Shown here piece by piece: positions 1 through 64,000 of a stretch of 64,000 nucleotides of DNA. The notes beneath the pieces are model-generated. The model was not told where the DNA came from, ran no database searches, and was given only the letters and a program-made list of their open reading frames with translations. The stretch lies in contig JABLTG010000053.1 in assembly GCA_016618085.1 (NCBI GenBank), positions 40,408-104,407 on the forward strand, given 5' to 3'. The first letter of the stretch is position 1, and every line of letters starts with the position of its first letter. The DNA is from Neovahlkampfia damariscottae. Lineage: Eukaryota; Heterolobosea; Selenaionea; Neovahlkampfiida; Neovahlkampfiidae. A program made the position numbers and the translations under genes.

Positions 1-1
1 T

Positions 2-3000
2 TGGTCTGATATTTGGTTACTACAAGGATTTGCAGGTTATTTAGAATTGATTTTTCTTCAAAAAGAATTTGGAAAAAATGAATTTAAATATCAATTCTTG
101 AAAGCTGCTGAAAGATTAAATGAATTGGAAACACATAAGCAACCTTTATTCTCAAAGAATTATATTCATCCTTCAGAACTTTTAACTGAATATATGAAGA
201 TTAAATCAGCTTATGTTATTCATATGATTGGTAAATTTGTCAGTTTGACAAATCTTAAAAAGTACATGAACAAATTAATCGTTGCTACTGAAACAAAAGA
301 TGATTATTCTAATCGTTTTGTTTCAACAAAAAGTGTAATCAAAATTTTGAAGAATACTTATGGGGTTGATTTGAAACATTTCTTTGAGTACTGGGTTTAT
401 TCAACTGGAATTCCAATTCTTCATTGTGGATATAAATATGATGTTGGAAGAAGTATTATTGAAATTGATATCAAACAGGAAATTCCTTATCATGGTAAAC
501 TTTTCAATGGAAATTTTGTAGTCCGTGTTCATGAGACTGAAGGAACAATTGATTACACTATTCCTTTGGAAGATGAAAAAAATCATTTCGAATTTGTTTG
601 TAGATCTAAAGCAAAAAAGAAACAAAGAAAAAAAGTTGTAGAAGCTGGTAAAGAAGCAACAGATGCCAATAGAATTGAAGTACCAATCAAATGGTTCAGA
701 ATTGATCCAGAATGTGATTGGCTTCGTGTCATTAAAATTGATCAATCAGAAGAAATGTGGTCAAATCAATTAGAAATGGATAAAGATGTAATTGCACAAT
801 CTGAAGCTGCTACAAACCTTGGTGAATTCAATGATTCACCAACTGCGTTAACCAAACTTGAAAATGCAGCTTATGACAAAACAATGTATTACCGCATCAG
901 AATTGAAGCATTAGAAAGTATGTCAAAATTTCCAGAACAAAATGCATTATCAGGAGTTGATTTAGTGATCAAATACTTTAAAACTTTATTCTACGATAAA
1001 AAAATGACATATTTGAAACCAAATGATTTCTCAAACTTTCAAGAGTATTTCATCAAAAAAGAACTTCCTTTGATCATTGTCAAGGAATCAAATTCACAAT
1101 CTATATTGAAATTTTTGTTAGAAATCTTAAAAAACAATGACAATTCAGAGAACAAATATAGTGATTGCTATTATGTTGGTAACATCATTAAAGCTTTGGG
1201 TATGATTGAAACAACACAATTGGACAAAGTTTTAAAACATGTAAAAAGAATTTTAGTCATGGACTCTTTACTACCAACACCAAAGAATATCTTAACTTGT
1301 TATTGTTTATATTCATTTTCTCATATTGAAGCATCTGGTAGGGATTCAAAAAATTTCGACCAATTTATGGAATTAATTAAATTTGATAATATTTTTGAAT
1401 TAAGAAAAGCAGGATTTCAATGCATGATAAATATCATCACTTCTAAGAAATCAAAATATAATCAAGTTGATTCTTTTGTTGAAGAAATTTTTAAAATTTT
1501 ATTTGACGAAAATGAAAATAAAAAATATCAAATATATGTGATTTCAACATTGAATGAAGTAATTAGACAAATAATCTTGATAAAAGATAAACAATCTCCT
1601 TTGGGAAAATTCATTGATTTTTTGAAATCAACAGACACAGAAGCTTTGAAAACTATTCAAAAGTTTTGGGGAATTCTTAGAAGTGAAATTCCTGATTACT
1701 CGGCTCAATTAAGAAGGTTATTTGTTAACACCTATTATTTAATTTGGAAAGATAGAGCTCCAAATTCATGTTCAAAAATACCATATGATGAAGAAGAAGA
1801 ATTAAAAAAATTAAAAGAAGCAGATTTACAAGCAAAGAAAGAAATGTATGTACCACAATTATCAGCACCTACATTTCCATTTGAAAAAAAGAGAAAACTT
1901 GAATTACAAAAACAAAAACAAAAAAAGAAAAAAGTGGATACCTCAAAAGTTACAATCAAATTGGGAGATCAAACTATTGAACGTGAGATTGATGTTGATT
2001 CAACAGCACCACAAGAACCTGCTGTTTATTATACACCTGAAGAATTAAAACAAATAGAAATCGAAGAAATGAAAAGATACGAGGAAGAATTGAAGAATAG
2101 AAAAGAATTACAAGAAAGAGATAAAAAAATCATGAACCAACAAATTGAAATTCAAAATAAAATTCGTGAAGATAGAAAAGCTAAAGGACATGGTGACAGA
2201 ACAGTTTTGTTGATCGGAAATTCAGTTTTGACAGTTCGTTTGTATGAAACACCAACAGCTGAAAATCTATTCAAAAGTTTACCAATCACAGCAACTGAAG
2301 TATCTGAAGAGAAAGGTGTTATTTATTTTCCATGTCCAGGAATGCAAATTTGTCCAAATGAAGATCATCAACGACAAGTCGTTACAAGAGGCGAATTAGC
2401 CTATTGGGTTGAAGGAAATTCAATTTGCATTGGTCATGGAAATACACCATGGACAGCAAAAGGAACAAGTGATATCGTTCTTTATCAGCCTTGCAATATC
2501 TTTGGAATCACTTCTCAGTCTGTTAAAAAATTACAAGATTGTACAGATATCATTATTGAAAGACCAAGAAGAATGGTAATTGAATTTGAAAAAACAGGTT
2601 TAAAAATACAAGTTGATATTGGTTTGGATCAAGCTTCCAATTATGTTTATGATAATTTACCAATCCCATCTGCTGAATTAGTAAAATATGGTCAAATGAG
2701 ATATTTCTCTTGTTATGGAAATCCACAAGGAAAACCTTCCAAAAAAACACCAGAAGATATTTACAGAAACTATTTACTTTATGGTGAAGTCGCATTTTGG
2801 CCAAGTGGTAATTCAATCATTTTAGGATCAGGTCCTTCTGAACAAATTGATCCTAATCATCCAGAAAGAATTTTGCTTTTAGAATCATGTTATGTTTTTG
2901 GTCGTATTGTTTCAGATATTGAAAAAATTTCTGAAATTTCTTATGATGTCATCAAAATGTACAAAAGAAGTTTGAAAATTTCTATAAATGATCAAATTAC

Positions 3001-3451
3001 TTTAGTAGCTGATTTAAATGATTCAATTACATCAGATATCATTTATCAAAATCTACCAATGGAATCATCAACAAAATTATTTGGAAATTTAGTTTATTTT
3101 GATGTTAAAATGAATGAAAAAATACCAATAGAGTCAAATTGTGAAAAAATTGTTTTGAAACCTGAAGATTTAGCATTTTGGGTTGATAAATCAAATATTT
3201 GTATTTGTTGGGGTAAAACTGAAAATTCATTTCAAGATGAACCAAGATTATCAGCACCTTGTAATGTTTTTGGTAGAATCAGAAAAGAATTTAATGTGAT
3301 TGAGTTGTTAAATGGAATGAATGGGAAAGAAGATTTGAAAGTAAAAATTGAAGAGTACAATCATTATGAAAATTTGGAAATGATTCATTCATCAGTAATG
3401 AGCGGTTCTGTTCAACAACAACCAATTGTTCACAGTTTAGATATTGAATAA
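2..3451 (+). CDS. TAF2: TAF2-like TFIID subunit (3' part) fused to three cyclophilin-like domains
   Basis: The reading frame is open from the left edge, so the N-terminus lies outside the window. The start of the visible part (DIWLLQGFAGYLE) and the following about 600 residues match the inactive M1-aminopeptidase-like body of TAF2, the TFIID subunit that contacts the initiator. A lysine/glutamate-rich coiled stretch (about residues 600-720 of the visible part) leads into three repeats of about 110 residues (about 733-846, 855-975, 987-1095). Each repeat carries the signature of the bacterial/archaeal TM1367-type cyclophilin-like family: a YF strand, then G-E-[LV]-A-[YF]-W, a GNSI-type turn and a final N-[VI]-FG-[RI]. 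I know of no TAF2 with such domains. The stop codon overlaps AATAAA. No intron is seen in this part. The TAF2 call rests on the motif run and the length; the added domains are clear by pattern. Confidence 0.75.
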   Translation, partial: WSDIWLLQGFAGYLELIFLQKEFGKNEFKYQFLKAAERLNELETHKQPLFSKNYIHPSELLTEYMKIKSAYVIHMIGKFVSLTNLKKYMNKLIVATETKDDYSNRFVSTKSVIKILKNTYGVDLKHFFEYWVYSTGIPILHCGYKYDVGRSIIEIDIKQEIPYHGKLFNGNFVVRVHETEGTIDYTIPLEDEKNHFEFVCRSKAKKKQRKKVVEAGKEATDANRIEVPIKWFRIDPECDWLRVIKIDQSEEMWSNQLEMDKDVIAQSEAATNLGEFNDSPTALTKLENAAYDKTMYYRIRIEALESMSKFPEQNALSGVDLVIKYFKTLFYDKKMTYLKPNDFSNFQEYFIKKELPLIIVKESNSQSILKFLLEILKNNDNSENKYSDCYYVGNIIKALGMIETTQLDKVLKHVKRILVMDSLLPTPKNILTCYCLYSFSHIEASGRDSKNFDQFMELIKFDNIFELRKAGFQCMINIITSKKSKYNQVDSFVEEIFKILFDENENKKYQIYVISTLNEVIRQIILIKDKQSPLGKFIDFLKSTDTEALKTIQKFWGILRSEIPDYSAQLRRLFVNTYYLIWKDRAPNSCSKIPYDEEEELKKLKEADLQAKKEMYVPQLSAPTFPFEKKRKLELQKQKQKKKKVDTSKVTIKLGDQTIEREIDVDSTAPQEPAVYYTPEELKQIEIEEMKRYEEELKNRKELQERDKKIMNQQIEIQNKIREDRKAKGHGDRTVLLIGNSVLTVRLYETPTAENLFKSLPITATEVSEEKGVIYFPCPGMQICPNEDHQRQVVTRGELAYWVEGNSICIGHGNTPWTAKGTSDIVLYQPCNIFGITSQSVKKLQDCTDIIIERPRRMVIEFEKTGLKIQVDIGLDQASNYVYDNLPIPSAELVKYGQMRYFSCYGNPQGKPSKKTPEDIYRNYLLYGEVAFWPSGNSIILGSGPSEQIDPNHPERILLLESCYVFGRIVSDIEKISEISYDVIKMYKRSLKISINDQITLVADLNDSITSDIIYQNLPMESSTKLFGNLVYFDVKMNEKIPIESNCEKIVLKPEDLAFWVDKSNICICWGKTENSFQDEPRLSAPCNVFGRIRKEFNVIELLNGMNGKEDLKVKIEEYNHYENLEMIHSSVMSGSVQQQPIVHSLDIE

Positions 3452-3624
3452 ATGTTTCTATTTTTAGATTTTTACAACCAACGGGAATCTGATTTTCTTT
3501 GATAAAAATAATAAAAAACATTTTCAGTTCCAAAAATCAAGATTTCTGATAATGTTGAAAAAGAAAAAAACAACTAAAAAATAAGGTCCAATTTCGAATT
3601 TTGACTTACTTTGTTGAATAGTGA

Positions 3625-3704
3625 GCCTTGATAGCATAATGGGAATGTGCCAAGCTTTCAAACTGATAATCTTGTATATGGAGGTTCGATTCCTTCTTGA
3701 GGCA
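3625..3704 (+). tRNA. tRNA-like gene with enlarged anticodon arm, possibly tRNA-Glu(UUC) with a 9-nt intron
   Basis: A 7-bp acceptor stem (GCCTTGA with TTGAGGC, two G-U pairs), a 4-bp D stem with GG in the loop, and a T arm GGAGG-TTCGATT-CCTTC fold as a tRNA. A-box (TAGCATAATGGG) and B-box (GGTTCGATTCC) promoters are good, and a T5 run at 3710-3714 would terminate Pol III. The anticodon arm plus variable region is 30 nt, about 8 nt too long. One reading is a TTC anticodon followed by a 9-nt intron; the stem then has one mismatch. It could also be a decayed tRNA copy. Confidence 0.5.
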
Positions 3705-3736
3705 TAATCTTTTTGGTATAAAAAAAGAGAACTGCC

Positions 3737-3873
3737 TTTCTTGCAAAAACCATGGAGAAAAATTTTAAGTCCATGCCTTAAGTCCAGGAAGAGGTGCACA
3801 ATTGATAGCTTTCCATCAGATATCTCCCACTTAGTTGATTTTAAAACTTTTCTCCATGGTTTTTGCAAGAAAG
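3737..3873. repeat. Hairpin with 33-bp inverted arms beside the tRNA-like gene
   Basis: Positions 3737-3769 and 3841-3873 are reverse complements over 33 bp with a single mismatch, separated by a 71-bp loop. The arms centre on a CCATGG core. Nothing in the 701-bp gap between TAF2 and the GT61 gene looks coding, so this hairpin and the tRNA-like gene are its only recognisable contents. It could be a fold-back element or a structured RNA. No flanking duplication was recognised. Confidence 0.6.
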
Positions 3874-4152
3874 TAGTGAAAAACTCAACTACGTGAAGTT
3901 ATTTACTTGACTTTCGTTTTAAATTTTTTCATTTTAAATTTTCAACATAAAACAAAAATATGGAAAGAAAAACTGGAGAGAAAAAAATTGAAAAAAACAA
4001 AGTCGTTCTTATAGAAATAATCAATGGCTCACCTCCAAAAACGAAGTATTTTCATTCAAAAAGCTAAGGCACTTTTTTAAAACCATGGTTACACAAAAAG
4101 ATTATTTATTGTCAGTCCAATCATATCACTTCAATTTTCACACAAACACTGA

Positions 4153-5751
4153 ATGAGGTTCTCAAACAAAAAACTTTTTTTCGTTATGCTAGCTGTAATA
4201 TCTTTATCTAGTGTTGTATTTTTGGTTATGACACTAAAAACAAATAACAATGACTTCACCAATAAAATACAAACAAAACCAAAAAAAATTGTGAAAAAAA
4301 CAAAAACAAAACCAACACAAATTTTTGGTCATGAATTTTCGGATAATTACCAACACCAGCCATATGTACATTTACCTTATGCTGCTACGAGAAGAGTGAT
4401 TCAAGGAAAAATTTATAATCCACCAGGCGATAGGTCAAATATTGTTGAAGATGAAAACTATGGAATACAAAAAACATCACCAACTCAATGTAAAAATCAA
4501 CCAAATGCTAGAATGACACCGTTTAATGGAGCCAGTTTGAAAAGTATTCTTCAAAATCAACTTGAAGAATATGAAATCATTTCAAAAACTTTTTCCACTC
4601 ATTTAGAAGATTATCCACTTCCAAGAAAGTTAAATCAGTTCATACCAAAAGACCTTTGTTCAAGACAATCACATCATGATCGATTATTAATGTGTTCTCC
4701 TCAATACAGAGCAGGTGAAAAACGTATCATTGGAATTAACCAACCATGTCATTATTTTCAATATGTAGCGAAAACTAATTGTAAATTTGTTGATCCTGGA
4801 ACTGGTCATCATGCTGTTCCAGGAACCATTTTCAACTCAACTCATTGGTTCCACAAAGATTGGAGTGAACGTGGAGTTGGTTATCGCAATCAAACAGTCA
4901 GATATTTTGATAAAATCATTGCAGCACCTTTAACTTATTGGAACACTCATAGTCATTTACCTCTTGAGTTCTTACCCCGCTTACTTTATTTGCTCGAAGT
5001 ATTACCAAAAGATATTCCTGTGATTGGCTCAACGAAGGGATTTGCAGGTCAATATTTCAAATATATGGTTGATATGAAAATATTAGATCCAAAAAGAATT
5101 ATTGAATTCAATCCAGCTGAATACGTTTTTGGAAAAGAAGTTTATTTTTCAAGAGAATATCCACCATGTCAAAATGATTGTCAAAGACAGTATTCACTTG
5201 AATTTCATGGTAGATTGAAAAGAATGATGGTTCCTGTTGATTTACCAATGGAAGAAAGAGATACAATTATTTATGTCCATAGAGAAGGGTCAAGAGCTTT
5301 ATCACCTGCACAAGCAAATGAATTGGAAGCAATGTTGAAGAAATATGGTAAAGTTGTTCGGTTTATTGGCAAGAATTATCCTGCTTTGAAGGATGTCATT
5401 GATTTATTTAAAAAAGCGAAAATTGTAATTTCCACTCATGGCGCTGGAATTGCAAATTTATTGTATACAGCTGAATGCACTACTATTGTTGAAATGATGT
5501 ACAACGGTGCAATGTTAAAAACTCCAACTGCTTTTTATGGCGCTGCTATTTCTAGGAAATTGGATTATTGGATGACCTTAGCTCAGGGCACTTATGAAGC
5601 TGCAAATGTGATTAATATTGCTGAGATTGAAGAAATTGTCAAACAAGTTTTGGTTGAAAGAGAAGAAAGAAAAAAAAATCCAAATTTACATTGTTGGGAT
5701 CAAGGAAAAAAAAATAGACAATACATTTGGGATAAAAATCTTGTTGGTTAA
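4153..5751 (+). CDS. GT61-family (DUF563) glycosyltransferase, type II membrane protein
   Basis: The 532-residue protein starts with a short basic tail and one membrane anchor (about residues 8-27), the layout of Golgi type II glycosyltransferases. The C-terminal half has the GT61 core: YVHREG near 375, a long helix, and the conserved STHGAGIANLLY motif near 432-443, where the family has HGAGL. Family members transfer xylose, arabinose or N-acetylglucosamine in the secretory pathway; the sugar cannot be told here. A CCAAT box sits at 4117, 36 bp before the ATG. The gene has no intron. The stop TAA is part of AATAAA, and the next gene converges 46 bp away. Confidence 0.75.
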   Translation: MRFSNKKLFFVMLAVISLSSVVFLVMTLKTNNNDFTNKIQTKPKKIVKKTKTKPTQIFGHEFSDNYQHQPYVHLPYAATRRVIQGKIYNPPGDRSNIVEDENYGIQKTSPTQCKNQPNARMTPFNGASLKSILQNQLEEYEIISKTFSTHLEDYPLPRKLNQFIPKDLCSRQSHHDRLLMCSPQYRAGEKRIIGINQPCHYFQYVAKTNCKFVDPGTGHHAVPGTIFNSTHWFHKDWSERGVGYRNQTVRYFDKIIAAPLTYWNTHSHLPLEFLPRLLYLLEVLPKDIPVIGSTKGFAGQYFKYMVDMKILDPKRIIEFNPAEYVFGKEVYFSREYPPCQNDCQRQYSLEFHGRLKRMMVPVDLPMEERDTIIYVHREGSRALSPAQANELEAMLKKYGKVVRFIGKNYPALKDVIDLFKKAKIVISTHGAGIANLLYTAECTTIVEMMYNGAMLKTPTAFYGAAISRKLDYWMTLAQGTYEAANVINIAEIEEIVKQVLVEREERKKNPNLHCWDQGKKNRQYIWDKNLVG

Positions 5752-5797
5752 TAAAGTTCCAATATATTACTGTTCAATTATGTGCAATCTAAAACAT

Positions 5798-6876
5798 TCA
5801 TTCTTTTTTTTCGATTTCGTTTTGAGATTTTAACATTTGAATTTGTTTTTTCAGTAATTCATTTTCTTGTTTGAATTTTTCGTTTTCAAAGAACAAACTC
5901 ATTGCATCAAAATCAGAATCAGAACTTTTTGACAAATATTTTTCAAGCAATTCAAAGGAAGCTTCTAACTCCTTGAAATATTTTGACAAATCGATGTGAC
6001 TACATTTAAGTTGTTTAACCAATAAGATATCAGCATCAAATTCTATCAATTCATCTAATTCAGTCATGAAATCTGATTTCATCTCAATCCATTCTTGAAA
6101 TATTTCAGTGACTACAATTTTCAAAATTGATTCTTCTGTCAATTTGTTGTTGGTTGTGTCATCTACTTTTTCTTCAACGAGCTTCATCACTTTTCGTCTC
6201 AATTCCTTGGATAATTTCAAATTATTTTTAGCAGTGATTATTTTTTCAATGAATTGATTCTCAAACATCTTTCGGTGGTCCCTCAAATCAGATTCATCAA
6301 TGTTAATATCATGTTGAAAGTTTTTCACATTCTTGTATAATAATCTATCCAAGTGTTCATTATCCTCTTTTCTAGAGATGTAATTTTGATATTTAGTATA
6401 AAAAAATTGAAAAAGAGCTTCTTGTTTTGATGAATAAAAAGGTTTTAAACATAGTAAAGGGTCTTCAAGAAATTCTCCAAAAATATCATCGTATTTGTTG
6501 TTAACAGATAAAACATTTTCTTTGACTCTTTCATAACCCTCAAGAATTCCAATGATATATTCATGTAATTCTAATTTTGCTTCATCAGAATGTCCAATAT
6601 TCTCATAACTTTTTTTTTTAGTTTTTTTTTTGACATACCTCTCCAGAGAATTTTCTTCACCAGCATGTTCCAATAATAAATCAATACCACCTGGGTGTTC
6701 ATACTATAAAATTAAATTGTTGTTTTTTTCTCACTTTGAATTTTGTGATGTCAATTACTCTTCCTTCAATAACAATCTACACAACGGTCAAAAACATTTT
6801 TTTCATTTACCCATTGTTCTTCATCTCCTTTACAATGTTTTTTCAATTCTTCCTTTGGTATAACTTTCAAAGACAT
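5798..6876 (-). CDS. Cytochrome b5 domain protein with long helical tail
   Basis: Four exons (6811-6876, 6735-6776, 6639-6703, 5798-6608) give 327 residues. Introns are 34, 31 and 30 nt. The first three exons and the start of the fourth rebuild a cytochrome b5 fold: ITKFK, then EHPGG with the first haem-ligand histidine, LLEHAGEENS, and GHSDEA with the second ligand. About 240 charged, coiled-coil-prone residues of unknown role follow. The 30-nt last intron has no in-frame stop and is a multiple of three, so a naive reading keeps it as coding (KK-rich). The first ATG (6876) is only 45 bp from the divergent LRR gene. Haem binding is a family inference; the tail is unrecognised. Confidence 0.72.
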
Positions 6877-6920
6877 GTCAAGGAAAGAATGTTTTTGATT
6901 CGTCAAAAAATTCCTAACAA
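6877..6920. promoter_or_regulatory. 44-bp shared divergent promoter region
   Basis: Only 44 bp separate the start codons of the cytochrome b5 gene (minus) and the LRR gene (plus). Both promoters and both 5' leaders must fit here or inside the coding regions. The segment has GATTCGTC, one base off the GATTGGTC form of the CCAAT element common in this window, but no perfect copy. Confidence 0.5.
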
Positions 6921-8096
6921 ATGACTAAAGAAGAAGAACTGAAGAAAATTTTACCTCAAAAAAAACTAGAACAAATCAAAAAAGTGACTTCACTTGATTT
7001 AAGTCTCATGTTCTTTGAAGAATTAACCTTAGAAGAATTAATTTCTGAATTACTCAATAAGTTAAAACAAGATTTCAAAGTAGATGATTTAAATTTACAA
7101 AGTAATGAATTATCAACTGTTCCATTTTCAGTTTCAAAAATGAACCTCAAAACATTGTTACTTGGAAAAAATAATTTTTCCACTTTTCCTTCGGAGTTTC
7201 TTTCAAAACAAAAAACTTTGAAACAAGTGTTTTTAAATAATAATTTATTATCAGGATCAGATTGGTTCAGTTCTGATGAAAATTTTCAACTTGAAGTTTT
7301 GGATTTATCATTTAACAAAATTGTTAAATTTCCTTTATCATTTGGAGAGCAGATTGACATTTCAAAATTGATAGACTTAAGATTGAGTTCAAATAAATTA
7401 AATGAATTTCCTGATTTTTTGAAGAATTGTTCGAATTTAATGATTCTTCATTTAGATACAAATGAAATTGTTGACTTTGAAGGAATTGAAGGAATGACTT
7501 CATTAATGGAATTAAAATTGGAAGAAAATCAGTTAAAAAGAATCCCAAAAGGAATATCAGCATGTCAAAAATTGAAAAGACTGTTTTTGAATACTAATCA
7601 AATTGACGAATTGTCTGATGAAATTTTCAAATTAGGATCATTGGAAGTTTTGACACTTCACTCAAATGATATCCAAAAAATAGGATCAGAAATTAAAAAA
7701 ATGAAATGTTTAACACATTTAAATCTCCATCAAAACAAAATTTCAAAATTACCAAACGAAATCTGTCAATTACCTCTACAAGAATTCACAGTGTTTCGAA
7801 ATCAATTAACTGAAATACCAGACAATATTTATGAACTTGATCAATTGAAATGCTTATATTTGCAACAAAATCAAATTAAAACACTCCCAGATGGAATGCA
7901 AAAAATGATCAATTTGGAAGAAATCGATCTCTTTGAAAACCAACTCAAAAACATTCCAAATTGGATTGGAAATCTCACTCATTTAAAAAAATTATCACTT
8001 GAATCCAATGATCTAAAAATCCTTCCAGGTGAAATTAAACTCCTTAGAGAACTTGTTGATCTTAATGTTGAAAATAACCCAAATTTATTGGAATAA
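6921..8096 (+). CDS. Leucine-rich repeat protein
   Basis: This intronless gene encodes 391 residues made almost wholly of about 12-14 leucine-rich repeats of about 23 residues, with the pattern LxxLxLxxNxIxxLPxxI (for example LTHLNLHQNKISKLPNEI). That is the SDS22/Ras-suppressor-like class. There is no signal peptide, membrane span or catalytic domain, so it is probably a cytosolic binding scaffold; the partner is unknown. AATAAA overlaps the stop, and the convergent LZIC gene ends 11 bp further on. Confidence 0.8.
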   Translation: MTKEEELKKILPQKKLEQIKKVTSLDLSLMFFEELTLEELISELLNKLKQDFKVDDLNLQSNELSTVPFSVSKMNLKTLLLGKNNFSTFPSEFLSKQKTLKQVFLNNNLLSGSDWFSSDENFQLEVLDLSFNKIVKFPLSFGEQIDISKLIDLRLSSNKLNEFPDFLKNCSNLMILHLDTNEIVDFEGIEGMTSLMELKLEENQLKRIPKGISACQKLKRLFLNTNQIDELSDEIFKLGSLEVLTLHSNDIQKIGSEIKKMKCLTHLNLHQNKISKLPNEICQLPLQEFTVFRNQLTEIPDNIYELDQLKCLYLQQNQIKTLPDGMQKMINLEEIDLFENQLKNIPNWIGNLTHLKKLSLESNDLKILPGEIKLLRELVDLNVENNPNLLE

Positions 8097-8107
8097 AAAA
8101 CAAAAAT

Positions 8108-8798
8108 TTATTTTTCTGCTAATTTGATTTGCGAATTGACTTGACTCATCAAACTATCTCTTCTACCAACTTCTTTATCATCAACAGCAACAAAATACTT
8201 TGAAAAAGTTAAAAAAAAAATTGGAAAAAACCTTCAATTCTTGTGTGATATTTTGATCCAAAAAATTCTTTTCAACATCTGATAATTTTTCACCTAATTT
8301 TTTTAAAGCTGATAAAATTTCAACAGTTTGTTGTGTGACAATAGTTTGTGAAATTTTTCCTAATTTTACATCTCTTTGTAATTGTGTTAATTTTTCTCTG
8401 AGTAATTTTGGTTCTTGTTTCTGGAAGATTTTAATAATTTTTTTTAGAAATTACTGCAAACATGGAAATAACTTCAGGTGTTTGAAAAGCTTCTGAAACT
8501 GAAAGTTGCATGGCTAATCTCATTTTTCCTAATTCGTTAACTAAACTCATATCTCCTGATGTTAATTTTGTGAGAGTTTTTTCAAATTCTTCCATTTGTT
8601 CCATAGTTTCTTGTTTAATTAATTCAATTTCTTCTTCTTCAAGTTCTTCTTTTTCATCTTCCAAATCCTGAAGAGTATCAAAGAATTTTTGAAGCTTTTT
8701 TTTTGTTAAAAGTTTTTTTTTATTACTTGTTTTTGTATTTTTTGTTTTAATCTTTCTGTTTCTTGTTTTCCATCAACACTGAAGTTTGTAGAAGACAT
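8108..8798 (-). CDS. LZIC: LZIC-like protein (ICAT/beta-catenin-interacting domain)
   Basis: Four exons (8727-8798, 8455-8694, 8232-8420, 8108-8197) with introns of 32, 34 and 34 nt join to 196 residues, close to the 190 of animal LZIC. The alignment is collinear: an N-terminal leucine-zipper-like coil, then SGDMSLVNELGKMRLA and SEAFQTPEVISMFAKK, then TQQTVEILSALKKLGEKL, which is the ICAT-like module. LZIC orthologues are found across eukaryotes and their role is poorly defined; in animals a DNA-damage role has been proposed. Each join restores the family sequence, so the model is firm. Confidence 0.85.
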
Positions 8799-8861
8799 TT
8801 TTCTAATTGAATTTGACCAATGAAACTCACTTCCAATGTTTTGATCAAAAGAACAAAGAAT

Positions 8862-11690
8862 TTATTTTTTTTGATTTTTTACAATTTCAATTATTCCAGA
8901 TGTTCCATCAATTTTTAAATAATCTCCACTTTTTATAATTTTTGTTGCTTTTTTAACACCAACGACAGCTGGAATTCCCATTTCTCTCGCAACCACAGAC
9001 CCATGAGTTAATATACCACCTACTTCTGTGATTAAACCTGATGCAGTCATAAATAATGGAGTCCAACCTGGATCTGTATGAGAAGTTACCATGATTTCAC
9101 CTTTTTGAATAGATTCATTCAATGGATCAAAAATCACTTTCGCAAATCCTTCAATTCTTCCTTTAGAAACACCCATTCCTTGTAATTGATTTTCTTTCAA
9201 TTGGACATCTGGCATAGCTTGCACATCTTCACCTTCTGAAGTCATAACAGCAGGAGGGTTCATTTTCAAGTATTTAAGGTAATCGACTTTTCTCTTCTTA
9301 ATCAAAGCTTGAACTTCTTCATGTTTGAAATCATTTGGTGATTTCATTAAATCTTCGATTTCAGGTATGTACAGATAATAGATGTCTTCTTCTTCATCAA
9401 TAATTCCTGATTTAACGAATTTCTTAGCTAATTCTTGGATCAATTTTCTTGCTTTTTCGAATACTTTGATTATGTAAAATTTTGGATGCTCTCTAATTGT
9501 CATTACATCTTTTGCCATTTGAATTTTTTTCTTCATTGAGGTCACTTGATCTTTTGCATATTTTCCAAGAGATAATGAGTTCCATATTGAATTCTTTGCA
9601 GATTCTTCTGTTTTTTTGATTATTTCATTGATATCATGGTTTCCTTTGTCTACAGATTGTTTAAACCTTTCACGATGTTCACCAATGCCTCCATTGTGGA
9701 TACCATTGTAAATAGTGGTTAATATGAAAATTGAATTTTCACTCCATCTTTGGTTTGTTATATCAATCTCTCCTTGACAACGATGTCCATATTCTTTGAT
9801 GAAATCAGAAAATTCCTTTTTGAATTTTGCTTCTCCTTTGTCTGATTCGTCAAAGGAATCAAGAACTTTTTGAGTTGAATCAATTTTATTCTTCACAATT
9901 TTTTCAAGCTTCAACTCAACTGATTGGAATTCTCTTGCAATATCTGTTAAATCTCCAGTTTTTAAACCCATTTCAGTGGTCAAGTTTTGTATACCCGATA
10001 AAAAGCTCATTTGGGGATCATCTGATATTTGACGAGCTGAAACAAATCCAGGTAATAAAAATCCAACACCATCAATAAAACTCAGCATGAAATTCAACAT
10101 AACCTTTTCAATAGTCGGAAATAAATCAACATCTTCTTTAATTGAATTCAACATTTCAATTTGCTTTTCTAAAGAATTTTCAGCTAAATCAATGAATCCT
10201 TTTTGAATGTCTGAAGTATCAGTGAATAAATACGCCCACAATGCAGCTCCTCCATATTTAAAAACAGATTGTGATAATGTGAGGATTGTGTTCATTTCCA
10301 AATGAGGTCTGTGTGACTTGTATTCTTCATGAGATTTTACTAATTTAAGAGCTTGAGCTGTTTCAGCGTCTGCTTTCATTTCCATATTCTTATCCATACC
10401 TGGAAGTCCCAAAACATCTGTTATGTCAACATACAATCTACCTGCTGCATGAGTTACTCTATAAGGTGTAACTGTTGAATTTCCGATCATCAAACCTGTT
10501 GCGTTGATTATTTCTGTGAAAAGGCTCATCCCAAGAGGTCTGAAAGGATCCTGAAACATCTAAGGAAAATTAATAAAAACTTCTTCAAATACCTGTGCAT
10601 GGTTCATTGAGAAATAGACTCTGAAGTATTTATCAACATAAGGAGTTGAGTTTGGTGATTCAAGGGACTTCTTTAAACTTGTCACTGGTATACTGACCAA
10701 TGGAAACAAGGAAGTTACTGCTCTACTTTGAAGAATGAAAAATTTTCCATTTTGACTTCCCCATTCAATATCTTGAACAGAACCATACATTTTTTGGATA
10801 TCAGCTCCTATTTTTGCTAATTCAATTATTTCTTTATCCTCCAATGCGAATATTTTTTGCTTTTCTTCTTTGATTTCAATTTCTTCTGTTCCTCCTTCTT
10901 TTAAATGAATTATTGATACTTTCTTATCTCCTAATTTCTTCTCTTGGATTTTGTAATTCTTCTTTGAAACCAAATATGAATCTGCATTTGTTTTTCCGCT
11001 GACAAGAGCTTCTCCCAATCCAAAACAAGCATCTATTGAAATGATATTACGATTTCCATTTACAGGATTTGCAGTAAACATCACACCTGATTTTTCTGAA
11101 TGGACCATTTGTTGAACAACAACACAAATTTCTGTAGTGATATCCCCATCATTCATAAATCCATTTGTTGCTCTGTAAATAATACCTCTTTCTGTGAATA
11201 ATGAAGACCAACATAACTTCACATGTTTAATGATTTGTTTGATATCAATATTTAGATAGGTTTCATATTGACCGGCAAATGAAAATTCTTCAGTATCTTC
11301 AGCTGTTCCAGATGATCTCACAGCATAGGATAATTTTTCATCTGTTTTTTCAAGGATTTCTTTTTCTAAATCTTCTGGCATTGGTGATTCTTCAATAGTT
11401 TGACGGATGTTTTCAGCTATTTTTTTCACTTCTTCCATATTTGTCATCCAAGTGCCATCATCTTTTTTTAAAGTTGATAGTTGCTCTTTGATCATTTCTG
11501 AAAGTTTTTTTTGATCTTTTTCAGGTTGATGATTTAAGAAGGTTTGAAATGCTTCTGTTGAAATGAGAAACCCTTGAGGTACATTAAAACCACCTTCTGT
11601 GAGTTTGATTAAATTGTAACCTTTTCCTCCTAGATGTTTGATGGAATAATATTTGGTTTTTGAGACTTCCTTAAAGTTGAGTGTTGCCAT
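8862..11690 (-). CDS. PEP-synthase/rifampicin-phosphotransferase-like dikinase
   Basis: Two exons (10593-11690, 8862-10559) around a 33-nt intron (10560-10592) give 931 residues. Residues 1 to about 340 form the ATP-grasp domain of PEP synthase and pyruvate-phosphate dikinase (GGKGYNL, AVRSSGTAEDTEEFSFAGQ, DIEWG, ILQSRAVT). The end is the swivelling phosphohistidine domain (GGILTHGSVVAREMGIPAVVGV) with its catalytic His. Between them lie about 500 residues and no PEP/pyruvate-binding TIM barrel. That order (ATP, substrate domain, His) is the rifampicin phosphotransferase layout, which moves the beta-phosphate of ATP to a small molecule; in PEP synthase the barrel follows the His domain. The true substrate is unknown. 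The start ATG 11690 is the first in frame. The short intron shows it is a resident nuclear gene. Confidence 0.75.
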
Positions 11691-11881
11691 AACGTGTTGT
11701 GTAAGATGTTGTTTTTTCAATTTGGTTTTTCATTCAACTTAAATTAACCAATTATATAGTTTTTTCTAAATTTGGTTGACAAATCCGCTGAAAGCAGATT
11801 TCCGATTCCCACGTGGTTCATAATTGTTGGTTTATTTGTCGGAGAAATAAAGCACCAATAATCATCGACACATTTTGCCGA

Positions 11882-12727
11882 ATGGAGGAAACAAATCACC
11901 ATGATGAAATAGATGAATCAGACGATATCCAATTACATAAAGTGAAAGAATATTCACAAGAAGACGAATCTCATATTGAAGACAAAACACTTCAAGGTAT
12001 GAAAGAGCGTCATTCACAACATCTCGAAAGATTAGGAGAAAATCTAAGAAAATCAACGGAAAAAAAACATGGACATAAATATTTTGAACTTCATGAATAT
12101 ATCCACAACATCAAACATTTTTTGAAAGTGCATGTTTACATGTATGAAGAAATTGAACCAAAAGGAAAATTCCAGTTAGCTTTTCAATATTCTAACCTTA
12201 TTTAAAGACATTTTCAATGGGAAATTGCCAAATTTATTGAGTCAAAATATGTTCAATTTTTTTTAATTTTTTTGCTCTGCTTAGATGTCTCATTTTTGAT
12301 GCTAGAATTTATTTTTGACGAAGCATACAGAGGAACAGTTATACCACATTCTTTTGAAATCATTGAAAATGTCCTCAAAATGTCCACCTTAATAATTTTA
12401 GTGATTTTCGAAATTGAAATGTTTTGTTTGATTTTTGCTTATACTTGGAGATTTTTTTTTCATCCATTTTATGTACTTGATTTATTAGTTGTTACGGCAG
12501 CCATTATACTTGAAGTTGTTTTAAGGTCAATTGTGGTTGCTTTGGTTCCTTCAGTTTTTAGAGTTTGGAGATTTTTTAGAGCATTAGAAGCAATTTCACT
12601 GGCAGAAAAAGAATATCTACATGGTAAAGAAAAGCACTTGAAAGAGAAAATCGATGATTTGTGTGAAAAAAATTTTCAAATGAAAGAAGAAATTAAACAA
12701 CTGGAGAATAAATTAAAAAAAAGCTAA
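11882..12727 (+). CDS. Voltage-gated proton channel (Hv1-like)
   Basis: Two exons (11882-12174, 12208-12727) around a 33-nt intron with a TTCTAAC branch-like site give 270 residues. A charged cytosolic N-terminus precedes four membrane helices. S1 has LLCLDVSFLMLEF, its Asp at the place of the Hv1 selectivity aspartate. S2 and S3 (HPFYVLDLLVV) follow. S4 reads FRVWRFFRALE, three arginines spaced by three as in Hv1. A coiled coil (about 220-270), the Hv1 dimerisation region, ends the protein. There is no pore domain, so it is not a cation channel. The role would be proton extrusion at the plasma or vacuole membrane. The gene diverges from the dikinase across 191 bp holding a CCAAT at 11748 and a CACGTG site. 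Confidence 0.82.
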
Positions 12728-12805
12728 ATTGTCAAATACCATGAAATAAAAGTTCATAAAAAATCTTTATTTGAATGAAAAATTCTTCAGTTCAATTATT
12801 GACCA

Positions 12806-14101
12806 ATGAAAATGACATTGGAACGAAAAATTGATGAAGTTATAGACTCCACTGAAAAATGTCTCACTTTTGAAAGTAAACAAATAAACAACTAAGACAC
12901 AACTAAAAGATTTGATGTTAAAAATTGAAAATTTAAACTACATTGTCTCAAAATTAAAACTTAAAAAATTTGAGATTTTAAAATTTGATAGAATAATTCT
13001 TTTAGAAGATGAAAACAATGAACATGAGAAAAATTGGTTAAATGATATCTTTCAACACAATGAAAATATCAAAACTATTTTTTTTGAAAGTAAAAAAAAA
13101 AAAAAACTATCTTTTAACACAAGATAGAGTTTCAGACATTCAATTTTACATTTTTGGAGTCTTTAAATATGAACAGAAATATCAAAAATTTGTATCTTTT
13201 CAGTAAAAAAAAAAACATCTTCTTTTTTTATTTTTCAAGATAATTCGATTGGTATTTCAGATTGTGAACAGTTTAGCAAAATTCTAGTCACCAATAAATC
13301 AATTGAACATTTAAATTTAGGTTATAATAAATTGGGACCTGAAGGTTGTAAAATTATTTGTAACTCACTGAAAGAAAATAAAACGTTGAAAATTTTGGAA
13401 TTACAAACAAATTCTATTAAAGATGAAGGATGTAAACATATTTCAATTTTGTTATCAAAAAATACAACTATAGAATCACTGAATTTAGATTGTAACCTAG
13501 TTTTTCTTTTTATTTTTTCAAAGTTAATTCATTGAGTGTTGAAGGAATCATAATTTTATCTGATTGTTTAGCCAAAAATAATCACTTGAAAGAGTTGAGT
13601 TTAGGATGTAAAAAATGAAAAATATTATTTTCTAATTGTTAAAAAAAGATAATTTTATGAATTTAGAATCTTGCATTTTTCTGTCGGAAATGTTGGGAAA
13701 AAATAATTCAATCACAACTTTAGATCTTAGATGTAACTTTATTTTATAAAATTAAAACCAATCAAGGGAATCGAATTAAAAATGAAGGATGTGTGTATCT
13801 CAGCGAAAATTTGTACCAAAATCACACTTTAACATCGTTGAATCTCTCAGGTTTCCACCAATAATTTTTGACTTTTTCAAAAGATAACAAAATCAATAAT
13901 TCAGGGGCAAAACATTTTTATAATTTGATAATGATTAACCATACACTCATAGATTTGAATATTCAAGATAACATTGTGACCAAATCTATGGGATCTAAAA
14001 TTGGAAAATTAGTAACTCAGAACAATGTGGTTCATAAAATCCAAAAGAATTTCAATCATTTTGGATATAATCCAGACGTTCTATTTTCCTTCCCTTTTTA
14101 A
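12806..14101 (+). CDS. Ribonuclease-inhibitor-type LRR protein with one-repeat exons
   Basis: Eight exons join to 348 residues: 12806-12875, 12910-13089, 13128-13202, 13240-13491, 13524-13607, 13649-13732, 13767-13850 and 13884-14101. All seven introns (32-41 nt) are phase 1, and those between repeats sit at the same place in the LRR, one base into the codon before the conserved Asn. Three exons are exactly 84 nt, one 28-residue repeat each; the 252-nt exon is three repeats. Repeats read like NKLGPEGCKIICNSLKENKT, the NOD/ribonuclease-inhibitor class. The start ATG lies inside CCAATG. No effector domain is visible. The second intron's acceptor (13127) is the least certain join. Confidence 0.75.
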
Positions 14102-14166
14102 ATAAAACTTGCCAAGAGATAAATGAATGCTTCCAATTGATTCATTATCCAATCACCTCATTTTCA

Positions 14167-15800
14167 ATGGGAAACAACATTGATCCAACTGAGAAAGAAA
14201 AAAACGAAATTGAACAATTTACAGAGCTGCTTTATGACGCAATAAATATCAAAAAAGACAATTTTCATGGTTATTTTTATCACAGTCTTCTCAACAAAAA
14301 AATAAAAAAAATAATATATCAACGTATTTCTCATAAAAAAATGATTAATTCTTAAAAGCTGATAGACTTAATGAAGGAAATATACATCATTTTTTGTATT
14401 ATTTGTCAAAAACAACTTCTTTAATCAAACTTGTTTTGTGTTTAGATTTTGACACAAAATTATTTTCTCAGTTTTGTCAAGTCTTATCAAAAAATGAAAC
14501 CCTCAAAATGATCAAATTCCAAAATTGTTGTAAGAAAAACAAAAATTAAAAATAGACTTCAATTGCAGTTTTGATGCTTTCAAGACTTTGTCCAATCATC
14601 CAACACTTGAATTAATCAATTTTCAGGATTGTAACTTTAAATCAAAATCAAAATTATCGAATATATTTGAGATAAAATCATTAAAACATGTTTCTTTGTC
14701 AAATTATGATGTCAGAGAACAATTTCCAAATTTGGAAGGTTTTTTTGAAACATTAGGCAAACAAAAACGAGTTGAGACACTTGAATATTTCTGTAGGGGA
14801 GATATTTTAACAAATGAACTGAAATTATGTCATAATTTGAAAAATATCAAATGTTTAAAATTCAACCCTTCATTCAATGATCTACAAGCATTGAAATCGT
14901 TTGTCAAAAATAACACTGTAATTGAAGAGCTAAATATGAGACCATCAGAAAAAGGAGAATTTGATTTTCCCATTGAAGAATTATTGGAGTATTTCCCTCA
15001 AAATTTGACCAATTTTTCAGTATTTATTCCATCCTACAATTGGGCAGACAAGTTGTTGAATTTTCAACATTTCATCAATTTATCAATCAAATATTGTAAT
15101 CACTTTGAAGATGATTATTCTGAACAAATTATACAAAATACTATTTTAAAATCACTTGAAATTTATTCATTGAGTTGTTCACCAATTGAACTTTTTAAAA
15201 GTGTTCAGTTAAATAATTCAATTGAAGAATTCATCTTTTCAGGAACAAAGATGATGGAACCAAATGTTTTAGAGAGCTTTTTTGAGATGATCCAAAAGAA
15301 CAAGAATTTAACATCTATCGGAGTTTTTTCAATTTCAAATAAGAACAAGAATGTCTCTTGGGCTGATTTTTTCAAATGCATTGGCCAAACTTCAAATATT
15401 GTTGAATTTTCGGTTGCAGACATGATTGATGGATATGATTTGTTAATTGAAATGTTTGAACAATTTAATGGAAATACATCCATTAGAAAGTTAAATTTAC
15501 AGAGTAAGTGAAATCCAAAAAATAATCATTTTTTCTTCTTAAACAGCGTCAAAATATTGTGAGATACCTATGAAGAATTGTTTGGATTTCGTCATGAGTT
15601 CAACATCAATTGTGGAGATCAATTTCAAGAATTTATATCATGATACAGGAATTCTCTGCAATGAAAATAGAAGAATTGAATTGGAGTACCACAAATTGAT
15701 TCAAAGAGAATTGAAAAATCGAAGATATTTTGAAACTCATTTCACCACTAATTTTGTGAACATCAAACAATGTTTTGACATTAAATTCGTTTTTCTCTAA
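14167..15800 (+). CDS. Divergent leucine-rich repeat protein
   Basis: Four exons (14167-14323, 14359-14529, 14556-15503, 15547-15800) join to 509 residues. LRR-like units such as ETLKMIKFQNC and PTLELINFQDCNF recur every 24-30 residues but are weak in the C-terminal half. All introns are phase 1, as in the LRR gene just upstream, which suggests common descent by tandem duplication. The second intron is only 26 nt if the frame-preserving borders are used. A CCAAT lies at 14149, 18 bp before the ATG. Function unknown. The model's joins are supported by frame closure and repeat continuity rather than by a close homologue. Confidence 0.6.
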
Positions 15801-15905
15801 AATTTAGAAGATACAGTGCTTTTTTTACAAAAAAAAAATCTTATCCAAAAACAGACAAAAGTTACACCAATCAAAATAATCCCGACACAATTAGAAGAAT
15901 TCTTC

Positions 15906-16690
15906 ATGAGTGAAACCATTGAAAAGAACTTTACCCTTGAAACCTATTCCGATGAACAATTGAACACCATTGAATCAGAGTACAAAAGTATGATTACAAA
16001 TAAAGGAATATCTGTTCACGACCTCAGCATGAAACATTCAGTTGTACTCATGTTCATCAAATGGTATGGATGTCCGTAAATGTTTACCATAATTGTTAAC
16101 CAAAAGTATTTTTCAAGAAGTTATTGCGGAAGTTGGTCGTCTTTTACCACCCATGTTAAAGTTGAATACTATTCCTGTCATTGTTCATCAAGGAGAAAAA
16201 GTTGCAGACAATTATATGTCTAAGAGTAGAGACAGTCATGTGAAAAACTTACTTTACGCTAAAACCACCAAAAACCCTTCAGGAATTGCTATAGTTGTTC
16301 TTGAAAGCTGGAAAATGTCAAGAAAAATTATCTTTGAATCATTGGACAAAAGAGTTGATTTTCCAATGATTTTACCTGGAAACAAAAGTGAAGCATCATC
16401 AGAGTTGATGAAAGAAAACTTACAATACCATCCAAATTTTGAATGGAAAATAGAATTTCAAAGAACCAATTCAAGAATCTTGACAAAAATAAGTTGAAGA
16501 AATCATAAATAAAGTTGAAGAAACCAAAGAACAGGATGATGAATTTAGCAACATATTTGATCAAATAATCATTGATGTTAGGAATAATTGTATTGCCGAC
16601 ACATTTCGTCAATTCAAAGCAAGCAAATATCGTTATGAATATGAAGCAATGAAAAAATCAAAAAACAATACTGTTAATTACTTTATCTAA
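15906..16690 (+). CDS. Thioredoxin-fold (AhpC/TSA-like) protein, 3' part frameshifted or split by a 22-nt gap
   Basis: Exon 1 (15906-16075) and exon 2 (from 16107, 31-nt intron) give HSVVLMFIKWYGCPIFQEVIAEV, the strand, GCP turn and helix of peroxiredoxin-like thioredoxin folds, followed by VIVHQGEKVADNYM. The second cysteine of a CxxC is replaced by Phe-Gln. The frame then stops at 16495-16497, but coding resumes one frame over and ends at 16690. Two near-identical 14-bp copies 22 bp apart (16492 and 16514) sit at the break: a 22-bp tandem duplication, or a 22-nt intron (16493-16514), would explain it. With the latter the protein has 243 residues. A CCAAT lies about 34 bp before the ATG. Function not known. 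Confidence 0.5.
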
Positions 16691-16796
16691 GAAATGTACA
16701 TCAATAAATTTATTTTGTTATCTGAATCAGTCAGATAAAATACACTTTTGATTGGCTAAAAAAAAATCTGACCTTTTGTTTTATTTTTTTCAGTTT

Positions 16797-18284
16797 TCAC
16801 CACATGAATCTAGCTTCTTGTTTATCCAAAAGAAATGGTCTATACAAAAACAAATACATAGTCGCTCCATTAATCAGTAAATAAAAAGTCAAGTTTGAAA
16901 TCTCTTTGATTAAAACTGTTTTCTCTTTTTCAACCTCTTGATCCAAATGAATATAATACAAAAAGAAAGGAATCAAAAAATATCTAAATTCAACCAATGG
17001 CAAAGGAATTAAATTGGCGCAAATACAAAACGAAAATAATCCTTTCCATAACCAAGATTCTTTCAAAAACAAACGTTAGTATTCAATGAAAATCAAACTT
17101 TTTAAAGATTTCAACATGACCAAAATGGAAATTAAAAAAATTGGTGAGTAAAGTGAATAAATCAACTTTGACTGTTCATGAACATGTATCCTGAATAATT
17201 TCCTCCATAGATAAAAAATATAATGCCTGTTGTCGCTAAAAATATGATCTTAGTTGTGTGTGAAAATTTACCTTAACATGAACGTGTGAATGTAACTGAA
17301 AAAAAATAAAGTTAAAATTCTTTTTTTCAAACTTGAATTTATAAACAATATAAGCAACTACTGGCAGAAAAATGAAAAAAATCTTCAAATTCCAAAAATT
17401 TTTTTTGATTAAAAAAAGTAAACTGTGGAGTGGTGTAAAAAAACAGCAAAAGACTGAAAAATAGAAAACTTGATTACCATGTAATATAGCTATATGATTA
17501 CTTCTATCTCCAACAACTATTCCTTTGTTCCAATAAACGAATAAAAGAAACGAAATTCCAATTGTCAAAAAGGTAAAATAATTTCGAATTGTTTTGATAA
17601 TATTAGAAGTTGAAATTAACTCTTCTTTTGTTAAATTTTCATTTTCTTCCAGTAATGATTCTGCTGCAATCCAAAAAGTCCAAATAATATTCGTTTGTCT
17701 GAACAAAATTGAAACAGTGCAAGAAAAAGAACCCAAAACAAAAAATTTCTTTTTTGTGAAATAATAACCAAGTAACAAAAAGAAAATTGAGCCTACATCC
17801 TTTAAAAAAAAATAAAACTTTTTTTGTGTGAAATTACCGTGTAAAACAAAAACATAAAAAAAAAATGAAGAGGAAAAAAAAACAGATTCAAGCTCTTCAA
17901 CAAAGTGATATTATCATTTCTAAACTTCAACTTGAATATCTTTTTTAACAAAAAAAATGAAGCAAATGAAAAAAAAACATTCAAAAGTCTCAAAGAATTT
18001 CTTGAACAAAATTCATCTGTAAAAAAAGACAAAAATTTGGCATGAACAAAACCTATAAAATATAATCCTGGTAATGTTGTTATTTTATCATCCCATTTTG
18101 TAAATTGATGATTGCAGTATCTTTGAGTTTGTCTTATGTGAAAAATTTCGTCCTTTAAGTGGTAAGTGATTTTTGAATTTACCATGTAATTATATGGTAC
18201 ATTTTTTGATGTCTGAAAATATAAAAAAGAAACAATGGCAACTGTAGCAACAAGTAAAGTTGTACTTAAAAGATGCTTTATCAT
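16797..18284 (-). CDS. ALG10: ALG10 alpha-1,2-glucosyltransferase
   Basis: Six exons (18183-18284, 17838-18152, 17333-17799, 17272-17295, 17099-17235, 16797-17059) give 435 residues with about 10-12 membrane helices. Introns are 30, 38, 37, 36 and 39 nt. Family signatures appear only after splicing: YMDEIFHIRQTQRYC, WDDKITTLPGLY, YTDVGS, LFRQTNIIW, LSDNRHYIFYLW, LVEFRYFLIPF and the C-terminal RFMW. ALG10 adds the last glucose to the dolichol-linked N-glycan precursor in the ER lumen. One exon is just 24 nt and carries the stretch before DNRHY. The 30-nt first intron has no stop and keeps frame. A CCAAT lies 12 bp before the start codon. Confidence 0.9.
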
Positions 18285-18338
18285 TGAACAAGTTGATTGG
18301 TCAACGGAATTCAACTCAATAAAAACAAAACAGTGTAA
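18285..18338. promoter_or_regulatory. 54-bp shared divergent promoter with CCAAT element
   Basis: ALG10 (minus) and the tyrosine phosphatase gene (plus) start 54 bp apart. An ATTGG at 18296-18300 is a CCAAT on the ALG10 strand and the only recognisable element. A single site may serve both directions. Confidence 0.55.
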
Positions 18339-19239
18339 ATGTCACGAAATAAATTATTCTCTGATTTTGGAGTAAGTAAAAAAATCAATTAAAAGAAAGA
18401 AAATAAGTTCTTATGATGCTCAAAATCGTCAACAAAAAAATTTCTTCAAAACTTCACTTGAAAACCGTCACTTAAACAGATACTCAGATATTTTAGCAAG
18501 TAAAAAAAAACCCATAAAAAACTAAATAAATAGATGAAAAAACATTGGTCACATTGAAAAATTCGGAGTATATCAATGCGAACTGGATAAAAAAAAGTGA
18601 GTTTAACATTGACATAGATTACATCGTAACTCAAGGTCCAATTGAAGAATCAGTAGAGTACTTTTGGAAAATGATATCTCAACATGATGTTCCTGTCATT
18701 TTAATGCTTACAACTTTAAAAGAAAAAAATCGAGAAAAATGTTTTAAGTATTGGCCTTCTTTGGGTGAAAAATTAATTTTCAAAAACATAACTGTTGAAA
18801 ATATTTCAGAAAAGGGTATTGATAGTATGGATATCACTCATCGTCAATTCAAAGTTACAGCTCAAAAAGAGATGATTATAGATTTTGTTCAATTTGAAGG
18901 TTGGCCAGATCATTCAATTGCTAAAATTGAAGACTTTGCTTTTTTACAAAGCTATGTATATGATTTAATGAACTCCAAATCAGGTCCATTAACCGTTCAT
19001 TGTAGTGCTGGGATTGGAAGAACAGGTTAGTCAATTTACCAAATTTCTCATTATTTTTAGGTACTTTCTGTTGTGTAGATGTGATATTAAGGCAATTTAA
19101 AATCCATAACAAGAAGGATTTTGATGTTTATTCTATAGTTAAGAAATTAAGAGATTGTCGAATGGGAATGGTTCAAACTTTTGACCAATATAAATACTGT
19201 GAAGATTTTTTACGAGAATATTTCAAAAATAAAGAATGA
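18339..19239 (+). CDS. Protein tyrosine phosphatase (classical, small)
   Basis: Four exons (18339-18371, 18400-18499, 18534-19025, 19061-19239) join to 267 residues, about one bare PTP domain. Motifs in order are NRHLNRYSDI, YINANWI, the substrate loop region, FEGWPDHS with the general-acid Asp, the P-loop HCSAGIGRTG with catalytic Cys and Arg (its last Gly is built across the third intron), and the QTFDQYKYC tail. It should dephosphorylate phosphotyrosine in the cytosol. No targeting or regulatory domain is present. The first intron (28 nt) is the least certain border; the first exon codes for only 11 residues. Confidence 0.88.
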
Positions 19240-19283
19240 ATTACCTTTAAAAGTTTTGGAAACCAAGATTTTTTCATTGTCCA

Positions 19284-20723
19284 ATGAAAGTCCTTCCAGT
19301 CTTTTTGTTGACATTTATTGTCGCAGTATGTCTTGCAAAAGTGAATTATGATGAAGAATTAGTTGTCCAACTTATTGATAGAGATAATTCAAAATCATTA
19401 TTACAACATATTCCACACTTTGTGAAATCAAAAATTAATCTTGTTCCTTACTATGAAGAAAAAGTGAATTCACCAGCTGAAAAAGAACTTTCAAGATTTT
19501 TTTTAATTGAAAATGAATTACATGATGATGAAAAAATTCAACTCAGAGACTCTTTATTGAAGTTAAATTACGTTACAGCTTGTTATATTAAACCAAAATT
19601 TGAAAATGCTGTTTATGAAGAACCAACTGCAAAAGATATCAAACCTTTGAGCACAGCTTCAGATACACCTTTATTTAAAGATAAACAAACATATTTGAAG
19701 AAAGCTCCAGGTGGTGTCCACGCAAAAGCTGCTCAAAAATATCCAGGAGGAGATGGTGAAGGTATCACAGTTTATGATGTTGAACAAGGTTTCAATTTTA
19801 AACATGAAGATTTAATCCAACATAATGGTTCAGTTCTAATTGGAAGAGCTATTCCTTCATCAAGACATCAGTAAGGTTCATTTCTTTTGACAAATTTATC
19901 TTATAGCGGTGCTGCTGTTTGTGGAATTATTTCAGGTTTCAAAAATTCATTTGGAGTTACTGGAATTGCTCATAAAGCAAAAATCAATGGATGTTCTTTC
20001 CATTATGAAAATTCAAGACATCCAAGAGTAGGACCTGCAATTGCAAAATGTTCAACATTTGCAAAGAAAGGAGATGTAATCTTATTAGAAATGCATGCTA
20101 TTGGTCCAAACAGAAAATATATTGCTATGGATTGGTGGCCAGATAATCATGCTGCTATTAAATTCGCTGTTCAAAGAGGTTTAGTTGTTGTTGGTGCTGG
20201 TGGAAATGGTGGTGAAAATTTGGATAATGAAATTTACAACAAACCATTGGTTGGTTTTCCAAGAGATTGGAAGAATCCATTTGATAGAGAAAATGGAGCT
20301 GATTCAGGTGGTATCTTTATTGGTGCTGGTGCTCCACCTCCAGGAACAAATGGAAGAAACCATGGAAATGACAGAAGTAGACTTGGATTCAGTAATTATG
20401 GAAAATCTGTTGATGCTCAAGGATGGGGTCGCGAAGTTGTTTCTATTGGATACGGAGATTTATTCAATAAAGGAGAAAACAGATTATACACATCAACTTT
20501 CTCAGGAACATCAAGTGCAAGTCCTGTTGTTGTTGGTACTATTGCTGCAATTCAAGGAATCTTGAAGAAAAAAAATAGAAATCTTTTGACTTCAAAACAA
20601 GTCAGAGATTTATTACGTAAAACAGGATCACCTCAAGTAGATGAAACTGGAAGACCAAAAAGTCAAAGAATTGGAAATAGACCTGATTTAAAACAAATGG
20701 TTAAAGAAATCTTAAAAGAATAA
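19284..20723 (+). CDS. Secreted subtilisin-like serine protease (S8)
   Basis: Two exons (19284-19870, 19907-20723) around a 36-nt intron encode 467 residues. A signal peptide (about residues 1-18) and a prodomain-like segment (about 20-115) precede the S8 domain. The catalytic Asp is in ITVYDVEQGF, the His is made by the splice in RHHGAAVCGI, the oxyanion Asn is probably in VGAGGNGGEN, and the Ser is in FSGTSSASPVVVG. It is probably a secreted or lysosomal digestive protease. The start ATG is part of CCAATG, and the signal peptide begins right there, so the start is firm. The stop overlaps AATAAA. Confidence 0.9.
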
Positions 20724-20746
20724 AATTAGTGTTGTTCCAAAAGAAT

Positions 20747-22000
20747 TTAGTAATTATTTTCATCTTCTCTAAGTCCCAATAAAACTTCTGCGTTGTATTG
20801 TTTCATTTGGTACTGCATTGATTTAGAAGTATCACCCAAACGATTGTAAATGTCAGAAAGAGATAAATAAATATTTCTGACAATTGTGTTCTTTTCACCA
20901 TGAATCTTCATCATTATTGCTAATCCTTTCATTCCATATTCGATTCCATTTTGAATGTCTAATTCTTTATGTTGTCTGTGGTGATAAATGATTTGTCCAT
21001 ACAATGAACCACTAAACTCTGGGAACACGATTTCGGATTCTTCAGCCAATTCAATGAGTTTTTGAATATATTTTTTTGGATTTCCTTTCATATTTTGTTC
21101 AATAATCATCAAACGGTTGACATAAGTGTCTTTTGAAACTTGTGAATTTTCAAACTCTTTTGATTTCTTATCCCAGAATGCAAAATTATTGAAATCTTTT
21201 TTTTGATAAGATATTAACTTGAGAACGTTTGAAACTTTTGCTAAATGATTTCTGTCTTCAATTCTTTCAGCAATGGAGTATGAAACTTTCAGTAATTGTT
21301 CAACTTTTTCAAAAAGTTTTGTTGGTTCTGGAAGTAATAATAAAATACTTCCAAGAGAAAAATATGCGGTCATTGGTATTAATAAAACAGATGTATCTGT
21401 CAAAGAATCAATCAATTCTTGTGGAACATATTTAACAGCTTGTTCATATATTTCAATCCCTTTCATTAAATTTTGAACTTTTTCATGAAATTTTCCAATA
21501 GAAATACATGCAGTACAACAAGGAATTGCATAAAATTCATATCCTTTTTTGAACTCTCCTACTACAAGTTCTAAAGCTTGCTGATAAAAAAGAAAACTTC
21601 TTTCTTCTTCATTTTCAGCTAATAATTTATCAGCTTTGGTAGATATTTCACTCCACCTTGACATTACATCTTGTTGAAATAATTGTTGGTGAGGTTGAGA
21701 AAATGAAGTAATTTCTATATATGTTCTATGAAGTTGTGGATAATTTTCTTCTTGGAAAACCAAAGAATCTGAATTATTCTTGAAACCTGATTTTTCAAGG
21801 AGAAAAATAACATCTTCTGTCAACAGGTTTGAAATTTTTTCAGATTTTTTGATGGTGTGGAATTTTTTTTCTTTTGGATTTTCAATGATGTTTTTTAACA
21901 CTTTGTTCAATAGAACAAATGGTGCTTTGTTGACTACATTTTCTACTTTTGATTTGAAAATATCTTTGTATGTTTGTTGTATGTTGTTGTTTTGATGCAT
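20747..22000 (-). CDS. PUB domain protein with TPR-like helical C-terminus
   Basis: This intronless gene gives 417 residues. Residues about 25-95 (LLNKVLKNIIENPKEKKFHTIKKS to LLEKSGFKNNSDSLVF) match the PUB/PUG fold, which in peptide N-glycanase and UBXD1 binds the C-terminal tail of p97/Cdc48. The rest (about 120-410) is a run of helix pairs of about 40 residues resembling TPRs. A role as a p97 adaptor in protein quality control is an inference from the PUB domain. The gene converges on the subtilisin gene 23 bp away and diverges from the GDSL gene over 151 bp. Confidence 0.65.
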   Translation of the reverse strand: MHQNNNIQQTYKDIFKSKVENVVNKAPFVLLNKVLKNIIENPKEKKFHTIKKSEKISNLLTEDVIFLLEKSGFKNNSDSLVFQEENYPQLHRTYIEITSFSQPHQQLFQQDVMSRWSEISTKADKLLAENEEERSFLFYQQALELVVGEFKKGYEFYAIPCCTACISIGKFHEKVQNLMKGIEIYEQAVKYVPQELIDSLTDTSVLLIPMTAYFSLGSILLLLPEPTKLFEKVEQLLKVSYSIAERIEDRNHLAKVSNVLKLISYQKKDFNNFAFWDKKSKEFENSQVSKDTYVNRLMIIEQNMKGNPKKYIQKLIELAEESEIVFPEFSGSLYGQIIYHHRQHKELDIQNGIEYGMKGLAIMMKIHGEKNTIVRNIYLSLSDIYNRLGDTSKSMQYQMKQYNAEVLLGLREDENNY

Positions 22001-22151
22001 CAGAAAATGGTTGATTTGGTTGGTTGAAAAATTTAACCTTCATTTTTGAAGTTGAAAAAAACTGATGCTGTATTTTAATTTTTCTGTGCGGTGAAATAAA
22101 TAAGAAAAACCCAAAACGGATGATTGGTCAAAAAAAAGTCCAATCAAAAAG

Positions 22152-23355
22152 ATGAAGTTTGTTTTTCTGTTGGTTTTTGTGATTGTAACATTAGTGTCAA
22201 CTGAAACTCTAAATTACACCCAACTTTTGAAAGATCCAAATTTCATAAGAATTGTTGCAGAAACAAAACAAAAAGAAAAAAGATTAGATTTTCATCTTTC
22301 TAAGTTGACCTTTCCTTGTAAAAAATTGAACACAAACCACCCTGAACCTGAAGATGCTTCGAAATTAAGATTTACCGACATAAAAGTTATGATGGCCATG
22401 GGAGACTCAATAACAGCAGGTTTTGCAATGGTATGTAGCAAATTTCCACTAAAACTATCTTTCAAAGGATGATAAAACAAATGTAGGGTTTTTGTATGAA
22501 TACAGAGGATTAAGTGGTATTATTGGGGGTGATGAAAACACTCTTTCAGTGTACAATTATTTCAACAAAGTTGGCAGTTCCATGAACGGAGGTTCAGTTG
22601 GAAAAGGATTTCCTTGGAACGCGGTAAGATGGCCATGGCATATCAGGTAAAAACCTGTTAAACTGATTTTTATTTTTGACCGTTTAAATGGTGCCCAATC
22701 AAATTCAAGATCAATTCATTTGTTAAGTCAACTTGATTACATCATCAGTGAAGCTAAAAAAGATGAAAAAATCAATTTTGAAAAAGATTGGAAACTAATT
22801 GACATTTTGATGGGAGCAAATGATTTAAATAATTGTAACGATCCAGAATCTATTCCAAATGCGTATGAAATAAGAATTAATAAAACAATAGCAGCCATCC
22901 ATGAAAAAATACCACGTGTATTCATAAACCTCTTGTTATTACCTGAACATGCGACTCTGGATACTTACAATGTTGGTAAAGAAAGTGTTTATTGTAGAAC
23001 TATTTGGAGGATCATTACATCGATCAAAGAGCAATGTATGTTCAAAAGTGATGAAAGTAGATTGAAATTACAAAGATTTACAAACGAATATAACAAAAAA
23101 ATTCAAACTATCAAAAAATATTGGAACTCAAAAAGACGTAAGGATTTTTTAATTTCAGTTCAACCATCGTTAAAAAAATTAAGAGTCCCTGACAGAACCT
23201 GGGCAACTAAATTTGATTGTTTCCATCCTTCTGTTAAAGCGAACAAAATGTTCTCCATTGGATTGTGGAACAGTATGCTATTACCCGACCATAAAAAACC
23301 AACAGTAGCAGTTGATCGTTTTTTATGTCCACATGAGGATACATTGCTACAATAA
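22152..23355 (+). CDS. Secreted GDSL lipase, phospholipase B1-like
   Basis: A signal peptide (residues 1-18) leads to block I MMAMGDSITAGF with the nucleophile Ser, then EYRGLSGIIGGDENTL, the phospholipase B signature. Block III is ILMGANDLNN. The C-terminal DCFHPS carries the catalytic Asp and His. The model uses exons 22152-22430, 22468-22646 and 22710-23355 (introns 37 and 63 nt). The second intron is unusually long, and its last third encodes NGAQSN in a frame that continues into exon 3, just what block II should look like. So exon 2's end is probably wrong, or a non-canonical border is used. A CCAAT lies 8 bp before the ATG. Likely an extracellular phospholipid or ester hydrolase. Confidence 0.78.
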
Positions 23356-23444
23356 AGATAAATAAAATAGGTTTTTGTTCATGATCCACTTTAAACAAAT
23401 ATCGTGAATTCCACCAATCATTTTATTTTCCGAACTCAAACGTC

Positions 23445-24035
23445 ATGTCATCAGTGCAATTGTCGTTAACAAAAATAAAAAAGAGTTTAAGTTTTAAAAA
23501 CATAGGGTAAACAAAATCAAAATGTAACAAATCAAGAGAAACATTGAGTCCAAGAGCCATTTCAACAGCATTAAGTCCAAGACAAATTTCAAGATCTGTC
23601 AGTGAAAAGTCACTTCCAGAAGTGAACTTTGAAACTTTAGACAGTAAACCGTCAACACCAACAGAATCAAACACTTTCTTTATTGAAGAAATTAACGTCA
23701 TTTGTGAAGATAAAAAAACCAAGTTAACATTTGGAAATAAAAAACTGCCAAGAATAACCTTACCAAAAAATAAAAAGTACGAAATTAAAATTGAAGTATA
23801 TGATACTCAAGGTCTTGATGGATTAACTATCGATGAAAATATCAAGACCATTACAACTGTCAATAAAACAAATTACGTCTTGAAGGAAGAATTTAAACCA
23901 ATGGAGAAAAAGGTGATTACAATACCTCCAAGATTGACTGTACATAAATTAGTAATGTCTCAAACTTTAGTTTCAATTAGATTCTGTGATTTAAAAAAAA
24001 ATGAACTTTTCGTTTTTCAATTTGAATATGAATAA
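23445..24035 (+). CDS. Hypothetical protein, Ser/Pro-rich N-terminus
   Basis: Two exons (23445-23490, 23539-24035) with a 48-nt intron give 180 residues. The first 60 are rich in Ser, Pro and Arg (SPRAIS and SPRQIS repeated), like a phosphorylated linker. The rest alternates hydrophobic and charged residues as in a beta-sandwich (about 70-178). No family was recognised. A CCAAT is 27 bp before the ATG. The frame through the splice depends on an acceptor ending CAAGAG. Confidence 0.5.
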
Positions 24036-24605
24036 ATAATTTCATTATTGAAAGCAATGAAAAGTTTTTAAATTTTCTACATTTCTCAACTTCTAAAAAT
24101 TTGAGTAGCATTATGATTGGTTAAAAAAAAAGTGAGTGTTGGGGTGTTAAACACAAGTTGATTTTTTGAAACAAATTACAAACATCTCACAGAACTTGTT
24201 ATCTGGATCACAAAACTGATGGATGTTTTATTCTTTTATAGACCAAGTTGAAAATTCAAAAAAAACTATGAAACATGATGTTGTCAATTGTGCTCTCACA
24301 AATAACTGAACAAACAAATTTTAAGTGCAAGATTAGATACTCCTTTATGATGAAAATATCTTTGTATTGGTTTGACACTTGTTTAAAGAAGAAATCAAAC
24401 TTATAAATTTGTTCAGTTAAGATTTTTTTTAACCTTTTTTAAAGTACAATCAACTCAATTCAAACTGGTTTATTTTCAAATATTTTTTAGGTTCAAAAAT
24501 TTTTTTCAATAAAAAAAAAATTGAAATTATTAGTAAAGTTATTTTTAGAACAATTTGAAATATTAAAAGCTAATCTCATTGGAGGATTCAGGTAAATTAA
24601 AACGA
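24036..24605. other. Gap without recognised gene
   Basis: This 570-bp stretch has no sustained coding frame on either strand. It holds an ATTGGT (CCAAT on the minus strand) near 24116 and A/T-rich tracts near the start of the GTPase gene. It may contain that gene's leader. Confidence 0.5.
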
Positions 24606-27600
24606 ATGACGGAACCAACACCAGAAGTGTCAACAACAGAAACACCAACTCAAATAGATGTAGCTCCAGAACAGATTCCAGAAGAAGCTCAAACAACTGA
24701 ACCACAAGCTGTAGATTCAACTGTCGCTACTCAACCTGAAGAAATTCAACCAGTAGAATCCCAAACCACAGAAACACAACCAAACTCAGAACCTGAAGTA
24801 GAACCATTAGAAACTGTGGATAACTCCACTGACAGCTCAAGTACAGGATCAAGTGATTTCGTGTTTATTGATTCACCAGATGGGTCGAGTGAATATGAAG
24901 AACTAAACAGAAAAACAAGATCCCTTTTAGTTTCAATATTTTGCGACCAAAATAGACTTATGGATTTGAATATTGCTCCATTAAGAGAAATGGAAAAATC
25001 AACAGTGAAAAAGATCATCAAAGGAAAGTATGACTTGAATTCAAAAAATACAGAAGAATTTCAAAGAGCTGTTGGAAACGTTTATGGTGTCATCACTAAA
25101 TTTTATGCTGAAAATACTTTATCATCTGCTGATCTTCAAAGTTTACACTATGAAATTATAGTGATTGGAGATACATCTGCCGGTAAAGATGCAACAATTG
25201 CTAACTTGGTTCAATTTGATATTGGATATTCAGATGTTAATATTACCACAAAGTTTCCAGAAAGAATCATTAAAATTAAAAGTAACAAGTCCACCACTTA
25301 CTTCAAATTCTACAGAGAAGGAAAATCGAAAGATGCAAAAACTTTTGATTCTTTGGCAGAACTCAATGCACATCGCACATCAACACATAAATCCTATCCT
25401 GAAGTTACATTTGAAACACATGTGATTGAAATTCACTCTGCAGAGAAGAATATGATACCAATTACCATATTAAATTTGCCAGGTTTTGTGAATGTCAACT
25501 ATCGTGAACAGGAAGGAGAAGCTGGAAAAATATTTCAAGGTTTGGAAACTGAAGTTCAAAGACTTTGTAGAAAAGGATTTGGTTCAATTTATCTTGTTAG
25601 AAAATGCAAAAATACTTTGGCAACAGAAAATTGGCCAGATTTCTTTTTCAAAAACCCAAATATTGACAAAAATTTGCTTAAAAAGTTAGATGTTGTGGTT
25701 GTTCATACTAGAAGTGAAAATCATGTTTTCTCTGTGAAAAACAATCAAATTAGCATTCCAAAACAAATTATCACATTCAATGGCTTATTAAATTCATGTC
25801 AATACCAAGAAATTTCAAGTATGTTTCAAGAATTTGGATGTAATCCAACCCATGTTTTTATTGAAAATTGGGATCATAAAGATGATGATTTTGCAGAAGC
25901 AAGAAAAAACTCAAAAGATTTCATCCAATTTTTGAATAAAAACGATGCAAGTTTCATGAATTCAATTGATCGTTTGAAGAATTATTTTGCTAATATCAGC
26001 ATTTCAAACAATTTACAAGCATTCAATGAATTTAGGAGTCACTTTGGTATTGACTCTTTAAGACAAGAGTTTTTGAGAAAGATTTCAAAACCAACACTCG
26101 TTCAAATTGAAGCAATTTGTCATGCATTGATTGCTGGTGGTAGTAAATTACAAGAATTACTTCATTCAACCTATTTTGAAATTCAAAAATTAGAAAAAAC
26201 TAAACTTGGAGGAAGAGTTGCCAAATTATGTTCCAAAATTGCTCATTCAATACCAATCATCGCTTTTGATACTGCTTATCGTTTTGAAATTGGTCAAGAA
26301 GAATTATCAATTCCAGAAACTTTAGTTTTTGAAACAGCAATTGAAGAATTTCTAAAATTATCACCTGACGTTGAAGATTCATTAAGAAATATCTGTGAGA
26401 ACGATGAAGAAATAATGAAGAAATGGAATGATGTTCTGAACAATGACATCAATGAAAATGGAAAACATTTCTTTGAATTCAAAAGTTCAAGTGATCGATT
26501 CAAGAAAAATTTATTTCAATTTGCGAAATATGTTCCATTCACTCAAATGTCAAAAGAACATTATGAAGCATCAGGAACCAATGAACAATATTCAAATAAA
26601 GGAAAGTCAAAAAAAGATGCTTTGAATCAACATATTCTTCGAGAATTAAAAAGAAAATTGAAACTATTTGCTCCATTTATCTCAAAATATTTGAAATATT
26701 TATGGCATTCAAGAGCTCAAATATTATTAAAATTGGTTGTTGAACAATTTGATTTCAAAGATTTAAGTGGAGATGTGATCAAACATTTTGAAGAAACATT
26801 AACTTATATCTATGATGAGCAATTTGAAAGAGTTTTATCACATGATATTGAAGAATATGCTTCAAAGAATTTCTTTTTAGTAGATCCAGAATGTTTATCA
26901 ATTGCTTATGAAATCATTAGTTCTGCTAAAACAGAAGAAGAAAAAAGTGTTTTACGTGATTTCTTTGAAAAAAATGTTGAAAATGATGATACAGGTGCTT
27001 TGAAAGTTCTTAAAGGCCTTGTTGGAGAAAGAAGTGTGAAATATGGAATTAAACAATTATTCAAAACCGACACAAAAAAAGAACCTGAACCATCCATTGA
27101 AGAAAGTTTCGAAGCTGCACAAAAATATATTGCTACATCATTTCAAGTTGCCATTAAAAGAGCAATTGAAAATATGTGGGAAACTGTTATTCTCAAGAAT
27201 TTTATGTTGTTTTACATTTACACAAGAGATTATGATTACGAAGCTGAATTTTTGTTGAAAATTGTGTTGATGAAAATACTTGGTGTTAAAACAGTTTTTC
27301 AATATTTATCAACTGATACAAAATTTGGATTACAAGATGTGTTGAAAAATAATGGAACAAAAATGAATATTGAACCAAAAGGAGTTTCTTCATTTTTGCC
27401 ACCTGAACCATTAGAATTTGAAAAAACAAAAAAGTCAGGTCTTCAAGGTTTAGTTCCTCATTATAAATTACTTGAAGGAATTGAGGCGTTATTTAATTCA
27501 TTTTTCATTCCTTTGTCATCGGATGTTCAAAATAAATTACTTGAAAAATTGGATGAAAAATCATATGGAACAAAACGAAAAATTGATTATTGCAAAAAAT

Positions 27601-27941
27601 TCACTGATTGTTTTAAAAAGTTATTTGATGTTGGTATTGCTTATGAAAAATTGGATGGTGTTGTAAATGAAAAAATGAAAGATTATTCAGGTTGGATGGA
27701 AAAATTTGAAAATGTTCAAAAAATTATTGAATCAGCAACAAAATCAAAAAAGGAAGCTTCTATCATTGAATCAGAGATTATCAATTACTCAAAAATTAAC
27801 AATGAAATGCAACAAGCTCTTGATTCAACTTTTGATTTTTCTCAATTCGAAAAAGAAGAAGAAAAAGAAGAAGAAAAAGAAGATTCAAGTGATAGTGATG
27901 ATGAAGGAACCTTGAATGAGGTCGAAATCTTTTCAGAATAA
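24606..27941 (+). CDS. Large dynamin-like GTPase with altered P-loop
   Basis: No intron is seen; from the first ATG the protein has 1111 residues. An acidic, Thr/Pro/Gln-rich N-terminus (about 1-100) is disordered. A dynamin-type GTPase follows: P-loop GDTSAGKDA (about 190) with Asp where Ser/Thr normally binds magnesium, TTKFPERI as switch I, LNLPGFVNV as switch II lacking the usual Asp of DxPG, and VVVHTRS in place of TKxD. The remaining 600 residues are helical, as in dynamin stalks, and an E/K/D tail ends the protein. The changes suggest weak or no GTP hydrolysis. Membrane remodelling is the family role. The stop overlaps AATAAA. Confidence 0.65.
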   Translation: MTEPTPEVSTTETPTQIDVAPEQIPEEAQTTEPQAVDSTVATQPEEIQPVESQTTETQPNSEPEVEPLETVDNSTDSSSTGSSDFVFIDSPDGSSEYEELNRKTRSLLVSIFCDQNRLMDLNIAPLREMEKSTVKKIIKGKYDLNSKNTEEFQRAVGNVYGVITKFYAENTLSSADLQSLHYEIIVIGDTSAGKDATIANLVQFDIGYSDVNITTKFPERIIKIKSNKSTTYFKFYREGKSKDAKTFDSLAELNAHRTSTHKSYPEVTFETHVIEIHSAEKNMIPITILNLPGFVNVNYREQEGEAGKIFQGLETEVQRLCRKGFGSIYLVRKCKNTLATENWPDFFFKNPNIDKNLLKKLDVVVVHTRSENHVFSVKNNQISIPKQIITFNGLLNSCQYQEISSMFQEFGCNPTHVFIENWDHKDDDFAEARKNSKDFIQFLNKNDASFMNSIDRLKNYFANISISNNLQAFNEFRSHFGIDSLRQEFLRKISKPTLVQIEAICHALIAGGSKLQELLHSTYFEIQKLEKTKLGGRVAKLCSKIAHSIPIIAFDTAYRFEIGQEELSIPETLVFETAIEEFLKLSPDVEDSLRNICENDEEIMKKWNDVLNNDINENGKHFFEFKSSSDRFKKNLFQFAKYVPFTQMSKEHYEASGTNEQYSNKGKSKKDALNQHILRELKRKLKLFAPFISKYLKYLWHSRAQILLKLVVEQFDFKDLSGDVIKHFEETLTYIYDEQFERVLSHDIEEYASKNFFLVDPECLSIAYEIISSAKTEEEKSVLRDFFEKNVENDDTGALKVLKGLVGERSVKYGIKQLFKTDTKKEPEPSIEESFEAAQKYIATSFQVAIKRAIENMWETVILKNFMLFYIYTRDYDYEAEFLLKIVLMKILGVKTVFQYLSTDTKFGLQDVLKNNGTKMNIEPKGVSSFLPPEPLEFEKTKKSGLQGLVPHYKLLEGIEALFNSFFIPLSSDVQNKLLEKLDEKSYGTKRKIDYCKKFTDCFKKLFDVGIAYEKLDGVVNEKMKDYSGWMEKFENVQKIIESATKSKKEASIIESEIINYSKINNEMQQALDSTFDFSQFEKEEEKEEEKEDSSDSDDEGTLNEVEIFSE

Positions 27942-28238
27942 AGTTCAAAAACAAAGGTTTTATTTATGTTTGCATAATTTTCAATCTGACCTTTTTTTGT
28001 TTCCAGAAATTCAACTCAACTCAGTGAGAAATTAAACTATCTGGAAAATGAACTTTGATTTGAGAAACCGTTGTGAGGATCCTTTGAATTTGGATATGCA
28101 ATTCTTTTTATTAGGAAATTCCATTTTAAAAATGGGAAAGAGAAAATCCCTTTTTGGGACTGTTCATCTCGGAAATGGCGACAAAACACCCCATAATTGT
28201 ACCTGCCAATAGTATTCAACAACTTCGTTTTAGAAAGC

Positions 28239-29873
28239 ATGAAAGGAATAGTTCTACTCATCCTATTTTACTGGGTGGCTGCGTCTACCTTTATTCCTGT
28301 AGTTCCACAACTCTATGCCAGATCCACTCAGAACATTTCAAGACTCAGTAGCATGTTTATTTTGACGGAATTAACTCCAAATGTAAGAGAATTACCTTTG
28401 AAAACTAAAACTTCAGCAATTTTATTTGATGTCTCAAACGATTGTGGTTAACCCACTTGTTGATCTCTATGTTGCGTCTGGACCCAAAGAAGATGTTCAG
28501 CACCATGAAACTACAGATTTATGTCAACATGTCAAACCATTTTTGAGAACATACTACAATACTACTTGGAAGAGTGGAAATTTTTGTGAAAGCGTTTTTT
28601 GTCAAGAGAATTCAACACACATTTCATTCAACACAACACTACAAAGAAATAGCTTTTTTTCGGTAAAAACTCAATTAGTTTTTCTAATGTTTCAGTACTG
28701 TCACTATTGTGAAGAAACTTTACCAGAGAAAAATTTCATCAATTTGGTTCAAAATGGTTCGTGCAAATTGTCCAATCAAGTTTTGTCAAAATACGAAAAG
28801 TGTGGAAAGTTCATGAAATTCAAGGATATGTTTCCGTACCCAAATGAATATCTAGACCTCTGCTATTCTCTTGGGACTAACACATTTTTCTCAAAAAATA
28901 ACTTTGAAAATATTGTTTTGCCACGTTTCGCTAAATATGGTTCATTTATTTATACATCTATTTTCAACATTTTAGTTTTGATACCAATTATATTCATCAC
29001 TGTAATACCTGAAATTGCTGATATTATTCATGTTGTGTTCATTAAAAAAAGCTACAAGAACTTAATTCGTTATGTATTCAGTATTCGTCATCAAATAATC
29101 GTTTTATCACTTTTATCATTACTCACACCATGTATTACATTGATTATTTTTGCTTCGCAATTGGATATTTTATTCTTTGATATTGCAGGAAAGATGTCAT
29201 TTTCATTGGTTTCGATTGCATTTTTTCAACTCATTATATTATGGGCTCATATATGTGCTCAATCAGAAACGTTAAAAACAAATTTATCAAAGAAATTAAT
29301 GTAAGTTTTCCCCTTTTTTTCACAATCATTTTTTGCAGTGCGATTTCTGTGTTGGCTTCAATGTTCCCAGTTTCTATCACAATAATAACAATCATACAAC
29401 TTGGAATAGTATTTATTTTGGGAAGTTTTTTCCCTGAACTTATCGTTTATATGTTATTATTATTGGCAGGAGCTTTCTTTTCGTATGTTGGTTTTTTGTA
29501 CGTTGTTATGATTGTGATCATCATTTTGTTGTGGGTATTTTCAATTCGAATGATGAAACAATTGTCAAAAGCATCACCTGGAGATGATGTTGTTTCAAAG
29601 GCATTGTATTTTTCAAAGTTAAAATTTACACGTTTGACCTTGATTTCAAGCTTTATTTTCTTTGCATCGATTGCATTTTTGACCGTTGGTTTAATGAATT
29701 TTATATTTCCCGGGGTTTTAGGATGGTATATTTATATAATTATTCCTGCATTTTGGGCTTTGACTCCCTCAATTACTGCTACCATACTATTGTTTGGATT
29801 GACAAACACCAATTCATTCAGAAAAACTTATTCATGTGCTTGTTGCAAAAAAAAGAAAAAAATTCAGGAATAA
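28239..29873 (+). CDS. Orphan seven-helix membrane protein with cysteine-rich ectodomain
   Basis: Exons 28239-28382, 28417-28662, 28696-29300 and 29339-29873 (introns 34, 33 and 38 nt) give 509 residues. A signal peptide is followed by about 210 residues with about ten Cys and several NxT/S sites, then about seven hydrophobic helices and a short CACCKKKKK cytosolic tail. The layout is that of a G-protein-coupled receptor with an extracellular binding domain, but no receptor family motif was recognised. The 33-nt intron (28663-28695) is stopless and in frame and could be read through. A CCAAT at 28205 is 34 bp before the ATG. Confidence 0.6.
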
Positions 29874-29987
29874 ACACTTTGATAAGTACTTGTTCTTCCT
29901 TTGGGGAAATTGAGTTTGTCCAATAACAATTTTAGAAGGTGTTGATGGAACCATCAAACGAATTCATTGGTCAAATACAAAAGTGAA

Positions 29988-31417
29988 ATGAAAAACTTTG
30001 TTTTTGTGTTTCTTGTCGTTGTATTATTTCAATTCGCGTATTCAAAAAGCTATCAAAACTATAAAGTCATCAAATTTGACTTCAAAACAGAATCTCAACT
30101 TGAATCTTTCTTGTTGGAATTTCCAGAAGAACAAATTGATGTTTTCACAGGTGATGGTTCATTATCCTTTAAAACACCAAATCACATATTCTTTTCACCT
30201 GGACAGTTTAAAAAATTACAAACTTTGAAAAATTTTCACTATGAAGTTCTTGTTGATAATTATCAACAAATTATTGAAAAAGAAAAACAAGAAAATTTCA
30301 AATATGAAGCGGAAGTTAAAAACTTAAAGACTGAAGAAGAAAAAATGAATTACAAATTCAAAACTGAAAATTGGTTCAGGTTTGTTTCTTTGAAAAAAAA
30401 AAATTAACACTTTATTTTACAGAGCTTATCATAAATATGAAGAAAATATTGCTTACGTGAAAAAGTTCAAAACTGATTATCCTGACATGGTTGACATTGA
30501 AGAAATTGGAAAAACATTAGAAGGAAGACCAATACTAGTTGTTAAAGTTCACAGTAAAAAAAATTTTTTTGTTATACTCTTTTAGCACCTGGTAAAATTG
30601 ATACAAAAAGAAATGGCATGTGGTGGGAATCTGTTATGCATGCAAGAGAATGGGCTACACCTGCTGCTGGTCAATATGCTGTGTTACAATTTTTAGAAGG
30701 TTTCAAAAATAACAATTTAGAAATTCAAAGTCTTCTTAAAAAAGTTAACATTTATTACTGTCCATTTGTAAATCCAGTAAGTTTTTATCAAAAAAAACTC
30801 AAAAACATTTCCAAAGGATGGTTTCAAATATACAGAAAAAGACAGAATGTGGAGAAAAAATAAAAAAGGTGGTTACGGAGTTGATATCAATAGAAATTGG
30901 ATTATCGGTTTCGGAGGTCGTGGAAGTTCAAATGTACCAACTTTTTTTCATTTTGACTTTTTTCTCAAAATAGGTACGTTCATCACAAACTTACAGAGGA
31001 ACACATGCAGTTTCTGAAAATGAATCAACAGCCATCAACAACTATTTCACAAAAAACAAAAACATCAAAGGAGCAGTTGATTTACATCAATATGGTCAAA
31101 TCATTTTGAGACCTTATGGTCATACAACAACATCACCTCCTGATGAAGCTAGAAATGCAAAACTTGGAGCTGATATGCAAAATGCTATTAAAGGTGTAAA
31201 TGGAAAAGCTTATAGATCAATGAGAGCAATTCAATTTTGGTCTGCTGCTGGTATAGCTTCTGATACTTTTTATGGTACTCATAAAATGTTAGGATTCACA
31301 ATTGAAATGAGACCACCTCATGCATCATTTCATATTCCAGTTGATGAAATTTTACCAAATGCAAAAGAAAACTTCCAAGCTCTTATGGTTCTTGTTAAAG
31401 CAGTTTCAAAATTATAA
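29988..31417 (+). CDS. Secreted zinc carboxypeptidase (M14)
   Basis: Five exons (29988-30379, 30423-30553, 30586-30776, 30817-30933, 30974-31417) give 424 residues; introns are 43, 32, 40, 40 and all GT-AG. A signal peptide (1-20) and propeptide (about 21-115) precede the M14 domain. Zinc ligands are in HAREWATP (His, Glu) and VDLHQYGQ (His). Also present are NPDGFKYT, GVDINRNW with the substrate-binding Asn-Arg, and catalytic Glu in TIEMRPP. It should remove C-terminal residues from peptides after secretion or in lysosomes, in the same digestive set as the subtilisin gene. An ATTGG is at 29966, 18 bp before the ATG. Confidence 0.9.
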
Positions 31418-31491
31418 ATAAATTTCACAGATCTCCAATTTTTTAGGAGTTACATTTCATTGGTTTGTTTGATTGATCTAAACATCAAAAA

Positions 31492-32265
31492 ATGGTAACC
31501 TTTACATGTGACACAGATATTTCATCAACTTGGTTGACAAAGAAAATATCAGAAAAGCATATTGAAACAGTTCTTAGAACTTGTTTGACAACTATTTTCC
31601 AAGAAAACTCAGATGATTCAAACATCTTTTGTTCTGCAATCAGAAGAGCTTATTTATCAAAATTAAAAACTAGAGATGAAGTTTTATTGATACACATATG
31701 TGCAACATTGCTCACCATTGACAGATACCAAGAGGTTTTTAACTTTTATAGTCAAAAGGTGTTAGGTTACAAACATTGCCAAAGTTCTTACACATCAAGC
31801 ATTGCAGGAACAAGTAAAATGACATACACTTCCACTCTTCATGATGGAATACCATTGATAATGGAAATGAGATATAGAGGTTTTGATGAAGATGAAGTGT
31901 TGAACTGGTAAACTATAAAATTTCTTATTCCTCTCAGTTTTCAAAAAGAAAATATGTGTGATAGATTTGTTGTTAGAAAAGTTGTGGGGGATCCTAGGGA
32001 AGTTGAAATGATCCATTGGCATTTATCTCATCACTTTAGATCGATCAATTGTATTTGTGTGGTCCACGATATTTATCACAAAAGAAGAAAAATTTTTTAT
32101 CGTTTGAGAGATTCAACAGAAGGAGTTATTTTCTTAGAACCTGAAACTCAAAAAATGAAATCAAAAGCTTCAAAAATAGTCACATTCAATGAAAAAGAAC
32201 AACCTAGATTCTTATTGGTAGAAATATGCAGTCAATTACTCGAATATTTCAGTGCTCCCTGGTAA
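31492..32265 (+). CDS. Hypothetical protein
   Basis: Two exons (31492-31907, 31938-32265) with a 30-nt intron give 247 residues. It has no signal peptide, no membrane helix and no repeat. The composition is that of a globular protein with eleven or so scattered Cys and several His (IHWHLSHHF). No family was recognised. An ATTGG lies 29 bp before the ATG. The NSUN2 gene converges, 21 bp between stops. Confidence 0.6.
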
Positions 32266-32286
32266 ATGTTTTGAATAAAATTTTGT

Positions 32287-34290
32287 TTATTCAAATTCAA
32301 TTCTTTGTTTAATCGATTCTAAATATTCCTTTTTTGCATATTTCATCACAACAGTCCTTTGTTTCATTCCACATAAGGCAATTCCTTCATAATCAGGTGA
32401 AACGAAAATGACAGAACCAGTTGGTAAATCTTTAACTTTTTGTTGAACTGATTCATCTGAGAATTCTTGTGGTCTAACAAATGTTGAATCAATGAAATTT
32501 AATAAATCCTTTTTGTTCAAAGAAATTATCCTATCAGGTGAAAGATGTTTCAATAATAGATGACAAGCTTCTTGTGAGAATCTATATGGCATTTTATAGT
32601 CACCATTAATATGTTCAAAAACACGAAGACCCATATTTAGAACTTTCCATCTTTTTTGTTTTTCATTTGAATCCATAATTTCAACAATTTCTTTTGTTGC
32701 ATAATATAATTTTTTCGCTGAATTGGAATCTTCTGATTTGACAAAAAACCATTCCTTTGGCATTCCTTTGATACCATAAAATTCAAAAATAGTATCAAGA
32801 AGTGTTGGATTGACAGATTGGAAGAATTCTTCACCTGCTGATTTTCCTGGATTTTTGATAATCTTTTCAACTTGATTGGATTCTTTTGATTTGTCTTCAT
32901 TTGGCATTTCTTTAACTTTTTGTAAAACAGCAACAAAAAAACCTCCAGTATTCATCAAATGAGGTAAGAATCTCATGCAACGGTCTAAATGCATCGTTTT
33001 GATTTCTTCTTCTGTTGGTGGATAACATGATTGGTCAATATATTCTAAATGTTTTTTTTTGACTGCATCATCTGTTATATCAATTTCTTCCGCTTTTTTG
33101 TCTAAAATCTTCCATGTTGTCAATCCTTTTTTATATTTGAGATTATCTAATGTTTTTGAAACATCAACAAGTTCAAGTGATCCTTTTGACATTCTAAGCA
33201 CTTGAGCAACAGTTGCTTCATCTTCAATTGGGTTTATTGAACATGTTGAATATACCATTTTACCTCCAACTTCTAATAATTTTGCTGCTCTTATTGTAAC
33301 TTTGATTTGCATTTTATGTAAGGAATAACCTAATGTTGGTTTCCATTTCTTCCAAACATCAGGTGATTTTCTTATAGTTCCATCTCCACTACACATTACA
33401 TCACATAAAATTCTATCAAATTTGAGTATTTTGTCATTAACTGCTAAACTTGGATACATTGTTGCATCATGATTGGTTACAATGAAATTCTTTGACAATT
33501 GACTAACTCTAGCCATAGAATGAATAAGTAAATAAGCTCTTTTTTGATCATTATCATTAGCAATAACAAAACCTGTTGGTTCTTCTCCTGATTTAGTATC
33601 TTTGTAAAGCATTTCCAATAATTGACATGTTTTTGAACCTGGAGCAGCACACCTGAATTATTTAATATATTTTAAAAAAAATTTACATGTCAAGAATTTT
33701 ATGATGTGATTTTACATCCATAAACAATGGTGGAAGCATAGAAACAGCTTCTTGTCTTGTTATTCCACCTTGGTCATGTTCTGATTGTAATAAAAGTTTA
33801 TAACTTTTAAGTAATGGGTTTTTACGTAAATCTGATTTTGTTACTTCTAAATGCCATCCACAATTCTCTTCAGGATACCTAAAATGAAATTTAGAAAAAA
33901 AAAAAAACGAAACCATGGAAGCGCATAAGGTTGTATTTTCTTTCCATCAATTTCTAAATTTTCAAATTCCTTTGCTTTTTGAATAAAAATATTTGATAAT
34001 TTTTTTCCGAAAATTTCATTTGTTGTGTTGATTCTAAATGTAATTGGTAGAGTTTCTTTCATTGTGTTTAAAAAAGTGTCCCATTCTTCTTTATCCATGA
34101 TATTTTGTTGTTGATAGAATTTGTCAAAAAGTTCGTTTTTCATTTCATCACTTGTTAAATAACTGTACTTGTTAACTCTTTCTTTTTTTTGTTTTTTATT
34201 TTTTGAGTTTTTTGATTTAGAGTCTGGAGATAAATCTCTTTTTTTGACTTCTGGTTGAATTTCAATTTTTTCTTCTTTAACTTCAGACAT
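32287..34290 (-). CDS. NSUN2: tRNA (cytosine-5) methyltransferase, NSUN2/Trm4-like
   Basis: Three exons (33914-34290, 33687-33878, 32287-33652; introns 35 and 34 nt) give 644 residues. A lysine-rich N-terminus precedes PWYPEENCGW, MLPPLFMDV, the SAM motif ILDMCAAPGSKT (built across the second intron), motif IV CDVMCSGDGT and motif VI YSTCSINPIEDEA with the catalytic Cys, followed by the NSUN2 C-terminal extension. Motif IV normally reads PCSG; here Pro is Met, though its release Cys is kept. Nuclear Trm4/NSUN2 makes m5C at tRNA positions 34, 48 and 49. The upstream CCAATG/ATTGG is about 33 bp from the start. Confidence 0.9.
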
Positions 34291-34868
34291 GAAAATGCAG
34301 ACAAAAAAAAATTGAATAATAGACCAATGAAACTGGAGATTTTTGGAAATTGAAGGTTTTTTTTTATTCATTCATTTTATTGTTTTTTATTGTGTTATTG
34401 TGTGCGAATAGAAATCTTTTTTTGAAGGTCTTATTGCAATAAAGCAACAACAACAAAGTTCTGGTTGGACAATGAAGTTCAAATTTGGGTATCTGTAGCG
34501 AGGAATAATACCCAAGAGATGCTGATACTTAAGGATAAACAAAATTTTACCTTCAATGGTCACTTGGCAGAAAAACTCCAAACTGAGATTCGGTTTAGAT
34601 TTGTCCTTTTTTGGCAGGACCAAATTCAAAAAATTACTAAATTAGGAAGGACTAGAAGTAAAAAACACCTTTTTTGGTTACGAACTGAGGAGTTGTGTTT
34701 TATTTCCTTTTCATCGTAAAGGTGGTGTAAAAGTGAGAAATTTTGTAACACGGAGATTTTTCAATGATTCATAACTATTTCTCCAAATTTGGTAGTTTTT
34801 TGTTTTTAGATAAATCTTTAAGTGGAGATTTTTTGAATAGCCAATCAACAAACAAACTGATTGTCTAA
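34291..34868. other. Gap with MYB-1 promoter, no recognised gene
   Basis: The 578 bp hold an ATTGG/CCAAT near 34323 (towards NSUN2) and CCAAT at 34841 (towards MYB-1). Overlapping short open frames on both strands around 34390-34720 have no start context or motif. A stretch near 34612-34660 (GCAGGACCA...AAATTAGGAAGG) resembles the region upstream of MYB-2 near 38522-38583, so the flanks were duplicated with the genes. Confidence 0.5.
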
Positions 34869-35452
34869 ATGAACGAAACTAACTACACAAGTGACCAAGA
34901 AGAATTCTGGAAAAAATACCTCAATGAAGAGATCCTCGGAGCACCAACGGACTATCTTACCTCAACTACATCGCTGTCGTTAGATCTTGATGACATGTTT
35001 GTACAACCCACTTATTCACCTCCAAAACAAGAACTTATTGTGCCTGTTGAAATGATTAAACCTGTAGAAACAATTGAAAAACCACTCAAAATTACTATAA
35101 ACCCAAATGTTCAAAAACAAAAAATCAAAAAAACAACAAAAACCAAACCACAAAAAAAATACGATTTAAACTTTGATGTTGTTCACTATGGTTCCAAGTT
35201 TGACAAAAAGAAAAGTGATTCTGAAGAACCTATAATTTTAAACTGTAAATAATTTTTCGGAAAATTTTTAACAGACTTTTTGTAGCTGGAGCTTGGAGTA
35301 GAGATGAACATGAAAGGTTCTTAGAAGGTTATAGAACTCTTGGAAAAAGATGGAAACACATTGCTACTCATTTTGTGAAAACTAGAAACGCTGTTCAAGT
35401 TACAAGTTATGCACAGAAATACACCAAAGGAAACAAATCGAATTTAAATTAA
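34869..35452 (+). CDS. MYB-like SHAQKYF-class DNA-binding protein, paralogue 1
   Basis: Exons 34869-35244 and 35286-35452 (41-nt intron, phase 1) give 180 residues. An acidic N-terminus (EEFWKKYLNEE) and a Lys/Pro-rich linker precede a single MYB repeat, GAWSRDEHERFLEGYRTLGK then RWKHIATHFVKTRNAVQVTS and YAQKY. This is the one-repeat class in which SHAQKYF marks the third helix; here it reads TSYAQKY. It is probably a nuclear DNA-binding regulator. It is the first of three paralogues with the same exon structure. A CCAAT is 24 bp before the ATG. Confidence 0.8.
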
Positions 35453-35864
35453 ACTGTAAAAAAAACGTAATATTATTAAAGAATAATTCAATAAATTGTT
35501 CCTTTTTTGCAAAACAGTTCAAAACATTTTAAAAAAAAAAAAAAGAAATTTATATTACAACTGTTGTTTTGTCAATTTTTCAAGAAGCTTACAAAAAGAA
35601 AATAAAAAAGAATTAAAATTATCATTCAATTTTTTCGGAAAAAAAAAATCAATTTTCGGAGTTTTTTGTCATTTTTGTTGAACAAAAATGGACTTCTTTT
35701 CTCCTCATTTGTGTCGTAGAATTACTTCATCATTTTGTTGTACACATACAGAAAGTTTTCAAAATGATTTATTTCTTTGAACGATTTCCAACCACAAGAA
35801 GTCATATTTTGACACTGTAATCGACGAAACTTATTTATATCTCAATGAGAGCATTTTCAAATTC
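35453..35864. other. Gap without recognised gene
   Basis: These 412 bp are A/T-rich with long A and T runs and no coding frame with a start or motif. The stretch ends at AATTC (35860-35864), the left target-site duplication of the retrotransposon. Before insertion it would have been part of the MYB-1/MYB-2 intergenic region. Confidence 0.5.
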
Positions 35865-36018
35865 TGTTAGCAACAGGAATTACCGGACTTATATTACACT
35901 TGACTTACTGCATGTATGCTAGCCAATGAGCATCTACAAATATAGACCAATCATAATAAACCTCTACCTTCTAAGTAACAGTGAGTACGAATACTTCCCA
36001 TATTCTCTTTCTCTTTCA
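35865..36018 (+). repeat. 5' LTR
   Basis: This is the 154-bp TG...CA direct repeat, left copy. It contains two CCAAT boxes (AGCCAATGAGC and GACCAATCAT) followed by AATAAA, the same promoter and polyadenylation signals used by the host genes around it. Confidence 0.92.
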
Positions 36019-36124
36019 TTTTTTATTTAAGTAACTAAAGCTTATTATCATTTAGATTGGTCACCCTTATCAAATTTCAAAAGAACACTTTTTAAATCAC
36101 ACTAAAGACACTTGTTAGTTTGAC

Positions 36125-36619
36125 ATGGATACTAACAAAAGAGAATTACAAAAAATCTACAAATACAATGCTGAATATGCAAAATATGTCACATTTGAAA
36201 CCGTTTACAACTGGTTTGACTCAAGACTAGACCCAAAACCAAACACACCTATTTGGAAGCAATTAAAGCCTTCACTAGACTGGGATAATACAATATTAGC
36301 TAAAATACCAGAAGAACAAATAGCTTACATCAAAATAATGAATGAACACTACATCAAAGGCAGATTAAGCTCACTTTCTAAGAAGAATTTGGCTGAACTT
36401 TATTTTGTCTCAAGACTACTTTCAACGTATGACGTCCTAAGAAAAGACTTCTCAGCTACTTCAGATGATAGAATGACAGACTTAAAAATCGCTTTCACAG
36501 AAGAAGAGTTTAATACTATGACGTTACAAGAAAAACCACAAAACAACTCAAAGAAAACAACACCAAAAATTTCACCATCAGTTACACCAACTGCAGCAGG
36601 ACCAACCACAAATAGCTAA
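36125..36619 (+). CDS. Gag-like protein of the LTR element
   Basis: The ATG-started frame of 164 residues is largely helical and ends in a Ser/Thr/Pro-rich tail. There is no zinc knuckle. Its place just after the 5' LTR is the reason for calling it gag-like; sequence alone does not identify it. Confidence 0.5.
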   Translation: MDTNKRELQKIYKYNAEYAKYVTFETVYNWFDSRLDPKPNTPIWKQLKPSLDWDNTILAKIPEEQIAYIKIMNEHYIKGRLSSLSKKNLAELYFVSRLLSTYDVLRKDFSATSDDRMTDLKIAFTEEEFNTMTLQEKPQNNSKKTTPKISPSVTPTAAGPTTNS

Positions 36620-37060
36620 GACTTTGGTAAAGGAAGAGCATAATCTCATTGTACTTATTAATGCTTTTGTTTATGTGTGGTTTTTTGTTTTTAAATTCTT
36701 GGTAAAAATCAAAATCATTTGATAAAATTTTTGCTAGTGATGGTTTTGCCTCCATGAAAGTAGTGTCAACGTTTTTTGTCATCCACTCTTTTAGCATTTC
36801 TTTGATATGGATATAAAACTACTTAACTTCTCCAAATTTATCTTGATAATGTTGAAAGTGTTGATCCAATTCATGGAGCCTTCCTAAGAACTATGAAATC
36901 AGTATGTAATATTAAAAACCTACAAGAGTTAGTAATCTTAGACCAACAAGAATATCCAGACAGTTACATCAAAAGTTAACGACAAATAATATCGGTACAA
37001 TTGGAGTTTAAGAAGTAAATTTATTACTTGCAAAAGATCCAAAAAAGTTGTTTAGAATGA

Positions 37061-38226
37061 GGAAAATTAACATCTGTTATAATTGAATTAATTGAAGATT
37101 TACAACTACAGGTAGAAGAAGTGAAAGGAGTAACAATATCATTAGCTAATAATGTTCCAGAGAAACTTTCTATCGTTCGTGTTAATTTAGATTTACCAAA
37201 TTTACCTAATTTTGAAAAATTCCACAATTATCCATGTGACTTTTCAGATCTAAACAACACACCTATGTTTAATGGTCTTTCAACTCCTTACCAAATGAGA
37301 TTTAATGCTCCATTTAAAACTGAAAAAAGTCACAAAATTAGCTTTACTCCTGAAGAGATTAAAAAACAATATGAAATCTTACTAAAACGTAATAAAATGC
37401 TTAGAGAATTTGTCATGCCTATTATAGCTGAAGCAAGAGTATTTGGAAAAAATTCCAACGTCCAACAAAGTAGAAAAAAACATTTTGAAGCAAAAATTCA
37501 AATTGAATCTATGGTGATGATTAAAAAACCTAAAAAAAAGTAAATAAATTTGAACGTCGTTACACTGGCCCATTCAAAGTTATACAAATTGACAAAAAGA
37601 AAAATATGCTTCAAGTTGTTGATAGAAATAACACAACTAAAGACATAAAGACCCAAAATGTGTATCCATCAGGACTTCATGTGGAAGACATGGAAGCATT
37701 TGATCAAATACATGACAATGAAATGAATGAAATTGATTCGTTAAAATTAACAGATGAAGAATTAGTTTTTAAAAATATTACAAAAGAAAATAAAAATGAA
37801 AAAAAAAACACAAAACAAAATAAAAATGAAAAAATTGATCAAAAACAAAATAAAGAAGAAACAAAAATTATTGATAGTTCAGAAAAATCAGAATCAGTAA
37901 AACACTCAACAACAGTTGTTAAATCAAGAAAGAAAAACAAGAAAAAAGTTGCAACAGAAATTATTAAACAAAACGCAACAGGAAAAATTTTAGATGATGC
38001 TCCAAATTCATTTGAACTTGATATTGATCCAGTGTTGGAAGATTCAAACTTTGAAAAAGAATTACTTGCAAGAATCGCACCATCAAAAAGAATAGCAAAA
38101 GAATTAAAAGACAAAACAGATATCCTTCAAAATGATTTCACAGATGATGATCATATTGCTTATACTCCTTCTTTGCCTGGTAAAAGAGTAAAGAAACCTA
38201 CAAAAAGACTTATTGAAGATATGTAA
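37061..38226 (+). pseudogene. Integrase C-terminal remnant of the LTR element, frameshifted
   Basis: A frame open from 37061 to 37541 ends in a lysine-rich segment. The next frame, shifted by -1 within an A8 run at 37532-37539, continues with RRYTGPFKVIQID and a long Lys/Asn/Glu-rich tail to 38226. GPFKV is the conserved strand of the Ty3-type integrase C-terminal domain. The catalytic D,D,E core is missing. The shift may be a mutation, an assembly error in the A run, or programmed slippage at A-AAA-AAG. Confidence 0.6.
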
Positions 38227-38260
38227 AGCAAATGAGCAAATCATCAAAACTTGGAGGTAG

Positions 38261-38414
38261 TGTTAGCAACAGGAATTACCAGACTTATATTACACTTGAC
38301 TTACTGCATGTATGCTAGCCAATGAGCATCTACAAATGTAGACCAATCATAATAAACCTTTACCTTCTAAGTAACAGTGAGTACGAATACTTCCCATATT
38401 CTCTTTCTCTTTCA
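38261..38414 (+). repeat. 3' LTR
   Basis: This is the right 154-bp LTR copy, differing from the left at three positions (GG/AG near base 20, A/G near base 78, C/T near base 100). It is followed by the AATTC duplication. Confidence 0.92.
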
Positions 38415-38685
38415 AATTCACATATTGTACTGTTTGTTTGCCAAATCGATGAAAATTTCAAGAATTTCATTTTTTTAATTTCACAATTTCGTAAACTGAT
38501 TTCCAACATTTTGGGTGTCAAGCAGGACCAGAAATTCAAAACTAATTTTTTTTTGAAATCTTTTTTCGAGACAAATTAGGAAGGCAAGTTTGGATTTGGT
38601 CGAAAAAATATCCAGTTTTACTTGAATACTTTATTAGGACAATTTTTGACCAATCAAATCTTACACCAAGCTGAGGTCGATCAAA

Positions 38686-39266
38686 ATGAATACAATTAGA
38701 AGAGAGAAAGAAATTGACAATGAATTCTGGGAAAGATACTTAAACTCACAATTCTATGAAGAAGATGAACTCTCATTACTCAAACAAAACTCACCACTAG
38801 TTGACTTGGACTTGCCTACAATGACAAACAAAGAACAAACTTTTTCTGGAATGTCTGACAAAGAAAAAAGTTTTGAAAGAGCTCTCGAAGAATCTCAAAA
38901 GAATGACCCAGCTCCAAGAGTGAAAAGAATCGTAAAACAAAGAAAGTCAAGCACAACTGACACTTCATTCCAACCTGTCCTTTTCAACTTGACATTTGAC
39001 ATGACAGATTACACTAACTCCAAGACTTCACCAAGACAAAGAACTCCACCAACTCCATCTAATGAACCTATTAATAGTGGTAAGCATTTTTTTCTTTATT
39101 TATTAAACTCTCAGGTCCTTGGTCAGTAGATGAAACTGAAAGATTCATCCAAGGGTTTAATGAACTTGGAAAAAGATGGAAACAAATTTCAACTCACTTT
39201 GTAAAAACAAGAAACTCTGTACAAGTCACTAGTTATGGACAAAAATATTTAAAAAAACATGAATAA
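38686..39266 (+). CDS. MYB-like SHAQKYF-class protein, paralogue 2
   Basis: Exons 38686-39079 and 39115-39266 (35-nt intron, phase 1) give 181 residues. The N-terminus is DNEFWERYLNSQF and the MYB repeat runs GPWSVDETERFIQGFNELGK, RWKQISTHFVKTRNSVQVTS, YGQKYLKKHE. The intron splits the Gly codon before PWS, at the same place as in paralogue 3 and almost as in paralogue 1. CCAAT at 38650 is 32 bp before the ATG. The stop overlaps AATAAA. Confidence 0.82.
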
Positions 39267-39491
39267 ACAGCTTTATTCTTTTCAACTTTTTTTTTCTTTA
39301 ATTTCCGTAACAGCAGAAAAATTTTGATGGAAAAAATATTGTTTTCTTCTCTTGGTCGATCTTCTAAAAAAATATAAAAATTCTCCTGTCTCAAATTTCC
39401 GAACGTAGAATTTCCGTAAAAGCAGAACAATTTTGAGATATTTTCGGAGATTTATCCAATCAAATCATTCTTCTGTTACCAACTTCTAAGC

Positions 39492-40080
39492 ATGAACAGT
39501 GAAGACTCTGATTACTGGTGGCAACAATACCTCAAGAACGAAGATGAACTAGAAGAAGATGAAAAAGATAATCTGTTTTCTGACTATTTACCAGAAACAC
39601 TGACAGAAGATGTTCAACAAGAATTAGAACCTGTGCAAAACTTAAAAATAAAAATAAATGAAAACAAAAACCACACAGAAAAAGTTCAAGATACTTCAAA
39701 TGAAATATTAGCCGTGACAAATGTCGAAAAACCAACAAAACCTCCACATAAAAAAAAAAAATCAAAAAAATCAACAAATTCAACTTTGTATAATTTAAAT
39801 TTTGATCAAATTCAATACTCAAATGAAGGTTTTGAAAACAGATCTCAGGTGGAACAATCACAACAAGAAGTGAACAAAGGTAAAAAAAAAAAAATTCAAA
39901 TTCTAATTTTCATCAGGTCCTTGGTCACAAGAAGAATTTGACAATTTCGTGAAAGGTTATAATACTTTAGGGAAAAGATGGAAACAGATCTCAACACACT
40001 TTGTAAAAACGAGAAATCCTGTTCAAGTTACAAGTTATGGACAAAAGTATTTAAAAGAAAAAAGAAAAAAGAAAAAATGA
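39492..40080 (+). CDS. MYB-like SHAQKYF-class protein, paralogue 3
   Basis: Exons 39492-39879 and 39917-40080 (37-nt intron, phase 1) give 183 residues. The acidic N-terminus DYWWQQYLKNEDELEEDE and a Lys-rich linker with STLYNLNFDQIQYSN (shared in form with the other two) precede GPWSQEEFDNFVKGYNTLGK and YGQKYLKEK. A CCAAT lies near 39455. It is a tandem neighbour of paralogue 2, 225 bp away. Confidence 0.82.
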
Positions 40081-40459
40081 TCTTAAAAAGAGGATGGTTA
40101 TTAATTTACAATTACTCTTTGTAAGGAGTTTTACACACCATTTCATCGCTCATCTCACTCAACAATTTGTAAATAAATGTTTTTCCTTTGAACTGGTGCC
40201 TTCCTTTTCTGATTCCACAAAAGGGTTCAAACTTGAAGCCAAAACAACTCATCTTTTTTTTTCCTGTCATACTTTTTGATCTTGGGTATTTGACCTGAGA
40301 GATTTCCTTTTTGGGATTTTGGAACAATGAAGAGGTTGAAGAAATGCCTTGAGGTATTTTTCATTTCATTTTGAATAAATCCTTGAATTCTAGTTTCGCT
40401 CATCCAAATAAAATCTGACTTCGAATGTTTAATTGGTCAGCGTTGTTTTTTTTAACTTG
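40081..40459. other. Gap with possible small or decayed minus-strand gene
   Basis: A minus-strand frame of about 46-71 codons (40112 to about 40327) reads like real protein (CFGFKFEPFCGIRKGRHQFK) with G+C above the local background. A second open segment upstream (ATG near 40400, minus) is in another frame, and no clean intron joins them. It may be a broken gene. ATTGG at about 40432 belongs to the MFS gene. Confidence 0.25.
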
Positions 40460-42052
40460 ATGAGTTTACAAGACGACGAAAGAGAAGAAGAATTAAACAC
40501 ATGGAGTAGAGCCTCAGAAACTCCAATTTACACAAAAGAAGAGGAAAATAGTTTAAGAGCGAAATTTAGTAGAGTCACCACATTTGCGGCTTTGACTTAT
40601 TTCTTTCTTGGCTCTTCTGCTAATATTGGATATAAAGCAGTCATTATTCCGTCACAAGTAAAATTAATCGTTCCACCAGGCTCAAAAGAGCTTTTTAATG
40701 GATTAGTTTCAATTCCAGCCACTTTTGCTGGTAATTTTCTTCAATTTTTTTGGTTAACTTTTTATATTAGATGCTTTTGCTACTCCTATTGCTGGAGCTA
40801 TTTCAGATTCATTCAAGTAATTTTATCTGAAAAAAAAATTTAACAGTTTTTTTTTACAGCACAAGAATTGGACGAAGACATCCAGTAATTTATTGTTAAA
40901 ATTCATTTTTAAGGTTATCATGGTTGGTAATGTCATGGCTGCTCTCGCTGCAATTTTAAGTGGATTTTTCATTTTTCCACTTGCAGGTGGTGATTTATGG
41001 ACATTTGGAGGTTTGGCATGTACTGCTTTTCTAATTGAATGTGGAAATTCAATTTCCATGGGTGGATATTCAGGTCTTGGTCCTGAAGTGGCCGCAGGTC
41101 GTGTAGGTTTATTAGCTGGTCTGATGGCAATTGGAAGGTCAGCAGGTATGCTTAGTAGTTCAACACTGGCTGGATTTTTCTTGGATTATTTTCCATATCC
41201 TTTGAATTTCATCCTCTGTTACTCGATTTACGCAATTCTTTTAGTTACATGTTGGGCTGTTTTATTCTTATTTGTGAAAGAACCAAGAAATGCAAAAAAA
41301 AAAAAATTTAGCGCTTTTGGATTCATCAAATCTTTTTGGATATTTAAACCTGGTTATTTCAATTTTTACATGATATTTCTAAATCGCTTCGTAATTTAAA
41401 GAGAAAAAAAAAATTTTTAACACTTTCTTTATTAAAGTTATTTGAAATGGGAACCTATAGTATTTTAAACTTTATACCTTATTATTTTGATGATGTGCAT
41501 CATGCTACTATGATTAACATTTTATCTTCATTATTTTTATTTATAGTTTTAGGATTAGCTGGGGTTGTTGGACCTGCATCTGGAATAGCATCAGATTGTT
41601 CACCAATACCAAGAAAATGGTTTGTTTTTTCTGCTGGTTTGATTACAAGTTTCGCTTTTCTTTTATTTATTCCTGTCACATTTTTTCATTGGGACATTGC
41701 TTTCTTCTTTATTTTTAGTGCAATTTTAGGTGTTGGGGTTGGAGTTTATCTTTCTGTAGATTGGGCTCTTGCTATTGATTCATGTCCTATCGAAGAAGAT
41801 ACAGCCAAAGATATGGGTATTTGGAATTTGTCTTCATCTGTAGCAAGTTTATTATCACCATTTGTCACTGGAATCATGTTGGACAGATTAAAACGAGTCA
41901 TGGATATTAGATATGCATGGTGTATTGTATTCGCAACAGGTGCTCTTTGGTATTTCATGAGTTCAATGATTTTACTTTTAGTATCTGTCAAACCAAGAAA
42001 AATCGAAACAGAAGACGAAGAAAATGAAGAAGAAAAAAAATTAATTGATTAA
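40460..42052 (+). CDS. Major facilitator superfamily transporter
   Basis: Five exons (40460-40730, 40771-40816, 40860-40884, 40914-41390, 41438-42052) give 477 residues; introns are 40, 43, 29 and 47 nt. About twelve membrane helices are visible. The cytosolic loop after helix 2, ISDSFNTRIGRRHPVIMVG, is the MFS signature (D-x3-R-x-GRR) and is assembled from four exons, one of 25 nt. Similar loops occur in GPH/sucrose-type carriers, but the substrate cannot be told. Its stop codon overlaps the stop of the convergent RING gene by two bases. Confidence 0.82.
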
Positions 42053-43224
42053 ATTTTCTTTTTAATTTCTTCTAATTTTCTCAATTCTTCAATGGTATTC
42101 AAATATCCTTCATATCTGTACTCATCTTCAGTGATGTATTTTTGATAATTTTTTGAGATCTGATTCCAAGAGATTATAGGTAATTTACAAATAAAACATT
42201 GATGATAAGTTTGATTTGAAGTATGAATATCATTTAAACAATCCGAACAAATACATTGATGCATGCATGGTGAACATGTGATATCAGGATCTGATTCTAA
42301 ACATATCACGCATTTTTGTGATAAAATAGGACTTTTGAGAGTCAAATTTGTTTCTTTTCTGGTGTCACATTCATTATTGATTCTATCTAAAAAAGATGAA
42401 ATTTCTTTTTTCAATTGAAATAGTTGATTTAAGTTCAATTGTTTCAAATTAAAAAAATTTTGAATTGATGAAATGACGTTATAATTTTCTTGAATTTCAG
42501 TATTTTCATTTTCATCTTCTAAATCATAAAATATAAAGGCAAGAACATTTTCAACAAATGTTAATGACCTTGTTGATCTTTCTTCTTCATTATCAAAAGC
42601 ATCTTCATCTGAAACATTGTGTGTGAAAAAATTTCTTTTCAAGAAAAAGAGGAATTCAAAAAGTGCGAATACAGAATATAATACAACCGCATATGGATTT
42701 CTTTGAATACCATTATACCTAAATATCAAAAAATACAAAATTAAAAAAGTTCCTCCTTCAACTTTTATGATGAATAAATCAAACAAAGCCATTTTGATAT
42801 TTGTGCCAAAAATAAGAAATAAATTTGGAAAAGCTAAGCACCAAAATATTTTAATATACCCATATTTTTCAATAATATCACCTTGTATGCTGAGATTTTC
42901 GTGTATTAATTCCAAAGGTGTTTGTAAAAATTGAATTTCATGTAAAAATTCTTTGGTGAAATAAAAATAAAAATTTCGATAAATATCATCTATAAATAAT
43001 AGTATTATTATAATTTTGAGATAGGTCTTTTTAAATTCAAGTAACTTTTTGACAATGGCAAAAATGAAATGTAAAAAAATATATTGAAAGGCTAATATAA
43101 GTCTATCAGCTTTCATTCCAACAATCATATTTTGAAATATCAAAAACATTAGAGGTAATACAAATAATAAAGCTAATTGAATCATGTCATCAACAAATGA
43201 ACTCACTCTTGGCGAGTTATTCAT
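42049..43224 (-). CDS. Multi-pass membrane RING-finger protein (E3 ubiquitin ligase-like)
   Basis: The intronless model gives 391 residues. The first about 230 hold six or so membrane helices. A C3HC4-type RING follows near residues 320-362: CVICLES, then CSPCMHQCICSDC, then HQCFICKLPI. It is probably an ER or vacuolar membrane ubiquitin ligase. The ATG at 43224 lies in CCAATG, with another CCAAT 15 bp upstream; translation from further up would need a non-ATG start. Confidence 0.7.
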   Translation of the reverse strand: MNNSPRVSSFVDDMIQLALLFVLPLMFLIFQNMIVGMKADRLILAFQYIFLHFIFAIVKKLLEFKKTYLKIIIILLFIDDIYRNFYFYFTKEFLHEIQFLQTPLELIHENLSIQGDIIEKYGYIKIFWCLAFPNLFLIFGTNIKMALFDLFIIKVEGGTFLILYFLIFRYNGIQRNPYAVVLYSVFALFEFLFFLKRNFFTHNVSDEDAFDNEEERSTRSLTFVENVLAFIFYDLEDENENTEIQENYNVISSIQNFFNLKQLNLNQLFQLKKEISSFLDRINNECDTRKETNLTLKSPILSQKCVICLESDPDITCSPCMHQCICSDCLNDIHTSNQTYHQCFICKLPIISWNQISKNYQKYITEDEYRYEGYLNTIEELRKLEEIKKKI

Positions 43225-43492
43225 TGGTAGTGGTTGATTGGACAAATAAAATGGAATTTTTGTTTCTTAAAGCAATTGATGAGTTTTAAATCCTTTTTTT
43301 TTTTGTGTCATCAATCAATGTCTTTTTTTCATCCAATTAAATAAAAAATCAATCAAAAAAAAAAACGGAAAAATTTATTCTATACATCAAATAAAAGAGA
43401 AAAAAAAATTTGACGTTAACTTGACAAATAGTGATTGGTTAATCTTATCCAATGAAATCACCTTTAAAAAACTTTTTAACTGAAAACTCCAA

Positions 43493-46400
43493 ATGTTGAA
43501 ACAGTTGTTATTCTGTTTATGTTTATTAGCATTTTCAGTATTAGGTGACCTATATGTCTTTGGTAAAAATGAGAATGGAAATTTAGGAATTTCAGGTCAA
43601 ACATCAACAAATTTGACTTTGATCAGCAGTTTTACAAAAACTATTTCCGAAATTGTTGGAGGTAAATTCCACACATTTATTAGAACTTCTGATGATTCCA
43701 TTTATTATACCGGAAATAATGCAGAAGGACAAACGTGTAATGGAGGAACAACTTCAAATCTTGGTTCTTTTGTGAAATTAGATCATTTAACGGGATTGAA
43801 AGTTGCAGGTAGTTCTGCTTCATTTTTCTTTTTTAACAGTTCTTCAATTTTTGGATGTGGTCTCAATGATGTAAGTCGTGTTAAAAAAAAAATTAATTCT
43901 TTTTTTTTATAGGTTGGTCAACTTTCACTCGCAGATTCTGTTAATAAACATGTATTGACAAAACTCAATAGTTCAAATTTCCCAGTTTCCTGGAAACTCA
44001 TTTCAAGTTCTTTTGCAAATTCAAATTTTATTCTTGATACCGTCAATGGAACCGCTTTCGCTACTGGTGACAATACAAATGGTCAATTAGGAATAGGATC
44101 TGTTGTTAACAAAAACATTTTTACTAAAGTTGCTATTGTTACAACTGACAGTATTACAAACGTTGTTGCTGGAAGTCAACATACATTTTTTATTCTAAGC
44201 TCTGGACTTGTTTACGCTGCTGGTTTAGATGCTAATGGTAGATTAGGTGTGCTTTTTGGTGTTTCAAATAAACCAACACCTGTATTAATTCCATTCTTAA
44301 ATCCATCACTTGTTGTTGCTGGTGTTGATCATTCTTTCATTAGAAATGGAACAGGAAAACTTTATGCTTTTGGTAAAGGTGCTGATGGAAGACTTGGAAC
44401 AGGATCTGTTTCAGACGCTACTGTACCAACAGAAATTAATTTAGGCTCAATAAATGCGACTAAACTCTACGCTGGAAATCAAACTTCATGGATTATTTCT
44501 GCAGATGAAGTATTTTATGGAACAGGAGACAATTCAGTTTGAATAATTTTTTTTTTTTTTAATTTTTTAAAAGTTCAATGCTGCTCTTGGAAAAGAAGGA
44601 GCGTCACCAACAACTTTTACATTAGGTGAAAAAACAGGAGGTATTGTCAGTTTCCTTGTTCATGATCATGTTTTTGCTGTTTCAGAAGGTGTTTGTAACG
44701 GTATAAAGGCTGCTAATCAAACAGTTTGTAACGGAAAAGGAAAATGCGTAAGTAGTTCATGCGTTTGTGAAACAGGATACGGTTCAAATGATTGTTCACC
44801 AATTTGTTTTGATAAAACAAAAGACCAAACTCAATGTTCTGGTTTCGGTTCATGTACATCTCCAGATGTTTGTTTATGTGATTCAACTCATACTGGTGCT
44901 AATTGCTCAATTCCAATTTGCTTTGGTAAAAATGCTTCAGATTCAACTGTTTGTTCAGGTTTCGGAAATTGTATCTCAAACAACACATGCTCTTGCTCAA
45001 GTGGTTATGTAGGAAATCAATGTCAATACACAACTTGTTTTGGAAAAAATTCAACTCAAGCTGATATTTGTTCTGGTCAAGGTACTTGTGTTACACCAGG
45101 TAATTGTTCATGTAACGCGAATTATATTGGAAATCAATGTCAAACTCAAACTTGTTTTGGATTAAACCATACAGAAGCAGGTGTTTGTTCAGGAAATGGA
45201 AACTGTACTGCTGGAAACACATGTAAATGTACAAATAGTTATTCAGGAGCTGCTTGTTCCATTCCTGTTTGCTTTGGTAAAAACGCTTCAGATTCATTTG
45301 TTTGTTCTTCACAAGGAAATTGTTCAATGCCAAATAATTGTACATGTAATTCTGGTTATGTTGGTACACAATGCGAAACTCCTGTTTGTTATGGTAAAAC
45401 TGCTTCAGATTCAGCTGTATGCTCAGGAAATGGAAATTGTACTTCAAAAGATTATTGTACATGTCCAAGTACATACACAGGAGAACAATGTCAATATCCA
45501 ATTTGTTTTGGAAAAAATTCAACAGATTCAAATGTTTGCTCTGGAAAAGGAACATGCGGACAACCTGGAAATTGTACTTGTAATTTTGGATTCTTTGGAA
45601 ATCAATGTCAATTCACAAGCTGTAACGGAATTCAATCAAATAATGCTTCTGTTTGTTCTTCCAATGGTACATGTGTTTCCAAAGATACTTGTAATTGTGA
45701 CTTTGGTTATGTTGGAAATGATTGTCAATATACTACTTGTTTTGGAAAGAACTCGAGTGATACAACAATCTGTAGTGGAAATGGAGTTTGTACAACACCA
45801 AATTATTGTACTTGTAATTCTGGTTATGTAGGATATCAATGTCAATATCCAATTTGTTATGGAAAGAATTCAACTGATGTTTATGCTTGCTCAGCAAGGG
45901 GAAATTGTTCTGCTCCGAATACATGTTCTTGTAACACAGGATATGTAGGAGCTGAATGCAATTTAATCCTTTGTTCTGGTAAAAACGAAACAGATTCAAA
46001 AGTTTGCTCAAGTCAAGGAAATTGTACTTCACCGAATTCATGTCAATGTAATACTGGTTATGTAGGAGATGATTGTCAATTTCCAGTTTGTTTTGGAAAG
46101 AATACATCAACATGGGTTCAAGAACCAGTTTGTTCAAATCATGGAACATGTACTGCTAAAGATACTTGTGTTTGTTATCCAGGTTTTATTGGTAACGAAT
46201 GTCAAGAAGCTCAATGTTTTGGAGTGAATCAAACTGATCCAAAAACATGTTCTGGAGTTGGTACATGTGTAACAAACAACACATGTAATTGTACAACAGG
46301 AACTGGTGGTAATAATTGTCAATTCTTCACATGCTTCGGAAAAACACCTGTTGATGCAGCAGTTTGTAATAACCAAGGTGGCAATTGTACATCAAGAGAT

Positions 46401-46889
46401 AACTGTTCATGTTTTGATGGTTATAATGGTACTCAATGTGAAGAAACTCGTTGCTTTGGTATTTGGTCAACAAACACTTCATATGTTTGTTCAGGATCAA
46501 CAAAAGGAACATGTACAAGAAAAGACACTTGTGTTTGTAAAACTGGTCATACAGGAAATGAATGTCAATACCCAATTTGTTATAATATTGATGCATCAAA
46601 CTCAACTGTTTGTTCTTCTCAAGGAAAATGTACAAACATTGATACATGTACTTGTAACACTGGATATACAGGTCTTCAATGTCAAACAGCGATGTGTTTT
46701 GGAAAATTATCAACTGATGCTTCTGTATGTTCTGGAAAAGGAAAATGTATTTCTGCTGATTCTTGTGTTTGTGATGCAGGTTATGTTGGAAATCAATGTC
46801 AAGTCAGTTTGATCTCTGATGATTCAACAAAAAACTATGTTTCATATTCATTGGTTTTATTTTCATTATTTTTATTAATTTTATTTTAA
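43493..46889 (+). CDS. RCC1-propeller plus tandem EGF surface protein
   Basis: Three exons (43493-43870, 43913-44536, 44574-46889; introns 42 and 37 nt) give 1105 residues. A signal peptide is followed by seven RCC1-like blades (LYVFGKNENGNLG type, about 18-400). About 18 EGF-like units of 36-40 residues follow, each with CFGKNSTD, CSGNGNC, CTCNSGYVGNQCQ pattern. A hydrophobic end suited to a membrane or GPI anchor closes the protein. This is an extracellular adhesion- or recognition-type protein; the ligand is unknown. The same architecture is common in Naegleria. The introns fall only in the propeller part. Confidence 0.88.
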
Positions 46890-47005
46890 ATAAAATTTTC
46901 CGTTTTACTAATTTCAATTCTGAGATCTCAAATTTTGTAAATTTAACGGCTACTTTCTTGAATAACCAATAAAATCAGGTTTTAAAAAAACAAACAAAAA
47001 AAGGA

Positions 47006-47417
47006 ATGTCAAAAAAATATACTTTATCAACTTCAAAAACTAAAAAGGACTCAGAAACTGATGCTTGGCCACGTATTACAGCAGATGAAAGAGCTATGAT
47101 TCAAGATATTTTCCATAAAATGGTTTGTTTTTTTTTGTCGATAATTTTTCGCGATAGGATAAAAATCATAATGGGGCTATTGATCAATATGAACTTGAAT
47201 CAACTTTAGAAGAGTTAGGATTGCCAAAAACAGCTTCAGCTTCTTTATTAAAAGAATTAGGTTCGACAACATTTTTTTTTTAATGATTAAAACCAGACGT
47301 TGATGGAAATTCTGAAATTGAATTTGCTGAATTTAAAGAATCTATGGCAAGATGGTTTCTTGTAAGTTTCAAAAAAAAATTTTTAATTTTTTTCCAAAGG
47401 CACAAAAGAAAAAATAA
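47006..47417 (+). CDS. Small EF-hand calcium-binding protein
   Basis: Four exons (47006-47122, 47158-47260, 47297-47361, 47400-47417) encode 100 residues; introns are 35, 36 and 38 nt. Two EF-hands are formed across splice joins: DKNHNGAIDQYE with all calcium-ligand positions filled, and DVDGNSEIEFAE. It looks like half a calmodulin or centrin with a basic tail. The last exon is 18 nt. The ceramidase gene converges, 5 bp between stops. Confidence 0.8.
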
Positions 47418-47422
47418 AACCT

Positions 47423-49616
47423 TTATTTTTGAACTTCAAATTCAGGTGAGTTGACAAATGTTTTGATTTTTTCATCCATACCAAAATAAGTAACTCTGTA
47501 AATCCCAGGAGTTATATCTGAAGTGATTTCCCATTCTAAAGTAATTAAATAACATCCATTCAATGATTCTTCATATATTTTTGTTTCAATATGAGCATCT
47601 GTTTTAATAACATCCCATTTTTGATTTTTGTTCTTTTTTTCAACAGTCATCAAAGTATCAAATTTTTGAAAACCAATTCGTAAATGATTCCCAACAAATT
47701 GAATCTTCACAATTTCACCAAATTGATATTTAACTTTTGGAGAAAGTTTTAAACTCCCGAATTTTCTTTCTGCTTTACTTTTCTTTGGAAGAAATTTATA
47801 AATGAACTTGTGAACAACACTGTCAAATGAATCAGTGAATTTTTGGAAGCCTGTGTGAGTTGAGAATATTTTAAGATTTTCTGTTTCTTTTTGAATTTGA
47901 TAACTTTCAACTTTTGGTTTTTTATTTTCAACCATAAATTGAATCAAATTATCCAATTCTTGATGAAATGCATTCAATTGATAATTACCAAACAAAGTAG
48001 AAGCACCTTCATATCTGAATTTTGTGAATTCTTCAGGGGTTGTGGTATAATGAGTGTATCCATTGGCTACGGTTGTTAAAATAACTTTTGCTTCTTTTCC
48101 AATCAACTTTTTCTCGATTAAAGATTTTTTCAAATTTTTGGTTAATCTCCTAGCAGACATTGTTGTCAATTCAGTTGAGACTGCAAATATAAAAATTTGA
48201 CCGATTTTTAACAATTGAACAGGGGTATATTTTGGAATCCATGGATATGGCTCGCTCAAATCTAAATTCAAAATTGTTGTTTTTGGAAGTTGACATTGTA
48301 CTTGATCATTTGAAGGCTCTGAAACGAATTTTCCAAAAAGGTTGAGATATTCAGGAACTTCTTGAATACCTTGAGCTACATTCAAACCAGAAACACCATC
48401 AGTTGTTCCAGCAAAGAAACCAGGACCAAAAGCTGGAAGACATAATTTTTCATTGGTTGAATTTTTTAAATACTCATTTTTTATCTTAACTTTTGACATT
48501 TCAACGAAATTGTGAACAAAATCAATCGACCCTTTCACTTCTAACGAAGCAGAATTGAACAATTCATAAGCTTTTTCAAATTGTTTCCCACCAATAATTT
48601 TCATATTTTTCATTGTATCATTTGTTGGTCCTCTTCCAAGACAATTATAAGCCTTGCCTTCACAATCACTATGATATTCACATTCATCACCGTTTGGACA
48701 AAAAGCACCGCCAGTATTTGCTGAAGAATCTCCTGAAGGAGCTTCAGGAAATGATGCAATAAATGAATTGTTCCCAGGTTGATAATTTTCATAAATTTCG
48801 GAATTCACTTTTCTTTCAAATAGATAAGAAGCAAACCCCTTATTGTCACCGGAAATTAACTTATTTGATGATGGCAATGATGCAGCATGCACTGAGAACC
48901 ATGCAATGACTCCCAGTGGTTTGTTTTGAATATCAACAAATTTTAATATTCTCATAGTCTTATCTGTATTACCGTCTTTATATTTTCTTCTTTCTGATTC
49001 TGGATTTTTGAAATAGGAACCTGGTGAACGACTGAAGGAGTGAGTCCAAAATTTCCATTGACTTACTTGATATTGGCATGATGCAATTTTCCTTCATTAT
49101 AGAATATTTTTCCTTTTTTCATATTGTTATGTGCCTGAACAACAGATTTTACCACCCCTTTGACAATAATATTGTAACTTATGGATGAAAAACCAAAATT
49201 TGCAATATTGTATAAAGCACCAAAAGAATAACCTCCAGGACCTGAATGTTGATGTATTGAACTAAAACACAAATTTTCAAAAGTATATAAATCTCCATAA
49301 ATTTTTTTTAATTCTTTTATGACACCAGATTTGATTGATTCTTGACCAGACCATAAATCAGCATTCACAAAAACAATTCTTTTTTTTTCTTCTTCAATAA
49401 TATACGCCCTTGAAAAGAGTCTAAATAATATTCCATTTCCAATTTGTTTGTCAATTGCATATCCGTAAAAACCAATTCTAAGTGTGAGTTAAAAAATGTG
49501 AAAATTAAAAACCCTGTTGGTCCTGTGATGTCAGAAATACCAACTCCAATTTGATAACTGTAATATCTTTCAAAGAAAAAAACGATTAAAACAAGGAAAA
49601 AAAGTTTTTGTGACAT
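47423..49616 (-). CDS. ASAH2: Neutral ceramidase
   Basis: Three exons (49513-49616, 49067-49477, 47423-49031; two 35-nt introns) give 707 residues. A signal peptide is followed by VGISDITGPTG, LFSRAYIIEE, SIHQHSGPGGY with zinc-ligand His, VIAWFSVHAASL, GDNKGFASYLFE, and the disulphide region FCPNGDECEYHSDCEGKAYN, all neutral ceramidase marks. The nucleophile motif NxGDVSPN of the family reads SGDSSAN here; the Ser is kept and Pro is Ala. The C-terminal about 140 residues form the usual Ig-like domain. It would hydrolyse ceramide outside the cell or in lysosomes. Confidence 0.88.
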
Positions 49617-49741
49617 CAAGGAATGGTCTAAATTCTTATTGGTCTAATTTTAACAAATAAAAATCTGACTTTTTTTTATATTCAAAAAAGTTCTCTAAAT
49701 ACAAGAATTCTAGTTGAAGGATTTTTAAAGTTGAAAAAATT

Positions 49742-51644
49742 TTATAAAAGTAGTGTCCATGGATCTTCAATATGTTCTTTAAATACCTTCAACCATTGTG
49801 CACCAACAGCTCCATCAACAACTCTATGATCACAACTTAAAGTAGCAGTCATATTTGTAGTTGTTTTGAAAGGAATTTCTTCACCTTCAACAGGTACTAC
49901 ATTTTGGAAAGTTGTACCAACAGCTAAAATTGCAGCTTGAGGTGGATTTATAATAGCGGAGAATTCTTTGATACCAAACATACCTAAATTACTTACAGTG
50001 AAAGTTCCACCTTGAAATTCTTGAGGTGCTAATTTTCCTTCTTTAGCTTTTCCTGCTAAAGTTTTAACATCTTGAGAAATTTCTTTTAAACCTTTTCCTG
50101 AAGCATTGAATACGATTGGTGTAATTAAACCATTGTCTGTTTGAACAGCAACTGAAATATCAACATTTTGGTATCTAAACAAGGTTAAAAACAGTTTTTT
50201 TGTTTACTCTCTTATAAAAGTATCTCTCCATGAACTATTTACTTGAGGAACTTGTAATAAAGCTTTTGATGCTGCTTTTATGATAAAATCATTAACAGAA
50301 AGTTTAAAGTTTTGAGTTTTTCCATATTCTTTGTTTAATTTTTCTCTTACTTTCATTAACTCATCAACTTGACAGTCAACAGAAAGATAGTAATGAGGAA
50401 TTGTTTGTTTAGATTCTAACAATCTAGCTGCGATAACTTTACGAATTTGAGTTACTGGAAGGTCTTTAAAATCTGATGTTGAAGATTCAGCAGGTGCAGC
50501 TCTTTTTGCTTGAGTTGGTGTTTCTGCTTTCATTGTTACTGGAGTTGAAACTTTTGTTTCTGTTTTTGGTTTGAATGATTCAATATCTTCTTTTGTTATT
50601 CTACCATTTGGTCCTGTTCCAGTTACTTGAGATAAATTAATTCCTTTTTCATTGGCAAGTTTTTTAGCAAGTGGTGATGCAAAAACACGATCACCTGAAG
50701 AACCAGTTGTTGAAGAAGTAGAAGTAGAAGTTGATGCTGAAGCAGCAGGTTCTGTTGTTGAGGTTTCTTTTGGTGTTTCTGTTGTTTCTTTTTTTTCTGT
50801 TGATGATGTTGTTTGTTTGAAATCAGCATTAACATCAGCTTCATTTTCAACTAAAACAGCAATTGGGTCACCAACTTTAACCATTTGATCTCCTGCAGAA
50901 ACAAATATTTTTGATAAATAACCACCATCTTGAACATCTAATCCAACAACAGCTTTGTCTGTATTGATTTCAGCTAAAACATCAGCAGATTCAATTTTAT
51001 CACCAACTTTGAAATTCCATTGAGCAATTGTACCTTCTGTCATTGTTGGTGATAAAGCAGGCATTAAAACCATTTGATGAGGAACATCAGGTTGACTTTC
51101 TGAAGTTGAATTTTCAACAGATGTGCTTTTAACATCTTTTTCAACTTTTTCTTCATTAGTATTGACATTTTCTGTTTGTTGTTCTAATTCAATTTCTCCA
51201 ACTTTAGCAACATCAGATTCTTCTTCAACCATAATTGCGATGAGTTCACCAACTTTGATTATTTTGTCACCAGCTTGTTGAATAATTTTACCAACAAAAC
51301 CATCTTCTTGTGTCTCTAAAGGAACAACAGCTTTATCTGTTTGAATTTCAGCAATTGCGTCACCAGCTTGAACACTATCTCCTTCTTTAACTAACCAGTT
51401 TGCAATTGTACCTTCTGTCATTGTTGGTGATAAAGCAGGCATATCAATTTTCAAATGAGGTACTTTTTCTTTTAAAAAATGAAAAAAAAATACCTGTGTA
51501 TCTTCTCACTTGTAAATTTTTTTTTAAGTTTTTTTTTTGTAAAGAAAAAGAAGCAAAATTCTTTGAATAGTTTTGTTGCTTTTTCAATAAAATCTGTGGT
51601 TTTATAGTTTTTTTTGAAATTAAAGTGAAGCTTCTCTTCAACAT
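49742..51644 (-). CDS. DLAT: Pyruvate dehydrogenase E2 (dihydrolipoamide acetyltransferase), mitochondrial
   Basis: Exons 51494-51644, 50208-51468 and 49742-50174 (introns 25 and 33 nt) give 614 residues. The first 50 are rich in Lys, Arg, Ser and lack acids, a mitochondrial presequence. Two lipoyl domains follow (lipoyl lysine in TDKA twice), with linkers, the E3/E1-binding domain ([19 protein letters not shown]), and the acyltransferase core ending [13 protein letters not shown] with catalytic His and Asp. It forms the core of the mitochondrial PDH complex, so this organism has respiring-type mitochondria. The 25-nt first intron is among the shortest in the window. ATTGGT upstream at about 51675 gives a CCAAT promoter. 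Confidence 0.93.
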
Positions 51645-52017
51645 TTTTTTTTACGCTTTGCTTCGATTTTATTTGGACCAATCAAAATACATGAGTAACC
51701 GAAAAATTAAATTGTGAAAAAAACAGAAATTTGGTTTCAAACTGTATTCAGTTTTTTTTTTTCTTGTTCTTTTTTTATCCGCAAATGAAACTTTCCCATA
51801 ATTTGATTTTATGTTTTCAAGGCTTTTTTTATTTTTTAATTGAAAGATAAATCAACAAATTCACTTTGTTTTAAAACTGACTTCATTACCTCCGGAATAA
51901 AAATCATTCATTTTTGTCCTCCAATTTAGTCGTAGAATGGAACGTTTGGCAACTCTTTTTTCATATTTGAATCTATGAGCAATCAATCGATCAACAACTC
52001 AAAATAATAAAAAAAAT
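51645..52017. other. Gap without recognised gene
   Basis: These 373 bp lie between the E2 start and the INTS3 end, both on the minus strand. They contain a CCAAT near 51680 and A/T tracts. No frame with coding character was seen. Confidence 0.5.
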
Positions 52018-54952
52018 TTATTCATCTTCTTCAACGATAATTTTTCTCTTTTTTGTTTTTTTTGGAATAGGATTTGGAGTTGGGTTTTCGTCACTTTCCA
52101 TTTTGTCAATTTTACGTTTATTCATTTGATTGAATTCTGAAAGAATAAAATCAATATTTTCAATGGAAAGATTGAACTCTTTGAGTTTTAATAACCATTT
52201 CTTAATTTCTTGATTTTCAAATAATTTTGAGTTTGACCCTGACAAAGCATTTTGAATGGTCAAAAAATTTCCAATAAAATTTTGAATAATTTTTGGATCT
52301 GTTGATGGATTTATCGTTAATTCTTTTAATAATGAAATGATATTTGATAATAATGTTTCAAGAATTTGTTCATTTTTCAAGAAATTCAACATTAAAGTTG
52401 AATGGAAGAGATTTTCAGATTTTGAAATCATCAAACATTTGACTGATTCATAATTTGGGATAAACTTTGATAAATAGGAAATCAATTGAAAATTTGGTTC
52501 TTTTTCAGATTTTACTAAAAGTTCTAAAAATTCATCAAATTCTAATTCAGGATTTTCTTCTGATACAAAGATATTCCAAAACGCTTCCTTTTCAAAATAG
52601 TCCCATTGTTGTGATGAAGTGATAAATTTTGAGATGTTTCCATCGCCTATGAGTGTTATTCTTTTTGTTTGAATTAAATTTAAAATTAAATTCAATTGAA
52701 TTGGGTTACAATTTGAAATAATGAAATAAAAAAATTGAATTGAACCTTTGCAATATGATTCAAATGTTTTGATGATGATTGGTAAAAATGAAATAACCAA
52801 TGAAATGTTGTCATCTGAAAATACTCGAATATCATTTAAAAATACCTCTTCTTCTGATAATTTGTCAGTTTTTCTTGAACTCAAGAACCAATGATATAAT
52901 TTCATATCAATCTCTTTTTGGATAAATTCCAGTGAAAACTTGATATCAAATAAATCTAAAATAGATGATATTTTGTTACTCTTTAAGAAACAAAAACACA
53001 ATAAACGGTATCCAATGGATGGTTCATGTTTTGACATTGATTTTAACAAATTTTCATAAATTGAATTTTTTTCTTTGCTTTGTAAATTTACTTCAATTCG
53101 TTTGAATAGAATAGATAAATTATGTGATTTTAATAATTTCTCTTTGTGTAAATTCACATCTTCATTTTTGAATTCAGCTGCAAAAACTCTTGCAAAATAT
53201 TCACCCAATTGAATCACAGTTTCTTGATTGTTCTCTTTTTCCATAATTTCAAATATTTTACCCATTGATTCATGTGTTTTACCAGTTGCTATTGCTTCTG
53301 CTAAATTTGTCATATGAGGTTCAAAAATGGAGATATTTGCAATTTTCGGTTTGAATATTTCAGGAGTTGGTTTGTTTGGTGAAATTGGTGATTTTTTGAT
53401 TGGTGACTTATTTTGTAACCCTGATGTTTGAATTTTTGGTAAAGCTTGTTTCTTCAATTCATTTGGAAAAAAATTTCTAACAGTATCTCTGATTGTCTGA
53501 TTAATCAATTGACAATCCATGATGACCGACAAACTTGAAACTACATTTTTAGCAATCAATTGTTTAATTGCTCTTTGAACATTAGAGGTAACTATTTCGT
53601 GACTTTGAATCCAATTTTTTGCTGTCATATGTCTAAATAAACAATCTAATAACATTGAAGTCACATCATATACTTTTGGGTTGGTTGAGTGAACTATAAG
53701 CAACATTGCAGGTTCTAAATTCATAATACTATCAAGTTTTGGATTATAAAAAAGCCAATCATAAACACAGTTTGCTAAAATGATCATCAAAAAATTTTGA
53801 GATTTCACACATTTGATTAACCAACCAAGTACCATCCATCTTGGAACAAAATTTGAAGCAATGATTGTATTTGATGGATGAAATACACAAACAATAAATC
53901 TTATTAAATCGATCAATAAAGGATCAGATTCTTGTTGTGAAAGAAATTTTTGATGATACATTTGTTGATATCTTCTTTGATTATTTGTTTGTAATTTAAC
54001 TTCGGTCATCATAAAAATAAGGTATTTTTCCATGTCTGGTGTGATTCTATTTTGTAAAATTCTTTGATTTGTAGGTGTTCCTAAAATTGATGGAATTTGT
54101 TCAATATTTGTTTTGTAAATGACTTCCAACTTTGATATGAAACAACAATCATATAAAACTCTGGCAAAATCTCTTCCAATTGAAGCACAATCCATAAACT
54201 TTTCTGATAAGATTCCAACACAAAAATCAACTTCTTTTTGAGCCAAATTTGCTGTTTGTTGGTTTCGATAATGAAAAGGTAATACACTTAAAATAGTGTA
54301 AACTGAATGCATAAGTAGTTTTTTCTTTGGAAATAAAAAGTTTCTTTTGATTTGTTAAAAAAAAAAAAAAAAATTACTTGTCGAAAATTGTGAGAATATT
54401 ATTGATTAACCATAAATTCTTTGGTGTATAATCTCCATTGGTAATATATCTCAACAAATTTATACATATACCTTCCACTTCATTGATGTTTAATTTTACA
54501 ATTTCCGAAATAATGTTAATAAATCTTTCTCTTTGTTTGTCTCTGAATTTTGTGTATTTTTCCAAAAGTCTTTGTAATTGTATAATACACGTAGATAAAC
54601 CATCTTTTGATACCAGTGTCAAATATTTAAAATGCTATTTTTTAGTGTCAATTTTTTCTTACAGGCGGATTTGAATTTTCTGAAATTAAGTATCCATATA
54701 ACAATCCAGTGGTACAAATAGATTGATTGCTGACATCATTAACAAATTCTAATAGTTTGTTGGTGGCTTCTGATTCAGATAAATTTTCAACTTTATCTTT
54801 GATGACTTCATAATTTGAACTCCAATTCTTTTTTTTTTTTTAATTTTTTTTTTTTTTACTTTTTCTAATTCATCTTCTTGATCTAAATGATCATTTAAAC
54901 TGAAAATTCTAGACTTTGAAGCAATTATTTTCTTATCTTCTTCTTGTTGCAT
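52018..54952 (-). CDS. INTS3: Integrator complex subunit 3
   Basis: Four exons (54860-54952, 54663-54827, 54378-54634, 52018-54343; introns 32, 28 and 34 nt) give 946 residues. The middle is strongly like animal INTS3: LLRYITNGDYTPKNLWL, QKEVDFCVGILSEKFMDCAS, IGRDFARVL, RITPDMEKYL, HPSNTIIASNFVPRW, and YDWLFYNPKLDSIMNLEPA. A Lys/Arg-rich C-terminus (KKTKKRKIIVEEDE) may be a nuclear signal. INTS3 is part of Integrator and, in animals, of the SOSS single-strand DNA-binding complex. The fourth exon border was set by frame at AAAAG ending at 54344. Confidence 0.85.
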
Positions 54953-55110
54953 CTTGACCCAATAATTTGTTTGATTAGAACTGACGAATGAAAACAAAGA
55001 TTTAAATTGGAAATTTGATTGAATTTTTGTTTGAAAAAATAACCAATGCTCAATATTTCAAATCAAGCTTTCATTGGACCAATGAAACTCAGATTAAAAC
55101 TTCAACATTC

Positions 55111-55906
55111 ATGGATTCATCACAAAAAAAACATAGAATAGTTTGTTTAGCAGACACAGATAAAATTAAAATCAAAGATTTGATTTCAAAAAAATTAATT
55201 CCTGATGGTAATTTTTTCATACATTGTGGTGATTTTTCAAACTGTGGAACAGAAGAAGAATTGAAAGGTAATTGCTTTCTTTCTAATTTCAGAGTTTAAT
55301 AATCATATTGGTATGCTAACACATAAATATAAAATTATCATTTGTGGCAATCGTGATTATTATGATCATCTAAATGCAGAAAAAATACAAGAAATTTTGT
55401 TCAATGGAATTTATCTACAAGATTCAATGGTTGAACTTGAGGGCATAAAATTTTATGGATTGTTAGTTGAATATTTATTTATTATTTTTTTAGACCTTGG
55501 AATCACTTATCAAAACAAGCATTTTATGATGAAGGTATGAAAAATAGAAATTAAAGTTTCTTCATAAGATTTTTTCAAAATTTGTAAAAAGATACCTTCG
55601 AACGTCGATATATTAATTTCTCATATTCCACCGCTTAATATTTTAGATCTTGCATTCAATTTCCAAATAAGAAAGAATCAGGAATTCTGCAAATTGTGTA
55701 ATTCTGATCATGAAAAAGGTTTCGAACATTGGGGGAATGACACATTAAAAAATGAAATTTTTCAGAGAATAAAACCTAAAGTACATATTTTTGGTCATGC
55801 TCATGAATCATCAGGGGTCAAAGTAATTGATGAAATTACATTTATCAATTGTGTTTTGACATTTCATCCATTTCACGAAATTTACTATTTTGATTTCACA
55901 AAATAA
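55111..55906 (+). CDS. MPPED-like calcineurin-family metallophosphoesterase
   Basis: Four exons (55111-55267, 55293-55461, 55494-55534, 55569-55906) give 234 residues; introns are 25, 32 and 34 nt. Metal-binding motifs are CLADTD (in place of SDTH), HCGDFS, ICGNRDYY (GNRD for GNHE), ISHIPP and FGHAHES. The order and size match the MPPED1/2 group. It is probably a cytosolic phosphodiesterase or phosphatase of unknown substrate. CCAAT lies 33 bp before the ATG. The PIG-Z gene converges 3 bp away. Confidence 0.8.
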
Positions 55907-55909
55907 AGT

Positions 55910-57461
55910 TTATTTATTCAATTTGGCTTTAATTAAACATAATTCATCGATTGAATTTGGAAAATCTTCTGCAGAAAAATGAGGACAATACAATTGGATC
56001 TGTGTTGCATTCAAATTTAATTTAATCGATTTTGGATAAACTATGAATAAATTATCAGCAGATTTACTAAATTCATTGATATATTCATGTAAATGACTTT
56101 CAGGTGCACCTTGTAAATCGATAATAGATTCACAATCATGAGCTAAATAATTTGGGGGCATGTAAGTGTGATAGAAAAGGATTTTTGAACCTGGTTGATT
56201 GTGATCTAAAACTGCATTCAAAACACCTCCTTGATGTATCACACCATAAAAAATTGAAAAAAAAGCTCCAAATGCTATTGAAAAAACTAATAGAAAATTG
56301 AAATTTTTTGGTTTGTTTTGCATAACCAATAGAACGATTGGACATGCTAATGGTATAATAAAACGAGGTTCTTGATGTGGTATCAACGATAAAAAACTTA
56401 ATCCACTTAAAATTGAGGTCAAAAAAATATTGGATATTGCAGATTCATCATGACGAAGATGATTAAAAATATTGCAATAACAATAAAGACCTACAGGACC
56501 AAACAGCAATGGAAAATTTACAGCGCTATGTAAATATCGTGTATGTAGTGTATGTGTAGCTAAATTTTCAACATCTGAACTATAAGCAAAAAAATTCCAA
56601 ACTACACATACCCAATGATCCTAAACATTTCAAGTCAATATAAAAAATGTATTTTTTACTCTTTTGAAATATAAATTGTCAATAATGAAGACTGATATCG
56701 TAATTAAACTAAAAGTACTTCCAATTTTAAAAATATTTGTAAAATTTGTCATTGAAAAAATGATCATTGGAAAAATAAAAAATAAAAAAGTGATTCGATT
56801 GGCAAATCCAACACCAAAAATAATTCCAAATACATAGTACTTATATTTCGATTTCTATATAAATTCATTAATCAAATTCAAAATCAGACTGAAAAATAAC
56901 AATAAAATGCGACCACCAATAAAAAAGATTCAATTGTATTTGAAAAAGTCCTAGTGTGAAATAAAACAACAGACCAAAACGTTGCTGTCTCATATTAGTT
57001 TTTCAATAAACAATATTACCATATAAAACTTTTGTTTGATAATAATTTTCACCCATCAAACCCATTAAATGATCTGGTATCAATGATATCAAAAATAAAA
57101 ATATTCTAGGTGAAAATAACAGCATTCTAGGTGTTATGTTTATCATTGAAGGCAACAGTTGAGACAAAATTTTCATCAAATAAAAAGGTATTCCTGAAAT
57201 TAAAAATCTAAAAAATGTAAACAAAAACAAAACAAACGGAATGGATATAGTTCTCACAGGATGTTTTTCTCCAAATTCCCATGGTACTGTTGAGTTGAAA
57301 GAATCAAAAATTTCATTTGAGACAACACTTGGATTTTGAAAAAATTCATCAGGATGTATATAGCCATATGTGAAGATGAAAAGAAACCTAAATGATATCA
57401 AGAACCAATAAATTTGATTTAGAGTTCTGTTTGAAAAGGTTGAGTTTTTTCTTTCCTCCAT
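55910..57461 (-). CDS. PIGZ: GPI mannosyltransferase 4 (PIG-Z/Smp3), GT22
   Basis: Four exons (57020-57461, 56890-56984, 56660-56854, 55910-56620; introns 35, 35 and 39 nt) give 480 residues with about ten membrane helices. GT22 motifs are GYIHPDEFFQNP with the essential HPDE/HxDE Asp and Glu in the first luminal loop, PWEFGEKHPVRTISIP, TRTFSNTIES, THTLHTRYLHSAVNFPLLFG and HQEPRF. PIG-Z adds the fourth mannose to GPI precursors in the ER lumen. Assignment to PIG-Z over PIG-B rests on overall pattern. Confidence 0.85.
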
Positions 57462-57527
57462 TGAGATAATTGGTTGATAATTTTCCGATCCAATACAAAT
57501 TGTGTTTTAAGTCTTAAAAACAAAACC

Positions 57528-57973
57528 ATGGTGCGAACTGAATTTTTTATTTTAATTTTTTTTTTATCAGTCTTTAGGTCAAGAAATAGATCCTGGATGT
57601 CTTGTTAAATTTGAAGAGATGAAAAAAGGAAATTATGATTTTGTTGCTTATGGAATGGATTCATCAGAAGAAAATATTATTGTGACAGACTGTGGAAAGA
57701 AGAATGATTTAATTCAAAGTCTACCTTCTAATGACTGTCGATATATTTCATATCATTTAAAAAATAATGATAAATCAACTGTCATATTTATCAACTGGTT
57801 TCAACACGAAAATTTTGTTTTAAAACTTATTTTTCAGGGCGCCTGATACAGCTAAAATTAAAAAAAAATTGACTTACAGAGCATCTAAATCTATATTATT
57901 GGAAAAAATTCACATTGACGAAGAAATTTCAGCTTCTGAATTAGAAGAGGTTGAAGCTGTTTTTAAAAAATAA
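57528..57973 (+). CDS. ADF/cofilin actin-depolymerising protein
   Basis: Three exons (57528-57530, 57571-57797, 57838-57973; introns both 40 nt) give 121 residues. The first exon is the ATG alone, and the intron begins at once with GTGCGA; splicing yields MSLGQEIDPGCLVKF. Further signs are CRYISYHLKN, INWAPDTAKIKKKLTYRASK (the actin-binding long helix start, WAPD...K) and the acidic end. It severs and recycles actin filaments. An ATG followed at once by an intron is a known cofilin gene feature in several protists and yeasts. CCAAT lies at about 57490. Confidence 0.9.
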
Positions 57974-57979
57974 ATTTTT

Positions 57980-58827
57980 TTATTTTAAATCTTTTTCATC
58001 AATTTTTGTGACTACTTTGATCTCTTCCTTAAATTTACTAGCTCTATTTGCTATAATTTTTACACGATCCAACCAAACTTTTTCATCAAAAATTTGTTGT
58101 TTAAATTTCTCCAATTTCTCTGGTTTATATTCTCTTCCAATGCCTTCATTATATCCTATATACAATAAATATAATATAAATTTTCAATACCGATCACAAA
58201 TTGTCTTAAACTATTATAAAACAGTTGAGAACCAAACCGAAAATATTCTGTAATTTTTTCACCTTTTTCTTTATTTTTTTCAATTTTTGATGATGCTTTA
58301 AGTTCAGATTGAGTTTCTTTTAATAGTATTTCTTGTTTATTTTCTTCTATTACATACTTTTCTTCTTCAGATTTTTCTCTTTTCTTATCTTCAAGTTCTT
58401 GTTCAAAATCCAGACCGTAAAATTTTTCAAGTTCTGTAAAATCATGTCCTTGTTTTCTTAATTTATCCATGATTTCAGGTGTCCTCGTTGATAAAAATTT
58501 TTCTTCCATCATTTTCATTGAGTTGAATTTGTTTTTCCATGTAAATTTAATTCCTGGAATTAACACACCTTGAACATATTCTTTAACAGATAAACGTTTT
58601 TTTGGAACAAAATCAGGTGGATTAGGTATTGTATCATGATGCTCCAAATAAATTTCTTTTGCGTATTTTTTCAAATGAAATTGAACCCATTTAAAAAAAA
58701 TCTTTGTATTGTAAAGTTTTTTTTTTGTGTTTTCAACTTTTTCATTCATGAATTCTTTGAATGAAAAATATCGAATAGTTGTTTGGTTATTCTTCAATAA
58801 AGTCTTGTTGAAGAAGACTCTTTTCAT
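57980..58827 (-). CDS. Hypothetical, probably mitochondrial protein
   Basis: Two exons (58191-58827, 57980-58155; 35-nt intron) give 270 residues. The first about 24 (MKRVFFNKTLLKNNQTTIRY) are basic and lack acids, like a mitochondrial presequence. The rest is very Lys/Glu-rich and helical, with no recognised family. The start ATG is within CCAATG. It converges with cofilin, 6 bp between stops. Confidence 0.6.
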
Positions 58828-58869
58828 TGGTTGAAAAAATTGTGTAAAAACTGATACAAAGGATATTTA

Positions 58870-59617
58870 TTAATATTCATTACCACCACCACCAAAATCT
58901 CCAGTGTCTCCTGAAGATCCATAATCTCCACCTGAATCACCTCCAAATCCACCAGAATCAACCGAGGATCCATAATCTCCACTAATTGAACCAGAATATC
59001 CGATTCCATAATTATCATTGTAATCATTAGATATTGTAGTTCCACGTGATTTCGAAAAAATACCAAACAGAGTTGCAACTCCAATAATTAGAGCAATAGG
59101 AATGATTAAAAGCCACCAATAATTGAGAAATATACTCAAAAAGGAAGGAGAAGCATCTTCTAAGAATTGTTTTTGAGTGAACTGTATTGTCATTGTTCCA
59201 TCATTTACTTCATTTTTTGCATAAATTATTACCTTCTTTTGTATAATTTCTCCTTCATTGTAAGAAAATGCACTGTAGGATATGTTGTAAAAACTTTCAA
59301 AGAACCTAAAAATTTTTGTTAAAAATATTTGTTTTCTTGCTTGAAAGGTTTTCCTTGTTTAAATAAATTTAAATTTTTTTCATCAAGAAGATACAAGTCA
59401 AATTTTTTACTTCCTGTTATCATCCAACTAATTTGAGTTGCTTTAATACTATAATCATAACCAATACCACGTTTTGGTAATAGAGTTCTTGTTGGTTGTA
59501 CTTTAATTTGCCATTTACAATTTACACTGTCTGTTTTTTTTGTTTTAATAAATCAGATTTATTACTGAATAGAGAGATAAAGAATAGTAGTATAACAATA
59601 GTTGTTTGTTTTTTCAT
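58870..59617 (-). CDS. Hypothetical type I membrane protein with Gly/Asp/Ser-rich tail
   Basis: Three exons (59566-59617, 59341-59530, 58870-59305) give 225 residues: signal peptide, about 130-residue luminal domain, one membrane helix (WWLLIIPIALIIGVATLFGIF) and a low-complexity cytosolic tail of Gly, Asp, Ser and Tyr. The first intron is GT-AG (35 nt). The second (59306-59340, 35 nt) needs a GC donor, GCAAGA...TTTTTAG, to keep the frame. Function unknown. Confidence 0.6.
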
Positions 59618-59642
59618 GGTTGAATGTTTTTTTGCCTGTCCA

Positions 59643-60099
59643 ATGAAAGCCATTAGAAGCTCTAAAATAATCATCGAACAGATTCTTCCAAAATCACATT
59701 ATTTTATGTTATTAAAAACTTTTGTTTTCTCACAAGAGGATGGAAGCTAAATTCAAGAGATATTTAACCAGATACCTTACAATGGAAAAGAAGAAGCTCT
59801 GAAAAATATGGGTCTATCTGACACAGCAATAAAAAAATTGACTTCTGTCAAACCTGTAAAACAAATTCACCAGCAAATAATCAAAAAACTCCCTCTAAAA
59901 AAATTCCAAATTTAATGCCTCAATAACATTTCAACAGCAACAGATATCATGAACATGAAAAGCTTCTCGCCACTTAATTAAAGTTACAATCAAATACACA
60001 AATTCTTGTTCAAGAAGGAAATAAATCATACGTTATCAAATTAAGGAACAAACCAACATTTGACAACCATTATGTGATAACAGAAATAATAAAATCTTG
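59643..60099 (+). pseudogene. Unresolved or decayed plus-strand gene
   Basis: A CCAATG start at 59640-59645 opens a frame MKAIRSSKIII. Coding-like segments follow (IFNQIPYNGKEEALKNMGLS near 59760-59820 and EGNKSYVIKLRNKP near 60018-60060), ending TCTTGA before AATAAA-rich sequence. A 36-nt intron (59724-59759) joins the first two in frame, but I could not join the last part without stops. It may be a gene with borders I missed, or a pseudogene. Confidence 0.3.
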
Positions 60100-60112
60100 A
60101 AAACTTTTATTT

Positions 60113-61236
60113 TCAATCTGTTTGACAATAAGTGTAATGTCCTGATTGGTATAATTCAATCATATCAAAATAAGTGATCCAAATACCCCATGCAGCTAAA
60201 ATATGGAATAATTGATGACTTGAAAAAAAAATATTGAATTTTTTTGGAATTAATCTCTCTGGATATTTCAAAGTTCTAATGATCAACGCACTTCCTCCAA
60301 TAATATACATTCTCAGCATCATCCATTGAGACTTCCATTTGAATGAATCATACATTCCTGCTTCAATGATTAACACTTTGATATAGTAAAGAATGAATGA
60401 GTAAAGTAATAAAGTGAAGTACAAAAATGTTCTTAGGTTAGTCAATCGGTATTTCACTAAAATTGGAGTCACAGGCCAAATCAATATAATACCAAAGATT
60501 AATCCAAAAATGGTAAAAAATATTTGATAAGTTGGGTAACAAGTCAATTCGATCCAAGGTCCCATTGCATTGCCTAAATTTAAAACATTAAATAAATTCT
60601 TTAAAGGAAAACCTGCAGTAAACAATACTAAAATGCCTGACAAATCAAGCACCAAAAAAAAATGGTAATCACGAATAGAATTACATTTAAATATGTGAAA
60701 TAGCGTACTTCCAGTGAAAACCATAATTGCACCGATAGGATACAAATATCCAGCTATCAATTTTTCCATAAATGTTCCGTTAACCAATAATTTTGGAATG
60801 ACAAAAAACAATGAATATACCCAAAGCAATCCAGGAAGTAAATGACTCCAAATATTGATTGTTTCGTTATGCAATGTAAATATACTTAACAGACAATCCC
60901 AATATGAACCTGCAGGCATTTTTCTATATCCTTCAATCAAGTGAGGATTATCACGATGCATAATATGATGAAGAGCTGAACGGAAAGGCTTTTTTTTTTT
61001 GATGTTTAATAGTTTTTATGTTACTTTTCCATGTATAGATTCTGTGTTAATTCGAAAAATACTTTCAAAAAAAACATAATCTTCTTCGTAGTCTGATGCC
61101 TTTTTTTTTTTTGTTTAATTTTTTTTTTTGTTACCAATTCATGGTCACTGAGGTACCAATAATCAACTTCCTTCTTTCCACGGTACCTTGTGCTGTAATG
61201 AGCAATTTTCCTATCAACAGTTCTTTCACAAAGCAT
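60113..61236 (-). CDS. PAQR family (adiponectin receptor/haemolysin III-like) seven-helix protein
   Basis: Three exons (61135-61236, 61025-61099, 60113-60988; introns 35 and 36 nt) give 350 residues. After splicing the PAQR marks are in order: NPHLIEGYR, SIFTLHNETINIWSHLLPG, STLFHIFKCNS with the first zinc His, LDLSGI with the conserved Asp, and SSHQLFHILAAW with the second and third His. Seven helices are visible. The family has zinc-dependent amidase-like (ceramidase) activity or receptor roles. The N-terminal 100 residues are cytosolic and unrecognised. Confidence 0.88.
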
Positions 61237-61371
61237 GAAGTTGTATTAATTCCGCTAAACCAATCAATTTTGTGTATTTTTCGCACGTTTAAATTATTAA
61301 AAATATGTTTATTGAACAATCGTCAGCCTCAAATAGTTCAAAAATACTTCTTGGCTCAGTGTCCAATCAAA

Positions 61372-63165
61372 ATGCAATTTAATCCATCAACAGGTAAACC
61401 ACAAACTTCAAGTAAAAAATTTAGGAGAAAAATTAGGTGAAATTGAATCAACAGATATTTCAAAACTTCCAGATATTTTTAAAAAAGCGAAAGAAGCTCA
61501 ACAAACATGGTCAAAATTTAGTTTTTCCAAAAGAGCAACTTTTATTGAAAAAATGAGAAAGTATTTAGTTGACAACTCGGAAGAAATATCAAAAATTATA
61601 TCTGAATCAACTGGTAAAACTAGAACAGATGCTCTTCAAACAGAAGGTATGATTACTTTTTAAATAAATTTCAAAAGTACTTCCTGGAACAATGGCTTGT
61701 AAATGGTATTCCTCAAACGCAGAATATTATCTAAAACCACAATCAGTTCCAATGGGTAACCTTTTGTTTGGAAATAAAGGAACATCAATACAATTTGATC
61801 CAGTTGGAATTGTTGGTATCATTAGTCCATGGAATTATCCATTTTCAATTCCATTTGGCGAGGTAATCATGGGATTAATGGCAGGTAATGCAATAATCTT
61901 AAAAGTTGCCTCAAATGTCACTTTGGTTGGTCAAGCAATTGACAACATTATCAAAGCTGGAAATCTTCCTGAAGGTTTGTTTACTCACTTAGTTTGCAGT
62001 GGATCAAAAGCATCAAAGGAAATGCTCAAAAATAATGTGAACAAAATATTCTTCACTGGATCTGTAGCTGTTGGAAAAACTTTAATGAAAGATGCTTCGG
62101 AAACTTTAACACCATTATCATTGGAACTTGGAGGAAATGATCCTGCTGTAGTTTTAAAAGATGCAAACCTTGAAAAAGCGACTAATTGTATATGTTGGGC
62201 TGGATTACAAAATGCTGGACAATCTTGTGCTGGTATTGAAAGAGTCTATGTTCAAAAAGAAGTCTATGAAGAATTCAAAATTTTGATGATCAAAAAAATC
62301 AAAAGTTTGAGACATGGAAGTGATAAAGGTGATTTTAAAGTTGATATTGGAAGTTTAACAACAAAAAGTCAATTCAATACTGTTGATGAACAAGTCAATG
62401 AAGCTTTGAAATCTGGTGCAAAAATCATTGCTCAATCAAAACCTGTTGGTGATGTTAGTAGTGGATTTTTTTATCCAGCAACTTTATTAGAAGGAGTTAC
62501 ACATCAAATGAAAATTATGAGAGATGAAACTTTTGGACCTGTACTTCCAATCATGAAATTTGATTCAATTGAAGAAGGTATTGAATTGGCGAATGATTCC
62601 GATCTTGCTTTAACAGCATCTGTTTATTCAGAAGATTCAATAAAAGCACATCAAATTGCAAATAAATTAGTAGCTGGAATGGTTACAATTAATGATCATC
62701 TTTACACTCATGGAATGTCTGAAAATCGTAAGAACAAATCATACTAAAAAATCAAGCTTGGGGTGGTCCAAAACTTAGTGGATTAGGTAGAACTCATGGA
62801 GAATTAGGATTAAAAGAAATGTGCAATGCAAAAGCAATCAATTGGGAAAGACTTCCTGGAGTTCAAAGAAGTAAGTATTTTATTGAATTTTTAACATTTA
62901 AGATTTATGGTGGTATCCACAATCATCGATTTCTTATCAAGGTATGTTGAATGCATTGAAATTGGCAAACCCAAATGGTATTGGAGATCTCATTTCAAGT
63001 GTGACAAAGGTGACACCATTTGCTTTAAACAAAATGTTCACCAAATGGGATACAGAACATGAAGAAATCGAACCAAAGAACTTGCAAATGTTTCTTTTGA
63101 TGTTGATTGTTGGTGTTATTTTGTTAATTTTATTCATAGCATCAAAGATCGTTTTCAAAATGTAA
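61372..63165 (+). CDS. Aldehyde dehydrogenase with C-terminal membrane anchor
   Basis: Five exons (61372-61393, 61425-61646, 61678-62727, 62757-62870, 62903-63165; introns 31, 31, 29 and 32 nt) give 556 residues. ALDH signs are ISPWNYPFSIP, FTGSVAVGK, the catalytic Glu in LELGGNDPA, the catalytic Cys in NAGQSCAGIERV, ETFGPVLPI and GLGRTHGELG. A tail helix (LQMFLLMLIVGVILLILFIA) anchors it, as in fatty aldehyde dehydrogenases, so ER or peroxisomal fatty-aldehyde oxidation is likely. CCAAT lies 5 bp before the ATG. It diverges from the PAQR gene over 135 bp. Confidence 0.9.
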
Positions 63166-63278
63166 ATAAAGTTTCATTTCCAAATTTAATTCTTTCAAAA
63201 TTATTTTCTTTTTTAACGATTCTTTCATTTCAACATCTGTCATTAAATATTTTATAATCTAAATTTTAGATAACAAAA

Positions 63279-63359
63279 GCAGGTGTGGCCGAGCGGTCAA
63301 GGCGACTGACTTGAAATCAGTTGGGATTTCCCGCGCAGGTTCGAATCCTGTCACCTGCG
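63279..63359 (+). tRNA. tRNA-Ser(UGA)
   Basis: The 81-nt gene has acceptor stem GCAGGTG/CACCTGC with discriminator G, anticodon stem ACTGA with loop CTTGAAA (anticodon TGA), the long variable arm of class II tRNAs, and T arm GCAGG-TTCGAAT-CCTGT. A T-run at about 63369 terminates Pol III. No intron is present. Confidence 0.95.
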
Positions 63360-63577
63360 AAATATATGTTTTTTTTTGTTGAAGTTGAAATTTCAATTTT
63401 TTTGTTATTCTTCCAATCATGACTTTGAGGAATTAAATCAATTAATGAGCAGAGATTTGAAGGTGAGGAGATAAAAAAATAAATTCGGACCAATCAAACG
63501 AGTTTAGGAACAAGTTGATGAAAAAGTTACTGGTGACCATTTCTCTATTTTTGATAACCGCTATCATAAAACTGACT
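63360..63577. other. Region 3' of the Fanzor-like gene
   Basis: No gene was seen in these 218 bp. A CCAAT is near 63490. It follows the nuclease gene's stop on the minus strand, the place where a guide RNA would be encoded in TnpB/Fanzor systems, but no end of a transposon or structured RNA was recognised. Confidence 0.4.
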
Positions 63578-64000
63578 TTACCGTTCATTCTGATTAATCA
63601 GACCAGACATTAAAATCAAGGTTTCTTTCGGGATAGGACCGTCGCCAGCAGTACTGGCAGTTTTTGGATTTCCAATAAAATTTTGTATATTCATCAGAAA
63701 TATATTTCTTGCTCCATTATAATCTCTTGGAAGAGAAAAATTACAATATTTACAATTGAAATAATCTTTTTTTCCAAGTTTCCAATCTATTTTTCCACAT
63801 GATCCACATGTACAACTGGTATAATGTTCTGAAACTTCATGTACTTGAACAGAATCTTTTTGAGCAAGATGTTTTAATGTTTGACGAAATTGAAAATGAG
63901 ACCAATGAAGCATTTTTCTCACTGTTGTACTATGAATTTTTCTTTCCCATTTTTTAATCATTCCTTTGACTGGAAATTTTGAAATCAAAATTTCATCATT
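63578..64000 (-). CDS. Fanzor/TnpB-like RNA-guided nuclease, C-terminal part
   Basis: The frame is open to the right edge, so the N-terminus is outside. The 140 visible residues give NDEILISKFPVKGM, MLHWSHFQFRQTL, then SEHYTSCTCGSCG and CKYCNFSLPRDYNGARNIFL. That is the OrfB zinc ribbon (CxCGSC...CxxC) followed by the third RuvC motif D-x-N-x-A-x-N, seen here as DYNGARN. These are the hallmarks of TnpB and its eukaryotic relative Fanzor. Codon use and base composition match the neighbours, so it is part of the nuclear genome and not bacterial contamination. Whether RuvC motifs I and II are intact cannot be seen. Confidence 0.8.
   Translation of the reverse strand, partial: NDEILISKFPVKGMIKKWERKIHSTTVRKMLHWSHFQFRQTLKHLAQKDSVQVHEVSEHYTSCTCGSCGKIDWKLGKKDYFNCKYCNFSLPRDYNGARNIFLMNIQNFIGNPKTASTAGDGPIPKETLILMSGLINQNER

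What the first reader, a model, noticed from the sequence alone, without database searches (positions are those of the whole stretch)
63578..64000. Fanzor/TnpB-like RNA-guided nuclease in a nuclear genome
The zinc ribbon and the last RuvC motif are intact, next to tRNA-Ser. Fanzor proteins are eukaryotic relatives of TnpB that use a guide RNA encoded next to the gene; they are known from heteroloboseans among others. The gene matches its neighbours in composition. The segment 63360-63577 is where the guide RNA would be sought.
Basis: partly seen in the sequence, partly recalled or inferred. Interest (0 to 1): 0.75.

Follow-up and report, generated by a model that had tools for sequence, protein, structure and literature searches.

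The report
Fanzor2 element; lineage overprints transposase gene
The window ends inside a copy of a common jumping-gene family that carries a Fanzor2 RNA-guided DNA cutter, and relatives suggest that the start of this kind of cutter's gene is often written on top of the transposase gene in another reading frame, in bacteria, giant-virus contigs and this eukaryote alike.

Summary
In detail: 63578-64000(-) is the C-terminal part of a TnpB/Fanzor protein (PF07282, E 2e-16). It belongs to a multicopy family ('A') with 105 right ends and 94 left ends in this 20.4 Mb genome. The contig stops at 64000, so the rest of this copy cannot be read. Sister copies show RuvC-I DPG and the window shows the 'alternative' RuvC-II Glu; together these are the published Fanzor fingerprint. 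The right terminus is 63558, so the guide should be about 63538-63557 and the scaffold should overlap the ORF. The contig breaks at the deletion junction of a ~570-bp non-autonomous form, so this copy may encode no nuclease.

The unexpected result lies beyond the window. Family 'B' carries an IS607-type tnpA overlapped almost completely, in the +1 frame, by an N-terminal extension of the Fanzor2 ORF. Cyanobacterial pro-Fanzors and giant-virus contigs show the same overprint. Codon-permutation and four-fold-site tests support selection on both frames; a small control set of other IS607 tnpA genes lacks it. Part of the extension aligns with the solved mimivirus Fanzor2. I found no description of this in the papers searched. 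Expression is untested.

The parts
63578..64000 (-). C-terminal 140 codons of a Fanzor2 ORF (family A), cut by the contig end
63974..63991 (-). canonical RuvC-II strand ILISKF: no Glu here
   Evidence: sequence; criterion from PMC10711439
63827..63829 (-). alternative RuvC-II Glu (VSEHYTS), six residues between it and the first zinc-ribbon Cys
   Evidence: sequence; criterion from PMC10711439
63743..63808 (-). zinc ribbon CxxC...CxxC
63722..63724 (-). RuvC-III catalytic Asp of PRDYNGARNI
63558..63579 (-). right terminus of the family A element (1 mismatch to AAAGTCAGTTTTAAGATAGCGG)
   Evidence: C256:103965-103986
63558..63690 (-). predicted guide-RNA scaffold region overlapping the ORF 3' end; inferred, folding not significant for this copy (z -1.49)
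   Evidence: analogy with B right end and PMC10432273 passages
63538..63557 (-). predicted guide: first ~20 nt of the flank; inferred
   Evidence: position
63279..63359 (+). tRNA-Ser(TGA), neighbour, not part of the element

Best explanation
The feature is the right-hand part of a family A Fanzor2 transposable element. SHOWN: it has a Fanzor-type nuclease C-terminus; the family has sharp common left and right ends and copies from 122 to 1871 bp; longer sister copies carry RuvC-I DPG; no tnpA frame lies in the longest family A copy; the same genome holds family B, which does carry IS607-type tnpA. INFERRED: the 3' end of the ORF is also the scaffold of a guide RNA whose guide is the first flank bases, so the ribonucleoprotein cuts the empty site left by excision and repair copies the element back; family A moves in trans with a recombinase from elsewhere. 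ALSO SHOWN for family B's relatives: the Fanzor2/pro-Fanzor ORF has an N-terminal extension that overprints tnpA in the +1 frame, sequence statistics indicate that both frames are conserved, and part of the extension aligns with an ordered part of a solved Fanzor2. INFERRED: both proteins come from one transcript, in this eukaryote by leaky scanning from a weak tnpA start to a Fanzor start 10 nt on.
Against: No RNA, protein or transposition data. The window copy may have lost the nuclease: its contig breaks at the junction of the ~570-bp form. Its own RNA fold is not significant (z -1.49). None of six family B copies shows both frames intact over the part held, and the position-by-position test on those copies is weak and mosaic. 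Family A's extension has no significant match to the overprinted extension (P0007 E 0.55, P0012 E 0.002). The +2 control frame is also slightly low in the lineage (z -2.2). The canonical control is small: 5 genes in one 70% cluster. No family A transposase was found; one empty-site search found nothing.
Confidence: 0.8

Rival explanations
1. The window copy is an ordinary dead fragment or miniature element: only ends and a leftover ORF tail, moved or left behind without nuclease function.
For: The contig ends exactly at L012 position 2612, the junction of the ~570-bp form seen in C2, C240, C39, C273 and C127; by the listed coordinates 7 of 12 copies with both ends on one contig are 561-580 bp; the stop is four codons early in this copy.
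Against: Contigs also break at 2612 because long and short copies diverge there, so the break does not tell which form this is; copies whose two ends lie on one contig are biased to short ones; at least one 384-aa frame open to its contig start exists (C260).
Confidence: 0.55
2. The open +1 frame over tnpA is a by-product of TnpA amino acid and codon usage, and the nuclease really starts downstream of tnpA.
For: The database protein of the cyanobacterial relative starts near the core (P0100, 391 aa); most of the extension is predicted disordered (residues 1-107 under pLDDT 50).
Against: Permuting synonymous codons restores stops (57 observed, 180 expected); TnpA four-fold sites are more alike than in other IS607 tnpA at equal amino acid identity (0.63 against 0.37 at 70-85%, groups set by neighbour); five IS607 tnpA genes beside a non-Ealt TnpB have 16 to 25 stops in that frame; one Trp of the extension is invariant in 54 of 54 aligned proteins and the region aligns with ordered residues of 9b0l.
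Confidence: 0.1
3. The overlap serves programmed frameshifting that makes a TnpA-nuclease fusion, as in IS3-type elements (recalled).
For: Constant +1 offset in 36 of 36 viral loci with TnpA; one cyanobacterial locus, L124, has both homologies in one frame.
Against: A frameshift needs a short overlap, not ~600 nt; the extension carries its own start codon 7 or 10 nt after the tnpA start in several groups. No slippery site was sought.
Confidence: 0.07
4. A TnpB from bacterial contamination in the assembly.
For: TnpB is commonest in prokaryotes; one higher-scoring homologue of family B is from a bacterial MAG.
Against: About 100 copies spread over contigs of the same assembly, composition as in neighbours, Fanzor fingerprint.
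Confidence: 0.01

Closest known systems
Fanzor2 of Acanthamoeba polyphaga mimivirus (TnpB-like protein L79, PDB 9b0l)
   Different: 520 aa; I did not see its DNA, so whether its tnpA overlaps is not known here.
Naegleria lovaniensis Fanzor2 (protein C9374_005788; Saito et al. 2023 used an NlovFz2, passages seen)
   Same: 44% identity to family B over 95%; short extension with PFW...GWFNF matches the overprinted-extension profile at E 1.5e-4.
   Different: Extension too short to hold a full tnpA; whether it is the locus used by Saito et al. was not checked.
Pro-Fanzors: cyanobacterial IS607 TnpB with DPG and Ealt (PMC10711439: abstract, first part of results and one further section read)
   Same: Same RuvC signature; same +1 overprint of tnpA.
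   Different: Bacterial; the paper's held main text has no word beginning 'overlap'.
Other IS607 elements (PMC6188088: 'two orfs, which often overlap'; passages seen)
   Same: IS607-type TnpA; GG at the exchange site.
   Different: Five cyanobacterial controls with non-Ealt TnpB: stop-to-stop overlap about 30 nt or none, 16 to 25 stops in the +1 frame of tnpA.
SpuFz1 elements of Spizellomyces punctatus (PMC10432273, passages seen)
   Same: Many loci with partial or no nuclease beside full ones.
   Different: Fanzor1 with inverted repeats.

Membership tests
Fanzor | OrfB zinc ribbon and RuvC-III Asp | tested here: met
   PF07282 in the window; RD in PRDYNGARNI
Fanzor | RuvC-I with DPG | tested here: met
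   IALDPGVRTF in family A copies L012, L013, L014 and SIDPGVRTF in family B copies L010, L011; not readable in the window copy itself
Fanzor | RuvC-II Glu moved next to the zinc ribbon (Ealt) | tested here: met
   window residues VSEHYTS-C-T-C; criterion from PMC10711439
Fanzor | encoded in a eukaryotic (or its virus's) genome | tested here: inconclusive
   20.4 Mb, 307 contigs; neighbouring ALDH is 99% identical to a EukProt protein; organism not named
Fanzor2 rather than Fanzor1 | closest relatives and structure are Fanzor2 | tested here: met
   9b0l Fanzor2 is first for both families by sequence and first for the B type by structure; GtFz only rank 36. No tree was built.
IS607-type element (family A, the window's) | IS607 TnpA in the element | tested here: not met
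   no recombinase frame in the longest copy L012; the 6 PF00239 places found in the genome belong to family B
IS607-type element (family A) | no TIR, no TSD, GG at the exchange site | tested here: inconclusive
   GG at the left end in 6 of 7 copies, no TSD over 2 bp in 7 copies, but a 6-bp imperfect inverted repeat CGGCTA/TAGCGG; no empty site found
IS607-type element (family B) | IS607 TnpA in the element | tested here: met
   NF033518 176.5 bits against cut-off 110, directly upstream of the Fanzor (L049)
Fanzor | RNA-guided DNA cleavage with a guide from the 3' flank | not testable with these tools
   needs small-RNA sequencing and cleavage assays

The most novel reading that the evidence does not exclude
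In the pro-Fanzor to Fanzor2 lineage the IS607 transposase gene is dual-coding: an N-terminal extension of the RNA-guided nuclease, including a short clamp (PFW ... SWF) that packs on the nuclease, was born by overprinting tnpA, is started 7-10 nt after the tnpA start in the fullest cases, and outlived tnpA when later elements lost it. The overprint would lock transposase and nuclease together genetically and would mean that current Fanzor2 and pro-Fanzor annotations are often truncated.
Probability: 0.65. Interest if true: 0.75.

Novelty: new variant of a known kind. Interest (0 to 1): 0.6.

Why it matters
Fanzor2 in a protist is known. What would matter is the overprint: it gives a sequence-level reason why transposase and RNA-guided nuclease stay together in this IS607 lineage, the lineage that PMC10711439 holds to have entered eukaryotes; it offers a case of a protein segment born from another gene's second frame, with a solved structure to compare; and it says that Fanzor2 and pro-Fanzor proteins cloned from an annotated start may lack their N-terminal part. 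In this genome it also gives a compact set of about 100 copies, down to 122 bp, in which guide-only elements can be tested.

Tried and rejected
tRNA-targeted insertion: two right ends lie beside a tRNA-Ser(TGA) (window, 198 bases; C33 family B copy, about 20), out of six tRNA places with that exact score and length. Among the 40 loci L009-L048 scanned, which include repeats of the same copies, four had any tRNA. The tRNA search scored only 63 of 1902 candidates, so no rate can be computed; I do not claim targeting.

Empty site: one pattern made from the two flanks of the C144 copy, 0 matches. Not informative in a single assembly.

Family A guide RNA by folding: window 63558-63690 z -1.49, not significant. 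Family B right end z -6.37.

Descent of family A's extension (PFWW ... WTKK) from the overprinted one: not supported by profile search (P0007 E 0.55, P0012 E 0.002; of the 14 picked out there only P0197 passed 1e-3, at 1.5e-4). That search used 104 N-terminal parts of 50 residues or more that a script cut from the proteins then held (those without a DPG or with a short N-terminus fell out); 73 of 104 matched at E 1e-3.

Selection within the host's own family B copies: 15 pairs of 6 copies, mosaic and partly decayed; third-position excess in tnpA is lower than in the core for some pairs only. Not used as support.

Sequences dropped: one search kept only TnpA frames with profile score 120 or more and 75% coverage, so decayed tnpA genes are out; one search also dropped the one frame of 300 codons or more (L124: 34 stops in +1, against the pattern). 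One search used the overlap as its own region and is therefore biased; replace it. My neighbour classification failed for 22 viral TnpA (21 kept as lineage because the loci were found by Fanzor2; the L081 minus-strand one set aside as unassigned). In viral reps +1 stops are not absent (51 observed, 125.1 expected): many viral overlaps cover only the 3' part of tnpA. Controls: one canonical cluster (21 stops, 20.8 expected) and six unassigned clusters (79, 86.0). Two of 12 unassigned cyanobacterial tnpA (L177, L180) have no +1 stop and probably belong to the lineage. One search set its groups by stop counts (3 or fewer against 6 or more, L124 in the control); one search repeated it with groups set by the neighbour and gave the same picture. 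Pairs are not independent and control bins are small.

Structure: some Cas12e rows also start at model residue 141 to 144, so an alignment reaching into the extension is not unique to 9b0l; reaching 108 is, among the 50 rows shown.

Not in print: searches and word searches in PMC10711439, PMC10432273, PMC11423790, PMC3627910, PMC9956272, PMC6188088, PMC11061315. PMC6188088 says IS607 orfs 'often overlap' and PMC9956272 names an overlapping IS607 type; the passages seen give neither extent nor lineage. Supplements and subscription journals were not seen; one search did not find a paper on 9b0l.

Full report
1. The observation. The frame 63578-64000 (-) is open for 140 codons and runs off the window. 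It matches PF07282 over residues 35-100 with E 2.1e-16. The zinc ribbon (Cys 65, 68, 83, 86 of the fragment) and the RuvC-III Asp (93) are there. The canonical RuvC-II position reads ILISKF, without Glu; a Glu stands at residue 58, six residues before the first zinc-ribbon Cys. PMC10711439 (first part of its results read) gives this Ealt, together with DPG in RuvC-I, as the Fanzor fingerprint. DPG cannot be read here because base 64000 is the last base of contig C256. It is present in sister copies: IALDPGVRTFQTGF in L012, L013 and L014, and SIDPGVRTFS in the second family.

2. A repeat family. The genome (20.4 Mb, 307 contigs) has 81 PF07282 matches, 79 over the curated cut-off. The copies I fetched fall into two families, A (window type) and B, that end at sharp borders followed by unrelated flanks. 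Family A ends in ...GTCAGTTTTAAGATAGCGG, eight bases past its usual stop codon; the window copy ends at 63558. Its left end begins (A)CGGCTAATGAATTGATGG. With up to 3 mismatches there are 105 right ends and 94 left ends, against 0 for the reversed patterns. Twelve copies with both ends on one contig, taken from the listed coordinates (100 of 105 right ends are listed), measure 122, 272, 561, 561, 569, 579, 579, 579, 580, 919, 1161 and 1871 bp. The ~570-bp form joins L012 positions 1155-1311 to 2612-3037. The window's contig stops exactly at 2612, where long and short copies part. So the window copy is either long or of the short form, and I cannot tell which.

3. Guide RNA. Because family A ends right after its stop codon, any scaffold must overlap the coding end; the guide would be about 63538-63557. 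The fold of the window copy is not remarkable (z -1.49). Family B, which ends about 65 bases after its stop, folds far better than shuffles at its right end (z -6.37). Guide-RNA function is inferred from known Fanzors, not shown.

4. Family B and its transposase. PF00239 gives 6 places in the genome, each in family B sequence. The C3 copy encodes a 234-aa IS607 TnpA (NF033518, 176.5 bits, cut-off 110) directly upstream of the Fanzor. Family A has no tnpA frame in its longest copy. How A moves is therefore open; moving in trans is an inference.

5. The overprint. In C3 a second frame, one base on from tnpA, is open from 10 nt after the tnpA ATG to its end and is in frame with the Fanzor, parted from it by a single stop; in C303 and C241 that last junction is open. 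Database relatives of B are 592 to 651 aa long and carry a like extension (P0121, P0122, P0123, P0126, P0128, P0136). I then took DNA of relatives. In 38 viral-contig loci TnpA was found at 36, with the Fanzor frame at +1 in 36 of 36, and the overlap counted from the first ATG was 200 nt or more in 32 of 36. In 80 cyanobacterial loci (403 places qualified, the tool kept the best 80) TnpA was found at 76, 69 of 76 at +1, 55 of 76 with 200 nt or more. Both sets hold near-identical loci.

6. Is the second frame selected? Synonymous codons of each tnpA were permuted, which keeps the protein and codon usage. One sequence per 70% cluster, 33 of the lineage: +1 stops 57 observed, 180.0 expected, lowest of 1000 shuffles 154; the +2 frame is near expectation, 424 against 455.1, z -2.2. 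Split: cyanobacteria n 11, 5 against 47.9; viral contigs n 21, 51 against 125.1; host n 1, 1 against 7.2. Controls: five cyanobacterial IS607 tnpA genes followed by a non-Ealt TnpB average 19.8 +1 stops against 18.2 expected, but they form one 70% cluster (21 against 20.8); six clusters with unassigned neighbour give 79 against 86.0. Second test: in these frames the TnpA wobble base is the second base of the Fanzor codon. In the same pairs, TnpA four-fold sites are more alike than four-fold sites of the Fanzor core: cyanobacteria 19 of 19, 52 of 52, 123 of 125 and 466 of 506 pairs by falling identity bin; viral contigs 6 of 6, 2 of 2, 4 of 4, 80 of 83 and 239 of 273. At equal TnpA amino acid identity, with groups set by the neighbouring nuclease, the lineage has 0.86/0.63/0.51/0.47/0.48 (22, 75, 354, 363, 42 pairs) and the canonical plus unassigned genes 0.47/0.37/0.30/0.28/0.27 (2, 12, 32, 25, 38 pairs). 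Pairs are not independent.

8. Start codons. In several groups the first ATG of the extension follows the first ATG of the tnpA frame by 7 nt (viral L055-L059, L085; cyanobacterial L136, L147, L164) or 10 nt (cyanobacterial L142, L148, L152, L154, L160, L172), and by 10 nt in this eukaryote; in most other loci of that list the distance is larger or negative. In the host copies the tnpA ATG has T or C at -3 and the Fanzor ATG has A. Leaky scanning is therefore plausible; it is an inference, as the start context rules of this organism are unknown to me.

9. Status. The window's element is a new member of a known kind. The overprint is a new variant of a known architecture as far as the searches named under Tried and rejected show; PMC6188088 states that IS607 orfs often overlap (passage). 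The arrangement of tnpA in mimivirus was not examined.

Noticed in passing
L012, oriented strand 1321-1356, and proteins P0007, P0008: Family A proteins begin MSKQLKLDSFW / MSKQLTLDSFL / MSKQLKLDSFL, which resembles a PCNA-binding PIP box at the extreme N-terminus (motif recalled, not searched). Cyanobacterial extensions of L132-L135 and L138-L141 begin MKQL..WEF, which resembles a beta-clamp motif (recalled). Could be chance.
   Followed up: no
window 63279-63359 and L031:6255-6335: Two of six tRNA places with the exact score of tRNA-Ser(TGA) lie beside right ends of Fanzor elements, one of family A and one of family B, with the tRNA 3' end towards the element.
   Followed up: partly
G000:C37:20589-20710: A 122-bp copy that keeps both ends of family A by coordinates; if it makes a guide RNA it would be a guide-only element.
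   Followed up: no
G000:C256:202-223: The window's own contig also carries a family A right end at its other end.
   Followed up: no
L124:2485-4170: A cyanobacterial locus in which TnpA and TnpB homology lie in one open frame of 562 codons, an apparent fusion or decayed copy.
   Followed up: no
window 61668-62950: Aldehyde dehydrogenase gene whose frame is broken by what looks like a short GTAAGT...AG intron; 99% identical to a EukProt protein of unnamed source, which could name the organism.
   Followed up: partly
L030 (G000:C263:48000-57900): A family B copy that seems, by eye, to sit in a gene coding for EGF-like Cys-rich repeats.
   Followed up: no
P0131: A protein named as TnpB of a Flavisolibacter MAG is 51% identical to family B and has no long extension (387 aa); it may be a mis-binned eukaryotic contig or a bacterial relative.
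   Followed up: no
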